NCBI RefSeq assembly: GCF_013166655.1
Contig: NZ_JABKCA010000035.1
Span: 1 to 51,377, forward strand
Length of the DNA: 51,377 nucleotides
Direction of reading: 5' to 3'
Origin: Lentimicrobium sp. L6
GTDB taxonomy: Bacteria > Bacteroidota > Bacteroidia > Bacteroidales > UBA12170
Part shown: piece after piece, positions 1 to 51,377 of the stretch
How positions within the stretch are numbered: the first letter of the stretch is position 1
Layout: every line of letters begins with the position of its first letter
Notes under the pieces: model-generated
Databases searched by the model: none
The model's input: only the letters and a program-made list of their open reading frames with translations
What the model was told of the DNA's origin: nothing
Made by a program: the position numbers and the translations under genes

Positions 1-70
1 GATTGCTTACGCTTCGATTAAATTACACGAGACTTAAATGGGTAACCCTATAAATATATTTTAAATCTCC

Positions 71-2278
71 TTATTTCAAATGTTCCAAATAGAACTTGGT
101 CATTTTCTTGTAAAGATGTATTGTGGTATTTTTTCCTGTATATATTCCATGGTTGCTGTTTGGATACAACATCAATTCGAATTCTTTATCGGCAGCTACC
201 AAAGCCGTAATTAAATCGTAAGCATTATGAGGATGAACATTATCATCGGCCATACCGTGAATCAGCATATAGTTTCCTTTTAGTTTTTCTACGTGATTGA
301 TAGGAGAGTTGTCGTCGTAACCAGCTGCATTGGTTTGAGGAGTTCTCATATAACGCTCGGTGTAAATATTATCATAATATCTCCAGTTGGTAACTGGTGC
401 TACTGCAATTCCTGTATTGAAATGCTCAGCTCCTTTGGTCATACATAAGGTACTCATATAACCACCATAACTCCAACCAAAAATCCCGATTTTGTCTTTG
501 GCCACGTAAGGAAGTGACTCGAAATACTGAGCTGCTTCTATCTGATCTATAGTTTCGTATTTCCCTAATTCTTGATAAGTTACCTTTTTAAAAGCCTCCC
601 CTTTAAATCCAGTTCCTCTATTGTCTACACTTACTACTATAATGCCTTGTTGCGCAAAATATTGATACCAAGCATCGCGATATCCCCAAGAGTTTTTCAC
701 CGTTTGAGAACCAGGACCACCATAAATAGTGAATAAAACAGGATATTGTTTTGATTCATCAAAATTAGGAGGAAGGATTTGCCAAGTGCTTAATTTTACA
801 TCTTCGCTAGTGGTGATATCATAAAAAGTCTTTTTTTGATAATTATATTCTGCAATTCTGTCTTTTAATGCTTGATTGTCCTGCAATACTTTAATGGTTT
901 CTCCTTTGATAGACTTTAAAGAATAAACTGGAGGAGTGTTGGCATCGCTCCATGTAGCATTATAATATTTATAGTTGGCAGAGAAGGTTACACTGTTCCA
1001 TCCTTCTTTTACTTCAATTGGATTTTCTTTTCCTTTTAAGTTCACGCCAAATACTTCACGATTATAGGGCGCAGATTTTGCAGCTTGATAATAAACTACT
1101 TTTTCTTTACTGTCGTATCCAATAATATGGTCTACATCCCAATTTCCAGATGTCAATTGTTTTTGAAGTTTACCTTCCATGTTATAATAATAAACATGGT
1201 TGAAACCATCTAATTCAGATGTTAAAATAAAACCTGCATTTTCACCTTTTTTATTGGCTAAAATGTGAAAGTTATCAGTGATTTCAATATAGTATTCATT
1301 GGTTTCATTATAGATTTCAGTATGTTCACCTGTAGTAGGATTTGTTAATAGGAACTTCAAGTTATTCTGAAGACGGTTCATCCAAAAGATAACCAATTTA
1401 TCACTTTCATGGGTCCACTTCATACGAGGAATATAAATATCGGTTTCTTCACCAATATTCATGGTTTTGGTTTCACCAGTCGATAATTGATAAGTATGAA
1501 TACTCACCACACTATTGTCCTCGCCAGCTTTAGGATATTTATACTTTTCATGTTTTGGGTATAATTCTCCATAATAAGTCATCCAAAATTCTTTTACTTT
1601 GGACTCATCAAATTTATAATAGGCGATATAATCTCCATTTGGCGACCAGAAAAAAGCTTTGGTAAAAGCAAATTCTTCTTCATAAACCCAATCGGTAGTA
1701 CCATTAATAATAGATTCAAATTTACCATCGGTGGTGATTTGTTTCTCGCTCATATCGGCAAGATTCACAATGAAAAGATTGTTTTCACGAACAAAGGCTA
1801 TTTTTGTAGCGTCAGGAGAGAAGCTAGCCAATCTTTGTTTCCCATTGTCGCTTAATAAGGTCAAACTCTTGTCTTCTATGGAATAGATATAGAAATTGGA
1901 TTTGCTAGAATGACGATAAATGGCTTCTGTTTCCGTTGAAAGTAAAACTAAATCTTCCTTGGGGCTAAATTCATAACTATCATATTTCAGCGTTACACTA
2001 TCATTGATGATTAGTGTTTTATTCTCAATGATCATTCTGGTTTTCTCACCGGTAGCATAGCTATACTCTTCAATTCCTTCTTTACTGATTTTACAATAAT
2101 GTTCCCCATCGTTCATAGCTTGTATTCCTCTAACAGAGCGAGGATAGAATTGATATTCTTTAAAAATCTTTTCTAAGCTAAGTTCTTTGGCTTTTGGAGC
2201 CTCTGTTCTAACCAGTGTTTGTGCACTTAAGCTGCCTGATAATAATAAGGCGAGACATATTTGAAGGATGTTCTTCAT
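71..2278 (-). CDS. Secreted dipeptidyl peptidase IV-type serine peptidase (S9B)
   Basis: This 735-residue protein should remove N-terminal dipeptides, typically X-Pro, from peptides outside the inner membrane. It starts with a signal peptide (about residues 1-20, ending LSAQ). A long beta-propeller region follows and then a C-terminal alpha/beta-hydrolase domain. The nucleophile motif GWSYGG places Ser603, HGMADDN places Asp678 and NSNHG places His710; order and spacing match DPP-IV. The N-terminal-amine-binding double glutamate occurs in DWVYEEEF (near residue 200), which separates DPP-IV from plain prolyl oligopeptidases. Length is normal for the family. The gene stands alone, diverging from the next gene, with a TAccTTTG element 26 nt upstream. 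Substrate preference is family knowledge, not visible here. Confidence 0.95.
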   Translation of the reverse strand: MKNILQICLALLLSGSLSAQTLVRTEAPKAKELSLEKIFKEYQFYPRSVRGIQAMNDGEHYCKISKEGIEEYSYATGEKTRMIIENKTLIINDSVTLKYDSYEFSPKEDLVLLSTETEAIYRHSSKSNFYIYSIEDKSLTLLSDNGKQRLASFSPDATKIAFVRENNLFIVNLADMSEKQITTDGKFESIINGTTDWVYEEEFAFTKAFFWSPNGDYIAYYKFDESKVKEFWMTYYGELYPKHEKYKYPKAGEDNSVVSIHTYQLSTGETKTMNIGEETDIYIPRMKWTHESDKLVIFWMNRLQNNLKFLLTNPTTGEHTEIYNETNEYYIEITDNFHILANKKGENAGFILTSELDGFNHVYYYNMEGKLQKQLTSGNWDVDHIIGYDSKEKVVYYQAAKSAPYNREVFGVNLKGKENPIEVKEGWNSVTFSANYKYYNATWSDANTPPVYSLKSIKGETIKVLQDNQALKDRIAEYNYQKKTFYDITTSEDVKLSTWQILPPNFDESKQYPVLFTIYGGPGSQTVKNSWGYRDAWYQYFAQQGIIVVSVDNRGTGFKGEAFKKVTYQELGKYETIDQIEAAQYFESLPYVAKDKIGIFGWSYGGYMSTLCMTKGAEHFNTGIAVAPVTNWRYYDNIYTERYMRTPQTNAAGYDDNSPINHVEKLKGNYMLIHGMADDNVHPHNAYDLITALVAADKEFELMLYPNSNHGIYTGKNTTIHLYKKMTKFYLEHLK

Positions 2279-2304
2279 GATTTATTATGTTTGATTTTAA
2301 GCGT

Positions 2305-2312
2305 CAAAGGTA
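2305..2312 (-). promoter_or_regulatory. Candidate -7 element (TAccTTTG) for the DPP-IV gene
   Basis: On the minus strand the octamer TACCTTTG fits the Bacteroidota -7 consensus TAnnTTTG and ends 26 nt before the peptidase ATG. No TTG sits at the ideal -33 distance, so only the -7 half is supported. Confidence 0.45.
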
Positions 2313-2426
2313 AAAATTTTGTCATTCCAATGATAGCTTAGCTTCAAATCTCTTTGTTATTTTGTCTTTTTCTAAAGAGTTAGTTTTTGTCCGTATTCGG
2401 ACATCTGTTATTATTAAAATATTTTC

Positions 2427-2434
2427 TATTTTTG
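2427..2434 (+). promoter_or_regulatory. Candidate -7 element (TAttTTTG) for the DUF4476 gene
   Basis: TATTTTTG matches the Bacteroidota -7 consensus and lies about 63 nt before the ATG at 2498. No clear -33 TTG is seen at standard spacing. Confidence 0.35.
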
Positions 2435-2497
2435 GCATCCCATTATTCCATATTTCTAAATTGGCACAGTTTTTTATTACATCAATTCAAAAACAAT

Positions 2498-3442
2498 ATG
2501 AAAAAAACAATTCTACTCTTTAGTATTTTATTTGTGAGTCTTCTCTCATTTGCTCAAAGCTCCAATTTGATCATCTTCTCAGAAAATGGAGAAAGGTTTT
2601 CAGTGGTATTGAATGGGATTTTACAGAATGGACAGCCAGAAACCAATGTGATGGTTCAGGGATTAATCGCACCCACTTATCAAGCGAAAATCATTTTTGA
2701 GAATGCTCAAATTCCAGAGTTAACAAAAACCATTTATTTGAATGAGCCTAATGTTCAGGTCACTTTAAAATTGAAGACCAATAAAAAAGGAAATTATGTA
2801 TTGAGAATGTTCAATACGGTTCCTTTAGCTCAAGCCCCTCCTCGTCCTCCTCAACAACAAGTGGTGATGTTTACCACAACTCCAGCTGTAGCAACTTCTG
2901 TTACACATACCACTACAACTACTTCAGTTCATGGTGATGGCCATCCAACAGGCGAAAACGTTAATATGAATGTGAACATGGGCGGAGTGAGTATGAATGT
3001 GAACGTGAATGCAACGGAAACCGGTTCTTCTACCTTTACCGAAACTTATACGACTTCTACCACCACCACCACTACAAATGGTGGAATGCATAGTGAGCCA
3101 ACAAGTAATTATGTATTGCCGGGTTATAGTGGCCCTTATGGATGTCCTTATCCCATGTCTCAACACGATTTTGAAAATGCCAAGAGAAGTATTTCGTCAA
3201 AAGATTTTAGCGATAGCAAGTTAAAGCTAGCTCAGCAAATTATTGATAGCAATTGTTTATTGAGTTCACAAGTAAGACAGATGATGGAGCTTTTTGACTT
3301 TGAGGACGATAAGTTAACATTAGCGAAATATGCTTTCGGTTATACATTAGATTATGGTAATTATTATCAAGTAAATGATGCTTTTGAATATGAATCTTCT
3401 ATTGATGAATTAGATGATTATATGAGGTCATTTAGGCGATAA
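2498..3442 (+). CDS. Exported DUF4476 protein
   Basis: The product has 314 residues and begins with a signal peptide ending SFAQ (about residues 1-20). The frame is open further upstream, but the ATG at 2498 is chosen because the signal peptide starts exactly there. The middle (about 120-220) is low complexity and rich in Thr, Pro, Val and Asn. The last 90 residues (from MSQHDFENAK) look like the DUF4476 domain, an alpha-helical module common in Bacteroidota secreted proteins, with alternating DF/DD segments. Its function is unknown and it is probably periplasmic or surface-exposed. A strong hairpin terminator follows the stop codon. The domain call rests on recognition of the pattern. Confidence 0.8.
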   Translation: MKKTILLFSILFVSLLSFAQSSNLIIFSENGERFSVVLNGILQNGQPETNVMVQGLIAPTYQAKIIFENAQIPELTKTIYLNEPNVQVTLKLKTNKKGNYVLRMFNTVPLAQAPPRPPQQQVVMFTTTPAVATSVTHTTTTTSVHGDGHPTGENVNMNVNMGGVSMNVNVNATETGSSTFTETYTTSTTTTTTNGGMHSEPTSNYVLPGYSGPYGCPYPMSQHDFENAKRSISSKDFSDSKLKLAQQIIDSNCLLSSQVRQMMELFDFEDDKLTLAKYAFGYTLDYGNYYQVNDAFEYESSIDELDDYMRSFRR

Positions 3443-3455
3443 ATTTGTAATATTG

Positions 3456-3500
3456 CCCATTACAAGAAAGGCGATTGCTTTGTCTTGTAGTGGGTTTTTT
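3456..3500 (+). terminator. Rho-independent terminator
   Basis: Twelve-base arms CCCATTACAAGA / TCTTGTAGTGGG (one G-U pair) are followed directly by TTTTTT. The terminator sits between the DUF4476 gene and the beta-galactosidase gene, so the two are probably separate units. Confidence 0.85.
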
Positions 3501-3517
3501 ATGTCAAAAAAAAATAG

Positions 3518-7195
<3,678 letters not shown>

Positions 7196-7616
7196 AAAAA
7201 AATACCACAGAGGCAGAGGCACTGCGACACAGAGGATGTTGTGAATAAAAGATGCCGCAGAGCATACTGTCGGTTCACTTAGGTTCAAGATTCCTTGTTG
7301 GCCTTCAGATTAATCAATTACCTTTTAATTCTTATGCGCTCTTGGCGAATTTTCTTTGCGTTTTCTTTGCGTGAAATTTTTTGAAGTTTGAAGTCAGAAG
7401 TTTCCTTATTCAATGTTTGGTGATTTCAATACTTTGCCACTCTGGATATGCAGAGATTCTTAGTAGCCTATAAATTCAATTATGGATATGCTTCTCTTAG
7501 TCTTTGCCTACTCTGAGCATAGTCGAAGGAAGTCTGTGTGACAATCAAATTTTCGGTAATCCTCGTAAACACTATCCAATAAACTTTTCAGACCTTTGCC
7601 ATTAAATTAAGATTTA
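7196..7616. other. Intergenic region with REP-like fragments, no gene
   Basis: I find no credible gene in these 421 bases. The segment holds short repetitive text rather than coding sequence. The start is built from ACAGAGGCAGAGGCACTG-type words, followed by two TTTTCTTTGCG copies near 7345-7372. Near 7510-7530 is CTGAGCATAGTCGAAGGA, a half-element of a palindromic intergenic repeat often seen in Bacteroidota genomes. A promoter for the following membrane protein must lie here but I could not place it. Confidence 0.5.
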
Positions 7617-8306
7617 ATGAAAAAAGCCGATTTTATATTATTGGCAGCGGTTGCGCTGTTTTTTCTTCCCTTTTTCACCTGTCAGTTTGTATTTGATTCT
7701 TATATCAACTTCAATGCAGAACATGGCATGATCATGAGCTTTATTAAGTTCGGATTATTGGCTACTTTAGGCGAAGTCATTGGTTTAAGAATCAGAACAG
7801 GAAGCTATTATCAAAAAGGTTTTGGTTTAATTCCTCGCGCTATTGTTTGGGGCTTTTTAGGATTAACCATAAAAATGGCTTTTGTGATTTTTGCTGTGGG
7901 AACTCCTGCTTTCTTGGCTTATTTAGGCATGAAAGATGCACCCATATTAATGAAAGAAGCCTTTTCCTTCGATAAACTTTTAGTGGCTTTTAGTATTAGT
8001 GCTGCCATGAATTTAATATATGCTCCAGTGATGATGACTTTGCATAAAATTACAGATATGCATATTATTCAAAATGGAGGAAGCATAGCAGGATTATTTA
8101 AACCTATAAAATTCAAAGAACATTTTGTAAATTTGGACTGGACAGTTCAGTGGGGTTTTGTCTTTAAAAAGACCATTCCTTTTTTCTGGATTCCGGCGCA
8201 TACCATTACTTTTATGTTGCCTCCAGATTTTCAAGTACTCTTTGCAGCGTTATTAGGAATTGCCTTAGGAATGATTTTGGCTGTGGCTGGGATGAAGAAG
8301 AAATAA
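7617..8306 (+). CDS. Integral membrane protein, possibly Mpv17/PMP22-like
   Basis: The protein has 229 residues and is dominated by hydrophobic segments (about 5-25, 38-55, 75-105, 118-140 and 195-225), so it is an inner-membrane protein with four or more helices. The C-terminal part resembles the Mpv17/PMP22 signature: a conserved Trp stretch (LDWTVQWGFVFKK) followed by FFWIPAHT and a final hydrophobic helix. That family is small and functionally ill-defined, with pore-like or metabolite-passage roles suggested in eukaryotes. The similarity is by eye and modest. The gene stands alone. Confidence 0.6.
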   Translation: MKKADFILLAAVALFFLPFFTCQFVFDSYINFNAEHGMIMSFIKFGLLATLGEVIGLRIRTGSYYQKGFGLIPRAIVWGFLGLTIKMAFVIFAVGTPAFLAYLGMKDAPILMKEAFSFDKLLVAFSISAAMNLIYAPVMMTLHKITDMHIIQNGGSIAGLFKPIKFKEHFVNLDWTVQWGFVFKKTIPFFWIPAHTITFMLPPDFQVLFAALLGIALGMILAVAGMKKK

Positions 8307-8309
8307 GAG

Positions 8310-8499
8310 AGTTAACAGTTAATAACTAACAGTTAATAGTTAACAGTGTTTGCAACAGAGTTAGTTAAGGAAAGTAGAAAGCTTTTATTTACAATAAGAA
8401 ATAGTTCTTTTAATAATGAATCAATTAAAAATGATCAAATAATGGGTATGAAGGCTATGGTTTGGCTTACTATTCACTGTTAACTGTTCACTTTTAACT
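8310..8499. repeat. Heptamer repeat array with inverted partner upstream of the aminotransferase
   Basis: At 8310-8348 the 7-mer AGTTAAC and close variants (AGTTAAT, AACTAAC) recur about five times in tandem. At 8475-8499 the same text appears inverted. The 11-mer AGTTAACAGTG at 8338-8348 pairs perfectly with CACTGTTAACT at 8475-8485. The array lies between two same-strand genes and ends 12 bases before the aminotransferase ATG. Confidence 0.8.
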
Positions 8500-8510
8500 A
8501 AAATAAAATT

Positions 8511-9830
8511 ATGAAAAATACACCAATCAATTACGACATCGTTAGCCAGAAGGTTAAAGAAAGTGGAGTGGCACAAGTGGGAAGTGCTTCCATCAGAGAA
8601 ATCAAAAAGCTTGTTGACAATATTGAAAAGGCAACTGGGGATAAATTCATCAGAATGGAGATGGGGATTCCTGGAATTCCAGCTTCTCAATATGGAGTGA
8701 AAGCCCAAATAAAAGCCTTAGAGGATGGTGTAGCAGCAATATATCCTGATATTCAGGGAATACCTCCTTTGAAGAATGAAATCAGTCGTTTTGTAAAGAA
8801 CTTTTTAGATGTGGATGTGGCTCCAGAAGGTTGTATTCCTACAGTAGGAAGTATGCAAGGTGGATTCGCTGCTTTTATGATGCTTTCTCGTATTCATAAG
8901 AAAAAAGACACCACTTTGTTTATCGATCCAGGTTTTCCTGTTCACAAAATGCAGCATAAAGTATTGGGTTTGAAATTCGATACTTTTGATGTTTATAATT
9001 ATAGAGGCGAAAAGCTAAGAGAAAAATTAGAAGAGTATTTCTCAAAAGGAAATATCCATTCAGTTATTTACAGTAACCCTAATAATCCAAGTTGGATATG
9101 TTTTACCGAAACAGAATTACAGATTATCGGTGAATTAGCTACTAAGTATGATGTGGTGATTATGGAAGATTTAGCTTACTTCGCTATGGATTTCCGTAAA
9201 GATTATAGTGTGTTGGGAGAAGCTCCTTTCCAGCCTTCTGTAGCTAAGTATACTGATAATTATATGTTGTTCATATCCAGTTCTAAGAGCTTTAGCTATG
9301 CTGGAGAAAGAATTGGAATGATGGTGATTTCTGATGGGCTTTATCAACGAAAGTATGAAGATTTACTGCGCTTTTATCCTAATGCTGGATTTGGTTACTC
9401 TATGATATTTGGTACCATGTATCCTTTGAGTTCTGGGACTTCTCATTCTACTCAGTATGGCCTTCATGGCATATTGAAAGCGGTTAATGATGGTGATTAT
9501 AATTTCCGTGATGAGGTGATGATTTACGGAGAAAAAGCCAAAGTAATGAAGAAGCTTTTCTTAGAGAATGGTTTCACTATAGTTTACGATAAGGATGAGG
9601 GCGAACCCATTGCCGATGGTTTCTACTTTACTTTTGCCTATGAAGGCTTTAGCGGAGTGGAATTACTTAATGAATTGGTATACTATGGCATTAGTGCTAT
9701 TTCTTTAAGTATCACAGGTAGTGAGCGTCATGAAGGCGTTAGAGCTTGTGTTTCTTTGGTGAAAGAAGAGCAATTTGCTGATTTGAAATATAGACTAGAA
9801 GAATTCAATAAGAATAATCCTATAGGTTAA
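8511..9830 (+). CDS. PLP-dependent aminotransferase, fold type I class I/II
   Basis: The 439-residue cytoplasmic enzyme belongs to the aspartate-aminotransferase superfamily. The PLP-binding lysine is in SSSKSFSYAGERIG (about residue 262), followed by the conserved arginine of that motif. SNPNNPSW (about 187) is the NPxNPTG-type loop, and EDLAYFAMD supplies the pyridine-N-contacting aspartate region. It is somewhat longer than the usual 390-410 residues. The substrate cannot be read from sequence and no pathway genes adjoin it, so only a transaminase or related PLP activity is claimed. The start is the first ATG after the heptamer array. Confidence 0.9.
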   Translation: MKNTPINYDIVSQKVKESGVAQVGSASIREIKKLVDNIEKATGDKFIRMEMGIPGIPASQYGVKAQIKALEDGVAAIYPDIQGIPPLKNEISRFVKNFLDVDVAPEGCIPTVGSMQGGFAAFMMLSRIHKKKDTTLFIDPGFPVHKMQHKVLGLKFDTFDVYNYRGEKLREKLEEYFSKGNIHSVIYSNPNNPSWICFTETELQIIGELATKYDVVIMEDLAYFAMDFRKDYSVLGEAPFQPSVAKYTDNYMLFISSSKSFSYAGERIGMMVISDGLYQRKYEDLLRFYPNAGFGYSMIFGTMYPLSSGTSHSTQYGLHGILKAVNDGDYNFRDEVMIYGEKAKVMKKLFLENGFTIVYDKDEGEPIADGFYFTFAYEGFSGVELLNELVYYGISAISLSITGSERHEGVRACVSLVKEEQFADLKYRLEEFNKNNPIG

Positions 9831-10273
9831 TAAACATTTGATATCCTAAAAAAGGATTTCTCTGAATAGTCCTTAGTGGAGCTTTGAGTATTTATCTGCC
9901 CCTTTGTGTTATACCAAATGTAGGTGGAAATATGCCTAAAGCCATTAATGTAAGTTACAATGATATAGCATAAAGGAATGCAAAGAACCAAATGAAGGAC
10001 CATTCTGTACAGGGCAAACGCATACTTTGTTAAAAATAATTAGAAAAATAACAGTACGCGTTTGCCCTGCCATTCTATATGGCTGCTTTTCTTGGGTTCA
10101 GAAAGACAGTATGTTAGACCTGATTGTAAGGAAGTCGGAGTTATTATAATATCTATCATTCCCATTCGAAGTCAGTAATTTAAAATCTTATTAAGAAGCC
10201 ATTGATTTAGAATAAGAATTGATTTGAATAATTCAAGTTTCCTATAGCATTAATTAAATTCATTTAAATGAAT
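9831..10273. other. Non-coding gap between convergent genes
   Basis: No gene is supported in these 443 bases. The gap holds a weak hairpin just after the aminotransferase (ATCCT/AGGAT near 9842-9857), a 60-bp inverted repeat with matching flanks (10000-10079) and the left half of a perfect palindrome over the kdsA stop codon. Both flanking genes end here, so terminators are expected. Confidence 0.6.
10000..10079. repeat. 60-bp inverted-repeat element with direct flanking repeats
   Basis: Arms CAGGGCAAACGCATAC (10010-10025) and GTACGCGTTTGCCCTG (10054-10069) pair over 16 bases with one mismatch. They enclose 28 AT-rich bases. The element is flanked exactly by CCATTCTGTA (10000-10009) and CCATTCTATA (10070-10079), a 9/10 direct repeat like a target-site duplication. 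It could be a miniature mobile element or a REP-like palindrome. Confidence 0.7.
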
Positions 10274-10287
10274 TTAATTAATGCTAT
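10244..10287. repeat. Perfect 44-bp palindrome spanning the kdsA stop codon
   Basis: All 44 bases (from ATAGCATTAATT to its mirror AATTAATGCTAT, centre TTTAAA) form a perfect palindrome without a spacer. The right part encodes the last four kdsA residues and the stop; the left part is untranslated. It is AT-rich, so it is a poor intrinsic terminator by itself. Confidence 0.85.
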
Positions 10288-11086
10288 GAATGGCAGCTCT
10301 AATTTTCAAAAGCTTCACCAATAGCGCTTCCAAATATTCTAATTTCAGCATATTGGCTCCATCGGAAAGAGCGATAGCGGGATTGGGATGTGTTTCAATA
10401 AAAATACCATCTGCACCTACGGCAATTCCTGCTTTAGCAACGGTTTCTATTAATTCTGGTTTTCCTCCAGTAACTCCACCTTCTTGGTTGGGTTGCTGTA
10501 AACTATGAGTAATATCTAGAATAACAGGAACATTATTCTTTTGCATTTCGGGGATTCCTCTATAATCGATGACCATATCTTGATAGCCAAACATATTTCC
10601 CCTATCAGTAAGCATGATATTTTCGTTTCCAGATTCTCTCACTTTTTGAACCGCAAACTTCATGGAACCTGCACTTAGGAATTGACCCTTTTTAATATTG
10701 ATGATTTTTCCGGTTTTGGCAGCAGCTACCAATAAATCGGTTTGGCGACAAAGGAAGGCGGGAATTTGCAGCACATCTACATATTGTGCCGCTATGGCAG
10801 CTTCTTCGGCACTATGAATATCGGTAACTGTAGGAATATTCAACTCCTCAGAAACTCGTTTAATAGCTTCTAATGCTTTGATATCCCCAATTCCAGTGAA
10901 GGAATCTAGTCTAGAACGATTAGCTTTTCTATAACTGGCTTTAAATACATAGGGAATATCCAACCTATCGCAAATGGCTTTCACCTCACGGGCAATTTCT
11001 AAAGGCATTTCTGTATTCTCCACGGCACAAGGGCCAGCGAGTAAAAAAAAGTTTTTATGCTGAGTAAGTTCCTGAAATATTGACAT
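10274..11086 (-). CDS. kdsA: 3-deoxy-8-phosphooctulonate synthase (KDO-8-P synthase)
   Basis: KdsA condenses phosphoenolpyruvate with D-arabinose 5-phosphate to KDO-8-phosphate, the first committed step to the KDO of lipopolysaccharide, in the cytoplasm. The 270-residue length is typical. Diagnostic motifs are LAGPCAVEN, KASYRKANRS, TDIHS, CRQTDLL, KKGQFLS, TDRG, DITHSLQQPN and FIETHPNP. Cys20 in GPCA marks the metal-dependent class (the metal-independent E. coli type has Asn there). The ATG overlaps the stop codon of the upstream marR-type gene by one base (TAATG), so the two are translationally coupled. That is an unusual partner for a lipopolysaccharide gene. Confidence 0.97.
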   Translation of the reverse strand: MSIFQELTQHKNFFLLAGPCAVENTEMPLEIAREVKAICDRLDIPYVFKASYRKANRSRLDSFTGIGDIKALEAIKRVSEELNIPTVTDIHSAEEAAIAAQYVDVLQIPAFLCRQTDLLVAAAKTGKIINIKKGQFLSAGSMKFAVQKVRESGNENIMLTDRGNMFGYQDMVIDYRGIPEMQKNNVPVILDITHSLQQPNQEGGVTGGKPELIETVAKAGIAVGADGIFIETHPNPAIALSDGANMLKLEYLEALLVKLLKIRAAIHSIN

Positions 11087-11499
11087 TATACTGCTTCGAT
11101 TAGTTTGTTAAGACTCGATTTTATGGTTTCCACATCTTTTGTGGCAATCTTTTCGCATAGAGTGGTTTCTCTATCGAGTCGATATTCTAATATTTTATTC
11201 ATAATCTCCTTGCCCAATGGAGTCATTTTAATGTCGATGGCTCTTCTGTCTGTTTTATTTGTCGAGCGAGTGAGATATTCTTTATTGACCATTTTGTCAA
11301 TAATTCTGCTCACACGAGATAAGGAGAGTTGCATTTTTTCTGCTACACTATAGCTATTAAAATGAGTGCAATCTCTTAGACAGAGGAACATATTATATTC
11401 TGCTTGAGAAATATCGAGGGAATGAAAAAATGCTTCATCTCCTTGGATACATTTCTTCTTTAATTCGTAAATAAGTTCAAGGATAGTTGAATCTGCCAT
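11086..11499 (-). CDS. MarR-family winged-helix transcriptional regulator
   Basis: The 137-residue protein has the MarR layout: N-terminal helices, a winged helix at about residues 45-95 (recognition segment SVAEKMQLSLSRVSRIIDKM) and a wing with the basic DRRAIDIKMT motif. C-terminal dimerisation helices follow. It probably binds DNA as a dimer and responds to a small ligand or a redox signal; neither is visible here. It is the first gene of a two-gene operon with kdsA (TAATG overlap). A full TTG-N19-TAttTTTG promoter lies 18 nt upstream, so autoregulation of the operon is a reasonable inference. Confidence 0.9.
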   Translation of the reverse strand: MADSTILELIYELKKKCIQGDEAFFHSLDISQAEYNMFLCLRDCTHFNSYSVAEKMQLSLSRVSRIIDKMVNKEYLTRSTNKTDRRAIDIKMTPLGKEIMNKILEYRLDRETTLCEKIATKDVETIKSSLNKLIEAV

Positions 11500-11516
11500 A
11501 TTTATATGCTTTTATG

Positions 11517-11546
11517 CAAAAATAATCAGCCTGAGAAAATAAACAA
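11517..11546 (-). promoter_or_regulatory. Bacteroidota sigma promoter for marR-kdsA
   Basis: On the minus strand a TTG (11546-11544) is followed after exactly 19 bases by TATTTTTG (11524-11517). This matches the TTG-N19-TAnnTTTG consensus, and the -7 box ends 17 bases before the marR ATG. It is the cleanest promoter in the window. Confidence 0.7.
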
Positions 11547-11603
11547 TAACAAAGTTTTTATTTTCAGCTTATTTTGAATAATTATTTACAAATTAGTTGA
11601 TAT

Positions 11604-12632
11604 TTAGGATAATATCGAGATTTCCTGCTTCATTTTCTGTAATAAATCCTGTTTTTCATCAAAAGGAAGAAAAGCTTGCTGAAATCCATTGAACATTATT
11701 TTGCTGACATCTTCCTGGGTGAAATGGAATAATTTAGCTGCCAATTCATATTCTTTAGAAAGAGTAGTTCCTGATATTAAAGTACTGTCGGTATTTATAG
11801 TTACCGCTACCTTTTTCTTAAAATAATCTTGAATAGGGTGTTTGGTTATGTCTTTTACGCTTTTTGTTTGCATATTACTAGTTAAACATACCTCTAAGCC
11901 AATTTGTCGGTCTACCACATAATTCAATAGCCCTGTATCCTCAAATAGATGGGTTCCATGGCCAATCCTTTGTGCACCTAAATAGTGAATAGAGTCAGCA
12001 ATAGAATGCGCGCCATCAGCTTCTCCTGCATGAACAGTGCGGCAAAGGTTGTTTTTGATGGCTATCTCAAATGCTTTCATATGGTTTTTTGCAGGGTGTC
12101 CATATTCTTCTCCTGCTAAATCAAAAGCTACCACACCTTTGTTCTTATAATCAACAGCCAATTGAGCAAGTTCCATATTCTTTTGAACCTTATTTTGTCT
12201 CAACCCACAAATGATCAAATTACTTTTGATATCGAAGTCTTTCTCTGCTTGTTTTTTTCCTGATAATATAGCTTCCATCACTTTTTTAAGAGAAAGATGT
12301 TTTTGAAGATGTAGAGCAGGAGAAAATCTAGCTTCTATATATTTGATATGATCTTTAGAGGAGTCTTCCAAATATTCATACATGGCTCGTTCTAAGGCAT
12401 CCTCAGTTTGAAGTACATTTAAAGTATATTCAAATGGTTTGAAATAATCCAAAAGACTGGTACAAGAATTGTCAATGGTTAGGGTTTTCAACAATTCGTC
12501 GTATTGATAGCTTGGGAGCTCAACCTGATGTTTTTGAGCCAATTCTAGAACGGTTTGGACTCTTAATCCTCCGTCTATATGACTGTGTAACTCTGCTTTA
12601 GGGGCTTTTTGAATAAATGCTTGTAAATCCAT
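11604..12632 (-). CDS. add: Adenosine deaminase
   Basis: The enzyme deaminates adenosine or deoxyadenosine to inosine in purine salvage. It has 342 residues and a TIM-barrel metal-hydrolase fold. Zinc and catalytic motifs appear in order: ELHSHIDGG (HxH, near residue 15), HAGEADG (near 195), RIGHG (near 217) and NTDSTLISG (near 274). The last motif has NTDS where many family members have NTDD; the Asp that binds zinc is kept. The ISGTTLSKEY continuation resembles the subgroup with NTDN in this place. Adenine or another N6-substituted purine substrate cannot be fully excluded. It is monocistronic with a TAcTTTTG element 17 nt upstream. Confidence 0.9.
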   Translation of the reverse strand: MDLQAFIQKAPKAELHSHIDGGLRVQTVLELAQKHQVELPSYQYDELLKTLTIDNSCTSLLDYFKPFEYTLNVLQTEDALERAMYEYLEDSSKDHIKYIEARFSPALHLQKHLSLKKVMEAILSGKKQAEKDFDIKSNLIICGLRQNKVQKNMELAQLAVDYKNKGVVAFDLAGEEYGHPAKNHMKAFEIAIKNNLCRTVHAGEADGAHSIADSIHYLGAQRIGHGTHLFEDTGLLNYVVDRQIGLEVCLTSNMQTKSVKDITKHPIQDYFKKKVAVTINTDSTLISGTTLSKEYELAAKLFHFTQEDVSKIMFNGFQQAFLPFDEKQDLLQKMKQEISILS

Positions 12633-12649
12633 ATTAAATGTTTGGCCTG

Positions 12650-12657
12650 CAAAAGTA
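12650..12657 (-). promoter_or_regulatory. Candidate -7 element (TAcTTTTG) for add
   Basis: The minus strand carries TACTTTTG, a match to TAnnTTTG, ending 17 nt before the adenosine deaminase ATG. There is no TTG at the -33 position. Confidence 0.45.
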
Positions 12658-12733
12658 GGGAATTATTGAGCAGCTAAGTCTCCGTGGGAGCCAAAACTTA
12701 TTCAATTGTTAATAAGATTTTTGAGAGTTCAAA

Positions 12734-15004
12734 TTATTTCAAGAAATGACCAATATGCCAATATAATACATCTTGCTGTATAGGCTTGGTGGTATATTCA
12801 TTACAGCCTAGGTTCAGGCATTTTTCTTTATCGTCGGCCATTACATTGGCGGTAAGTGCAATAATAATGACATTGGGATTCATTCTTCTGATTCTTAAAG
12901 TCGCTTCATAGCCATCCATTTCAGGCATTTGCATATCCATCATTATCAAATCAATCTTATAACCTTGGTTCATATAATCCACGGCTTCCTTTCCATTTTG
13001 TTTCCAAATAACGTGAGCATGGGTGGCTTGTAACAAGGTTTTAAGGTAGAGATAATTTATTTTTTCATCTTCTACAATTAGTATGGTCTTTCCTGTAAGG
13101 TCAGGTGTAGTGACCTCATCCATGCTTGGTTTATCTTTTCCAAGTGCCAGTTTATGTGGGAATGAAAAGATAAATTTACTACCTTTTCCCTCTTCTGATT
13201 CTACAAGAATATTTCCTCCCATCATATTGCTCAAGGATTTACATATGGTTAATCCAACACCTGTTCCTTCAGAAATTTTTCTATCATTGTCTGCAACTTG
13301 TCTGAAGCTTTCAAATATATGTGGCAATTGGTTTTCTGGGATTCCTTTTCCCGAGTCTTCTATAGTGATATGAACCTGCTTTTCTTTAATTTCACATGCC
13401 ATACTTACGTATCCATGTGCTGTGTATTTTACCGCATTACTAACCAAATTTTCAACTACTTGTTTTACCTTCATCTCATCGGCCTTAATGAAACATTTTT
13501 CTGATTCTAAGGCATTTTCAAATAATATTCTGATTTGTTTTTTAGTCCTCACTAATTCTGATTGGTATTTTGAAAATACACCATAGAGTAAATGACTCAG
13601 TTGGAATTCACTCTCAGAAATAGCGTGATGGCCAGCTTCAATTTTGGAAATGGTGACTATGTCTTCAATTATCTTGAGGAGATGGTTGCCGCTACGTTTC
13701 ACTATTTTCAGATATCCTAGATAGGTTTCTGGAATATCAGCATCCTCAAGGACCAAACTCGTAAATCCTAAGATGTGATTTAACGGAGTCCTAATTTCAT
13801 GACTAATATTAGAAAGGAATGCAGTTTTTAACCTAGCACTTTCTTCTGCTGCAGCTTGTGCTTTTTTAAGCTCCCTAATATCTATGAAACTTTCAATAAT
13901 TACTTTTTTATCACCAAGTATAACCTGTCTTGCTGTTTTTAAGATGGGAATAGATTCTCCTCTCGCGTTGATGAGTATTCTTTCGGAATTGTTTACAGAT
14001 TGTTTTAAATCCATAATAGGGCAACTACCTTCTTCGGCTGGACAAATAAATTGATGACATTCTTTTCCTACAATTTCTTCCTTCGTACTTCCAATATGTC
14101 TTATCGCTCCAGTGTTTAGTTCCAGTATCTTGAAGGTTTCTGGGTCAATGATAACAATTCCAAAATCAACAGATTCCAAAATAGTTACCAATCGGTTGTC
14201 ATAGGATTCGGATTTATTATAATTCAATACCACTTTTAAAAAACCAATAGATTCTTCTTGCGAGTTTTTGATATTTACTATGGACATCAAACTCCTAATT
14301 TCATTTTCATTTTTATCAATGTGTTCTACTTCTCCATAATAGGAACCACTCAATTGGGCTTGTTCTAAGCTTGGCAATACACTTCTTTTCATTTGTGCCT
14401 CACTGTGGAATATCTTTATGTCATTTCCTGTTTTTAAATCATTGTTTTCGAAACCATGCATTTCTGCCCAAGCATGATTAAAACTAAATAATTCTCCCTC
14501 AGAAGTTATTAATGCAATTGGGTTATTGGTTTGTTCAAAAGCTGTTTTATAGTAATTATTTAATTGGTTATTATATTTTATTTTTTGATTTTTTTCTTTT
14601 TCAAATTGCTCATTTAGAAATAGATTAATCATCTCTATTGCAATAGCTTTTTCAGATTTTCTCGAGTCTTTTAAAACATGGTATCTGTCATCTTCTTCTG
14701 AAAATACAATTTTAGCTTTTATCGAATTCTCAAATGTATAGATGCTACCAGCATATTTATCATTAAATATTGGTTTGTGAAATTCATTACTTTCTTGGGT
14801 TTTAATATTTAACCAATAGAGAAATTCATCATTAGAAATTAAAACTTGGATGAGGTTTTTTTGTTTTGAGAAAACAGGGATAAGCTCTTCATTATCGAAA
14901 AGATAGACAAATATATTAAAATGATCTAATCTAGGGATTAGACTCAAGCTTTTTGTCAGTTTTGACCAGAATCGTGATGCTGTATGATGGTCAGATGGTT
15001 TCAT
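12734..15004 (-). CDS. Hybrid sensor histidine kinase (PAS-PAS-HisKA-HATPase-REC)
   Basis: The ATG at 15004 gives 756 residues. A TTG at 15019 would add five, but it overlaps the likely promoter. No transmembrane segment is evident, so sensing is probably cytoplasmic. The order is an N-terminal region without a clear family (about 1-150), two PAS domains (about 155-265 and 275-385), then HisKA with His402 in SNISHEIRTPLN. The ATPase domain has NLVSNAVKYT, DSGKGIP and GTGVGLTICK. A receiver domain carries phospho-acceptor Asp690 in MMDMQMPEMDG and Lys in TTKPI. The second PAS contains CxxF..CPAEEGSCP, a cysteine cluster that might bind metal or sense redox state. No cognate regulator adjoins it. 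Confidence 0.93.
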   Translation of the reverse strand: MKPSDHHTASRFWSKLTKSLSLIPRLDHFNIFVYLFDNEELIPVFSKQKNLIQVLISNDEFLYWLNIKTQESNEFHKPIFNDKYAGSIYTFENSIKAKIVFSEEDDRYHVLKDSRKSEKAIAIEMINLFLNEQFEKEKNQKIKYNNQLNNYYKTAFEQTNNPIALITSEGELFSFNHAWAEMHGFENNDLKTGNDIKIFHSEAQMKRSVLPSLEQAQLSGSYYGEVEHIDKNENEIRSLMSIVNIKNSQEESIGFLKVVLNYNKSESYDNRLVTILESVDFGIVIIDPETFKILELNTGAIRHIGSTKEEIVGKECHQFICPAEEGSCPIMDLKQSVNNSERILINARGESIPILKTARQVILGDKKVIIESFIDIRELKKAQAAAEESARLKTAFLSNISHEIRTPLNHILGFTSLVLEDADIPETYLGYLKIVKRSGNHLLKIIEDIVTISKIEAGHHAISESEFQLSHLLYGVFSKYQSELVRTKKQIRILFENALESEKCFIKADEMKVKQVVENLVSNAVKYTAHGYVSMACEIKEKQVHITIEDSGKGIPENQLPHIFESFRQVADNDRKISEGTGVGLTICKSLSNMMGGNILVESEEGKGSKFIFSFPHKLALGKDKPSMDEVTTPDLTGKTILIVEDEKINYLYLKTLLQATHAHVIWKQNGKEAVDYMNQGYKIDLIMMDMQMPEMDGYEATLRIRRMNPNVIIIALTANVMADDKEKCLNLGCNEYTTKPIQQDVLYWHIGHFLK

Positions 15005-15020
15005 AATATTTGTTCTCAAA

Positions 15021-15028
15021 CAAACTTA
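15021..15028 (-). promoter_or_regulatory. Candidate -7 element (TAagTTTG) for the hybrid kinase
   Basis: TAAGTTTG on the minus strand ends 16 nt before the ATG at 15004. Transcription starting downstream of it would exclude the alternative TTG start at 15019, which supports the ATG. Confidence 0.45.
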
Positions 15029-15108
15029 GTGAAAAATTTTGAGTTTTCATAGAAATTAACGAAATTTGAAAGAACGAATCATGCAAAAAATGAAATAATT
15101 AAGATATT

Positions 15109-16851
15109 ATGAAAGAAACAATTAGCACAGAAGTAATGGAGAAAGCACAGGTGTGGCTTGATGGAAATTACGACGAAGAAACCAAAGCTGCCATCAAAGA
15201 CATGATGGAGAACAATCCGCAAGAATTAACAGAATCTTTTTATAGAGATTTAGAATTTGGAACAGGAGGTTTGCGAGGCATTATGGGAGTGGGAACCAAT
15301 AGAATGAATAAATACACTGTTGGAATGGCTACTCAAGGTTTAGCCAACTACATGAAGATGATGTTTCCTGATCGGAAAGATTTAAGTGCTGTGATTGCCT
15401 ACGATTGTAGAAATAACAATACTTTATTCTCTCAAATTTCAGCTGATGTACTTTCTGCCAATGGCATTAAAGTGTATCAATTTGATGCTTTAAGACCAAC
15501 TCCAGAATTATCTTTTGCTATTAGAGAATTAGGATGTCAGGCAGGTATTGTTATTACGGCTTCTCACAATCCAAAGGAATATAATGGCTATAAAGTATAT
15601 TGGGAAGATGGCGGACAGCTGATCAATCCTCATGATGTAAATGTGGTAGCAGAAGCCAGAAAGATTGTCAATATTGATGATGTCAATTTTAAAGGAAATC
15701 CTGAATTACAAGAGATTGTAGGGGAGGAATTAGATAAGAAATATGTGGATGGAATTAAAGGATTAACCTTATCTCCAGAGCTTATTGCCAAGCATTCTGA
15801 CATTAAAATTGTATATACTCCAATTCATGGAACAGGCGTTGAACTAGTACCGAGAGCTTTAAAAGAGTTTGGTTTCGCCAATGTATTTAATGTACCAGAG
15901 CAAGATGTGGTTAGTGGAGATTTCCCTACGGTACATTCCCCAAATCCTGAGGAGTCTGCTGCATTAAAAATGGCTATGGATAAAGCTATGGAAGTAGGAG
16001 CCGATCTGGTAATGGCAACAGACCCAGATGCCGATAGAGTGGGAATAGCGGTAAGAAACGAGCAAAACGAGTTTGTGATTCTCAATGGTAATCAAACGGC
16101 AGCCCTCCTCACTTATTATCTTTTTAAGAAGTGGGACGAGAACGGTAAGTTAGATGGTAAACAGTTTATGGTGAAAACTATTGTAACCAGTGAGTTATTG
16201 ATAGATATGGCCGATAAATATAAAATTGAAAGCCATGATGTACTTACAGGTTTCAAATTCATTGCTGATATCATCAGACAACTAGAAGGTCAGAAAACCT
16301 TTATTGGAGGTGGTGAAGAAAGTTATGGTTTCTTGATTGGTGATTTTGTTCGTGATAAAGATGCCGTAAGTGCCTGTGTGATGGTTGCTGAAACTGCAGC
16401 TTGGGCTGCTGAACAAGGCATGAATCTTTACCAATTGCTTAAAGAAATATATGTAGAATACGATTTCTATTGGGAGCGTTTAATTTCTGTAGTAAAGAAA
16501 GGAAAAGCTGGTGCTGAGGAAATCCAACAAATGATGGCAGATTATAGAACTACTCCTCCTGTTGAAATCAACGGAAGTAAAGTTTCTATGATTAAGGATT
16601 ATCAATCGTCTGTTTGTAAAGATGTAATAAATGGAACGGAAAGAGATATTGATTTACCAAAATCGAATGTGCTCCAATTCTTCACAGAGGATGGTAGTAA
16701 AGTATCCGTTCGTCCAAGTGGAACTGAGCCCAAGATTAAGTACTATTTTGGGGTAAAAGCTCCTCTTGATAAAGTAGAGAACTTTGATGCTGTTCATCAG
16801 AACTTAGATGCTCGTATTGAAGGAATTATTTCTTCAATGGAATTGAGATAG
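15109..16851 (+). CDS. Alpha-D-phosphohexomutase (phosphoglucomutase/phosphomannomutase)
   Basis: The 580-residue cytoplasmic enzyme interconverts hexose 1- and 6-phosphates, feeding glycolysis, glycogen and surface-sugar synthesis. The four domains are marked by TASHNPKEYNG (phosphoserine Ser152), the magnesium loop ATDPDADRVG, the sugar-binding loop GGEESYG and the phosphate-binding loop RPSGTEPK. Length and motif spacing fit the PgcA-type bacterial/archaeal subgroup rather than the 450-residue GlmM group. Whether glucose or mannose phosphate is preferred cannot be read. It converges on the following gene with a shared terminator. Confidence 0.93.
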   Translation: MKETISTEVMEKAQVWLDGNYDEETKAAIKDMMENNPQELTESFYRDLEFGTGGLRGIMGVGTNRMNKYTVGMATQGLANYMKMMFPDRKDLSAVIAYDCRNNNTLFSQISADVLSANGIKVYQFDALRPTPELSFAIRELGCQAGIVITASHNPKEYNGYKVYWEDGGQLINPHDVNVVAEARKIVNIDDVNFKGNPELQEIVGEELDKKYVDGIKGLTLSPELIAKHSDIKIVYTPIHGTGVELVPRALKEFGFANVFNVPEQDVVSGDFPTVHSPNPEESAALKMAMDKAMEVGADLVMATDPDADRVGIAVRNEQNEFVILNGNQTAALLTYYLFKKWDENGKLDGKQFMVKTIVTSELLIDMADKYKIESHDVLTGFKFIADIIRQLEGQKTFIGGGEESYGFLIGDFVRDKDAVSACVMVAETAAWAAEQGMNLYQLLKEIYVEYDFYWERLISVVKKGKAGAEEIQQMMADYRTTPPVEINGSKVSMIKDYQSSVCKDVINGTERDIDLPKSNVLQFFTEDGSKVSVRPSGTEPKIKYYFGVKAPLDKVENFDAVHQNLDARIEGIISSMELR

Positions 16852-16881
16852 GTATTGTAAACTAAAAATGAGAAAAAAAAG

Positions 16882-16918
16882 AAAGGGATGTCATAGCTCC
16901 AAGCGATGACATCCCTTT
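16882..16918. terminator. Bidirectional intrinsic terminator
   Basis: Perfect 13-base arms AAAGGGATGTCAT (16882-16894) and ATGACATCCCTTT (16906-16918) have an A-tract on the left and a T-tract on the right. They serve the convergent phosphohexomutase and GH109-type genes. Confidence 0.9.
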
Positions 16919-16933
16919 ATAATTTTTTTTACT

Positions 16934-18295
16934 CTAAAAATCGTCCTTAATCCAGTTATAAGGCTTACGGGCGATCCATTTCCCACGAGTAAAATCAGGG
17001 AAGTCTTGAGGCTCTCCATTATTGGCAATAGATAATTCAGAAAGAGGAGTTACTGCACTCCAAGCTGCTGCATCGTAAGCGTCTAGTGGAGGAGCAATAT
17101 CTTGTTTAGCAGACTCCACAAAAGCATTTAAAACAAAGAAGTCCATACCTCCATGGCCGCTTCCTTCTGCTTCTTCTCCATATTTTTTCCAAAGAGGATG
17201 GTCGTATTTATCAAACCATGTTTTGGCTTCGTCCCATCTATGTGGTTCAGAAATACCATCAATATGAACTCGGCTATCATAATAATCAAACTCCGTTAAG
17301 CCATTTACTCCTTGAACTCTAAAGCCAAGAGAATAAGGGCGAACCACATTGGTATCATGAGTAATAATCATAGTTTCACCCATAGCAGTACTAATAGTTG
17401 TGGTGACAATATCTCCTAGCTTCCATTTCAATTTGGCATTGGGGTGGTCTTCACCAGCTTTGTCAACAATATATTTATGCAATCCTCGCGATTTGGTGGA
17501 ATGGGAAGTCAAGGATTCAAATCTATTTCCTCTGTTGATATCTGCATAAGCAGCTAGTGGTCCTAGGCCATGAGTAGGATAGAGGTCGGCATCACGCTTT
17601 AAACTGTGTTGGGTTCTCCACTGTGCTTCGCTAATGGCTTTCTCACCAAACTCCACTCCGTGACCATAAAAATGCTTACCATCATTGAATTTTACTTCAC
17701 GTAAATCATGTTGATAGCCTCCTCTATAATGGAGCATTTCTCCAAATAATCCTTCTCTGAGCATATTCATAACAGCCAAAACATCGCGGCGGTAATTTAC
17801 ATTTTCAAGAATCATTAAATGAGTTCCTGTTTCTTCGTGTGTGTTCACCAAGTCCCAACATTCTGGGAGCGTAGTAGCTGCAGATACTTCTACACCACAA
17901 TATTTGCCAGCTTTCATGGCATCCACAGCCATTGGGGTATGTAATAGCCATGGTGTGCTAATAATGACAGCTTCTACCTCTTTGTCATCCAAAAGATTTC
18001 GATAATCATAAGGGCCGGAGGTATATAACTTAGGGTGTTTAACACCTTGTTCATCGAACATGGCTAAACATAATTTTAGCATGTCTGGGTCGGTATCGCA
18101 GATGGCTGTGATTTCCACATCTTTTCTGAATAGGGCATTAGAAACATGGTTCATTCCTCTGAGTCCTACTCCAATAAAACCGAGTTTAAGTTTTTGGCCT
18201 TTGGTTTCTTGTCCAAAAACGAGATGAGGTGCTAGACCAATTCCAGCCGCAGCAACACCCACCTTTTTTATAAAAGATCGTCTGTTTGTGCTCAT
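16934..18295 (-). CDS. Gfo/Idh/MocA-fold NAD-dependent glycosidase, GH109-like
   Basis: Starting at the ATG at 18295, the product has 453 residues; a TTG nine bases upstream is possible but less likely. It opens with a Tat signal (NRRSFIKK then a hydrophobic stretch), so it is exported folded with its cofactor. The Rossmann motif GFIGVGLRGMNH follows, then an oxidoreductase C-terminal domain. Segments such as ENVNYRRDV, LYPTHGLGP, NINRGN-like DINRGN, RPYSLGFRVQG, GHGGMDFFV and FPDFTRGKW match my memory of GH109. That family cleaves alpha-N-acetylgalactosaminides by NAD-assisted redox elimination. GH109 assignment is strong by pattern; the substrate is inferred. Confidence 0.85.
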   Translation of the reverse strand: MSTNRRSFIKKVGVAAAGIGLAPHLVFGQETKGQKLKLGFIGVGLRGMNHVSNALFRKDVEITAICDTDPDMLKLCLAMFDEQGVKHPKLYTSGPYDYRNLLDDKEVEAVIISTPWLLHTPMAVDAMKAGKYCGVEVSAATTLPECWDLVNTHEETGTHLMILENVNYRRDVLAVMNMLREGLFGEMLHYRGGYQHDLREVKFNDGKHFYGHGVEFGEKAISEAQWRTQHSLKRDADLYPTHGLGPLAAYADINRGNRFESLTSHSTKSRGLHKYIVDKAGEDHPNAKLKWKLGDIVTTTISTAMGETMIITHDTNVVRPYSLGFRVQGVNGLTEFDYYDSRVHIDGISEPHRWDEAKTWFDKYDHPLWKKYGEEAEGSGHGGMDFFVLNAFVESAKQDIAPPLDAYDAAAWSAVTPLSELSIANNGEPQDFPDFTRGKWIARKPYNWIKDDF

Positions 18296-18344
18296 TTTTT
18301 TCAATTTGTTGGCAAGTTAGAAAAAAATGAAAGAAGAGAAGTGT

Positions 18345-19148
18345 TTACAAGTCCCTTTTCTTCAAATACCAGAAAACTACTGAGTTGAATATCACCACCC
18401 ATCCTCCAGAAATAAGGACATCTCTGATGTTAACAAAGGTTTGAAATTCGATTCCGAATAGCTTCATGAGTTGGCTATTAGGTAGCTGAATGATGTGACC
18501 TATTGCGGTGATAGGTAAGAAATCGCCCCAATCATTTGGGATTTTATAATCTAAAATAGGATCGATAATAAAAGCATAAAGCATTAAAATTCCTATGGCA
18601 AAACCAGAACGATGTACCAAGGTGGCTATCATAAAAGCAAAGCTCAAATAGGCAAATACTTCATAGAAGTAAGCAATGAGGAAGCTAAACTTACCAGTAA
18701 ACATGGCCCATGTAATTTCTTCTGTATTTCTAAAACCTAATATCAGAATGATAATAGCAATCACAGCGGTTGCGAATAGTGATATGGTAAGATTGAGAAT
18801 GACTTTTGACCAAAACAATTCATAACGACTGAGTCCATGAAGAACCTGTTGTTTGATGGTTTTATAGGAGAATTCATTGGTGATAAGGATAATACTAATG
18901 ATGGCCATGAAAATTTTAAGGAAACTGGCCAAGTAAGTGAGGTTATGCCAAACTCCAGGGAAAGAATAGAGGGAAACGCCAGGAATGGAAATGGGTAGGT
19001 TTTTCCCAGCATCAGTCACTACTTCGTTAATAAAAGCCTCAACACCAAATAGCATGGTAGCGATTACAGCGAAATACAATAAGCCTAACCACCAAATGGC
19101 ACGGAATCCCAATGCCTTTTTTATTTCAATTTGTAATAGTCTATACAT
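18345..19148 (-). CDS. ABC-2 type transporter permease
   Basis: This 267-residue membrane protein has about six hydrophobic segments (around 18-38, 68-92, 112-138, 148-172, 178-198 and 240-260). It is the membrane half of an ABC exporter of the ABC-2/GldA-NosY kind. The sequence shows the usual cytoplasmic loop EFSYKTIKQQVLHGLSR, a coupling helix conserved in such permeases. Its start overlaps the end of the ATPase gene by 8 bases, so the two are co-translated. The exported substrate is unknown; family members handle lipids, peptides or drugs. Confidence 0.88.
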   Translation of the reverse strand: MYRLLQIEIKKALGFRAIWWLGLLYFAVIATMLFGVEAFINEVVTDAGKNLPISIPGVSLYSFPGVWHNLTYLASFLKIFMAIISIILITNEFSYKTIKQQVLHGLSRYELFWSKVILNLTISLFATAVIAIIILILGFRNTEEITWAMFTGKFSFLIAYFYEVFAYLSFAFMIATLVHRSGFAIGILMLYAFIIDPILDYKIPNDWGDFLPITAIGHIIQLPNSQLMKLFGIEFQTFVNIRDVLISGGWVVIFNSVVFWYLKKRDL

Positions 19149-20040
19149 GATTCTTATTTGTAATTTCTAGGAAAAACTTTTCTAATGACTTCTCTTTGGC
19201 GAGCAAATGAGAAAGGAAAACCCCTTTATGGGCAAGGATTTTATTTAATTCATCAGCATTGGACTCTGCTTTGATTTCTATAATGAGTTTGTCTCTATCT
19301 TCTTTAATAGCTTCTACCATGGAGACATCAGCTAAAGCTTGTATTAAGACTCCCATATCTTCAGCTTTTACTTCGAGAAGATGTTTGTCACTAAGGATTT
19401 CATCTACTCGTCCGGCTGCCAACTTGTTACCCTTTTGCATAATCATAACGTGGGTACAAACTTTCTGTACTTCATCTAATAAGTGACTGGCTAAAATAAT
19501 AGTAACACCCTCCCCAGAAATTTTCTTGATTAGGTTTCTAATCTCAGCAATTCCTTGAGGATCCAGACCATTGGTTGGTTCATCCAAAATTAAGGCATCT
19601 GGATTTCCAACTAAAGCAGCAGCAATAGCTAATCGCTGTTTCATTCCGAGTGAAAAAGTTTTGAAAGCACTTTTTCTCCTGTCCCAAAGCTCTACTAATT
19701 TCAAAACCCTTTCGATATCAGAATAATCTTGTTTCTTGATTTTGGCCACTATTTTTAAGTTATCCAAGGCAGTCATATAAGGGTAGAAAATAGGAGATTC
19801 TATAATAGCTCCAACTTTTTTCCTGGTGTTTTTACCATGCTTTCCTTGAAACCATTCAAAACTTCCTGATTTTGGATGTGTGACCCCTAAGATCATACCT
19901 AAAGTAGTAGTTTTACCACTTCCATTAGGCCCTAAAACCCCAAATACTTCTCCTTTTCTGATGGTCACATTTAACTCGTTCACAGCAACCAGTTTGCCAT
20001 AATGCTTTGTTAAATCTTTTGTTTCTAGTATAATGCTCAC
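19141..20040 (-). CDS. ABC transporter ATP-binding protein (ABC-2 exporter type)
   Basis: The 299-residue ATPase has Walker A GPNGSGKTT, a signature FSLGMKQRL (LSGGQ variant usual for this subgroup), Walker B ALILDEPTNGLDP and the switch histidine in LASHLL. A roughly 80-residue C-terminal extension typical of CcmA/NatA-like exporters follows. It pairs with the overlapping downstream permease. It is divergent from the carboxyltransferase operon across a 582-bp gap that must contain both promoters. Confidence 0.93.
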   Translation of the reverse strand: MSIILETKDLTKHYGKLVAVNELNVTIRKGEVFGVLGPNGSGKTTTLGMILGVTHPKSGSFEWFQGKHGKNTRKKVGAIIESPIFYPYMTALDNLKIVAKIKKQDYSDIERVLKLVELWDRRKSAFKTFSLGMKQRLAIAAALVGNPDALILDEPTNGLDPQGIAEIRNLIKKISGEGVTIILASHLLDEVQKVCTHVMIMQKGNKLAAGRVDEILSDKHLLEVKAEDMGVLIQALADVSMVEAIKEDRDKLIIEIKAESNADELNKILAHKGVFLSHLLAKEKSLEKFFLEITNKNHV

Positions 20041-20622
20041 TTTATCTGTTTTTATATTTGACGCCTTCTTTTTAGCAAGTTACAAAATAATAGAATTTAA
20101 TCCTTTTAATAGAATGTCTTAGCTGTTCTTTTTATTTTGATGATTTTTGTAAATGTTGATCATTATAAATATATTTTTAATTTTTCTAGAGTGGCAACCT
20201 GAAAATTAAAAATCACGATGTTTAATAGTCGCAATTATTGATAATAGTTCGAGACTAAAAAAGAAAATTTAATTTAAAATATTTCTAAATGCTGAAATTA
20301 TTGATATTATCATTTCATGAACAAAGTCTTAAAGCGTTTATATATCAGTTAATTATGTGTTTATTACACATGGCTAGGGTGTTAAGCGTGATGAAACAGC
20401 ATAGCTGTATTATATGTAAAATAATTATTGTTAAATAATTAACAATAGCTTTTTTCTATTGAAAATTATTATAATTTCGCCGCCAAGAACCAAAAAATGT
20501 AATAACACAGGAGTTTTAAAGATACCTTTTGAAATTCTATGATATTATACTTATGTGAACAAAATATGTATATGTATAAGTATATTGGATTGTTATTACG
20601 CTAAAAATTTAATACGAAGCAT
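20041..20622. other. AT-rich divergent promoter region
   Basis: This 582-bp gap lies between the divergent exporter and carboxyltransferase operons. I see no gene and no full TTG-N19-TAnnTTTG promoter. It contains a small AT-only hairpin (ATTGTTAA-ATAA-TTAACAAT, 20427-20446) followed by CTTTTTTC, and a TAatTTCG near-match around 20471. A long regulatory leader for the downstream operon is plausible from the gap length alone. Confidence 0.4.
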
Positions 20623-22179
20623 ATGAAAGTTGCTGATAAGATTTCTTTGTTAAAAAAGAAAAGAGAACAAGTTGCTGAAATGGGTGGCAAAGCCCGTATA
20701 GAAAAGCAACATGCCAAAGGTAAACTATCCGCCAGAGAGCGTCTGGATTTATTATTCGATGAGGATAGTTTTCAAGAAATAGATTCTTTTGTCGGACATC
20801 GCTCCACCAATTTCGGAATGGAAAAAGTTGAAATTGAGTCAGATGGAGTTATTGTTGGTCATGGATTAGTCAATGGAAGAACCGTTTTTGCTTTTTCTCA
20901 GGATTTCACTTCACGTGGAGGTTCCCTCGGAGAAATGCATGCTGCTAAAATCTGTAAAGTAATGGATTTGGCCATGAAAGCTGGAGCTCCAATTGTTGGA
21001 CTAAATGATTCAGGTGGAGCAAGAGTAGAAGAAGGAGTGGATGCGCTAAAGGGATATGGTGATATCTTTTTTAGAAACTCACGCGCTTCTGGTGTGATAC
21101 CTCAGATTTCTGCCATCATGGGCCCTTGTGCCGGTGGGGCTGTTTATTCTCCTGCCATGACAGACTTTGTATTTATGGTGAAGAAAACAAGTCATATGTT
21201 TATCACTAGTCCTTATGTGATTAAAACTGTAACAGGCGAAGAAACTAGTTTTGAGGAATTAGGTGGAGCCATGGTTCATAATGCGAAAAGTGGAAACGCT
21301 CACTTTGCTTGCGAGAACGATGAGGATACTATCGAGCAAATTAGAGATTTGATAGATTACCTTCCCAATAATAATATGGAGAATACCCCAATTGTAGAAA
21401 TGGGTGATGATCCAAAAAGAGAATGTGAACTTTTAGATACCATCATACCTGATGATCCTAAAACACCTTATAATATGAAGGAAGTGATAGAAGAGGTTCT
21501 TGATGATAATGATTTTTATGAAGTTCATGAGCACTTTGCCGAAAATGCCATTGTTGGTTTTGGTCGATTGAATAATCGTTCTATAGGAATCATTGCCAAC
21601 CAACCCATGATTTCTGCAGGTTGTTTAGATATTGATGCTTCTGATAAAATCAGTCGTTTCATCAGAACTTGTGATGCTTTTAATATTCCATTGGTTACTT
21701 TTGTGGATGTACCAGGTTATTTACCCGGTGTTAACCAAGAGTGGAATGGAATTATTCGTCATGGTGCTAAATTATTATGGTCTTATTCTGAAGCTACAGT
21801 TCCAAAGTTCACTGTAGTTTGCCGTAAAGATTATGGTGGTTCTTATTTAGCCATGAGTTCTAAGCATTTAGGAGCTGATATGGTTTTTGCATGGCCAACT
21901 GCTGAAATTGCAGTAATGGGAGCTAAAGGAGCTGTTGAAGTGCTTTCTGGATATAGAAAAGAAATTTCTGAAGCTGATGATAAGGTGGCTAAAACCCAAG
22001 AGAAAATCAGCGAATATGAAGAGGCTTTTAATATTCCTTATTTAGCTGCTCAGCGTGGTTATATCGATGAAGTTATTCTTCCTAGCGAAACTCGTTCTCG
22101 TTTGATTGCTGGTCTTGATGCACTGGCTTCAAAAACAGAATTAGTTCCTGCTAAAAAACACGGTAATATTCCTCAATAA
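20623..22179 (+). CDS. Methylmalonyl-CoA/propionyl-CoA carboxyltransferase subunit (12S/MmdA-PccB type)
   Basis: The 518-residue crotonase-fold carboxyltransferase moves CO2 between biotin and an acyl-CoA, probably propionyl-CoA/methylmalonyl-CoA. N- and C-terminal halves are both present. Signature segments are GKLSARERLD, GGSLGEMHAAKI, LNDSGGARVEEG, oxyanion-hole GPCAGGAVYSPA, FVDVPGYLPG and a C-terminal GYIDEVI...TR. Its length matches PccB, MmdA and the 12S subunit of transcarboxylase. It is the first gene of a three-gene operon whose other members are a 59-residue protein and a biotinylated oxoacid carboxyltransferase. No biotin carboxylase is present here, which argues for a decarboxylase or transcarboxylase role rather than an ATP-driven carboxylase. 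Confidence 0.93.
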   Translation: MKVADKISLLKKKREQVAEMGGKARIEKQHAKGKLSARERLDLLFDEDSFQEIDSFVGHRSTNFGMEKVEIESDGVIVGHGLVNGRTVFAFSQDFTSRGGSLGEMHAAKICKVMDLAMKAGAPIVGLNDSGGARVEEGVDALKGYGDIFFRNSRASGVIPQISAIMGPCAGGAVYSPAMTDFVFMVKKTSHMFITSPYVIKTVTGEETSFEELGGAMVHNAKSGNAHFACENDEDTIEQIRDLIDYLPNNNMENTPIVEMGDDPKRECELLDTIIPDDPKTPYNMKEVIEEVLDDNDFYEVHEHFAENAIVGFGRLNNRSIGIIANQPMISAGCLDIDASDKISRFIRTCDAFNIPLVTFVDVPGYLPGVNQEWNGIIRHGAKLLWSYSEATVPKFTVVCRKDYGGSYLAMSSKHLGADMVFAWPTAEIAVMGAKGAVEVLSGYRKEISEADDKVAKTQEKISEYEEAFNIPYLAAQRGYIDEVILPSETRSRLIAGLDALASKTELVPAKKHGNIPQ

Positions 22180-22188
22180 TTCAGCACT

Positions 22189-22368
22189 ATGACCTTATTA
22201 GAGAAAAAGAAAAAAGCCGCTGCCATTGCCGTAGCATGTTTCCTCCAACAGGAGAGTGATAAGTCTACTGACCCTCAGAATCAATGGGGACAAATGGGTA
22301 AAGCAAGAATAATGGATGGTAGAGATTTTATGCAAAGAAAAGGCAGAAATCCTGGCCCTCAGAAATAA
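22189..22368 (+). CDS. Small (59-residue) carboxyltransferase-complex subunit, MmdE/OadG-tail-like
   Basis: This short gene begins 10 bases after the MmdA-type stop and ends 31 bases before the next gene, so it is inside the operon. The N-terminal helix (LEKKKKAAAIAVACFLQQE) resembles the short helical region of decarboxylase epsilon/gamma subunits and acyl-CoA carboxylase epsilon subunits. A basic tail with MGKARIMDGRDFMQRKGR follows. It has no transmembrane helix, unlike full OadG, and probably helps assemble the complex. The family link is by shape and position, not firm homology; position and codon pattern make it a real gene. Confidence 0.75.
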   Translation: MTLLEKKKKAAAIAVACFLQQESDKSTDPQNQWGQMGKARIMDGRDFMQRKGRNPGPQK

Positions 22369-22399
22369 ATAAAAGAACTTTTTTTTAAAAAATACAATC

Positions 22400-24298
22400 A
22401 TGAAATTTGATAAGCACGGGGTTTTAGAAATGACCCAAACAAAATATAATGCCGACAGGCCAAAAGCTAGTAATCCAATTAAAATTCAAGACCTTAGTTT
22501 CCGCGATGGTCACCAATCCTTATTTGCCACTAGAGGAAGAACAGAAGATATGCTTCCCATGGCAAAGGAGATGGATGAGGTAGGTTTTCATGCCATCGAA
22601 ACATGGGGTGGAGCTACTTTTGATACCATGCACCGTTATTTGGGAGAAGACCCATGGGAGCGTTTAAGATCATTGAAAAAAGTGATGCCTAAAACTCCAT
22701 TCTTTATGCTCCTTCGTGGACAGAATGTGGTAGGATATAGAAACTATGCCGATGATGTGGTGGATAGTTTTGTGCAAAGAGCTTGTGATAATGGTATGGA
22801 TATTTTCCGTTGTTTCGATGCCCTTAACGATTATAGAAACTTTGAAACTGCGGCTAAAGTAGTGAAGAGAAACAACAGACATTTCCAAGGAACCATCTGT
22901 TATACTTTAACAGAACCTCGTTTAGGTGGTGATGTTTATAATATTGAGTATTATTTGAACAAAGCCAAAGAATTAATGGATTTTGGAGTAGATTCTATCT
23001 GCTTAAAAGATATGGCTGGTTTGGTTGCTCCTTATGATATTTATAATCTAGTAGTTGAATTGAAAAAGATGACTGATATTCCCATCAATCTTCATACACA
23101 CTTTACATCTGGTATGGGTGATTTAGCCATCTTTAAAGCTATTGAAGCAGGAATTGATATTGTAGATACTTGTATGTCTCCATATGCCTACCGCACTTCA
23201 CATGCTGCTCTTGAGCCATTGGTGATTTCTTTATTAGGAACCAACCGTGATACTGGTTTTGATATCAAGAAACTTTCTGCCATTAGTAATGAAATGGAAA
23301 AAGTAATTCCTAAATATAAGCACTTAGCAAATAATCCAAAGTATTCTATTATTGATACTGATGTGATTATGCACCAAACTCCTGGTGGAATGCTATCTAA
23401 TTTGGTGAATCAATTGAAGCAAATGGATGCTTTAGATAAATTGGATGAGGTTTTCAGACAATTACCAAAAGTAAGAAAAGATTTAGGTATGATTCCTTTG
23501 GTAACGCCTACAAGTCAGATTGTTGGGGTTCAGACTGTAAATAATGTATTATTCGATACTTACGAAGGAGAATATTCTAGGATTACTGAACAGGTTAAAG
23601 ATTTATGCTATGGTTTATACGGTAAAACCACTAAGCCTATCAACGAAGAATTGAGAAAAAAAGCATTAAAAGATTATCCTAGAGGAGAGCAACATATCGA
23701 GTGTCGTCCTGGTAGTGTTTTAGAAGATGAGATGCCAGCTGTACAAGAAGGCATTAAGGATTTAGCTAAAGATATAGATGACGAGTTGATTGTAGCCCTT
23801 TATCCTGTTACAGGTAAACGTTTCTTGAAATGGAAATATGGTAAGGAAGAGATTCCAGCCGACGTGAAGCCAAAAACCATGGAAGAAGTGAAACGTGAGG
23901 AAGACATCGTTGCAAAAGCACTTTCTGGTCAGTTGACTGATAAAAAGGTAGATTCTGATATGCAAGAAATGGAAGTATATGTGGATGGTGATAAATTCAC
24001 AGTAGCTATTCCAACAGGTAAAGCACCAGTTCGTAGAAAGAAAAAAGAACGTAAAGCTGCTGTTGAAAATACACAATCTGAAGGTGCCATGAGAGCTCCA
24101 ATTCCTGGAATGGTAGTAGAATATAGAAAGAAAAAAGGCGACGAAGTGAAAGCTGGAGAAGTTGTTGTTGTGGTGGAAGCCATGAAAATGATGAACAACT
24201 TTGAAGCTAAAATGGATGGAGTCATTACTGAAGCATGTTTTGAATCGGGTGATGCCGTTGCAAAGAATGATGTTTTGTTTATTGTAAGTCCTAAATAA
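22400..24298 (+). CDS. Oxoacid carboxyltransferase with C-terminal biotinyl domain (OadA/5S-1.3S type)
   Basis: The 632-residue protein carries a TIM-barrel carboxyltransferase (HMGL-like, about 25-300), a conserved PYC/OadA domain (about 310-500), a charged linker and a biotinyl domain. Metal and catalytic motifs are LSFRDGHQSLFATR, CLKDMAGL (lysine normally carbamylated) and LHTHFTSG (HxH). The biotin site is EAMKMMN with Lys596. It equals the transcarboxylase 5S and 1.3S subunits fused, or the oxaloacetate decarboxylase alpha subunit. With the preceding MmdA-type subunit it could shuttle carboxyl between methylmalonyl-CoA and pyruvate/oxaloacetate. No OadB membrane subunit lies nearby. Confidence 0.93.
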   Translation: MKFDKHGVLEMTQTKYNADRPKASNPIKIQDLSFRDGHQSLFATRGRTEDMLPMAKEMDEVGFHAIETWGGATFDTMHRYLGEDPWERLRSLKKVMPKTPFFMLLRGQNVVGYRNYADDVVDSFVQRACDNGMDIFRCFDALNDYRNFETAAKVVKRNNRHFQGTICYTLTEPRLGGDVYNIEYYLNKAKELMDFGVDSICLKDMAGLVAPYDIYNLVVELKKMTDIPINLHTHFTSGMGDLAIFKAIEAGIDIVDTCMSPYAYRTSHAALEPLVISLLGTNRDTGFDIKKLSAISNEMEKVIPKYKHLANNPKYSIIDTDVIMHQTPGGMLSNLVNQLKQMDALDKLDEVFRQLPKVRKDLGMIPLVTPTSQIVGVQTVNNVLFDTYEGEYSRITEQVKDLCYGLYGKTTKPINEELRKKALKDYPRGEQHIECRPGSVLEDEMPAVQEGIKDLAKDIDDELIVALYPVTGKRFLKWKYGKEEIPADVKPKTMEEVKREEDIVAKALSGQLTDKKVDSDMQEMEVYVDGDKFTVAIPTGKAPVRRKKKERKAAVENTQSEGAMRAPIPGMVVEYRKKKGDEVKAGEVVVVVEAMKMMNNFEAKMDGVITEACFESGDAVAKNDVLFIVSPK

Positions 24299-24352
24299 AA
24301 GTAGACTGTATTGTTGTGTCTGCCGCACAACAGCCATTATATTTATATAGTT

Positions 24353-24381
24353 AAAGGCGAGGATTTTTCCTCGTCTTTTTT
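24353..24381 (+). terminator. Intrinsic terminator of the carboxyltransferase operon
   Basis: The stem AAAGGCGAGGA / TCCTCGTCTTT is followed by a T-tract. A smaller hairpin (TGTTGTG/CACAACA, about 24313-24333) precedes it. Confidence 0.8.
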
Positions 24382-24489
24382 GTGTGTTTGAGGTTTTATT
24401 TTTAGGTTAAGTATAATAAATAAAAAATTGTTTCTTTATCCTTAATGAGGTATGGTATTTTTTATTAATTTTAGGGGTCTCAAAATTCA

Positions 24490-27429
24490 ATGATTATGAA
24501 AACACATTTCTACTTTATTATTTTCTTATTTATTTTTAGCTTTTCAACAGTTTATGCTCAAAGAGCTGACGATCCAGTGGCTGTTGATGATTCAGTAATA
24601 ATGATGCATTATGGAACCATACATATAAATGTATTGGCTAATGATTACGATCCCAATGGGGAAGCTATTCATATTGATGATTTGGACGAAGAGGAGGGTT
24701 TTGAAATCAGTTTTCAGGATAGTATTGTGACTATCAAAGCACTAATCTACTATGATTGGGAATATTTGAGTATAGATTATAGAATAAGAAATGAATCGGG
24801 AGAAACCGATAGAGCAGATATTGATATTTATTTTGAGGATAATCCTAGTGTGCCGGTTCCTGTACGAGATATTTTTGACTTAGAATGTCAAAAAAGCCAA
24901 ATAATTAATTTAGTTGAGAATGATGAATATACAGGTTCAGAGAATCTTATTATTACGGATATCACATCATCTAATGTTGAAATATTAGCAGACTCACAAA
25001 GTGTTAAATATACAGCAGGTTTGAAAAGTGGAAAAACTGGATTCAGCTATCGTGTTAAAGAACAGGGTGGTAACGGATATGTTTCAAAAAAGATGAACAA
25101 TTTTGCATATGTCAGAGGAAATCCTGAAGCTCCCTACGGCATAAAAGACACCTTTAATATAAGTATGGGTGAGACTAAGACTTTTGATGTGCTTGGCAAT
25201 GATGAATCTCTAAATCCATTGGTATTGGATACTATTGGTTTGCCAGCCTATGCTCAGATTGAAAATAACAAATTGAAAATCACATGTCCTGATGCAGTTT
25301 CATATGATCTGAATTTTGATTACCAGGCTTATGATGGGCAGAATGGATATTACACCTGGCAGACTAGGGTTATGATTCAAGTAGTTGATAAGTATCGTCG
25401 ACCATTGGCCATAGTAGATAGTTTGGAATATGATTTTGCTGATACCGTTTTTATTCGTCCCTTGGATAATGATTATAATTATGCCAATACTCCTTTGGTA
25501 TTGAATGACAATAATGATACCATTTTTACATATTATTACACAGAACCATCTATGCAGCATTTTAATCGATGGACAAGCAGAGAATATAGATGTAAAAATG
25601 AGGGTTCTGATTTATTGAGTGAACAAGTTATTTGCAATTATAGAATTACACCACCCGATAGTATCCAAGTTGAAGAAGATATTTTTTATATACGATTAGG
25701 AGAATCTTTGGACTTCAATCCTCGATCATATACAAATTTACCTGATTCTTTAAGCCTATGGGCTGTGTCAATAGAGGAATTAGGTGAAGTAACTGCTAAT
25801 GGAGATATTGTTTCATTTACTATTGATCCAGAGGTTTTACCATCTTACTATATATCTGATTTTATAGGTGAATTAGTCGAAACAATAAGATGCGATTATG
25901 GTTTTGAATTTAATGGGATACCACAATATATTAGTCAATATTTTACCATTAAAATCGATATTCATCAAAATGTTTCTTATTTGGATATCAATAATTTCTC
26001 CATTCCCGTAACACCATTTGGTTTGCATTTTAATAAAACATTTAAACCTACGCATAAGTATATTAAGGCTAATAATTTTTTAGAGCAAATAAGGCCATGG
26101 ATTGCAAATGATCATAATGGAATAGGTGATGTGCAATTTTCTGGGGATATTTGGTGTTCAAATAATACTGACTTCATAAACGGTCCGATTAAGGATGCTT
26201 ATCATGCAGAGTATGATTCTAAGTATTTTAGAACTTGGATGGTCACTAAGTCACAAATTGATTATCATATGGCCCATTTTAATGATGAAGATTATCAAAT
26301 ACCAGAGATCATTAGTAATTGGCCAGCAGATATCATTTCTTTTAATGGTTTGGATTATGAACAGGCTGACTATGTTGATTTTGATCAAAATGGAGTTTAT
26401 AACCCAGAGAATGGAGATTTTCCGAAAATTTCAGGGGATAAAGCTATTTTATACTTAATTAATGATGGTAGGTTAGGAGATTATAGGGCCATCGATTCCT
26501 TAAATATTGATATTTATGCTTTAATTTATGCCTTTGATAGACCTGAATCTGATTTATTTCAGAATACCTTTTTTATGAAATACAAAATAATCAATAAATC
26601 AGATATTGATTATACAAATTTCAGATTGGCCCAATTGGTGCTTCACGATGATTATAATATGTATAATCATATGGGATGCGATACTATCTTAAATACATTT
26701 TATTCTTATCCTGTTGCTGGAAATGAAAACCAATATGTTGGAATGACTACATTTCTAAATCATGAAATGGGGAAATTTTTAACTTATGGAGATGTGGATA
26801 GTGATCCGAGATATAAATATGCAAACATGATGGGGATTTATAATAGTGAGTTTCCTATTCAGAATCCACCACTTTGGATGAATTGGTCCCCATTAAATTA
26901 TGTGTTTCCATCTAAAATTGATGACCCCTATGGCTCAAATGCTTTTGCATTTGATGAAAGAAACTCATTTTATGGAACAGGAGATGGTTTAGGTAGTGCT
27001 GAGGCCTTAGAATTAAAAGCTGGAGGTACTCAATATTATGATATTGCTTATTCAGTTTATAATAACCAGCAAGATGGAGTATTTGAATTAGTGGATATTG
27101 GTTTGGATCGAGTTTCTCAACTTATTGAATGCTACCAAAATGATTCCATCCCAGGTGGAGGTAGCTTTACAGGTATTCATGAGCAAATGAACAATACTGT
27201 GGCAGATGTTTTAATTTATCCTAACCCCGCTCGTACAACTCTGTATATTCAAACAGAGAACAAGGATTTTGAAACTTATAGAATTTATAGCCTACATGGA
27301 CAATTATTAGAGGAGTCTAAATTTGAAAGTGAAATCTCTATTCAGCACCTTCCTCCGGGATTTTATTTCCTTCAGTTGATGGGTAAGAATGGTAAAGTGG
27401 AGTTGACGAGGAAGTTTGTGAAGCAGTAA
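24490..27429 (+). CDS. Large T9SS-secreted surface protein, paralog 1
   Basis: The 979-residue protein has a signal peptide ending VYAQ and a C-terminal type IX secretion sorting domain (about 905-979: IYPNPARTTLYI, then GFYFLQL and the basic end FVKQ). N-terminal segments are Ig/cadherin-like repeats (VAVDDSV, NVLANDYDPNG and similar starts). The C-terminal half contains a Ca-binding-like loop (DFDQNGVYNPENGDFPKI) seen in many T9SS proteins. It is expected on the cell surface or released; no catalytic motif is seen. It is a tandem paralog of the next gene, with near-identical final DNA. A start six bases downstream (MKTHF) is equally possible. Confidence 0.88.
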   Translation: MIMKTHFYFIIFLFIFSFSTVYAQRADDPVAVDDSVIMMHYGTIHINVLANDYDPNGEAIHIDDLDEEEGFEISFQDSIVTIKALIYYDWEYLSIDYRIRNESGETDRADIDIYFEDNPSVPVPVRDIFDLECQKSQIINLVENDEYTGSENLIITDITSSNVEILADSQSVKYTAGLKSGKTGFSYRVKEQGGNGYVSKKMNNFAYVRGNPEAPYGIKDTFNISMGETKTFDVLGNDESLNPLVLDTIGLPAYAQIENNKLKITCPDAVSYDLNFDYQAYDGQNGYYTWQTRVMIQVVDKYRRPLAIVDSLEYDFADTVFIRPLDNDYNYANTPLVLNDNNDTIFTYYYTEPSMQHFNRWTSREYRCKNEGSDLLSEQVICNYRITPPDSIQVEEDIFYIRLGESLDFNPRSYTNLPDSLSLWAVSIEELGEVTANGDIVSFTIDPEVLPSYYISDFIGELVETIRCDYGFEFNGIPQYISQYFTIKIDIHQNVSYLDINNFSIPVTPFGLHFNKTFKPTHKYIKANNFLEQIRPWIANDHNGIGDVQFSGDIWCSNNTDFINGPIKDAYHAEYDSKYFRTWMVTKSQIDYHMAHFNDEDYQIPEIISNWPADIISFNGLDYEQADYVDFDQNGVYNPENGDFPKISGDKAILYLINDGRLGDYRAIDSLNIDIYALIYAFDRPESDLFQNTFFMKYKIINKSDIDYTNFRLAQLVLHDDYNMYNHMGCDTILNTFYSYPVAGNENQYVGMTTFLNHEMGKFLTYGDVDSDPRYKYANMMGIYNSEFPIQNPPLWMNWSPLNYVFPSKIDDPYGSNAFAFDERNSFYGTGDGLGSAEALELKAGGTQYYDIAYSVYNNQQDGVFELVDIGLDRVSQLIECYQNDSIPGGGSFTGIHEQMNNTVADVLIYPNPARTTLYIQTENKDFETYRIYSLHGQLLEESKFESEISIQHLPPGFYFLQLMGKNGKVELTRKFVKQ

Positions 27430-27515
27430 GCTATTAGTCTTTTGTGAAATAATATGGTTTCTTTGCATTAGATAAAATTTATATCTAGCTTTATAATAAA
27501 TTGTTGCATTATCAT

Positions 27516-27547
27516 TTGCTATGTATAATAAAAAATGATTAGTTTTG
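27516..27547 (+). promoter_or_regulatory. Bacteroidota promoter for T9SS paralog 2
   Basis: TTG (27516-27518), 21 bases, then TAGTTTTG (27540-27547), ending 18 nt before the ATG at 27566. This suggests the second paralog is transcribed on its own. Confidence 0.55.
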
Positions 27548-27565
27548 GTAGCATAAAAATATCGC

Positions 27566-30550
27566 ATGATGAAAACACCATACTATTTCTTATTCCTGAT
27601 AAGCTCTTTATTTTTTCAAATTAGTGTTTCTTTTGCCCAAAATGAGAACCCAGTGGCAGTTGATGATGATTTGATTGTTCACAGTTGGGGCACTTATACT
27701 GTAAATGTACTCGATAATGATTATGATCCTGATGGGGACTCTATTTATATTGATGAAGTGTATGATGAAGAAGGTTTTGAAATATCTTTTTCCAGCAGTC
27801 AGGTGTTTATTACGGTAACTAGTCATTATCTGTATGCTCAGAGAATAAAATATCGTATAAAAGATATCCATGGAAAAACTGATAAAGCCTATATAAGTGT
27901 GAGTTATGAAGAGCATGCAGATGCTGTACATCCCATAGCTGACACCATATTTGTTGAAAACCAAGTGCCAATTGAATTGAATCTGATTGAAAATGATATT
28001 TATTTAGGGAATGAGAATTTGAAACTAACTTCTGTATCCACTTTTTATGGTGGAAATATTGAAATTTTACCTGATTCCCAATCGGTAAGATATGTTTCTA
28101 ATCCCTATAATGGACCAAGTTCATTTTCCTATGTTGTAGAAGAAGCGGGAGGGCATCATTATGTTTCTTTTGGTAGCGGTTTTATATTTGTAAGTAAGAA
28201 TGAGGATGCTCCTATTGTTAGAGCAGATACTTTTGAAGTTCAAGCAGGACAGGTGAGTTTCCTTGACGTTCTTTCAAACGATACCCCACAAGAAAATATT
28301 GATATTCATTCCATAACAGGTAATGAGTTTCTGAGTATTGAAAACTCAAAAATTAAAATTGATCTTCCTGAGAATTATCCCAGCAGAATTTCTTTTAGAT
28401 ATGATATAGTAAACACAGAGAATGGACTTCAATCAATGCCTGGGAAAGTAATAGTTGATATTCAGCCCATGGTAGATATCCCTGTTGCTGTTATAGACAC
28501 GGTGGAGTATGTTTATACTATTGATGATGTTGAAGTATTTCCTTTAGGAAATGATATTAATCCTTCAGGAAATGGTTTAGTCATACATGAAACTGGAACG
28601 GAAAGTTTATTCGTTAATTTTTCTAATAAAACAGGCTGGTTTGATAAATCTTATCAAGCTAAAGATACTGTATCAGGCCTAATAAGTAAGCTTAGCAAAA
28701 TATATATTCATGTATTGCCTCCTGATAGTATTCAAGTGCAAGATGACTATATCGACTATACAATGGGTGATGTGATAGAAATAAACCCCTATGAAGGGAC
28801 TAATCTTCCAGATTCTATACATTATACAATCGATACTGAAATTGGGAAATATGTTTGGTATTATAACACCTATTCATTTGATGTAAATAAATTTGATGGC
28901 TTAATAAATAAAGAGTGGAATCATAATTATGATTATGAATTATCTGATAGGATTGAAATCATTTTTAATGTTATTGATGGTAATCAATCTATTAAGGTAA
29001 TGAAGTATATTTATGTAAACTATGTGTCTCCTTCTTTTTATTCAACACTTGGAATAAATAATGTTGACTTAACAATCAGCCCAAATGGATTCCATTATGG
29101 AAATATAAAGTATCCAAATCAATCCTATACGCAACCAATATATATTCTAGAACCATGGATGGCAGATTATACCAATCAAGAGATCAAAAGGGTGTCAGGA
29201 AATGCTTCAGTTTATGATGGTGCTGATTTTGTTTCTGGTCCTTTGGCTGATGACTATTCAGCTGAATATCAGGAGAAATATTATCGAACTTGGAAAGTGT
29301 CAAAAGAAGAAATTCAATATCATATGAGTAATTGGAGTAATTCTGTTTATCAAATCCCTGAAAGTATTTTAAGTTGGCCATCGCAACAAACGATTTATAA
29401 TGGAGTTTCCTATGAAGGAGCTGAATATATTGATGTAAATGAAAATGGGTTTTATGATCCCGAAAATGGAGATTATCCAAAAATAAGAGGAGATGAGGCT
29501 GTTTTATATATTGTTAATGATGGAAGATATAGAAATGGTGAATATGGACCTCCTTTGGATTCATTATGTGTTGATATTTATACTTTAGTATATGCCTTTA
29601 ATCGTCCAGATTCTGAATATTTTAATAATACATTTTTTATTAAGTACAAAGTAGTTAATAAATCAAGCATTAATTATGAGGATTTTAAACTAGGTCTATA
29701 TGCAAAGAATAAGTATGGAAATATTGGCTCTAGTGAACGTAATAAACTATTTATTGCCTGTGATACACAGCTAAATACCTTTTACTCTTATCCTGGATTA
29801 AATATTGCTCCAAGTGAATCATACTGGCCAAATAAGCCCCCAATCACATTGTTTTCTATACTAAATCAAAATTTGGATAAGTTTACTGAGGTGGTCACAG
29901 GTCATTCGATGTGGCCTGATAACTATAGTGCTAATAAAAGATATCATTATTTAAATGGGACTTGGGATGAGAATTTAAATCATCCTTATCCATGTTGGTC
30001 GCTTAATGCGCCTATAGATTATGTATATCCAGATCATCCATTGGATTTTGGAGCTGATAATTCCTTAAGTAATCAGAATATTTGTTATTCAGATTCTGAT
30101 GCGCAAATGCTTGGAGTTAGTGGTTCTCATATTTTATCTAGTGGAGAAAGTATGACATTTGAATATGCCATTCAGTTTTATTATCATCCAGAAAGTGGCT
30201 ATGGAGAATCCATTGATGGGGCATTAAATAGTGTGGCAGATTTATTAGAATGCTACCAAAATGATTCTGTTCCAGGTGGAGGAAGTTTTACAGGAATTAA
30301 TGAGCAAATGGAGAAAACTGCAGCAGAGGTTTCCATATATCCTAACCCTGCTCGTACAACGCTGTATATCCAAACAGAGAACAAGGATTTTGAAACCTAT
30401 AGAATTTATAGCCTCCATGGGCAATTATTAGAGGAGTCCAATTATAATATTGAAATCTCTATTCAGCACCTTCCTCCGGGATTTTATTTCCTTCAGTTGA
30501 TGGGTAAGAATGGTAAAATGGAGTTGACGAGGAAGTTTGTGAAGCAGTAA
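27566..30550 (+). CDS. Large T9SS-secreted surface protein, paralog 2
   Basis: The 994-residue protein shares the plan of its neighbour: a signal peptide ending SFAQ, Ig/cadherin-like N-terminal domains (NPVAVDDDL, NVLDNDYDPDGD), a loop DVNENGFYDPENGDYPKI and a T9SS sorting domain at about 920-994. Mid-regions have diverged clearly while the last 80 or so residues are almost the same as paralog 1, differing at only a few positions. The function is unknown. A 19-bp-stem terminator follows. Confidence 0.88.
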   Translation: MMKTPYYFLFLISSLFFQISVSFAQNENPVAVDDDLIVHSWGTYTVNVLDNDYDPDGDSIYIDEVYDEEGFEISFSSSQVFITVTSHYLYAQRIKYRIKDIHGKTDKAYISVSYEEHADAVHPIADTIFVENQVPIELNLIENDIYLGNENLKLTSVSTFYGGNIEILPDSQSVRYVSNPYNGPSSFSYVVEEAGGHHYVSFGSGFIFVSKNEDAPIVRADTFEVQAGQVSFLDVLSNDTPQENIDIHSITGNEFLSIENSKIKIDLPENYPSRISFRYDIVNTENGLQSMPGKVIVDIQPMVDIPVAVIDTVEYVYTIDDVEVFPLGNDINPSGNGLVIHETGTESLFVNFSNKTGWFDKSYQAKDTVSGLISKLSKIYIHVLPPDSIQVQDDYIDYTMGDVIEINPYEGTNLPDSIHYTIDTEIGKYVWYYNTYSFDVNKFDGLINKEWNHNYDYELSDRIEIIFNVIDGNQSIKVMKYIYVNYVSPSFYSTLGINNVDLTISPNGFHYGNIKYPNQSYTQPIYILEPWMADYTNQEIKRVSGNASVYDGADFVSGPLADDYSAEYQEKYYRTWKVSKEEIQYHMSNWSNSVYQIPESILSWPSQQTIYNGVSYEGAEYIDVNENGFYDPENGDYPKIRGDEAVLYIVNDGRYRNGEYGPPLDSLCVDIYTLVYAFNRPDSEYFNNTFFIKYKVVNKSSINYEDFKLGLYAKNKYGNIGSSERNKLFIACDTQLNTFYSYPGLNIAPSESYWPNKPPITLFSILNQNLDKFTEVVTGHSMWPDNYSANKRYHYLNGTWDENLNHPYPCWSLNAPIDYVYPDHPLDFGADNSLSNQNICYSDSDAQMLGVSGSHILSSGESMTFEYAIQFYYHPESGYGESIDGALNSVADLLECYQNDSVPGGGSFTGINEQMEKTAAEVSIYPNPARTTLYIQTENKDFETYRIYSLHGQLLEESNYNIEISIQHLPPGFYFLQLMGKNGKMELTRKFVKQ

Positions 30551-30580
30551 ATTCTGCTTTCTCCTGAAATCCTATGGCCT

Positions 30581-30630
30581 AAGAAGTAGAGCTAAGAATA
30601 ATCATAATTCTTAGTTCTACTTCTTTTATT
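30581..30630 (+). terminator. Intrinsic terminator after the T9SS paralogs
   Basis: Nineteen-base arms AAGAAGTAGAGCTAAGAAT and ATTCTTAGTTCTACTTCTT (one G-U pair) enclose seven bases and are followed by TTATT. Confidence 0.85.
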
Positions 30631-30941
30631 AATCTATCATCCTTTCTATTGACCAATTTTCATTTTGTCTTGATACAAAACGAAACAAAAAATCAAGACT
30701 ACACCTGCTTCTCTCAAAAAAGCTACACTAGATTTTCTAAAATACTTCAAACTCGCTTTTTATTTAGCAATAAAAACCTCAGACAGAAGCATTTTATAAC
30801 GAAAATATAGCTTGTTTTTTGGTTCTCCAGCTGAGGTCGGTCCTTTCGGTATCGAGATTTTCCTAGATTGATGATTTGCAATTTGGGCCGGCCAGAGGAT
30901 TGGTCTGAGAAATTACTTTTACTACTGGCCTATTGGAGTGA
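30631..30941. other. Non-coding stretch, nothing recognisable
   Basis: These 311 bases lie between the terminator and the duplicated block. I see no gene, promoter or clear repeat. The right part (from about 30835) has mixed REP-like words such as CGGTATCGAGATTTTC. Confidence 0.5.
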
Positions 30942-31656
30942 TTTTGTTTGAGGTAATAATAAATGGTTACTCTTATTTGGTGAGCTTGCCGTGCTTTCCT
31001 ATGTCAAGATCGCAATGACCTCTTTTCGGAGGGGATTTATTGTTCCTTGTTTGGGATTTCACTTTAATGGAGATTTCTCCATCGCTACACTCTGTCGAAA
31101 TGACCCTACAAACCCGGGTGGAGAGAAAAGGCGCACAAACGTAAATATAGTATTTAATGGGTTTGTGCGCCTTTTTTGTATCACCGAAAATGAGGTCATT
31201 TCGAAGGAGAAGCATTGGCTGCGACTGAGAAATCTGTTGTAATTGATGATTTATACCAATGATGAAATGACCTTTTGTTTGAGGTAATAATAAATGGTTA
31301 CTCTTATTTGGTGAGCTTGCCGTGCTTTCCTATGTCAAGATCGCAATGACCTCTTTTCGGAGGGGATTTATTGTTCCTTGTTTGGGATTTCACTTTAATG
31401 GAGATTTCTCCATCGCTACACTCTGTCGAAATGACCCTACAAACCCGGGTGGAGAGAAAAGGCGCACAAACGTAAATATAGTATTTAATGGGTTTGTGCG
31501 CCTTTTTTGTATCACCGAAAATGAGGTCATTTCGAAGGAGAAGCATTGGCTGCGACTGAGAAATCTGTTGTAATTGATGATTTATACCAATGATGAAATG
31601 ACCTTTTGTTTGAGGTAATAATAAATTGTTACTCTTATTTGATGAGCTTGCCGTGC
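30942..31656. repeat. 331-bp tandem duplication plus partial third copy
   Basis: The unit 30942-31272 is repeated at 31273-31603 with no difference I can see. A 53-base start of a third copy (31604-31656) has two changes. Each unit holds a nested palindrome: outer arms AGATTTCTC...CGAAATGACC against GGTCATTTCGAAGG...GAGAAATCT, and an inner 15-bp-arm hairpin. The outer arms resemble REP-like intergenic palindromes of Bacteroidota. The short reading frames inside the copies are by-products. Confidence 0.95.
31126..31177. terminator. Hairpin with T-tract inside repeat copy 1 (same at 31457-31508)
   Basis: Arms AAAAGGCGCACAAAC (31126-31140) and GTTTGTGCGCCTTTT (31161-31175) pair perfectly and run into T residues, with A residues on the other side. 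The hairpin is exactly repeated 331 bp downstream. It can act as a bidirectional terminator and also forms the core of the REP-like palindrome. Confidence 0.7.
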
Positions 31657-31681
31657 GTTTATGGTTTTTAATGTGTCCCAA

Positions 31682-32734
31682 TCAAAGTTGAATAACAATT
31701 CCAGCTCCAATATTCAATTGGTTTATATTAATGACTCTTTCATCTTTTAGTACTGTAGTTTCAGTCTTATTTTTATTGGTCCAAGTAATTTTCTCTATTT
31801 CTCCAATAGAATAATTAGCATGTATCATCAAACCAAATCCTTTACTAATGATTCTTGTTAGGCTTGTTCCAAAACCATATCCAAAGGTATTTCCCTTTGT
31901 TAGGACTTCGTAATTGATTATAGTTATTTTCTCCTTATAAATCATCGGCCCTAGGTTTGCACTGATATTTAATTTTGTTTTCTTATTGCGAGTTCTAAGA
32001 AATAAAAGACCCTCTATGGCAAAGTAATTAATTGCGATATCTACATGAGAACGAAGTCCTATCATTCCAGGAATACTCTCTATATTATGATTAAAATAGA
32101 TATTTCCACTGCCTTTGCTTCTAGAATAATTGTATAAAACACCTATTGAAAAGTTTGATTCTGTACAATAATGAGCAGATGTGGCTATAAAAAAACCATT
32201 TTTTACTTCTTTGATTAGTTGTTGTTGAGCAGGAGGTATATCGGTAGATTGATTCAATTTCCTCTGCATATATCCCGATCTCATATTGATTTCAAATCGA
32301 CCGGGTTCTATATTTCTATGAAGCCTTTTGGTCTTTTTTACTTTGCTCCATCTAATATCTTTAACAATATCCTTATGATTTATTTTCTCTGAATAAACTA
32401 AGAATTCGCCTTCTCTTTTAAGAATGTTGCAATATATGGTATCATCTTTATGGTTTACGAAATAATGAGAGGTTTCTAAGTCTAATAGCTCTTTGTTTTT
32501 TAGATTTTGCACATAATAATCCTTTTGATAGGAGGATAGTTTTTGTTTGTTGGCGTATTCCTTAATAAACTTTGAATTTTCCCAGTACTTATAAAAAATG
32601 ATGCTATCAGAAATAGTAATGATTTTACAATTAATGGTGTCATTGATTTTGTTTACAAGGATATCTTGAGCAATTGTAGAAAAATGAAATAAGAGGAAGC
32701 TGAGAATAATTAAGACATATGGTTTCATGATCAT
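31682..32734 (-). CDS. Exported protein, probable outer-membrane beta-barrel
   Basis: The 350-residue protein has a signal peptide ending TIAQ (about residue 22). Residues 23-130 contain two similar units (VNKINDTINCKI... and VNHKDDTIYCNI...), each with the pattern D-T-I-x-C-x-I. From about 155 onward amphipathic alternating strands dominate (GFFIATSAHYC, SFGVLYNYSRS-like, NTFGYGFGTSLTR). The protein ends in alternating hydrophobics (LNIGAGIVIQL), as barrels do. No specific family is recognised. It is divergent from the Fe-S protein gene. Confidence 0.7.
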   Translation of the reverse strand: MIMKPYVLIILSFLLFHFSTIAQDILVNKINDTINCKIITISDSIIFYKYWENSKFIKEYANKQKLSSYQKDYYVQNLKNKELLDLETSHYFVNHKDDTIYCNILKREGEFLVYSEKINHKDIVKDIRWSKVKKTKRLHRNIEPGRFEINMRSGYMQRKLNQSTDIPPAQQQLIKEVKNGFFIATSAHYCTESNFSIGVLYNYSRSKGSGNIYFNHNIESIPGMIGLRSHVDIAINYFAIEGLLFLRTRNKKTKLNISANLGPMIYKEKITIINYEVLTKGNTFGYGFGTSLTRIISKGFGLMIHANYSIGEIEKITWTNKNKTETTVLKDERVININQLNIGAGIVIQL

Positions 32735-32908
32735 AAGGTTAAATGCTTTTGCTAAAATAAAAATAATCTTCTGTGATTTTACATTTGGGCAAAAAAAACG
32801 GATGTTTTTTGAATTTCCATATGCTCTGTCCTGCTTTATGCTAATGCATTTTTGAGCTTTTAATCGGAACAGACTGTTTTTATTCCTGAAAACTTATATC
32901 TTTACTTC

Positions 32909-34069
32909 ATGGTATATTTGCTAATCATCATGGTACTGGGTTTATTGTTTTTTCTTCCCATAAAAGGAAAATTTAAACTAATAAAAGAGACTCCGAAAAC
33001 TCGAATCAGCGAGCGGAATATTATGTTTTCAAGGAGTGAAATCACAAGAAGAACTGAGCTGCAAGAACAATATTACAAGGACTTTCCTGAACATAAAGAC
33101 TTGGATGAGGTTTGGCAAAAGAAAGCAGGTTTGGGTGCTAAAGAATCACAATTTTACGCTCCCCTAAGTTTCAAAGCTTCCGAGGCTAGTTTTCATACCA
33201 TAGAATTTCTAAGACCCATTGTTAACGGTGCAGTGAATCCTATTCCAGAGGAAATAAGCGCAGAAAAACTCACCGAGTTTGTTTTAAATTGGGGAAAGAA
33301 GTTAGGAGCCATTTCTGTTGGTATTTGTGATTTGAAAAAGGAGCATCTCTATACAGAAAGAGGAAGAGGGGAGGCCTACGGAAAAAAAGTGGAGAATAAT
33401 CATCGTTTTGGCATCGCTTTTACAGTGGAGATGGACGAGGAGTATTTGTCTACAGGTCCTGCCGGTCCTACTCTTATGGAATCTGCCTATCAATATTTAA
33501 ATAGTGGGGTCATTTCCATTCAAATAGCAGAGTTTTTAAGAAGAATGGGTTATGAGTCCAGAGCACATATCGATGGGGATTACGAGTTGATAGCACCTTT
33601 AGTAGCACGAGATGCAGGACTAGGAGAATTAGGTAGGATGGGGCTCTTAATGACTCCTGAATTGGGGCCAAGAGTAAGAATAGGTGTCATTACTACCAAT
33701 GCCCCGCTCATCATTAGTGAAAGAAAGCCAGATTATAGTGTTCATCAATTTTGTAACTGGTGTATGAAATGCGCAGTGGTTTGCCCAAGTCAAGCCATCC
33801 CCAAAACTCCCATCGAAGAATTAGATGGAGCCCAAAGATGGAAAATCAATCATGAAAAATGTTTCGGTTATTGGTGTACTTCAGGAACCGATTGCGGACG
33901 TTGCATGAGCGTTTGTCCTTATGCTCATAAAAATAATGGACTGCATAATTTCGTACGTTGGGGAATTAGAAATAATGTATTCTTCCGTTATGTTGCGGTT
34001 CACCTTGATGATGTTTTCTATGGCAAGAAACCCAAGCCGAAAAAAGTTCCTGATTGGCTGGAAGGGTAG
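32909..34069 (+). CDS. Membrane-anchored reductive dehalogenase-like [4Fe-4S] protein
   Basis: The 386-residue protein has one N-terminal hydrophobic helix (about 2-19) and then a domain resembling reductive dehalogenases and the related QueG. GLGELGRMGLLMTPELGPRVR is the typical cobamide-region text. The first ferredoxin cluster is Cys282/285/288/292 (CxxCxxCxxxCP). The second is drawn from Cys318, 323, 329, 332 and 336. It lacks the Tat signal of classical RdhA and is shorter (450-500 residues usual). No rdhB-type anchor gene adjoins. A corrinoid-dependent reductase is likely; whether the substrate is halogenated is unknown. Confidence 0.8.
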   Translation: MVYLLIIMVLGLLFFLPIKGKFKLIKETPKTRISERNIMFSRSEITRRTELQEQYYKDFPEHKDLDEVWQKKAGLGAKESQFYAPLSFKASEASFHTIEFLRPIVNGAVNPIPEEISAEKLTEFVLNWGKKLGAISVGICDLKKEHLYTERGRGEAYGKKVENNHRFGIAFTVEMDEEYLSTGPAGPTLMESAYQYLNSGVISIQIAEFLRRMGYESRAHIDGDYELIAPLVARDAGLGELGRMGLLMTPELGPRVRIGVITTNAPLIISERKPDYSVHQFCNWCMKCAVVCPSQAIPKTPIEELDGAQRWKINHEKCFGYWCTSGTDCGRCMSVCPYAHKNNGLHNFVRWGIRNNVFFRYVAVHLDDVFYGKKPKPKKVPDWLEG

Positions 34070-34141
34070 ACATACAAATATTACTTCGAAATTAGCATTA
34101 TAAATTCATTTGTTTCAGCATTATCAGTAAGGAATAGGGTG

Positions 34142-34238
34142 CTGGTTACTGGTTACTGGTTACTGGTTGCTGGTTGCTGGTTGCTGGTTGCTGGTTGCTG
34201 GTTACTGGTTACTGGGTTCTGGGTTCTGGGTTTTGGGT
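34142..34238. repeat. Heptamer tandem repeat (CTGGTTA/CTGGTTG)
   Basis: About ten 7-bp units alternate in blocks (CTGGTTA, then CTGGTTG, then CTGGTTA) and grade into CTGGGTT-type units. The short reading frame of Leu-Val-Ala-Gly character that crosses the array is an artefact. Confidence 0.9.
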
Positions 34239-34305
34239 GCAGGGTTGTTTACTTTTTGTGAAATGGTGATTCTCGTTTATATCTTCTATTTGAATTTTAT
34301 TTGGC

Positions 34306-34338
34306 TTGTGATACACATAGAATATTTTTTTACCTTTG
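34306..34338 (+). promoter_or_regulatory. Bacteroidota promoter for the 278-residue hypothetical protein
   Basis: TTG (34306-34308), 22 bases, TACCTTTG (34331-34338), 28 nt before the ATG at 34367. The heptamer array lies just upstream. Confidence 0.55.
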
Positions 34339-34366
34339 AGTTATTCATCTCATAAAACATCCACTT

Positions 34367-35203
34367 ATGACTTCTTATAGCGATAAAGATGACGATCAAC
34401 GAATAGAAAATGGTTTAAAGAAGAAAGCCCTAGAGGAAAAATATGGTGCTCACTTTAGCCAGCATTCAGATCTACCTCCCGAAATGGAAAGTGATTGGTT
34501 AAAGCATATCGAATTATTTGAACAACAATATGCTCAGCAGAAAACCACCACTGTTTTTGATTATTTGGAACAGCCTTCTTACCTACAATTAAGCGAATTA
34601 AATGATGCTCAAATAAGTGAAGAATTACATCGTATTTTAACTTTGATGAACGAAGGAGGAATTTCTTTAAGTGCCTTATGTGAAGTAGATGATAAGGAAT
34701 TATATCGTTTTATTATCGACGAATTATTTGTTTATGAAATGGACGATATGAAGATTCCTGGAATGATGAGCTGCTTTACTTATGAAGAATTTCATCCCAA
34801 TGCCAAATGGGATATCAATCAGGCCATAGATTACTTCTTTAGCTTCACCATGGGAAAGCATGAAAATATAGGAGGTGATGGCTATGATCTTCTGTATATA
34901 GATTCTAAAAATTTTATCAGCCATAAAGGGGAGGCTATTCCAGAAGAAAGGCTTATAAAAACCATCAATAACTTCCTCAAATCTTTTGACTCCTTCGAAA
35001 TTATCAAAAAGGAAATGGAGGCATTGGAGCTTAACGAGGAAATGACAGATGCTACTGCGTATCTGAATATGGAATTCAAAGCCATTTATAATAGCGGAAA
35101 AGAATGGATGGATTATAAAGGTGAAGCCATATTTAAATTGCATCCCGGTAATTATGGAGGTTGGGAAATATATGCTATGGATTTTCCGGGTTTAGAGCTT
35201 TAG
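34367..35203 (+). CDS. Hypothetical acidic cytoplasmic protein
   Basis: I do not recognise this 278-residue protein. It has no signal peptide or membrane segment and is strongly acidic and helix-rich. A compact C-terminal part (about 140-278) starts near MDDMKIPGMMSC and ends GGWEIYAMDFPGLEL, which looks like a beta-strand finish. A Bacteroidota promoter precedes it and a long bidirectional terminator follows the REP-like repeats downstream, so it is a single-gene unit. Confidence 0.75.
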   Translation: MTSYSDKDDDQRIENGLKKKALEEKYGAHFSQHSDLPPEMESDWLKHIELFEQQYAQQKTTTVFDYLEQPSYLQLSELNDAQISEELHRILTLMNEGGISLSALCEVDDKELYRFIIDELFVYEMDDMKIPGMMSCFTYEEFHPNAKWDINQAIDYFFSFTMGKHENIGGDGYDLLYIDSKNFISHKGEAIPEERLIKTINNFLKSFDSFEIIKKEMEALELNEEMTDATAYLNMEFKAIYNSGKEWMDYKGEAIFKLHPGNYGGWEIYAMDFPGLEL

Positions 35204-35211
35204 TTTTTGCT

Positions 35212-35377
35212 CAATAGTGTCCTCATTATTATTGGAGATTTATTGCTACGCTTTGGAATTATGGATGTTTTAGCAAGGAAAAGGAAGAAGGTTTTTACTT
35301 TTGGTATCAATAGCGTCCTAATAATTATTAAAGATTCCTCGCTACGCATCGGAATGACAGCTATTTTGGTAACTCAT
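35212..35377. repeat. Two degenerate REP-like direct repeats
   Basis: CAATAGTGTCCTCATTATTA (35212 on) and CAATAGCGTCCTAATAATTA (35308 on) begin two copies of about 70 bases, offset by 96. Both continue with AGATT...TTGCTACGC or CTCGCTACGC and CGGAATGAC-type text. That is the same word family as the 331-bp duplicated block. Confidence 0.7.
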
Positions 35378-35430
35378 AAGGAATAAGGGCTTTGCTTTTG
35401 GCATTGAAAAAAGCAAAGCCCTTATTCCTT
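35378..35430. terminator. Long bidirectional terminator
   Basis: Perfect 22-base arms (35378-35399 and 35409-35430; AAGGAATAAGGGCTTTGC and its complement) enclose nine bases. They lie between convergent genes. Confidence 0.9.
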
Positions 35431-35444
35431 ACTATCAAACCCTT

Positions 35445-35882
35445 TTATTTCTCTTCTTCTGATTCAAAGAATTCTTTTACAGCTTCTTTAAAATCCTCAC
35501 GCTCTTGTTCTAAATTGCTTTTGAATTCCTCCCAGTTTTCTTCTGAGATATTCTTAGCATTTTTGGTTTTTTCCTCAATTAATTCACCTTGTTTTTTAAG
35601 ATTGTCAAGGACTTTTTGTCTGTTCTCATCTAGTTTTTCACCAGAGTCATCTAGTTTCTCCTCAAAATCATTTAGCTCATCCTTAAACTCGTTTAAAGTC
35701 TCGTTTAACTCAGCTTTCAGCTCTTTTTGTTCTGCTTTGAGTTTGTTTTTAAACTGATCTACTTTTTGTTCCAATTTACTTTTCTCGTCATTATTGTCTT
35801 GGTTGTCCATGTCACAAGCATTGAAGCTGAATAAGAAAAGTAAACTTGCTAAAATAAGTACTTGATTATTAATAGTTTTCAT
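35445..35882 (-). CDS. Coiled-coil lipoprotein
   Basis: The 145-residue protein has a lipoprotein signal with lipobox FNAC (Cys at about 23), followed by a highly charged Glu/Lys-rich region predicted as one long coiled coil (about 35-140) with heptad-like leucines. It should be anchored to a membrane by lipid and extend into the periplasm or to the surface. Such short coiled-coil lipoproteins are common and lack a defined function. A TAtaTTTG element lies 29 nt upstream and a strong terminator follows. Confidence 0.85.
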   Translation of the reverse strand: MKTINNQVLILASLLFLFSFNACDMDNQDNNDEKSKLEQKVDQFKNKLKAEQKELKAELNETLNEFKDELNDFEEKLDDSGEKLDENRQKVLDNLKKQGELIEEKTKNAKNISEENWEEFKSNLEQEREDFKEAVKEFFESEEEK

Positions 35883-35910
35883 TGTCGTTTTGTTTAGTTT
35901 TTATCGGCAG

Positions 35911-35918
35911 CAAATATA
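35911..35918 (-). promoter_or_regulatory. Candidate -7 element (TAtaTTTG) for the lipoprotein gene
   Basis: TATATTTG on the minus strand ends 28 nt before the ATG at 35882. The -33 TTG is not evident. Confidence 0.45.
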
Positions 35919-36165
35919 AGTATTTCGTTGAATTAATCTTTATTGAAACTACGGTATTAGGTAAATTCATTCTTTCATTTTTAATGAATAATTCAATGAT
36001 TTTTTTAAAGAAAAAGCGGTCCACTGATTACCTTGATTTTCACAGATTAATTAATCGCATGTATTTTTTCTGTATAATACTCGTTTTATTCCTTTTTAGT
36101 AGCGGATAATGAAGGGGTTATTAAGTGGTCGATTCATCCATTATTGATTTGGTTCTAGGAGTTTC

Positions 36166-36750
36166 CTATAGATTTATCTGTTCATAAGCGCCACATTCAA
36201 AGTCTTGGTCGTCTCTTTGGTCATTTCGGTTTAGACTGCACAAGAGGTCATCTTCCCAAAAGTCAGATTGGTATTTTTTACAAGATTTACAAAGCTCTGG
36301 AATAGGAAGATTGCTTAAGTCCATAGGGCTCCCATCATCATTAAAAATCCCACTTTTAAAGCTATAATCTTCATTTACTTGTGCTTGTTCAGAATCTGGA
36401 TCAAGGATTGTAAAGTGACATATATCCTGAAACCCCTCGTATTTTACCCATTCTTCTATCAGTTTCATCTTTTCAAGATAAACCTCCTTTTTAATATGCC
36501 AATAAATAGAGAAGTCCTCATCTCCAAATTCCCAGTAGTCATAAATAAAATTTCCTTCACCCAATAACCACTCCATCTTCTTTACTAAACCTGGCATAAA
36601 GGATTCTTTATCGGTTCCCATATCTCTAGCTAATTGGAATGATTCAATAATAGAATCCTCAGCTTTATGATTTTCAAATTTAGAGCCAGCATAAAAATGT
36701 TTCTTAATTTCGTTTTTAAACCAAAAGGATTGGTATATATAGCCTTTCAT
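36166..36750 (-). CDS. Hypothetical protein with C-terminal cysteine cluster
   Basis: This 194-residue cytoplasmic protein is not recognised. Residues 1-130 are mixed helix/strand with many aromatic and acidic residues. The C-terminal 45 residues carry LCKSCKKYQ, then LLCSLNR, then FECGAYE: four cysteines in a CxxC-x(n)-C-x(n)-C layout that could bind zinc or an Fe-S cluster. A TAccTTTG element is 26 nt upstream. The gap before it (35883-36165) shows nothing else. Confidence 0.75.
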   Translation of the reverse strand: MKGYIYQSFWFKNEIKKHFYAGSKFENHKAEDSIIESFQLARDMGTDKESFMPGLVKKMEWLLGEGNFIYDYWEFGDEDFSIYWHIKKEVYLEKMKLIEEWVKYEGFQDICHFTILDPDSEQAQVNEDYSFKSGIFNDDGSPMDLSNLPIPELCKSCKKYQSDFWEDDLLCSLNRNDQRDDQDFECGAYEQINL

Positions 36751-36776
36751 GATGTTAATTTATAGGATTAGGCTTT

Positions 36777-36784
36777 CAAAGGTA
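36777..36784 (-). promoter_or_regulatory. Candidate -7 element (TAccTTTG)
   Basis: TACCTTTG on the minus strand ends 26 nt before the ATG at 36750, at a spacing like that of the DPP-IV gene. Confidence 0.45.
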
Positions 36785-37014
36785 GGGATTTTGTAGGAAT
36801 GGGGCTTGTTTGTTTTTCCTTAGAATGAGAATGAAAATGTATAAGGTTTGATTTTTTATCTAATAATGAAGCTTATTAAACTAGAGAAATAACTACTAAA
36901 AAACATCAAAAGCTGTAGAGAAAGAAAAAGCCTTTATGGTTTTATTGCTTTATAGAAAAGATTAAAAGGAGTGTAATATCCATAAAGCATCTAATAATTT
37001 CATAAACAAGAAGT

Positions 37015-37308
37015 TTACCTTAACAGATACCAAATATCCTTAACAATCAATTCACGTTTAGATTTATTGTTTTTCTGTAAGGCGGTAATATGAGTGGCGC
37101 CAAGCTTCTTAGCTATAGTGGTATTTTTCATCTCCTCATCAAAATTGTGGGTATGTCCAATCTTCAATACTTTAAAATCACCTCCCTTTAGAGGGCGAAG
37201 GTAGATATATACTCCTCCAACGGTGGTCAGTTTTGCTGGTAATGAATAGGTGTGGAATAGGTATTTTTGACCAGATTTACCTTTTATGTTGATGGTTGAT
37301 GGTTTCAT
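37015..37308 (-). CDS. Small GIY-YIG-like protein
   Basis: The 97-residue protein has GGVYIYLRP near residue 31 followed by LKIGHT near residue 48. This is the beta-hairpin layout of GIY-YIG nucleases (GVYxx...YIG) with substitutions (VYI and KIG). Downstream catalytic Arg and Glu are not obvious: FDEEMKN stands where an RxxxH helix often lies. It may be a catalytically weak or repurposed member. Homologues often sit in accessory regions, as here. The family call is moderate. Confidence 0.6.
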   Translation of the reverse strand: MKPSTINIKGKSGQKYLFHTYSLPAKLTTVGGVYIYLRPLKGGDFKVLKIGHTHNFDEEMKNTTIAKKLGATHITALQKNNKSKRELIVKDIWYLLR

Positions 37309-37397
37309 GTTTGAGCTTTTTGTTTACTTTCTGATACTGCAATTTGTGGGAGAATGATAAATAGATTTACTGTGATTGATTCTGTGAATGGCTGTGA

Positions 37398-38090
37398 TCA
37401 GGAATTAATAATTTGCTTGATTTTATCTAATATAATGGGATATCTTTCTTCAAGAATAATAGGGTGCAAGTGTGCAGATAAAATCTCTTCTTCATGGGGA
37501 TGGACTATTATTTTTTGGAATTCAGTTTTGAGAAAATCTTTTAATAGTTTTGGAGCTTTTATTATTTCATCAACTATAGATATACGATTATCTATAACAT
37601 AAATAATATCTTCAAAATCATGGCTGAGCCGGTAATCTGGGACTGCTTCTCTTTGATGATAGGCCTCAAATTTGGTGGCTAAAAAACATGGAGCTGTAAA
37701 TAGTTGAATTTTTTCACCTTCTACATTAATGTATTGCAAATCTTCAAAACCTATTTTATACCAAGAGTTGGAAGGACCTAGTGGGCCGTCTTCTGAAGGC
37801 ATGATGTCAAGGGGGATATCTTTATATAGATAGCTGCAAATGGCATGACCGTTTGGATCAGGGTAGATGTTTAATTCGGCCAATCGTTGGTTTAGTTTAA
37901 CTAATTCACTGTAGTTTAATAATTTGATAGTCATGTCAATATCTGCAGTGGGTCGGATTTCATCTGCTGATGGATCGTCTGCATACAGGCTGATAACAGC
38001 ACCTCCTACAAAAACCATTTGCTCTTTCAATTCAGCTAAAGCTTTGGCTACTTGAACCACATTGGATATATTGATGACTTTATTCTCCAT
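37398..38090 (-). CDS. Nucleotidyltransferase-fold protein, candidate AbiEii-like toxin
   Basis: The 230-residue protein has the nucleotidyltransferase signature VFVGGAVISL (GG at 29-30) followed by TADIDM (Asp50, Asp52). This is the metal-binding pair of the DNA polymerase beta superfamily, as in AbiEii/MenT toxins. The C-terminal half is helical. Its start overlaps the preceding winged-helix gene by 11 bases, so expression is coupled, as in toxin-antitoxin pairs. It could modify tRNA or other RNA; it could also be a housekeeping tRNA-type transferase, though the context speaks against that. Confidence 0.75.
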   Translation of the reverse strand: MENKVINISNVVQVAKALAELKEQMVFVGGAVISLYADDPSADEIRPTADIDMTIKLLNYSELVKLNQRLAELNIYPDPNGHAICSYLYKDIPLDIMPSEDGPLGPSNSWYKIGFEDLQYINVEGEKIQLFTAPCFLATKFEAYHQREAVPDYRLSHDFEDIIYVIDNRISIVDEIIKAPKLLKDFLKTEFQKIIVHPHEEEILSAHLHPIILEERYPIILDKIKQIINS

Positions 38091-38604
38091 GTAGAATTTT
38101 TATTTTGAGTTCCTGAATGGCCATTTCCTTTTCTCTAGTTCTTCCGACTCTTATGGCATCTACTAAAGCCAATAATTCGTAGAGTTTTTTATCTTTTATG
38201 GCAGCTAGTGGCACTGTAGGATAGAGGGGGATGATACTTTGTCCTTTTGTAGTTCCTTTTCCAGAAGGCCAAACATACATTTCTTGACTTTTTATTTTCT
38301 TATTTAGAGGAGGAGCAGAATGAGCAGTTGGAATTCCTCTTGTTATGGCACCTGCTCGTTGAGGAAAAACAAAGCTAATACCATATTGTAGGAACTCTAC
38401 TAATGCCATTCGTCTCACCTTTTTTCCTGTAGGGTCTAATAAACCAGCATATTTGGAGCGAGCCAAAGATTTGCTAATCTCTGACTGACTAATATGTAAA
38501 TCCTCTTCCATGGTTTTTTGAAACCAAGTTTGTTGTTCTAAACTCAGGATTTTTAATAATACCACGATATCCAAAGGACTCATGTTGACCTGTTGTGTCT
38601 TCAT
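38080..38604 (-). CDS. Winged-helix DNA-binding protein, candidate antitoxin
   Basis: The 174-residue protein has a helix-turn-helix/winged-helix at about 10-60 (LEQQTWFQKTM, DLHISQSEISKSLARSKYAGL, then GKKVRRMALVEFLQ), similar in shape to MarR-type readers. A C-terminal part with WPSGKG and PLYPTVP follows. It is the first gene of a pair with the overlapping nucleotidyltransferase, and strong inverted repeats lie just upstream of its ATG. This order and regulation suit an autorepressing antitoxin. Confidence 0.7.
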   Translation of the reverse strand: MKTQQVNMSPLDIVVLLKILSLEQQTWFQKTMEEDLHISQSEISKSLARSKYAGLLDPTGKKVRRMALVEFLQYGISFVFPQRAGAITRGIPTAHSAPPLNKKIKSQEMYVWPSGKGTTKGQSIIPLYPTVPLAAIKDKKLYELLALVDAIRVGRTREKEMAIQELKIKILHGE

Positions 38605-38615
38605 ATTCTTTTTTA

Positions 38616-38720
38616 TTCCATATTCGAATATGCAATAATAATGATTATGTGTTTGTTAAACAAGTATTTGTAAATATATATTCTTTATTGGAATATGGAA
38701 TATGTGTATTAATTATTGCA
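38616..38720. promoter_or_regulatory. Nested inverted repeats, candidate operator of the winged-helix/nucleotidyltransferase pair
   Basis: A perfect 14-bp palindrome CATATTCGAATATG (38619-38632) lies 14 bases upstream of the start codon. TTCCATATTC (38616-38625) is repeated inverted as GAATATGGAA (38691-38700). TGCAATAAT (38631-38639) is repeated inverted as ATTATTGCA (38712-38720). Two symmetric half-sites about 80 bp apart suggest cooperative binding or looping. Confidence 0.6.
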
Positions 38721-38753
38721 TGACTAATTCAAAAGTTCAAGAAAAGACTGGGT

Positions 38754-38789
38754 ATAAAAAACGGATTACTTTCCGATACAAAGTAATCC
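38754..38789 (-). terminator. Intrinsic terminator of the HEPN-like gene
   Basis: Perfect arms GGATTACTTT (38763-38772) and AAAGTAATCC (38780-38789) run on the minus strand into TTTTTT, downstream of the gene that ends at 38883. Confidence 0.8.
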
Positions 38790-38882
38790 TATGTTGTTTA
38801 TCAGTTACTTACATAGACTGGGCAACAAATAGGAAACAAAAGTTGCTAAATCAAAGGAAAATGCAAGACAAAGATTAGAAAA

Positions 38883-39383
38883 TCAAACCATATTAGGTAT
38901 ATTTTCAAGAAATATAGCAAGAACATTCATAGCGGCATTAAGGTTTGTTCTTTGGTGGTGTATTTCTCTTAATTCTTTATTTCCGTGAAATAGGTTATTC
39001 CTATATCTGTACGATATTAATATACAAACAATAATTATGTTTTCATTAGTTTGATCAATCCCATGCAAAACGTTTTGTACAAATGTTCTTTGTGCGGAAT
39101 CCCGATGATTAAAAAGATGTGAAAAGTAGTTGTTTGCATTTTCGTGGTTTACATACCTACCTACAAAATAATTGAAGTATTCTGCAAATCTTACTGAATC
39201 TATATTACTTTCACGAATGTGTCTTCTGATTGATTGTTCATTAAATTGACGTTCACAGGCAATCTTTTCAAATAAGTTCCACATTAAGGTAAAGTCTCTT
39301 ACATGAGCAATTTCTTCCTCATCAAAAGGAATATCTAAATGTTCATTAATCCACACTATTGGGTTAAAATTATTTATTGCCAT
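38883..39383 (-). CDS. Small HEPN-motif protein
   Basis: The 166-residue all-helical protein carries RYRNNLFHG: Arg128-x4-His133, the R-x4-6-H signature of HEPN ribonuclease domains, followed by an acidic/basic helix. HEPN proteins are frequent in toxin-antitoxin and antiviral systems and cleave RNA as dimers. It has its own terminator and lies in the accessory region. No partner gene overlaps it. The domain call is based on motif and helical pattern. Confidence 0.65.
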   Translation of the reverse strand: MAINNFNPIVWINEHLDIPFDEEEIAHVRDFTLMWNLFEKIACERQFNEQSIRRHIRESNIDSVRFAEYFNYFVGRYVNHENANNYFSHLFNHRDSAQRTFVQNVLHGIDQTNENIIIVCILISYRYRNNLFHGNKELREIHHQRTNLNAAMNVLAIFLENIPNMV

Positions 39384-39522
39384 TTTGTATTATTTGTTTT
39401 AGTCAACTAAGATAAATGATTTTATAATTGAAAATACTTTATAATTTATTATTGAGATGTTATGCTGGGCACTATTTTGAAAACTTCCCACTTGATAAAA
39501 CGTCTTTGCAATTATAACCAAT

Positions 39523-39551
39523 AAAAAAACCGCTACATAATTGCAGCGGTT
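39523..39551 (-). terminator. Intrinsic terminator of the DUF6266 gene
   Basis: AACCGCT / AGCGGTT arms (39528-39534, 39545-39551) with seven T residues following on the minus strand, directly after the DUF6266 stop. Confidence 0.8.
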
Positions 39552-39573
39552 CTAAAGTAATCGTTTAACCCTA

Positions 39574-40215
39574 CTAAGCAACGGTTACAGAGCCAATATA
39601 AACGCTGTTAGCTACTTCTTTACCATCTTCTGAGATAAAGCCTATAAAGGCTTCTACTGAGCCTCCTGAGAAGTCAGAAGGAACAGTAAGGTTTTGTGAT
39701 AAGGTTGCTCTGGTAGCTCCTGCAGTATCATAAACTGCATATCCTTTGGTTGCATTATATACAACTAAAAGAGCCTTATCAGTCCCTTTTGCATTTCCTG
39801 AACCTGAGTTATCCGTCCAGGATAATTCAACGACTCCCGGATTAGTTGATGCTACACTTGCACCAGCAGAACCAACCAAACTACCACGACTAACTAAAGC
39901 CTTTGAATAATCAATTGTGAAGTTCGGATATGCTCCTGTAATTGCATTATTCAAATTGTACGACATGGCACTGTTAAACTGTGTCATTTTGATTGCATAC
40001 AATTTGAATCCTACCCTTAGAAATTCAGTCATTGGTTGAAGAAAATTCAACACTTTTGAGAATTTGGAACGTTGGTCAAGCTGACCCTGAGTTTTTGGAT
40101 TTGATACATTGGAAGGCTTGATACGCATGTAATCAATTCCTTTCCATGTTCCACCTACGATGTTTCCGACCTTGCCGGAGAAACCACCTAATACACCTTG
40201 AGAAATTTTACCCAT
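39574..40215 (-). CDS. DUF6266 family protein
   Basis: The 213-residue protein opens with GKISQGVLGGFSGKVGNIVG and continues with WKGIDYMR, NPKTQGQLDQR and a C-terminal beta-rich half (FIGFISEDGKEVANS, ending VYIGSVTVA). This is the DUF6266 family, known only from Bacteroidota and often present in several copies per genome. The function is unknown. There is no signal peptide. The Gly-rich N-terminus followed by an Ig-like beta domain suggests a structural or assembly role, but I claim none. It has its own terminator. Confidence 0.88.
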   Translation of the reverse strand: MGKISQGVLGGFSGKVGNIVGGTWKGIDYMRIKPSNVSNPKTQGQLDQRSKFSKVLNFLQPMTEFLRVGFKLYAIKMTQFNSAMSYNLNNAITGAYPNFTIDYSKALVSRGSLVGSAGASVASTNPGVVELSWTDNSGSGNAKGTDKALLVVYNATKGYAVYDTAGATRATLSQNLTVPSDFSGGSVEAFIGFISEDGKEVANSVYIGSVTVA

Positions 40216-40582
40216 CTTATGAGATATTTAAGTTTATAAATCTGTTATCGCTTGGACTTGACACGGACTTAATACGGTTTTGTCCTTGCACTTTCAGGGA
40301 AGATATTGCAAATAGTGGGCAATCATTGTATCTCAGGTTCTTATGCTTGTCTTTGCATCATTTTACTATGTCAGTTAGTCAATAATAGCAGAAAGGACTG
40401 AGTGAGGCTTAATTGAACGCTTAGGCATCCAAAAAGAGTAGGGGATGAAACAGACAAAAGGAAACGGAATAAATGGCTTGTGCGATGGCATTGTGGGTTT
40501 ATGCCGTAGTCTTTTGGTTGATTTCAGACCCGTAGCTTAAATTTGCCTATGTGTTCAATTAATGCGGTGGGTATTTATAAGC
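40216..40582. other. Non-coding gap in the accessory region
   Basis: These 367 bases hold no supported gene. They show a higher share of G and C than the flanking genes toward 40440-40560. The 10-mer GGCTTGTGCG (40475-40484) recurs at 42014-42023, beside the right inverted repeat of the block described below. Confidence 0.5.
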
Positions 40583-41170
40583 TTATGGTTTCTTACAGAT
40601 ATGATCCATTTTAGTTTTAAAATGAGTACGTAAAACTATATTCACCGGATTTGAAAGTCCGTCAACATAAATATGAAACTCATTTTCAAGTTGTTCAAAA
40701 AAGGCGGTTCGATTTATTGAAATACTATCATTGATTTTGCGAACTAAAGGACCTACATCACGGATAAGTGTTTTTTCTTTAGTTTCTGCTTGGTGTAAAA
40801 TTCCATTTCTGATGTGATCGTAAAAAATCTCAGCTGAATCAATATCAAAATAAGGTTTGAAACTATCACTTTTTGTAAGGAAGTCAACAAATGTTGGTTT
40901 GCCATTATTCCTGTTATCAACAATGCCATTGCGAAAACTGTATAATGCTTCTATAAGAAGGCAACTAATTGCCATAATTGTAAACCCAAACTTTCTTTCT
41001 CTTACAGGTAGCTTTGCATCAGTTTGAATTAACAAACGAATTGGTTCTAAATATCTTGGTTCAAACCGATGTGTAAATATTTGAATAGCAGATTCCCAAT
41101 CATCAGAATGTGGTGTATCTAAATTGAGGTTATTATAATCATCCGACTTAAAACCTTTTGCAATTTCCAT
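40583..41170 (-). CDS. HEPN-like small protein
   Basis: The frame stays open for 115 codons upstream, but that stretch is purine-rich repeat-like DNA. The ATG at 41170 is therefore chosen, giving 195 residues. The protein is helical with a hydrophobic helix (FGFTIMAISCLLIEALY) and HIRNGILHQAETK. There Arg121-x4-His126 is the HEPN-type motif, preceded by a conserved RNG. It resembles small HEPN proteins of defence islands. No partner gene is evident. Confidence 0.65.
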   Translation of the reverse strand: MEIAKGFKSDDYNNLNLDTPHSDDWESAIQIFTHRFEPRYLEPIRLLIQTDAKLPVRERKFGFTIMAISCLLIEALYSFRNGIVDNRNNGKPTFVDFLTKSDSFKPYFDIDSAEIFYDHIRNGILHQAETKEKTLIRDVGPLVRKINDSISINRTAFFEQLENEFHIYVDGLSNPVNIVLRTHFKTKMDHICKKP

Positions 41171-42036
41171 GTAGTAAAGATATTGTTTTTCTGTGTGCGA
41201 TTGAAAAAAGACTACGCAGGTAAAACAGCCTTGAGCTGCGTTGGCAAAGCGGAAAAACGGAATGGAGGAACGGAATGTAGTTTTGTAGCTGAGCGCGCGA
41301 GCCGACTGCGAGTGGAGCAAGGGTGGTGGATGCAAAAACCCGAGGAACGAGAGATGCAGACAGCTACCGTTTACGGCAGGGCTGGCGTGTGTTTTTGCTT
41401 TTGGGATGGGAAAGGCAAGTGTAGGGATTGAACGGAACGAAACGGGTGTGTTGGAAAAATGGAATGAAGCAATTCTGGCAGTTTTGAAGGGTTTGATAGT
41501 ATTTGATATTTTCATTTTTAAATAAATACTAATTTGGGGTAGGAAATGCTGCCGGATTGCGTTATGAAATTGAGGGTGGATTAGTGGAGTGGAGAGAATG
41601 AGCTACTCTTGCGTGGGGTGCTGAAAGTTGCAGAATGAATGGAGAGAGGAACGAACGACTGGAATGAAGCTACTGTAAGCATTGGCTGAATGCAAAAAAC
41701 ATGACAGCCCGATTAGCCCGCAGCGACCCGCAGGCGAGCCCATTAATATGCAGCGGCAGACCCCCAATTAAAAAATATGTGAGGAACGAACACCATATTA
41801 GGGTTTGGGGGGATGTAATAGCTGCTAGTGAGGATGGAGAGAGTGTGTGAAGCAAAACAAGTGAACGGCATTTTGTGAGCACCTACCGGAGCGCAAACAA
41901 AATGGTAAGTGAACGGTATATGCAAGGGCGACCGTAGGGAGTTTATTTACCCTTGCATATATGTTTTTGCGGAACAAAACGGAACGACTGACGAACACCG
42001 CTTTACCTGCGTAGGCTTGTGCGGTTGGATTAATTA
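41171..42036. other. Structured non-coding block bounded by 13-bp inverted repeats
   Basis: CTACGCAGGTAAA (41212-41224) and TTTACCTGCGTAG (42002-42014) are perfect inverted repeats about 800 bp apart. The inside is purine-rich and less AT-rich than the neighbours, with recurring words GGAACGAAC, GGAATGAAGC, AAGTGAACGG and AACGGAACGA. No convincing gene is found on either strand. It lies between one HEPN-like gene and the alpha-oxoamine synthase gene and looks like an inserted cassette or recombination-site region. Confidence 0.65.
41917..41961. repeat. 12-bp-arm stem-loop
   Basis: TATATGCAAGGG (41917-41928) pairs perfectly with CCCTTGCATATA (41950-41961) around a 21-base loop, followed on the plus strand by TGTTTTTG. 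It lies about 75 bp beyond the alpha-oxoamine synthase stop and might end that operon or be part of the block's structured DNA. Confidence 0.65.
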
Positions 42037-43158
42037 CTATATGTACAAAAGTTCAAATATGCATTTCACTAATTTACGGATGTCTTGATAAGTATGTGTT
42101 GGTTGTATTGCAATTCGTGAGATTAATTCATCATTTTTTGTTGTTGGAGGTTCGGAAATAATTACAAAAAAACCAAGTGATTTCAGATCATTTTCTATAT
42201 GCCTTGGATCTATAGAAGAAGGAAAGTTGATCCCAGTAATATGTAAAGATCCAGAATGGGATATTCCAAATCTATTGAGTTCAGATCTTAGAAGATTTGC
42301 TTTGTCAATAATCTGAATTCGTTCTTTTTTGCATTCTAAAGAAATATCAAGCGATATTGATATAACATCCCAAATTATAGGTGGAATCGCAGTTGAATAT
42401 ATCCAGGGTGATGCAATTTGAGTTAAATCATTAATTAGTACTTCGCTGGACAAAACAGCTGCGCCCATAATTCCTAATGATTTGCTGAAACCAATCATTC
42501 TAATATCTGGTCTGATAAAACCATGTTGCTTAATTCCAAGATGCCCTAATATACCAAATGAGTGGCATTCGTCTGTAATAATAGTTACTTTTCTTCTATC
42601 ATCTAGATTGCTAAATTTTAAAAATGTTTCAACCCCAGTAATACCTTCTACAGTTGGATAAATAACTGCGATCCTATCTTCTTTATAATCCTTTACAATT
42701 TCAGACAAATCAGTTTCATTCAGATCAACAATAAGTTTTTTAACATGATTAGCTTTTAGACCAGTAATTACGGAGTTGTGATTTTTTATATCTGAAACAA
42801 TTAAATCATAATCCTTACTCAAATATTCACAAATTGAATAATTTGCTGCCCACCCAGATGCGAAACATAAAGCCTTTGGGTAGGACATGAGTTTCTTAAT
42901 CTTATTTTCTAATTTTAAACGCGAAGGATGAGTGCCACCCAAATAATTGCTGCCCAATGAACCAAAAAAAGAACCATCTATTTTTATACTATTTATCTGC
43001 TCATTAAAATCTGCACGCCAGGGAATCCCAAGATATTGTGTCGAGCAAAAATTTACTGCTTTGTTTCCAAAATCGTCAATAACTTCCGACGATGTTAGAG
43101 GTGTGTATTCATTGTAATACCTTACACCTGAATTGATAATGTTATTTACTAATTGCAT
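42037..43158 (-). CDS. Alpha-oxoamine synthase (BioF/KBL/CqsA-type PLP enzyme)
   Basis: The 373-residue enzyme condenses an acyl thioester with an amino acid or SAM-derived amine, giving an aminoketone. PLP lysine is Lys226 in MIGFSKSLG. Asp196 and His199 are in TDECHSFGILG, and the cofactor-stacking His127 is in KNHNSV. GSNYLGGTHPSRLKLE and the ASGWAAN segment (100-106) complete the family pattern. The SGWAAN wording recalls the CqsA/LqsA autoinducer-synthase subgroup; this is from memory. The gene is last in a four-gene operon and overlaps the upstream methyltransferase-ATPase gene by 17 bases. BioF activity is possible, but no biotin genes adjoin it. Confidence 0.88.
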   Translation of the reverse strand: MQLVNNIINSGVRYYNEYTPLTSSEVIDDFGNKAVNFCSTQYLGIPWRADFNEQINSIKIDGSFFGSLGSNYLGGTHPSRLKLENKIKKLMSYPKALCFASGWAANYSICEYLSKDYDLIVSDIKNHNSVITGLKANHVKKLIVDLNETDLSEIVKDYKEDRIAVIYPTVEGITGVETFLKFSNLDDRRKVTIITDECHSFGILGHLGIKQHGFIRPDIRMIGFSKSLGIMGAAVLSSEVLINDLTQIASPWIYSTAIPPIIWDVISISLDISLECKKERIQIIDKANLLRSELNRFGISHSGSLHITGINFPSSIDPRHIENDLKSLGFFVIISEPPTTKNDELISRIAIQPTHTYQDIRKLVKCIFELLYI

Positions 43159-44644
43159 ATATTCTTTGATGTATTATTTCGTAATAGTTATTAAAAAATG
43201 ATTCGATTGAATTAAACTCATGGTCAACCGCAATTATCGTTGGAGATTTAATTTCATTAGAAACATAGTAGGATTTGAGATTAGAAAAGAATTGATATTT
43301 TTTCACTTGATCCATACCTGTACAAGGTTCATCTAAGAGTAATAAATCTGGTTCTGAAATTACAGCCTGAGCAAGTGCAATGCGTTGATATTCTCCACCA
43401 CTTAGTTTATTTCTGGAATGCACTCTTTTCAATATGCTCTGAGGTAATCCTAGATTAATAAGAACTTGATTAATTATTTTTTCATTATTATTAAAAAGTA
43501 TCAAGTTTGATTTGACAGAAATATCTTCAATTAGCTTTGGATTTTGTTCAAGTAAAAAGACTTTTTTTGGCTTATTGCTAATATCAATATTCTTATTTTT
43601 ATACCATTCTGCAATATATTTTAAGATTGTTGTTTTGCCAACACCTGACTGACCTAGAACCAAATTCCATTTCCCAATTTCAAAACTATACAATCCTTTA
43701 TTTATAATAGTTTCATTGTTTTGGTAGCTAAAGTTTTTGCTAAATTTGACCAATATACTAGACGACACAGAATGTTTAATTATCGGTGTTTTACAAAATA
43801 TAAACTTAGCGTATATATAATCAGAAATTCTTTGATTCTTTATTTTTTGTGGTTTTGCAATTTCACTAAGATTTTCATAGGCGTTTTTTGTTGATGATGA
43901 CAAGCAGAATTTAGCTGCTGAACCAAAACTCTTGTAAATTACATCTTCGTTAATAATAGGATTTGATATAAGATCTAATCTAGTACCAAGAGCTTTATCA
44001 GATATTGAGAAATTTCTTCCAGAACCATTTATTGACCATGTTATAGGAGCACCTCCATGTTGCCTTTTGATTACATGTTTTTTAATAGTATCAACAATAT
44101 TAATATTAACCGCTGAATCTGCAATATAAAGAATACCTGTTTCCTTGAGCAAAGATTCTGACAGCTTAAAAAATAATGATTGTTCTTCTGGGGTCAGCAT
44201 GTAAAAAGCATCACGGCAAATAATAATATCTATATCATTTGAATAAGATTCATTTAACTCTCTCAGGCTTTCAATCGAACCAGTTATTGGCTTAATACAA
44301 TCTGTGAGTTTTTTTGAAGCTACTTTTTCTGTAAATTTTGAAATAGCATATTCTGAAATATCAATACCAAAACTATGACAAGAAGGTAGATGCTCTGCTA
44401 ACCTAAGCAATAAATCACCTTTTCCACAAGCAAAATCAATTATTTTAGTATTGTTTGAAAAGGAAAAAACCGATAAATGGTTAAGTAATAATCTAGATGT
44501 AATCTCTGTATTATTTATAATACCCTTATTAAAATTCAATTCGTTCATTTCATTTTCAAAAAACTCTGAAAAGTGTATTTCATCAGACCAATTTGGATTT
44601 TGGTGTTTTTCATTCCAATAAATTTCTTTCTCGGTATATGACAT
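43142..44644 (-). CDS. Methyltransferase-ABC ATPase fusion protein
   Basis: This 500-residue protein joins two domains rarely seen together. Residues about 45-200 are a class I SAM-dependent methyltransferase: motif I IIDFACGKGDLLLRLAEHL (68-86), GIDIS for motif II and a later RDAFYML. Residues about 315-495 are an ABC ATPase with Walker A GQSGVGKT (331-338), Q-loop Gln367, signature LSGGE (414-418), Walker B LLLLDEP with Glu439 and switch His475. The frame is continuous across a linker with LSSSTKNAYENLSE. The gene lies 4 bases after the permease gene and overlaps the synthase gene, so it is presumably the energising subunit of this transporter. Confidence 0.85.
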   Translation of the reverse strand: MSYTEKEIYWNEKHQNPNWSDEIHFSEFFENEMNELNFNKGIINNTEITSRLLLNHLSVFSFSNNTKIIDFACGKGDLLLRLAEHLPSCHSFGIDISEYAISKFTEKVASKKLTDCIKPITGSIESLRELNESYSNDIDIIICRDAFYMLTPEEQSLFFKLSESLLKETGILYIADSAVNINIVDTIKKHVIKRQHGGAPITWSINGSGRNFSISDKALGTRLDLISNPIINEDVIYKSFGSAAKFCLSSSTKNAYENLSEIAKPQKIKNQRISDYIYAKFIFCKTPIIKHSVSSSILVKFSKNFSYQNNETIINKGLYSFEIGKWNLVLGQSGVGKTTILKYIAEWYKNKNIDISNKPKKVFLLEQNPKLIEDISVKSNLILFNNNEKIINQVLINLGLPQSILKRVHSRNKLSGGEYQRIALAQAVISEPDLLLLDEPCTGMDQVKKYQFFSNLKSYYVSNEIKSPTIIAVDHEFNSIESFFNNYYEIIHQRIYAISK

Positions 44645-44648
44645 AGGG

Positions 44649-47621
44649 CTATTGTAATGTTGTTTGCGATAAATAAATTGATAAAAGAGTTATTTGAATA
44701 AATACTAAAATATTAAAAGACAACCTTAATATTTTGAGATATAATGCCTTTTTTTCTTTAGCTTTTTCTGTATCCGCTAGTATTTTGTCATCAAGGATAA
44801 GATCAAAAAATGAAAATGAAAATCCATTATAAAGCTTATAAACAAGAATTAATCGGATGACCAAGTAGCCAAGTAATAAGATTAAGAATGTAATTAGAGG
44901 ATTTAATAATTCAATTCCGAATCCTGTTAATTTATCTATTACCCATGATAATGGTCGAAACAAAGAGCTTAAATCAGATTTTTTATCATAATAAACAGCC
45001 TGAAGTCCAATCGCTTGACTATCTTCATAAACTCCTTTTTCTTTGAAATGTTTTAAGATGTCTCTACGGACGATTGGATTTGAACAATTCTCACTATACC
45101 ATTTTAGCAACTCCTTATCAATTATTATTTTAGAGGTTGCTTGCAAATCTCTAAGCTCAATGTTGTCAAGTTTCGAATAAATTTTGCTGCCTAAATTAAT
45201 TGAAACTTGATTTAGTTTTACATCAATAAGCTTAATATCACCACTTAAAGAGATTGGTGCATCTATTGATAAATTAGAAGGTTCTTTGCTAGTGCTTGAC
45301 ACTTCTGAAACAATTAAATCTTTATATGAATTACCAGAAATACTTAGGTTACTTAAAAGGTTTAGTTTAAATATTTCGAGGCTTGTGTTTACATTATTTG
45401 TTACGATTTTATTTTGTCCAAACAACTTTAAATCACGCAATATTAAATTTAAAGAATAGTCTGATTTATTATAAGTTTCCAATCTGAAATTTGAAATGTT
45501 AATCTTCTCAATACGAATAGACAAATGGTCTAGTAATATCGGCACAAAAGAAATGTTGACTAGTTCCATATTAACAGTAGGAAGATCACTAGAATTTGAT
45601 TTTATATCAATATTTGATGTTGAAATATTTTTTAATAGGATATTCTTTGATTTAAAATTTGCCCTAATGGTAATATCAGGGATGCATGAATTCATTACAT
45701 TTATTGTTCTAAAAGAAGTCTTCCCATCTCTTAAATCTAGATTGAAGAATGATGATTCCTCCAAATAATGATGATTATCTTCATTAATATCAACACGATT
45801 AAGATAAATATTCTCAAATTTTATATCAGGACATTTTGAAGGTGTATTCGATCCTATGACATGTTTAATTTCAATATCAACATTTTGACTTCCACCACGA
45901 ATGCATAAGATAGATTTATCATAGTTGAAATTTAAAGTATCAATTCTGAGTTTTGTAATACAGTTTCCAATATCTAAATAACACTTGTCCTTAAAGTTAA
46001 CATGAAGGCTTTTAATTTCGACCATCGATACAGTAGAGTCGATACTAGTCATTTTTGAGGCTATGACAAAATCATTTACACCGGCATTTGCAGATGATAC
46101 TGAGCTGATCAGAATTGTAAAAAATAAGCCAATATAAATAACTTGTTTTTGTAATGACTTTATAACAATTTTTTTCATAATATTTTGGAGCTTTTGAATA
46201 CCAAAGATTAATACCAAATAGAATAAGAAACATATTAATACTCCCAAGTAAATCTGGGGTGATAAATCTGACAGATATAATCCACGTATTGTATTGGCAA
46301 AATTGTTTGGTTCATCACTCAATAGTGTCGTAATACCATCCTCTATCCACAAAAAATACATTGTAATAAATAATGGAATTGAAACCTTATATAGGTCAGT
46401 TAATTGAATAGTCAGTATTCTTTTCTTTCTATTGTGCCTCATGTTCTTGGTGTTAAGGTAAATTGGTATATGCTTGAGAACAGAAGTCTTATTGAAAAAG
46501 AATAGAATAAGTAGGAAAGAATATAATATGAGTGTGAAAAATTCTATGTAATTAGAATTATTCTTCCCTGCTGAAAGAAATGCAATCAAACCAAAAATTA
46601 CAGGAGGGAGTAGCGCAAAATATGAGATTACAGTAATGAATTTCTGATAGTGCTGGAAGATCCTATCGCCAAAGTAATACGGAAGGTATTTTAAAGATAT
46701 TGTATAGATTGTAAGAAAAAGCGTAAAGGATATAAAAATGATTATAAGATGTTTGCCAAATAAAGATCTTATAATTTTTATAAAATTTTCATCCCAAATG
46801 AACTCTGATTTATTTGCTATTGCAAGGAGAACAAATACGCTGAACAAAAAGAAAACACCGGAAGATAAATAAAGGAATAGATTTAAATTTAATCCTTTTA
46901 TAGAGTTGCGTTTAAATAAAAAAAGAATGTTTTTTTTGAACTTATATAAATGGATTGATCGGATTAATTGAACAAATAGATATACAATCCCTAGGTTAAG
47001 TATAATGAAAGAAATAATACTTATTAATATATAACTCGTATTAACTTCAGGATTGCCATTCATTAAATTGCTTATAAAGTTGTAAATATGAGAAATGTAC
47101 GTTTCAACTTTTCCACCTGTAAACGTAGGAAGTGATATCATGGACTGATTTAATAAAACGCAGAAAAAAAGAGTAAAAAGTATGGGCTTAATAAAAATGA
47201 TAACAAATAGGCTTAGGCTTTTGTAATTACTATTTGAAGATGCCAAATTGAAATCAATCGATTTAAAAGTGATCAGTTTTATGTGAGCATTGAAAATGTG
47301 TTTTAATAAATAATAAGCAATCCAACTATGAAATAGAATTCCACCAAAAAGTAAAATCCAAGGATTGTCATTACTTGAAAGACCAAATATACTTTGAGAA
47401 AATTTACTTATGAATAATGATAGAAGGACTGGTGCAAGAAGTAAGGGTAACAATAATGAATAATACGCATATTTGAATGTTTTAGGTTTATTCCTAGAAG
47501 AGTTTACTTCGAATGAAAGTAATAAAAACCCAATGAATGTATTTATTACTGATGCTGTTAAAATAACAGGTAAACTAGTATTAAATCCTTCTAAGACATC
47601 TGATATATAAAAGCCGTCCAT
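44649..47621 (-). CDS. ABC importer permease fused to an exported beta-strand-rich domain
   Basis: The ATG at 47621 (TAATAATG just after the preceding stop) gives 990 residues; an ATG at 47666 would overlap that gene by 43 bases. The first 480 or so residues hold about 12 hydrophobic segments in two halves, like FbpB/ThiP-type fused permeases (for example PTFTGGKVETYISHIY in half one). Then comes what looks like a complete signal peptide (KKIVIKSLQ, hydrophobic stretch, SSANAG). About 330 residues of short beta-strand repeats rich in Asn, Ser and Ile follow, then a WYSENC...DILKHFKEKG segment. That segment recalls pentapeptide-repeat/ion-channel proteins. Two final membrane helices close the protein. 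The fusion is unusual. Confidence 0.7.
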   Translation of the reverse strand: MDGFYISDVLEGFNTSLPVILTASVINTFIGFLLLSFEVNSSRNKPKTFKYAYYSLLLPLLLAPVLLSLFISKFSQSIFGLSSNDNPWILLFGGILFHSWIAYYLLKHIFNAHIKLITFKSIDFNLASSNSNYKSLSLFVIIFIKPILFTLFFCVLLNQSMISLPTFTGGKVETYISHIYNFISNLMNGNPEVNTSYILISIISFIILNLGIVYLFVQLIRSIHLYKFKKNILFLFKRNSIKGLNLNLFLYLSSGVFFLFSVFVLLAIANKSEFIWDENFIKIIRSLFGKHLIIIFISFTLFLTIYTISLKYLPYYFGDRIFQHYQKFITVISYFALLPPVIFGLIAFLSAGKNNSNYIEFFTLILYSFLLILFFFNKTSVLKHIPIYLNTKNMRHNRKKRILTIQLTDLYKVSIPLFITMYFLWIEDGITTLLSDEPNNFANTIRGLYLSDLSPQIYLGVLICFLFYLVLIFGIQKLQNIMKKIVIKSLQKQVIYIGLFFTILISSVSSANAGVNDFVIASKMTSIDSTVSMVEIKSLHVNFKDKCYLDIGNCITKLRIDTLNFNYDKSILCIRGGSQNVDIEIKHVIGSNTPSKCPDIKFENIYLNRVDINEDNHHYLEESSFFNLDLRDGKTSFRTINVMNSCIPDITIRANFKSKNILLKNISTSNIDIKSNSSDLPTVNMELVNISFVPILLDHLSIRIEKINISNFRLETYNKSDYSLNLILRDLKLFGQNKIVTNNVNTSLEIFKLNLLSNLSISGNSYKDLIVSEVSSTSKEPSNLSIDAPISLSGDIKLIDVKLNQVSINLGSKIYSKLDNIELRDLQATSKIIIDKELLKWYSENCSNPIVRRDILKHFKEKGVYEDSQAIGLQAVYYDKKSDLSSLFRPLSWVIDKLTGFGIELLNPLITFLILLLGYLVIRLILVYKLYNGFSFSFFDLILDDKILADTEKAKEKKALYLKILRLSFNILVFIQITLLSIYLSQTTLQ

Positions 47622-47623
47622 TA

Positions 47624-48688
47624 TTACTTTTTTAATCGCCAAGAATTCCATTCTTGGGAAATCCATGAAAAGTTCTTACTCCAAAAACGATTGTTAATTA
47701 TGATCCCTTTTTTATTCTTAAATGAACCATGCTTCAAATATATTTCTGAATCACTATTATTGATACTAATGTCTTCAGATGGAACTAAGTAGCCTTGAGC
47801 TAAAGAAAAGTTTTTGGCATTTTGAGGATATTTATAAAGATTAAATAGTAATTGCTTTGCTTCTTCAATATTTTTTGCGCCTTTAGGAATAATAAGCCAG
47901 TCAGTGCTTATTAAGGCATCTTTAGGATTTATTTTAATAGTTGATTTATTTTTAGCAGACTTATTTATTGACCAGATTCTGCCAGACCAAGAAGCAACCA
48001 TAGCAAATTCCCCAGATTCTAATCCTTTTTGAAGTTGATCCCCTGTAGTCCACCAAATTGTTTCTGAATTAATAGAATTAAGTAAATCGAATGCATCATC
48101 TAATTGATGCTCTATCTCATTTTTGGTTAGCAGTGGATTATATAAACAGGAATCCAACCCACGCCCTAAAGCTAAAAGTGCGATTTCAATATTTCCAATT
48201 GGAAAATCTCTCAATCCTCTTTTCCCTGAAAAAGATTGAATATTAAAAAAATCATTCCAAGTTGGATTTTCAACTTCATTATTTCTAGTATCATATGCAA
48301 GTATATAACCATATTGCAATAATGGTATTCCATATTCATTGAATAACTCATCCTTAAACTTACATTTGTTTTCAGTATTGAATTTTTCAAAAATATTTTC
48401 TGCACTAGGATGGTTAATGTAGTGATCTTCAACGTGAATAATATCCCATGTGTTAATTCCTTTTGTAATTCTACTTGTTAATATTCCATAATCGCCGTTC
48501 CAAGATTCAGATGTTAAACTGATGTTTAATGTATCTGATATTGGTTTTACCCAATTTTCAACTAAATCTTTTTGAAATTTACCACCCCAGGAGATAAATT
48601 TTACGGATTTCTCTTTTTTACTGCTACAACTTGTAATTAAAAATATTAACACAAGGAAGATTGAAAGTTGTCTTAGTTTTAATTTCAT
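47624..48688 (-). CDS. Solute-binding lipoprotein of an ABC importer (PotD/Fe-SBP-like)
   Basis: The 354-residue protein has a lipoprotein signal with lipobox ITSC (Cys21). It then shows the layout of SBP_bac_8-type binding proteins for polyamines, opines or iron: KFISWGGKFQKDLVENW, WDIIHVEDHYI, YGYILAYDTR, NPTWNDFF and a late WLIIPKGAKN. It should capture a small ligand in the periplasm and deliver it to the permease encoded directly downstream. It is the first gene of the transporter operon, starting 35 bases after the Argonaute stop, with no obvious promoter between. The ligand is unknown. Confidence 0.85.
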   Translation of the reverse strand: MKLKLRQLSIFLVLIFLITSCSSKKEKSVKFISWGGKFQKDLVENWVKPISDTLNISLTSESWNGDYGILTSRITKGINTWDIIHVEDHYINHPSAENIFEKFNTENKCKFKDELFNEYGIPLLQYGYILAYDTRNNEVENPTWNDFFNIQSFSGKRGLRDFPIGNIEIALLALGRGLDSCLYNPLLTKNEIEHQLDDAFDLLNSINSETIWWTTGDQLQKGLESGEFAMVASWSGRIWSINKSAKNKSTIKINPKDALISTDWLIIPKGAKNIEEAKQLLFNLYKYPQNAKNFSLAQGYLVPSEDISINNSDSEIYLKHGSFKNKKGIIINNRFWSKNFSWISQEWNSWRLKK

Positions 48689-48723
48689 TGGATCTAATTT
48701 TTATTATTAATAATATTGTCAAG

Positions 48724-50784
48724 TTACAAAAACCACAAATTATCTTTTCCGAAATCTGGTATGTCGTCACCATCGAAGTGGGGAGCGATTTGGGCTACCA
48801 TTTCGGGGTATTTTATTGTTACTGGTAAATTCTGTTGCCTTACTGATTTCCAATACATACGGCTAAACTGATATACCTGGTCGATTAGTTCCCTGATTAC
48901 TTTTACATCTTTCAACTGCCCTTTATCGGTGCAATCAATGTTCAGTTTGATGGGAAACGGAAAGCCATCGGCTTTGCTGAAAAGCCCATCTGGATAGCGT
49001 GTATTATTGAATAGTAAGTATTTGCTGTTACCAATATTTATATATGTTCCGCTTATTGGCATGAGGTCTTTCCAACTCCTGTCAAAGGCAACTATATCTT
49101 CTGATTCTGTTTTGTTTATGGAAAGGATAAACACCGGAATTGGTAAATCCATTTCGTTGAGTGCCTTTTCAATATGTTGCAACTCAACTTCGCTCATGCT
49201 TTTATAAAAATGAATGATTAGCCTTTCTGGTTGGTTGTTAATGGTTGCGTATTCTCTTACTGATTTGGATATTTTACCTGCCAGCATTTCTATTTCATCT
49301 TTCATGAAATATTCGAAGCTGTTGAATTTACCATCATTGGAAAAGCTGAATGCACTACCAATGTACTGTATGTTTTCTTCAACATGCTTGAAAGCTCCAA
49401 CACCAACTATTAATTCATTTTTGATAGGTGTATTCAATCGCCAGGGAATACCGTCTAGTTTTGCCAATATTGCGACAGCAATGTTAGGCAAACTATAGAC
49501 CCAATCATCACCCTGAGCCATCATCTTTTCAGGGTCGATTGCCTGTGAAGTGATTTTTCGTTTTAGCAGTAGTTCCTTGACTTTGTAATAAATTTCACGG
49601 CGTTCAAGATCGTGCTCATATTTACCGTAAGGTGTAATGTATATGGCGATATATTTTATGTCAGGATCAATATTCCTGTCGAATAGTTCTTTTTCAATCT
49701 CAGGTATGGGATTGTCCTTGTCTTTAAAAGTAATGCTAAAGCCTTTTTCAGTATGAAAAAGTACATTGGCATATTGATACAATCCTCTAAACCAACGAAA
49801 GCCATTAACAAATCGTTTGTTTAACTCTATGGCTTCATTCACAGCGTCTTCGTGAAGAATGAAAAACAAGTGAACCTTTTTGTATGGACTGGCTTTAAAT
49901 GGTTTTAGATTCTTCAAGCAAGTTTTAGGTACAATACCCGTTTGGTTTTTGCCAAATACCAATAGATTACTTTCTTCTGATGTTAAGTTAATCCGTGTTG
50001 AGCTTACATTTAAAAATCCCTCATCATGAATTGGTACTATCTCTTTAAACTCCTTTACATTCAGGAATTTCGTATAAAAAGCATTGATGTTTTTTAAGTA
50101 TTTAGGGTAACGATTATCCCGTGGCGGTGCTTCGGTTGGTATTTCTAAAGCTGCTTGCAGCTTTTTATTTAATACCGGATAGTATTTTGAATAGTCCGGC
50201 ACATCTTCTTCCGATAACCATTCCCATTTTTGAAGTTGTTTTCCATGCAATACCCAATTAAAACAAGTAGGGGAGACTTCCTGAATAAGGTCTGCAACGG
50301 ACTTTTTCAGAACTTTGGAAATGCCATCAAAGGAAACTAACAATTCAGGAAATTTGCTGACTGTTGAAATTTGAACCTTTAGGGAAAATTTCATATAAAC
50401 ATCCCATTGGGTTGTTGACTCTTTGGGAACTTTTACCCAAACCTGATTTTCTTTGATAAATCCTACTTTAACAATTTGCTTCTTTATGATTCTGAAATAG
50501 TAGTTTATCTGTCTGTTGAAATATCGTTTTACAAGGTCTTGGTTTTCGGTGCTAAGATTAATTTCAAGAGGACAAAAGCCTTCCTGCTCTCCTGTAAATG
50601 TAGTGTATATGGAATCTACCCCGTTACTGCTAATGCCCGGAAACAAAGAATCTATTTCGTTTGGGAAAAGTGTTTTGTGTAAACACTGGCATCTTTCGTT
50701 ATCCTCTTTTGAAAAATAGAACGTTTGCTTTTCCGCAGGAAAATCAAATGTTAAGATATTGAAGAATAGATTCTGTTGTTGCAT
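48724..50784 (-). CDS. Prokaryotic Argonaute, probably catalytically inactive
   Basis: The 686-residue protein ends with a MID-PIWI module. The MID (about 375-455) has YITPYGKYEHDLERREIYYK, where Tyr400, Lys401 and Gln414 fit the guide 5'-end pocket, then IAVAILAKLDGIPWRL with Lys442. The PIWI domain (about 456-686) ends in the family hallmark NLWFL. The expected first catalytic Asp is replaced (GVG at 461-463 instead of GxD). The HRD-type motif reads HFYK (525-528). Cleavage is therefore unlikely. Residues 1-300 would be N/PAZ or APAZ-like; I cannot resolve which. Inactive Argonautes usually guide a separate effector, and none of a known kind is visible here. Confidence 0.88.
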   Translation of the reverse strand: MQQQNLFFNILTFDFPAEKQTFYFSKEDNERCQCLHKTLFPNEIDSLFPGISSNGVDSIYTTFTGEQEGFCPLEINLSTENQDLVKRYFNRQINYYFRIIKKQIVKVGFIKENQVWVKVPKESTTQWDVYMKFSLKVQISTVSKFPELLVSFDGISKVLKKSVADLIQEVSPTCFNWVLHGKQLQKWEWLSEEDVPDYSKYYPVLNKKLQAALEIPTEAPPRDNRYPKYLKNINAFYTKFLNVKEFKEIVPIHDEGFLNVSSTRINLTSEESNLLVFGKNQTGIVPKTCLKNLKPFKASPYKKVHLFFILHEDAVNEAIELNKRFVNGFRWFRGLYQYANVLFHTEKGFSITFKDKDNPIPEIEKELFDRNIDPDIKYIAIYITPYGKYEHDLERREIYYKVKELLLKRKITSQAIDPEKMMAQGDDWVYSLPNIAVAILAKLDGIPWRLNTPIKNELIVGVGAFKHVEENIQYIGSAFSFSNDGKFNSFEYFMKDEIEMLAGKISKSVREYATINNQPERLIIHFYKSMSEVELQHIEKALNEMDLPIPVFILSINKTESEDIVAFDRSWKDLMPISGTYINIGNSKYLLFNNTRYPDGLFSKADGFPFPIKLNIDCTDKGQLKDVKVIRELIDQVYQFSRMYWKSVRQQNLPVTIKYPEMVAQIAPHFDGDDIPDFGKDNLWFL

Positions 50785-51067
50785 AATCGTTTATTTTATC
50801 ATTATCACTTCCTTTACCTTTACCATTTGTAATAACATTGTTACTATTTCTATTTCTAGCATGGTCATTACCTACTTGTCCATGTCCATGCGTATCATTA
50901 TCTCTATCTCTAAAAGCATCTGCATGGACATTGTCACCATGCGTTGCTTAATTACCTTTAAAATCATATCCAACCGCAGCTTCGACACTATGTCTAAGTT
51001 TCTGTCGAAGACTACCTTTTAAAGCTTCGTTTTTATCATCATCTTCGACAACTTGCCAATGTTTAAA
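50744..51067 (-). pseudogene. Decayed reading frame upstream of the Argonaute gene
   Basis: One minus-strand frame reads through 39 codons (51067-50951, FKHWQVVEDDDKNEALKG and on) to a TAA. It resumes for 67 codons to a TGA at 50746-50744, overlapping the Argonaute start by 40 bases. There is no start codon, and an in-frame TAG precedes it. The second part is very rich in Asn, Asp, His, Gly and Arg. It looks like a gene remnant. The rest of this 293-bp gap shows no promoter of the known kind. Confidence 0.35.
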
Positions 51068-51077
51068 CTATCCACAC

Positions 51078-51377
51078 CTAACTTTTATCTAATATTTGAA
51101 GGAATACATTCCCTCTCTCTGTTATCTTATATTGTTGTTTAGAACTTTTAGGAGTATCTGGTATTGTCCAAGCTATTAAACCATCTTCTTTAAGTTTATT
51201 AACTGTTGTATATAACTGACCTGATATAGATTTTTGTCCTAATGCTCTAGATAGTTCTTGTGTTGATGATGTTTTAACTTGTACTAATCGTAATACTTTT
51301 CCATATAATGACTCCTGCTGTAACTCCTGCTGTAACTCCTGCTGTAACTCCTGCTGTAACTCCTGCTGTAACTCCTG
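51078..51377 (-). CDS. C-terminal winged-helix domain of a protein cut by the window edge
   Basis: The last 99 codons and stop of a gene continue beyond the right edge. The visible part starts with a Gln/Glu/Leu tetrapeptide repeat (ELQQ, about five copies). Then comes a winged helix (SLYGKVLRLVQ, STQELSRALG, TTVNKLKEDGLIAWTIPD, QQYKITERG). This type of ending, including the TIPD-x-Y-x-IT wording, is usual in Fic proteins and in AlbA_2/RecG-like ATP-binding proteins that also carry short tandem repeats before the domain. Codons end strikingly often in A or T, unlike the Argonaute gene. Confidence 0.7.
   Translation of the reverse strand, partial: QELQQELQQELQQELQQELQQESLYGKVLRLVQVKTSSTQELSRALGQKSISGQLYTTVNKLKEDGLIAWTIPDTPKSSKQQYKITERGNVFLQILDKS
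51312..51377. repeat. 12-bp tandem repeat (CTCCTGCTGTAA) encoding ELQQ
   Basis: Five exact copies and half of a sixth run to the window edge, all within the winged-helix gene. The length is a multiple of three, so gain or loss of units keeps the frame. Confidence 0.95.

Follow-up and report, generated by a model that had tools for sequence, protein, structure and literature searches.

What are importer-type and biosynthetic genes doing directly downstream of a prokaryotic Argonaute (pAgo) gene? This question is raised by the window, the whole 51,377-nucleotide contig of Lentimicrobium sp. L6 analysed here (NZ_JABKCA010000035.1; C35 below). Four open reading frames, all confirmed and all on the minus strand, encode a polyamine/GABA/opine-like solute-binding lipoprotein (SBP) of an ABC importer (47624..48688; 354 aa), a membrane protein that is a putative two-in-one ABC permease (44649..47666; 1005 aa), a methyltransferase (residues 64-178) fused to an ABC ATPase (residues ~320-480) (43142..44644; 500 aa), and a divergent PLP-dependent alpha-oxoamine synthase (AOS; 42037..43158; 373 aa). 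An earlier note described a tightly spaced four-gene unit. The 17-bp overlap between the last two genes and the 4-bp gap between the middle two are as it stated, while its 2-bp spacing fits only a later ATG of the membrane protein (residue 16), the first ATG giving a 43-bp overlap with the SBP gene. The four genes are indeed tightly packed, but the run extends further: on the same strand, the pAgo gene ends 35 bp before the SBP gene.

The SBP matches PF13416 (SBP_bac_8; 2.2e-19), and its PDB matches include an SBP-GFP fusion (9d57; 1.7e-32), a GABA sensor precursor (6dgv; 3.5e-31), a polyamine binder, MotA, a mannopine binder, and an agropine binder. Its N-terminus reads LITSC, which we take to be a lipobox-like motif. 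On the Pfam and PDB matches, the solute-binding protein expected of an SBP-dependent importer is present. The fusion protein matches PF13847 (Methyltransf_31; 2.5e-16) and PF00005 (ABC_tran; 3.8e-19) and contains GQSGVGKT, LSGGE, and LLLLDEP, presumably the Walker A, signature, and Walker B motifs, that is, the ATPase that such an importer requires. The Pfam domains thus support the earlier observation of an importer-type SBP and ATPase in one operon with a methyltransferase and an AOS, the last of these being divergent. Identification of the methyltransferase as BioC is ruled out (20.8 bits against a cut-off of 185). The operon has the SBP family and the ABC ATPase domain in common with importers of the polyamine/GABA/opine class (PotD/MotA-like SBP). 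It differs from these in that the ATPase is fused to a methyltransferase, an AOS gene lies inside the operon, and the membrane protein is unrecognisable, a single chain of 1005 aa to which a beta-rich part is added.

The putative permease assignment of this membrane protein is based on the position of its gene and on 11 hydrophobic segments that hydropathy places in residues 1-530. After residue 530 follow a beta-rich stretch of ~380 aa and two C-terminal hydrophobic segments. Pfam gave no match with the whole protein and sub-cut-off matches only with pieces of it; NCBIfam returned one match (19.8 bits, cut-off 70) and the PDB a single match at chance level. Scores were near zero in hhalign comparisons with two thin Pot-type permease profiles (4 rows each). 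AF2 models of the two parts of the protein are too weak for fold identification (pLDDT 43 in the comparison with the BPD_transp_1 permease fold). The weak model of the C-terminal part gave no Foldseek match at E 0.001, and the top rows were mostly beta-helix proteins with a probability of 0.2 or less.

The AOS matches PF00155 (Aminotran_1_2; 7e-20), and H127, D196, K226, and R348 are invariant in a 7-row alignment. We assume that these residues have catalytic roles; the fold-type I PLP domain with catalytic Lys, Asp, and His that characterises the superfamily is accordingly present, in common with BioF and other alpha-oxoamine synthases. Unlike these, the AOS falls far below every family cut-off, reaching none of the NCBIfam equivalog thresholds (score/cut-off in bits: BioF 158/426, KBL 110/460, SPT 101/500, ALAS 108/339, and CqsA 76/428). 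Some ordinary AOS paralogues also fall below the cut-offs, yet they score 281-407 on the BioF model. In the phylogenetic placement that the earlier note had proposed as a check, the AOS forms a very long branch with no firm grouping with either KBL or BioF; it lies closest to BioF-like rows, in a placement that the program called unsure. The tree was first built with 38 rows (L123, of 327 aa, was dropped for length) and rebuilt with seven added, giving 45, and its reading did not change. Identification as KBL is not supported by the tree, and the CqsA score speaks against a CqsA-type signal synthase. In L091, one of the four SBP-matching genomes of the phylum sample that were read (see below), an AOS lies ~3.7 kb from the SBP and groups with KBL. 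The BioF score, together with that for BioC given above, agrees with the earlier view that this is not the biotin BioC/BioF pair, and no bioA, bioB, or bioD was found among the neighbouring genes scanned. By these scores and the tree, the AOS is a branch without a firm place in an otherwise well-studied family.

The operon lies inside a ~30-kb element integrated at the 3′ end of mnmE and assembled from C35 and a second contig, C78. Both this element and the pAgo gene had escaped the earlier note. Its order is integrase, VirE_N/primase-type genes, type I restriction-modification, Schlafen AlbA_2, pAgo, the operon, DUF6266, and att repeat; FRG (PDC-S15) and PDC-S18 genes are also present, and a DUF5655 gene as well as the AlbA_2 gene lie upstream of pAgo. 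The AlbA_2 protein is split, its C-terminal part being encoded at the window's end (51078..51377, minus strand) and the remainder on C78. A 12-bp tandem repeat at 51311-51377 also begins C78, and the contigs were joined on the strength of this shared repeat, a reading frame that continues without interruption, and synteny rather than of sequencing reads. Near the distal end is the DUF6266 gene (39574..40215, minus strand; PF19781, 4.7e-93), which four relatives likewise have close to their distal att copy. The distal att core (38766..38782, no strand) matches the mnmE 3′ end exactly over 17 bp. A degenerate second copy (37322..37337, no strand; 15/16 bases, E 0.78, weak alone) lies beside conserved chromosomal flank. 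An integrase beside mnmE, att repeats, and an empty site in a relative, as expected of a mobile element, were all found: C78 carries the integrase together with primase-type and type I restriction-modification genes, the att copy is exact, and the insertion site is empty in a sister species. SGI1-type islands at trmE/mnmE share with this element the insertion at the mnmE 3′ end and the variable cargo, according to the available part of PMC8409611. Those islands are Gammaproteobacterial, and the present element differs from them in the replication genes and cargo named above.

The adjoining pAgo (48724..50784, minus strand; PADLOC PDLC02385, 7.8e-278) is long-B-like. Its PIWI domain aligns with those of RsAgo and EcAgo, and GVGAF and IIHFYK occupy what are presumably the catalytic sites. 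The catalytic residues thus appear to be missing, and the protein is apparently inactive; by alignment, it appears to have the RsAgo/EcAgo-like PIWI domain without catalytic residues that is expected of long-B pAgos. In the published long-B systems BPAN, BPAS, and BPAM, an inactive pAgo of the RsAgo/EcAgo type is likewise followed by a gene on the same strand, and a VirE_N-type gene (og_54) lies upstream in both cases, as far as the available part of PMC10620215 describes them. That gene is about the 12th upstream of pAgo here compared with the 2nd to 8th in the same source, and the genes downstream form an importer-enzyme operon here rather than encoding a nuclease, Sir2, or the described trans-membrane protein. 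A downstream gene for a nuclease, Sir2, or bAgaM would mark such a system; here the first gene after pAgo is that for the SBP, and Pfam finds neither a nuclease nor a Sir2 domain among the four products.

How closely are pAgo and operon tied? The order mnmE-integrase-VirE_N-PriCT2/DUF3987-pAgo is common to seven relatives, and an eighth, G524, has the mnmE-to-pAgo order with no integrase seen (rows covering <25% of the query were dropped from this survey). After pAgo, four of the eight carry RND/metal-efflux genes (two have CusA-like RND together with a P-type ATPase, and one other and G524 have RND), three carry defence genes (DrmA/DrmB, PD-T4-1, TmtA), and one is unresolved. Within the stretches read, the operon follows pAgo in none of them. 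A phmmer --max scan of 36 loci (2627 frames) gave no match to the SBP, membrane protein, or AOS inside the related elements; outside them, all matches were of the generic ABC ATPase kind. Since the genes after pAgo vary among relatives sharing the element's order, the most suitable reading of the operon is exchangeable cargo rather than a demonstrated pAgo partner. The GC content of the operon (28-32%, against 36% for pAgo) hints at separate acquisition, a modest argument because HsdS (GC3 0.20) and two further genes of the window (0.24) do not differ from the operon in GC3 (0.20-0.24).

The samples searched, which for whole genomes came from the window's own phylum, yielded no relative of the operon as a whole. 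SBP matches occurred in 9 of 394 other genomes of the phylum sample, and none of the four read has the operon; the genome-contig scan yielded four loci, each a partial ABC ATPase match. In plasmids, the SBP matched 726 records, the single one read being an ordinary ATPase-SBP-permease-permease set; it matched nothing in phages. The membrane protein had no match in plasmids or phages, and for the fusion protein, the matches in 4771 plasmid records and 238 phage records all stayed below 80% coverage. Viral contigs, scanned with the membrane protein, fusion, and AOS, contained no relative, and no description of operon or element was found among the papers listed in the literature searches. With default settings, tblastn overlooked seven AOS loci found by protein comparison (L104, L106, L107, L111, L112, L119, and L131), which makes its negatives at ~25% identity soft; therefore, the 36 loci were re-searched with phmmer --max and the AOS tree was rebuilt, both leaving the readings unchanged. 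Chance insertion into one genome, which the earlier note named as an outcome that would undo its proposal, applies in part: the operon sits in an integrated element and a second copy was not found in the searches. The missing homologous operon in the samples searched, like the putative permease's lack of a recognised ABC fold, counts against reading the operon as importer cargo.

The position 35 bp behind an apparently inactive pAgo suggests that the operon could be the Argonaute's effector arm, in which invading nucleic acid is sensed by pAgo while the cell is disabled by a membrane-transport or small-molecule effector encoded downstream, a BPAM-like system with an ABC machine. Long-B associated genes are found downstream of pAgo, some encoding trans-membrane proteins, in the available part of PMC10620215. 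However, the varying genes in this slot, the modest compositional difference, and the alternative partners upstream (DUF5655, which precedes pAgo in G840 as well, and AlbA_2) make this arrangement very improbable. A stand-alone defence module acting through a made or imported small molecule would suit a defence island, given the restriction-modification, FRG, and PDC-S18 genes on the same element, and a defence role stays open because defence genes fill the slot in three of the seven resolved relatives. Against it, PADLOC reports only partial overlaps with the ATPase and methyltransferase (mad3 57 bits, mad2 51 bits, and weaker) and nothing for the SBP, membrane protein, or AOS, and RND efflux occupies the slot in four of the eight; we consider such a module unlikely. 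Stated more generally, an immune module, Argonaute-linked or stand-alone, whose effector comprises ABC transporter, tethered methyltransferase, and aminoketone synthase and which might arrest the cell after invasion through a made or imported small molecule, is decidedly unlikely.

The presence of AOS, methyltransferase, and SBP in one unit had also led to the proposal that a small molecule is both made and re-imported, with the AOS producing a CqsA-like aminoketone signal, the methyltransferase tailoring it, and the importer retrieving it. Against this, the CqsA score is 76 against 428 bits, and no sensor kinase was found among the neighbours scanned (part of the window's ORFs), which leaves signal re-uptake highly doubtful. 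We consider it probable that the operon is accessory cargo of the mnmE element, most likely an importer for an amine or amino-acid-like compound with tethered methylation and an AOS, and not a dedicated Argonaute partner. The tight packing, the SBP, ATPase, methyltransferase, and PLP domains, the resemblance of the SBP to amine and opine binders, and the kept AOS catalytic residues are the reasons for this assignment. In this model, the SBP-dependent importer would take up a small amine or amino-acid-like compound, which most likely is then modified: the methyltransferase tethered to the ATPase might methylate the incoming molecule on entry. The AOS, with its domain and conserved residues, could contribute to this pathway by condensing an amino acid and an acyl thioester. 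The operon would then serve host fitness or element maintenance, as do the metal-efflux and defence genes carried at this position by related elements.

With a methyltransferase joined to its ATPase, an importer would link uptake with chemical modification. The context weighs as much as the operon itself, as it points to a family of mnmE-integrated elements with long-B-like Argonautes and exchangeable cargo. Long-B pAgo operons have been linked to RND efflux pumps (14% of operons, left unexplained in the available part of PMC6299218) and to VirE_N genes (PMC10620215, likewise in part). Judging from the eight relatives, long-B pAgo, RND pumps, and VirE_N genes may share a common element, not a common pathway, and mnmE elements with exchangeable cargo would provide a simple reason for both published links.

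All four open reading frames claimed by the earlier note are present on the minus strand with unbroken frames, and the operon that they form is real and unusual. The solute-binding protein (SBP; 47624-48688) has an extracellular solute-binding domain (Pfam), and binders of GABA, polyamines, and opines are among its PDB relatives. It is followed by a 1005-aa membrane protein (44649-47666), a fusion (43142-44644) in which a methyltransferase (residues 64-178) precedes an ABC ATPase (residues 321-441; both Pfam), and the alpha-oxoamine synthase (AOS; 42037-43158), which carries an aminotransferase I/II domain (Pfam). Beyond the AOS gene, 40583-42030 holds a 310-aa ORF without a family match; a second copy of 41516-42030 is absent from the genome.

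The position of the 1005-aa protein and its hydropathy, and these only, point to a putative permease. Residues 1-530 contain 11 hydrophobic segments over the threshold used, followed by a hydrophilic stretch of ~380 residues and two C-terminal hydrophobic segments. The whole chain has no Pfam match and its pieces give sub-cut-off matches only; one NCBIfam match scores 19.8 bits versus a cut-off of 70, the single PDB match is at chance level, and comparison with two Pot-type permease profiles (thin, four rows each) gave no match. A beta-strand-rich stretch (45150-46094), unexpected for a permease, has AF2 pLDDT values of 75-86 across about its first 80 residues and lower values thereafter.

Among the NCBIfam models, the AOS scores best with BioF (158 bits), far under every family cut-off; the same model gives 281-407 bits, all under its cut-off of 426, for 10 of 10 other AOS-family proteins tested. 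The AOS sits on a branch of 4.03 changes per column in a 38-row tree and 3.94 in a 45-row tree (no labelled CqsA in either), approximately double the second-longest branch. The rows closest to it are BioF-like (L139, Providencia BioF); support is weak, and the program warns of long-branch joining. The catalytic residues are retained. For the methyltransferase, the BioC model gives 20.8 bits and the best model, CpaM, 42.9 bits, both below cut-off.

The SBP gene is preceded, 35 bp upstream, by the end of a gene for a 686-aa prokaryotic Argonaute (pAgo; 48724-50784, minus strand), absent from the earlier note and identified by PADLOC (7.8e-278). The PIWI domain, which aligns with RsAgo and EcAgo, carries G in place of the expected first catalytic aspartate (motif ELIVGVGAF), as both of them do; aspartate is also absent from this site in seven of seven aligned relatives. 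Because of its similarity to RsAgo and EcAgo, which PMC10620215 classes as long-B, the pAgo is probably long-B.

The window, bases 1 to 51377 of its contig, ends in a 12-bp tandem repeat that also opens a second contig, C78, and the two sides form one Schlafen AlbA_2 frame made of QELQ repeats. The assembly break coincides with these repeat units inside the AlbA_2 gene (window 51311-51377; L055 1-55). After AlbA_2, C78 carries, in order, DUF5655 (PDC-S18), an 8xMP membrane protein, two small ORFs, HsdR, FRG (PDC-S15), HsdS, HsdM, an HTH gene, a PriCT-2/DUF3987 protein, a BT4734-like N-terminal (VirE_N-type) protein, two HTH genes, DUF6617, a tyrosine integrase, a short gene, and mnmE (the HTH labels are ours). 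The 17 bases that close mnmE have an exact copy at window 38766-38782 (E 8e-4); a second copy, with a change, lies at 37322-37337 (E 0.78, weak alone). In the sister species (mnmE 95% identical), about 20 bp separate mnmE from a downstream ORF that shares 91% identity with window 37015-37308, and hence this site is empty. The main unit therefore spans about 30.2 kb (window 38783-51377 plus C78 1-17627). An AbiEii-like gene and its neighbor (37398-38604) lie between the att copies at 37322 and 38766, resembling a small cargo that accompanies the main element as a satellite.

In the phylum sample, 24 of 395 genomes, own included, gave a match to pAgo; surroundings were retrieved for 12 of these and widened for six. 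Four (G455, G677, G544, and G592) have mnmE, integrase (59-64% identical), VirE_N, PriCT2/DUF3987, and pAgo, ordered as in the window element. In the stretches read, G524 has VirE_N and PriCT2 genes and pAgo, with integrase and mnmE absent, and in G506 pAgo occurs with a DUF6266-like gene and none of mnmE, integrase, VirE_N, or PriCT2/DUF3987. Matches to the integrase came from 38 of 355 genomes of the class, own included; of the others, the nine with roughly 60% identity or higher were inspected (three already known, six newly fetched). All six new ones have mnmE and integrase, and three have pAgo (G791, G840, and G958); pAgo was not found within 39.8 kb in G852, nor before the contig ends at 5.0 and 18.7 kb in G820 and G906. 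With four relatives from the pAgo query and three from the integrase query, the full order is thus common to seven. A DUF6266 gene lies near the distal att copy in G455, G677, G840, and G958, as in the window element; no distal att copy was found in G544, G592, G791, and G524. In G840, pAgo is preceded by a DUF5655 gene that shares 80% identity with that of C78. G455 has an additional att-like copy ~6 kb past the element end (L100 12120 and 18394), which hints at tandem insertion. Loci of this mnmE-integrated family (VirE_N-type, PriCT2/DUF3987, R-M, pAgo; exchangeable metal-efflux or defence cargo) are L034/L094/L100, L035/L095, L037/L097, L038/L098, and L175-L184.

Alongside the observed domains, co-linearity, conserved residues, and location in an integrated element, a path can be proposed in which the SBP would capture an amine or a compound resembling an amino acid, which the membrane protein and the fused ATPase would import and the tethered methyltransferase would modify on entry; in the same path, the AOS would condense an amino acid with an acyl thioester. 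Less probably, the operon has a defence role, with or without the pAgo. The cargo slot after pAgo, compared in the seven full-order relatives and G524, holds defence genes in three of eight (DrmA/DrmB in G455, PD-T4-1 in G677, and TmtA in G592) and RND efflux genes in four: mutually related CusA-like RND and copper-type P-type ATPase genes in G840 and G958, a helicase-like gene (our label) and then RND in G791, and AcrB/OEP, 45% identical to the G791 protein, in G524. The eighth, G544, has an AraC regulator and further genes to the contig end. This variation argues against an obligate partnership of operon and pAgo, as does, modestly, base composition: GC is 28-32% in the operon genes, 36% in pAgo, and 33-37% in the three Hsd genes, and GC3 is 0.20-0.24 in the operon genes versus 0.36 in pAgo, but 0.20 in HsdS and 0.24 in two other window genes.

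As importer plus modifying enzymes carried as island cargo, the operon is of a known kind; its make-up is unmatched in the sequences searched. Across 36 loci (phmmer --max, 2627 frames), no SBP, membrane-protein, or AOS match fell inside the relatives' elements; the SBP matched only the four loci that had been retrieved for their SBP genes, the AOS only L091, and the fusion only generic ABC ATPases (37 bits at most). The whole-genome searches sampled Bacteroidota, the window's own phylum as judged from its Por_Secre_tail and DUF6266 matches; other phyla were covered only by way of plasmids, phages, viral contigs, and a single genome-contigs scan. No genome beyond its own matched the fusion among 11 of the family (1e-20), the membrane protein among 393 of the order, or the SBP among 395 of the class (1e-15); at 1e-8, SBP matches occurred in 10 of 395 genomes of the phylum, its own and nine more with 25-33% identity.

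PMC6299218 associates long-B pAgos with RND, a link that would reflect the exchangeable cargo of such elements. The mnmE-element family may explain the published pAgo-RND and pAgo-VirE_N links.
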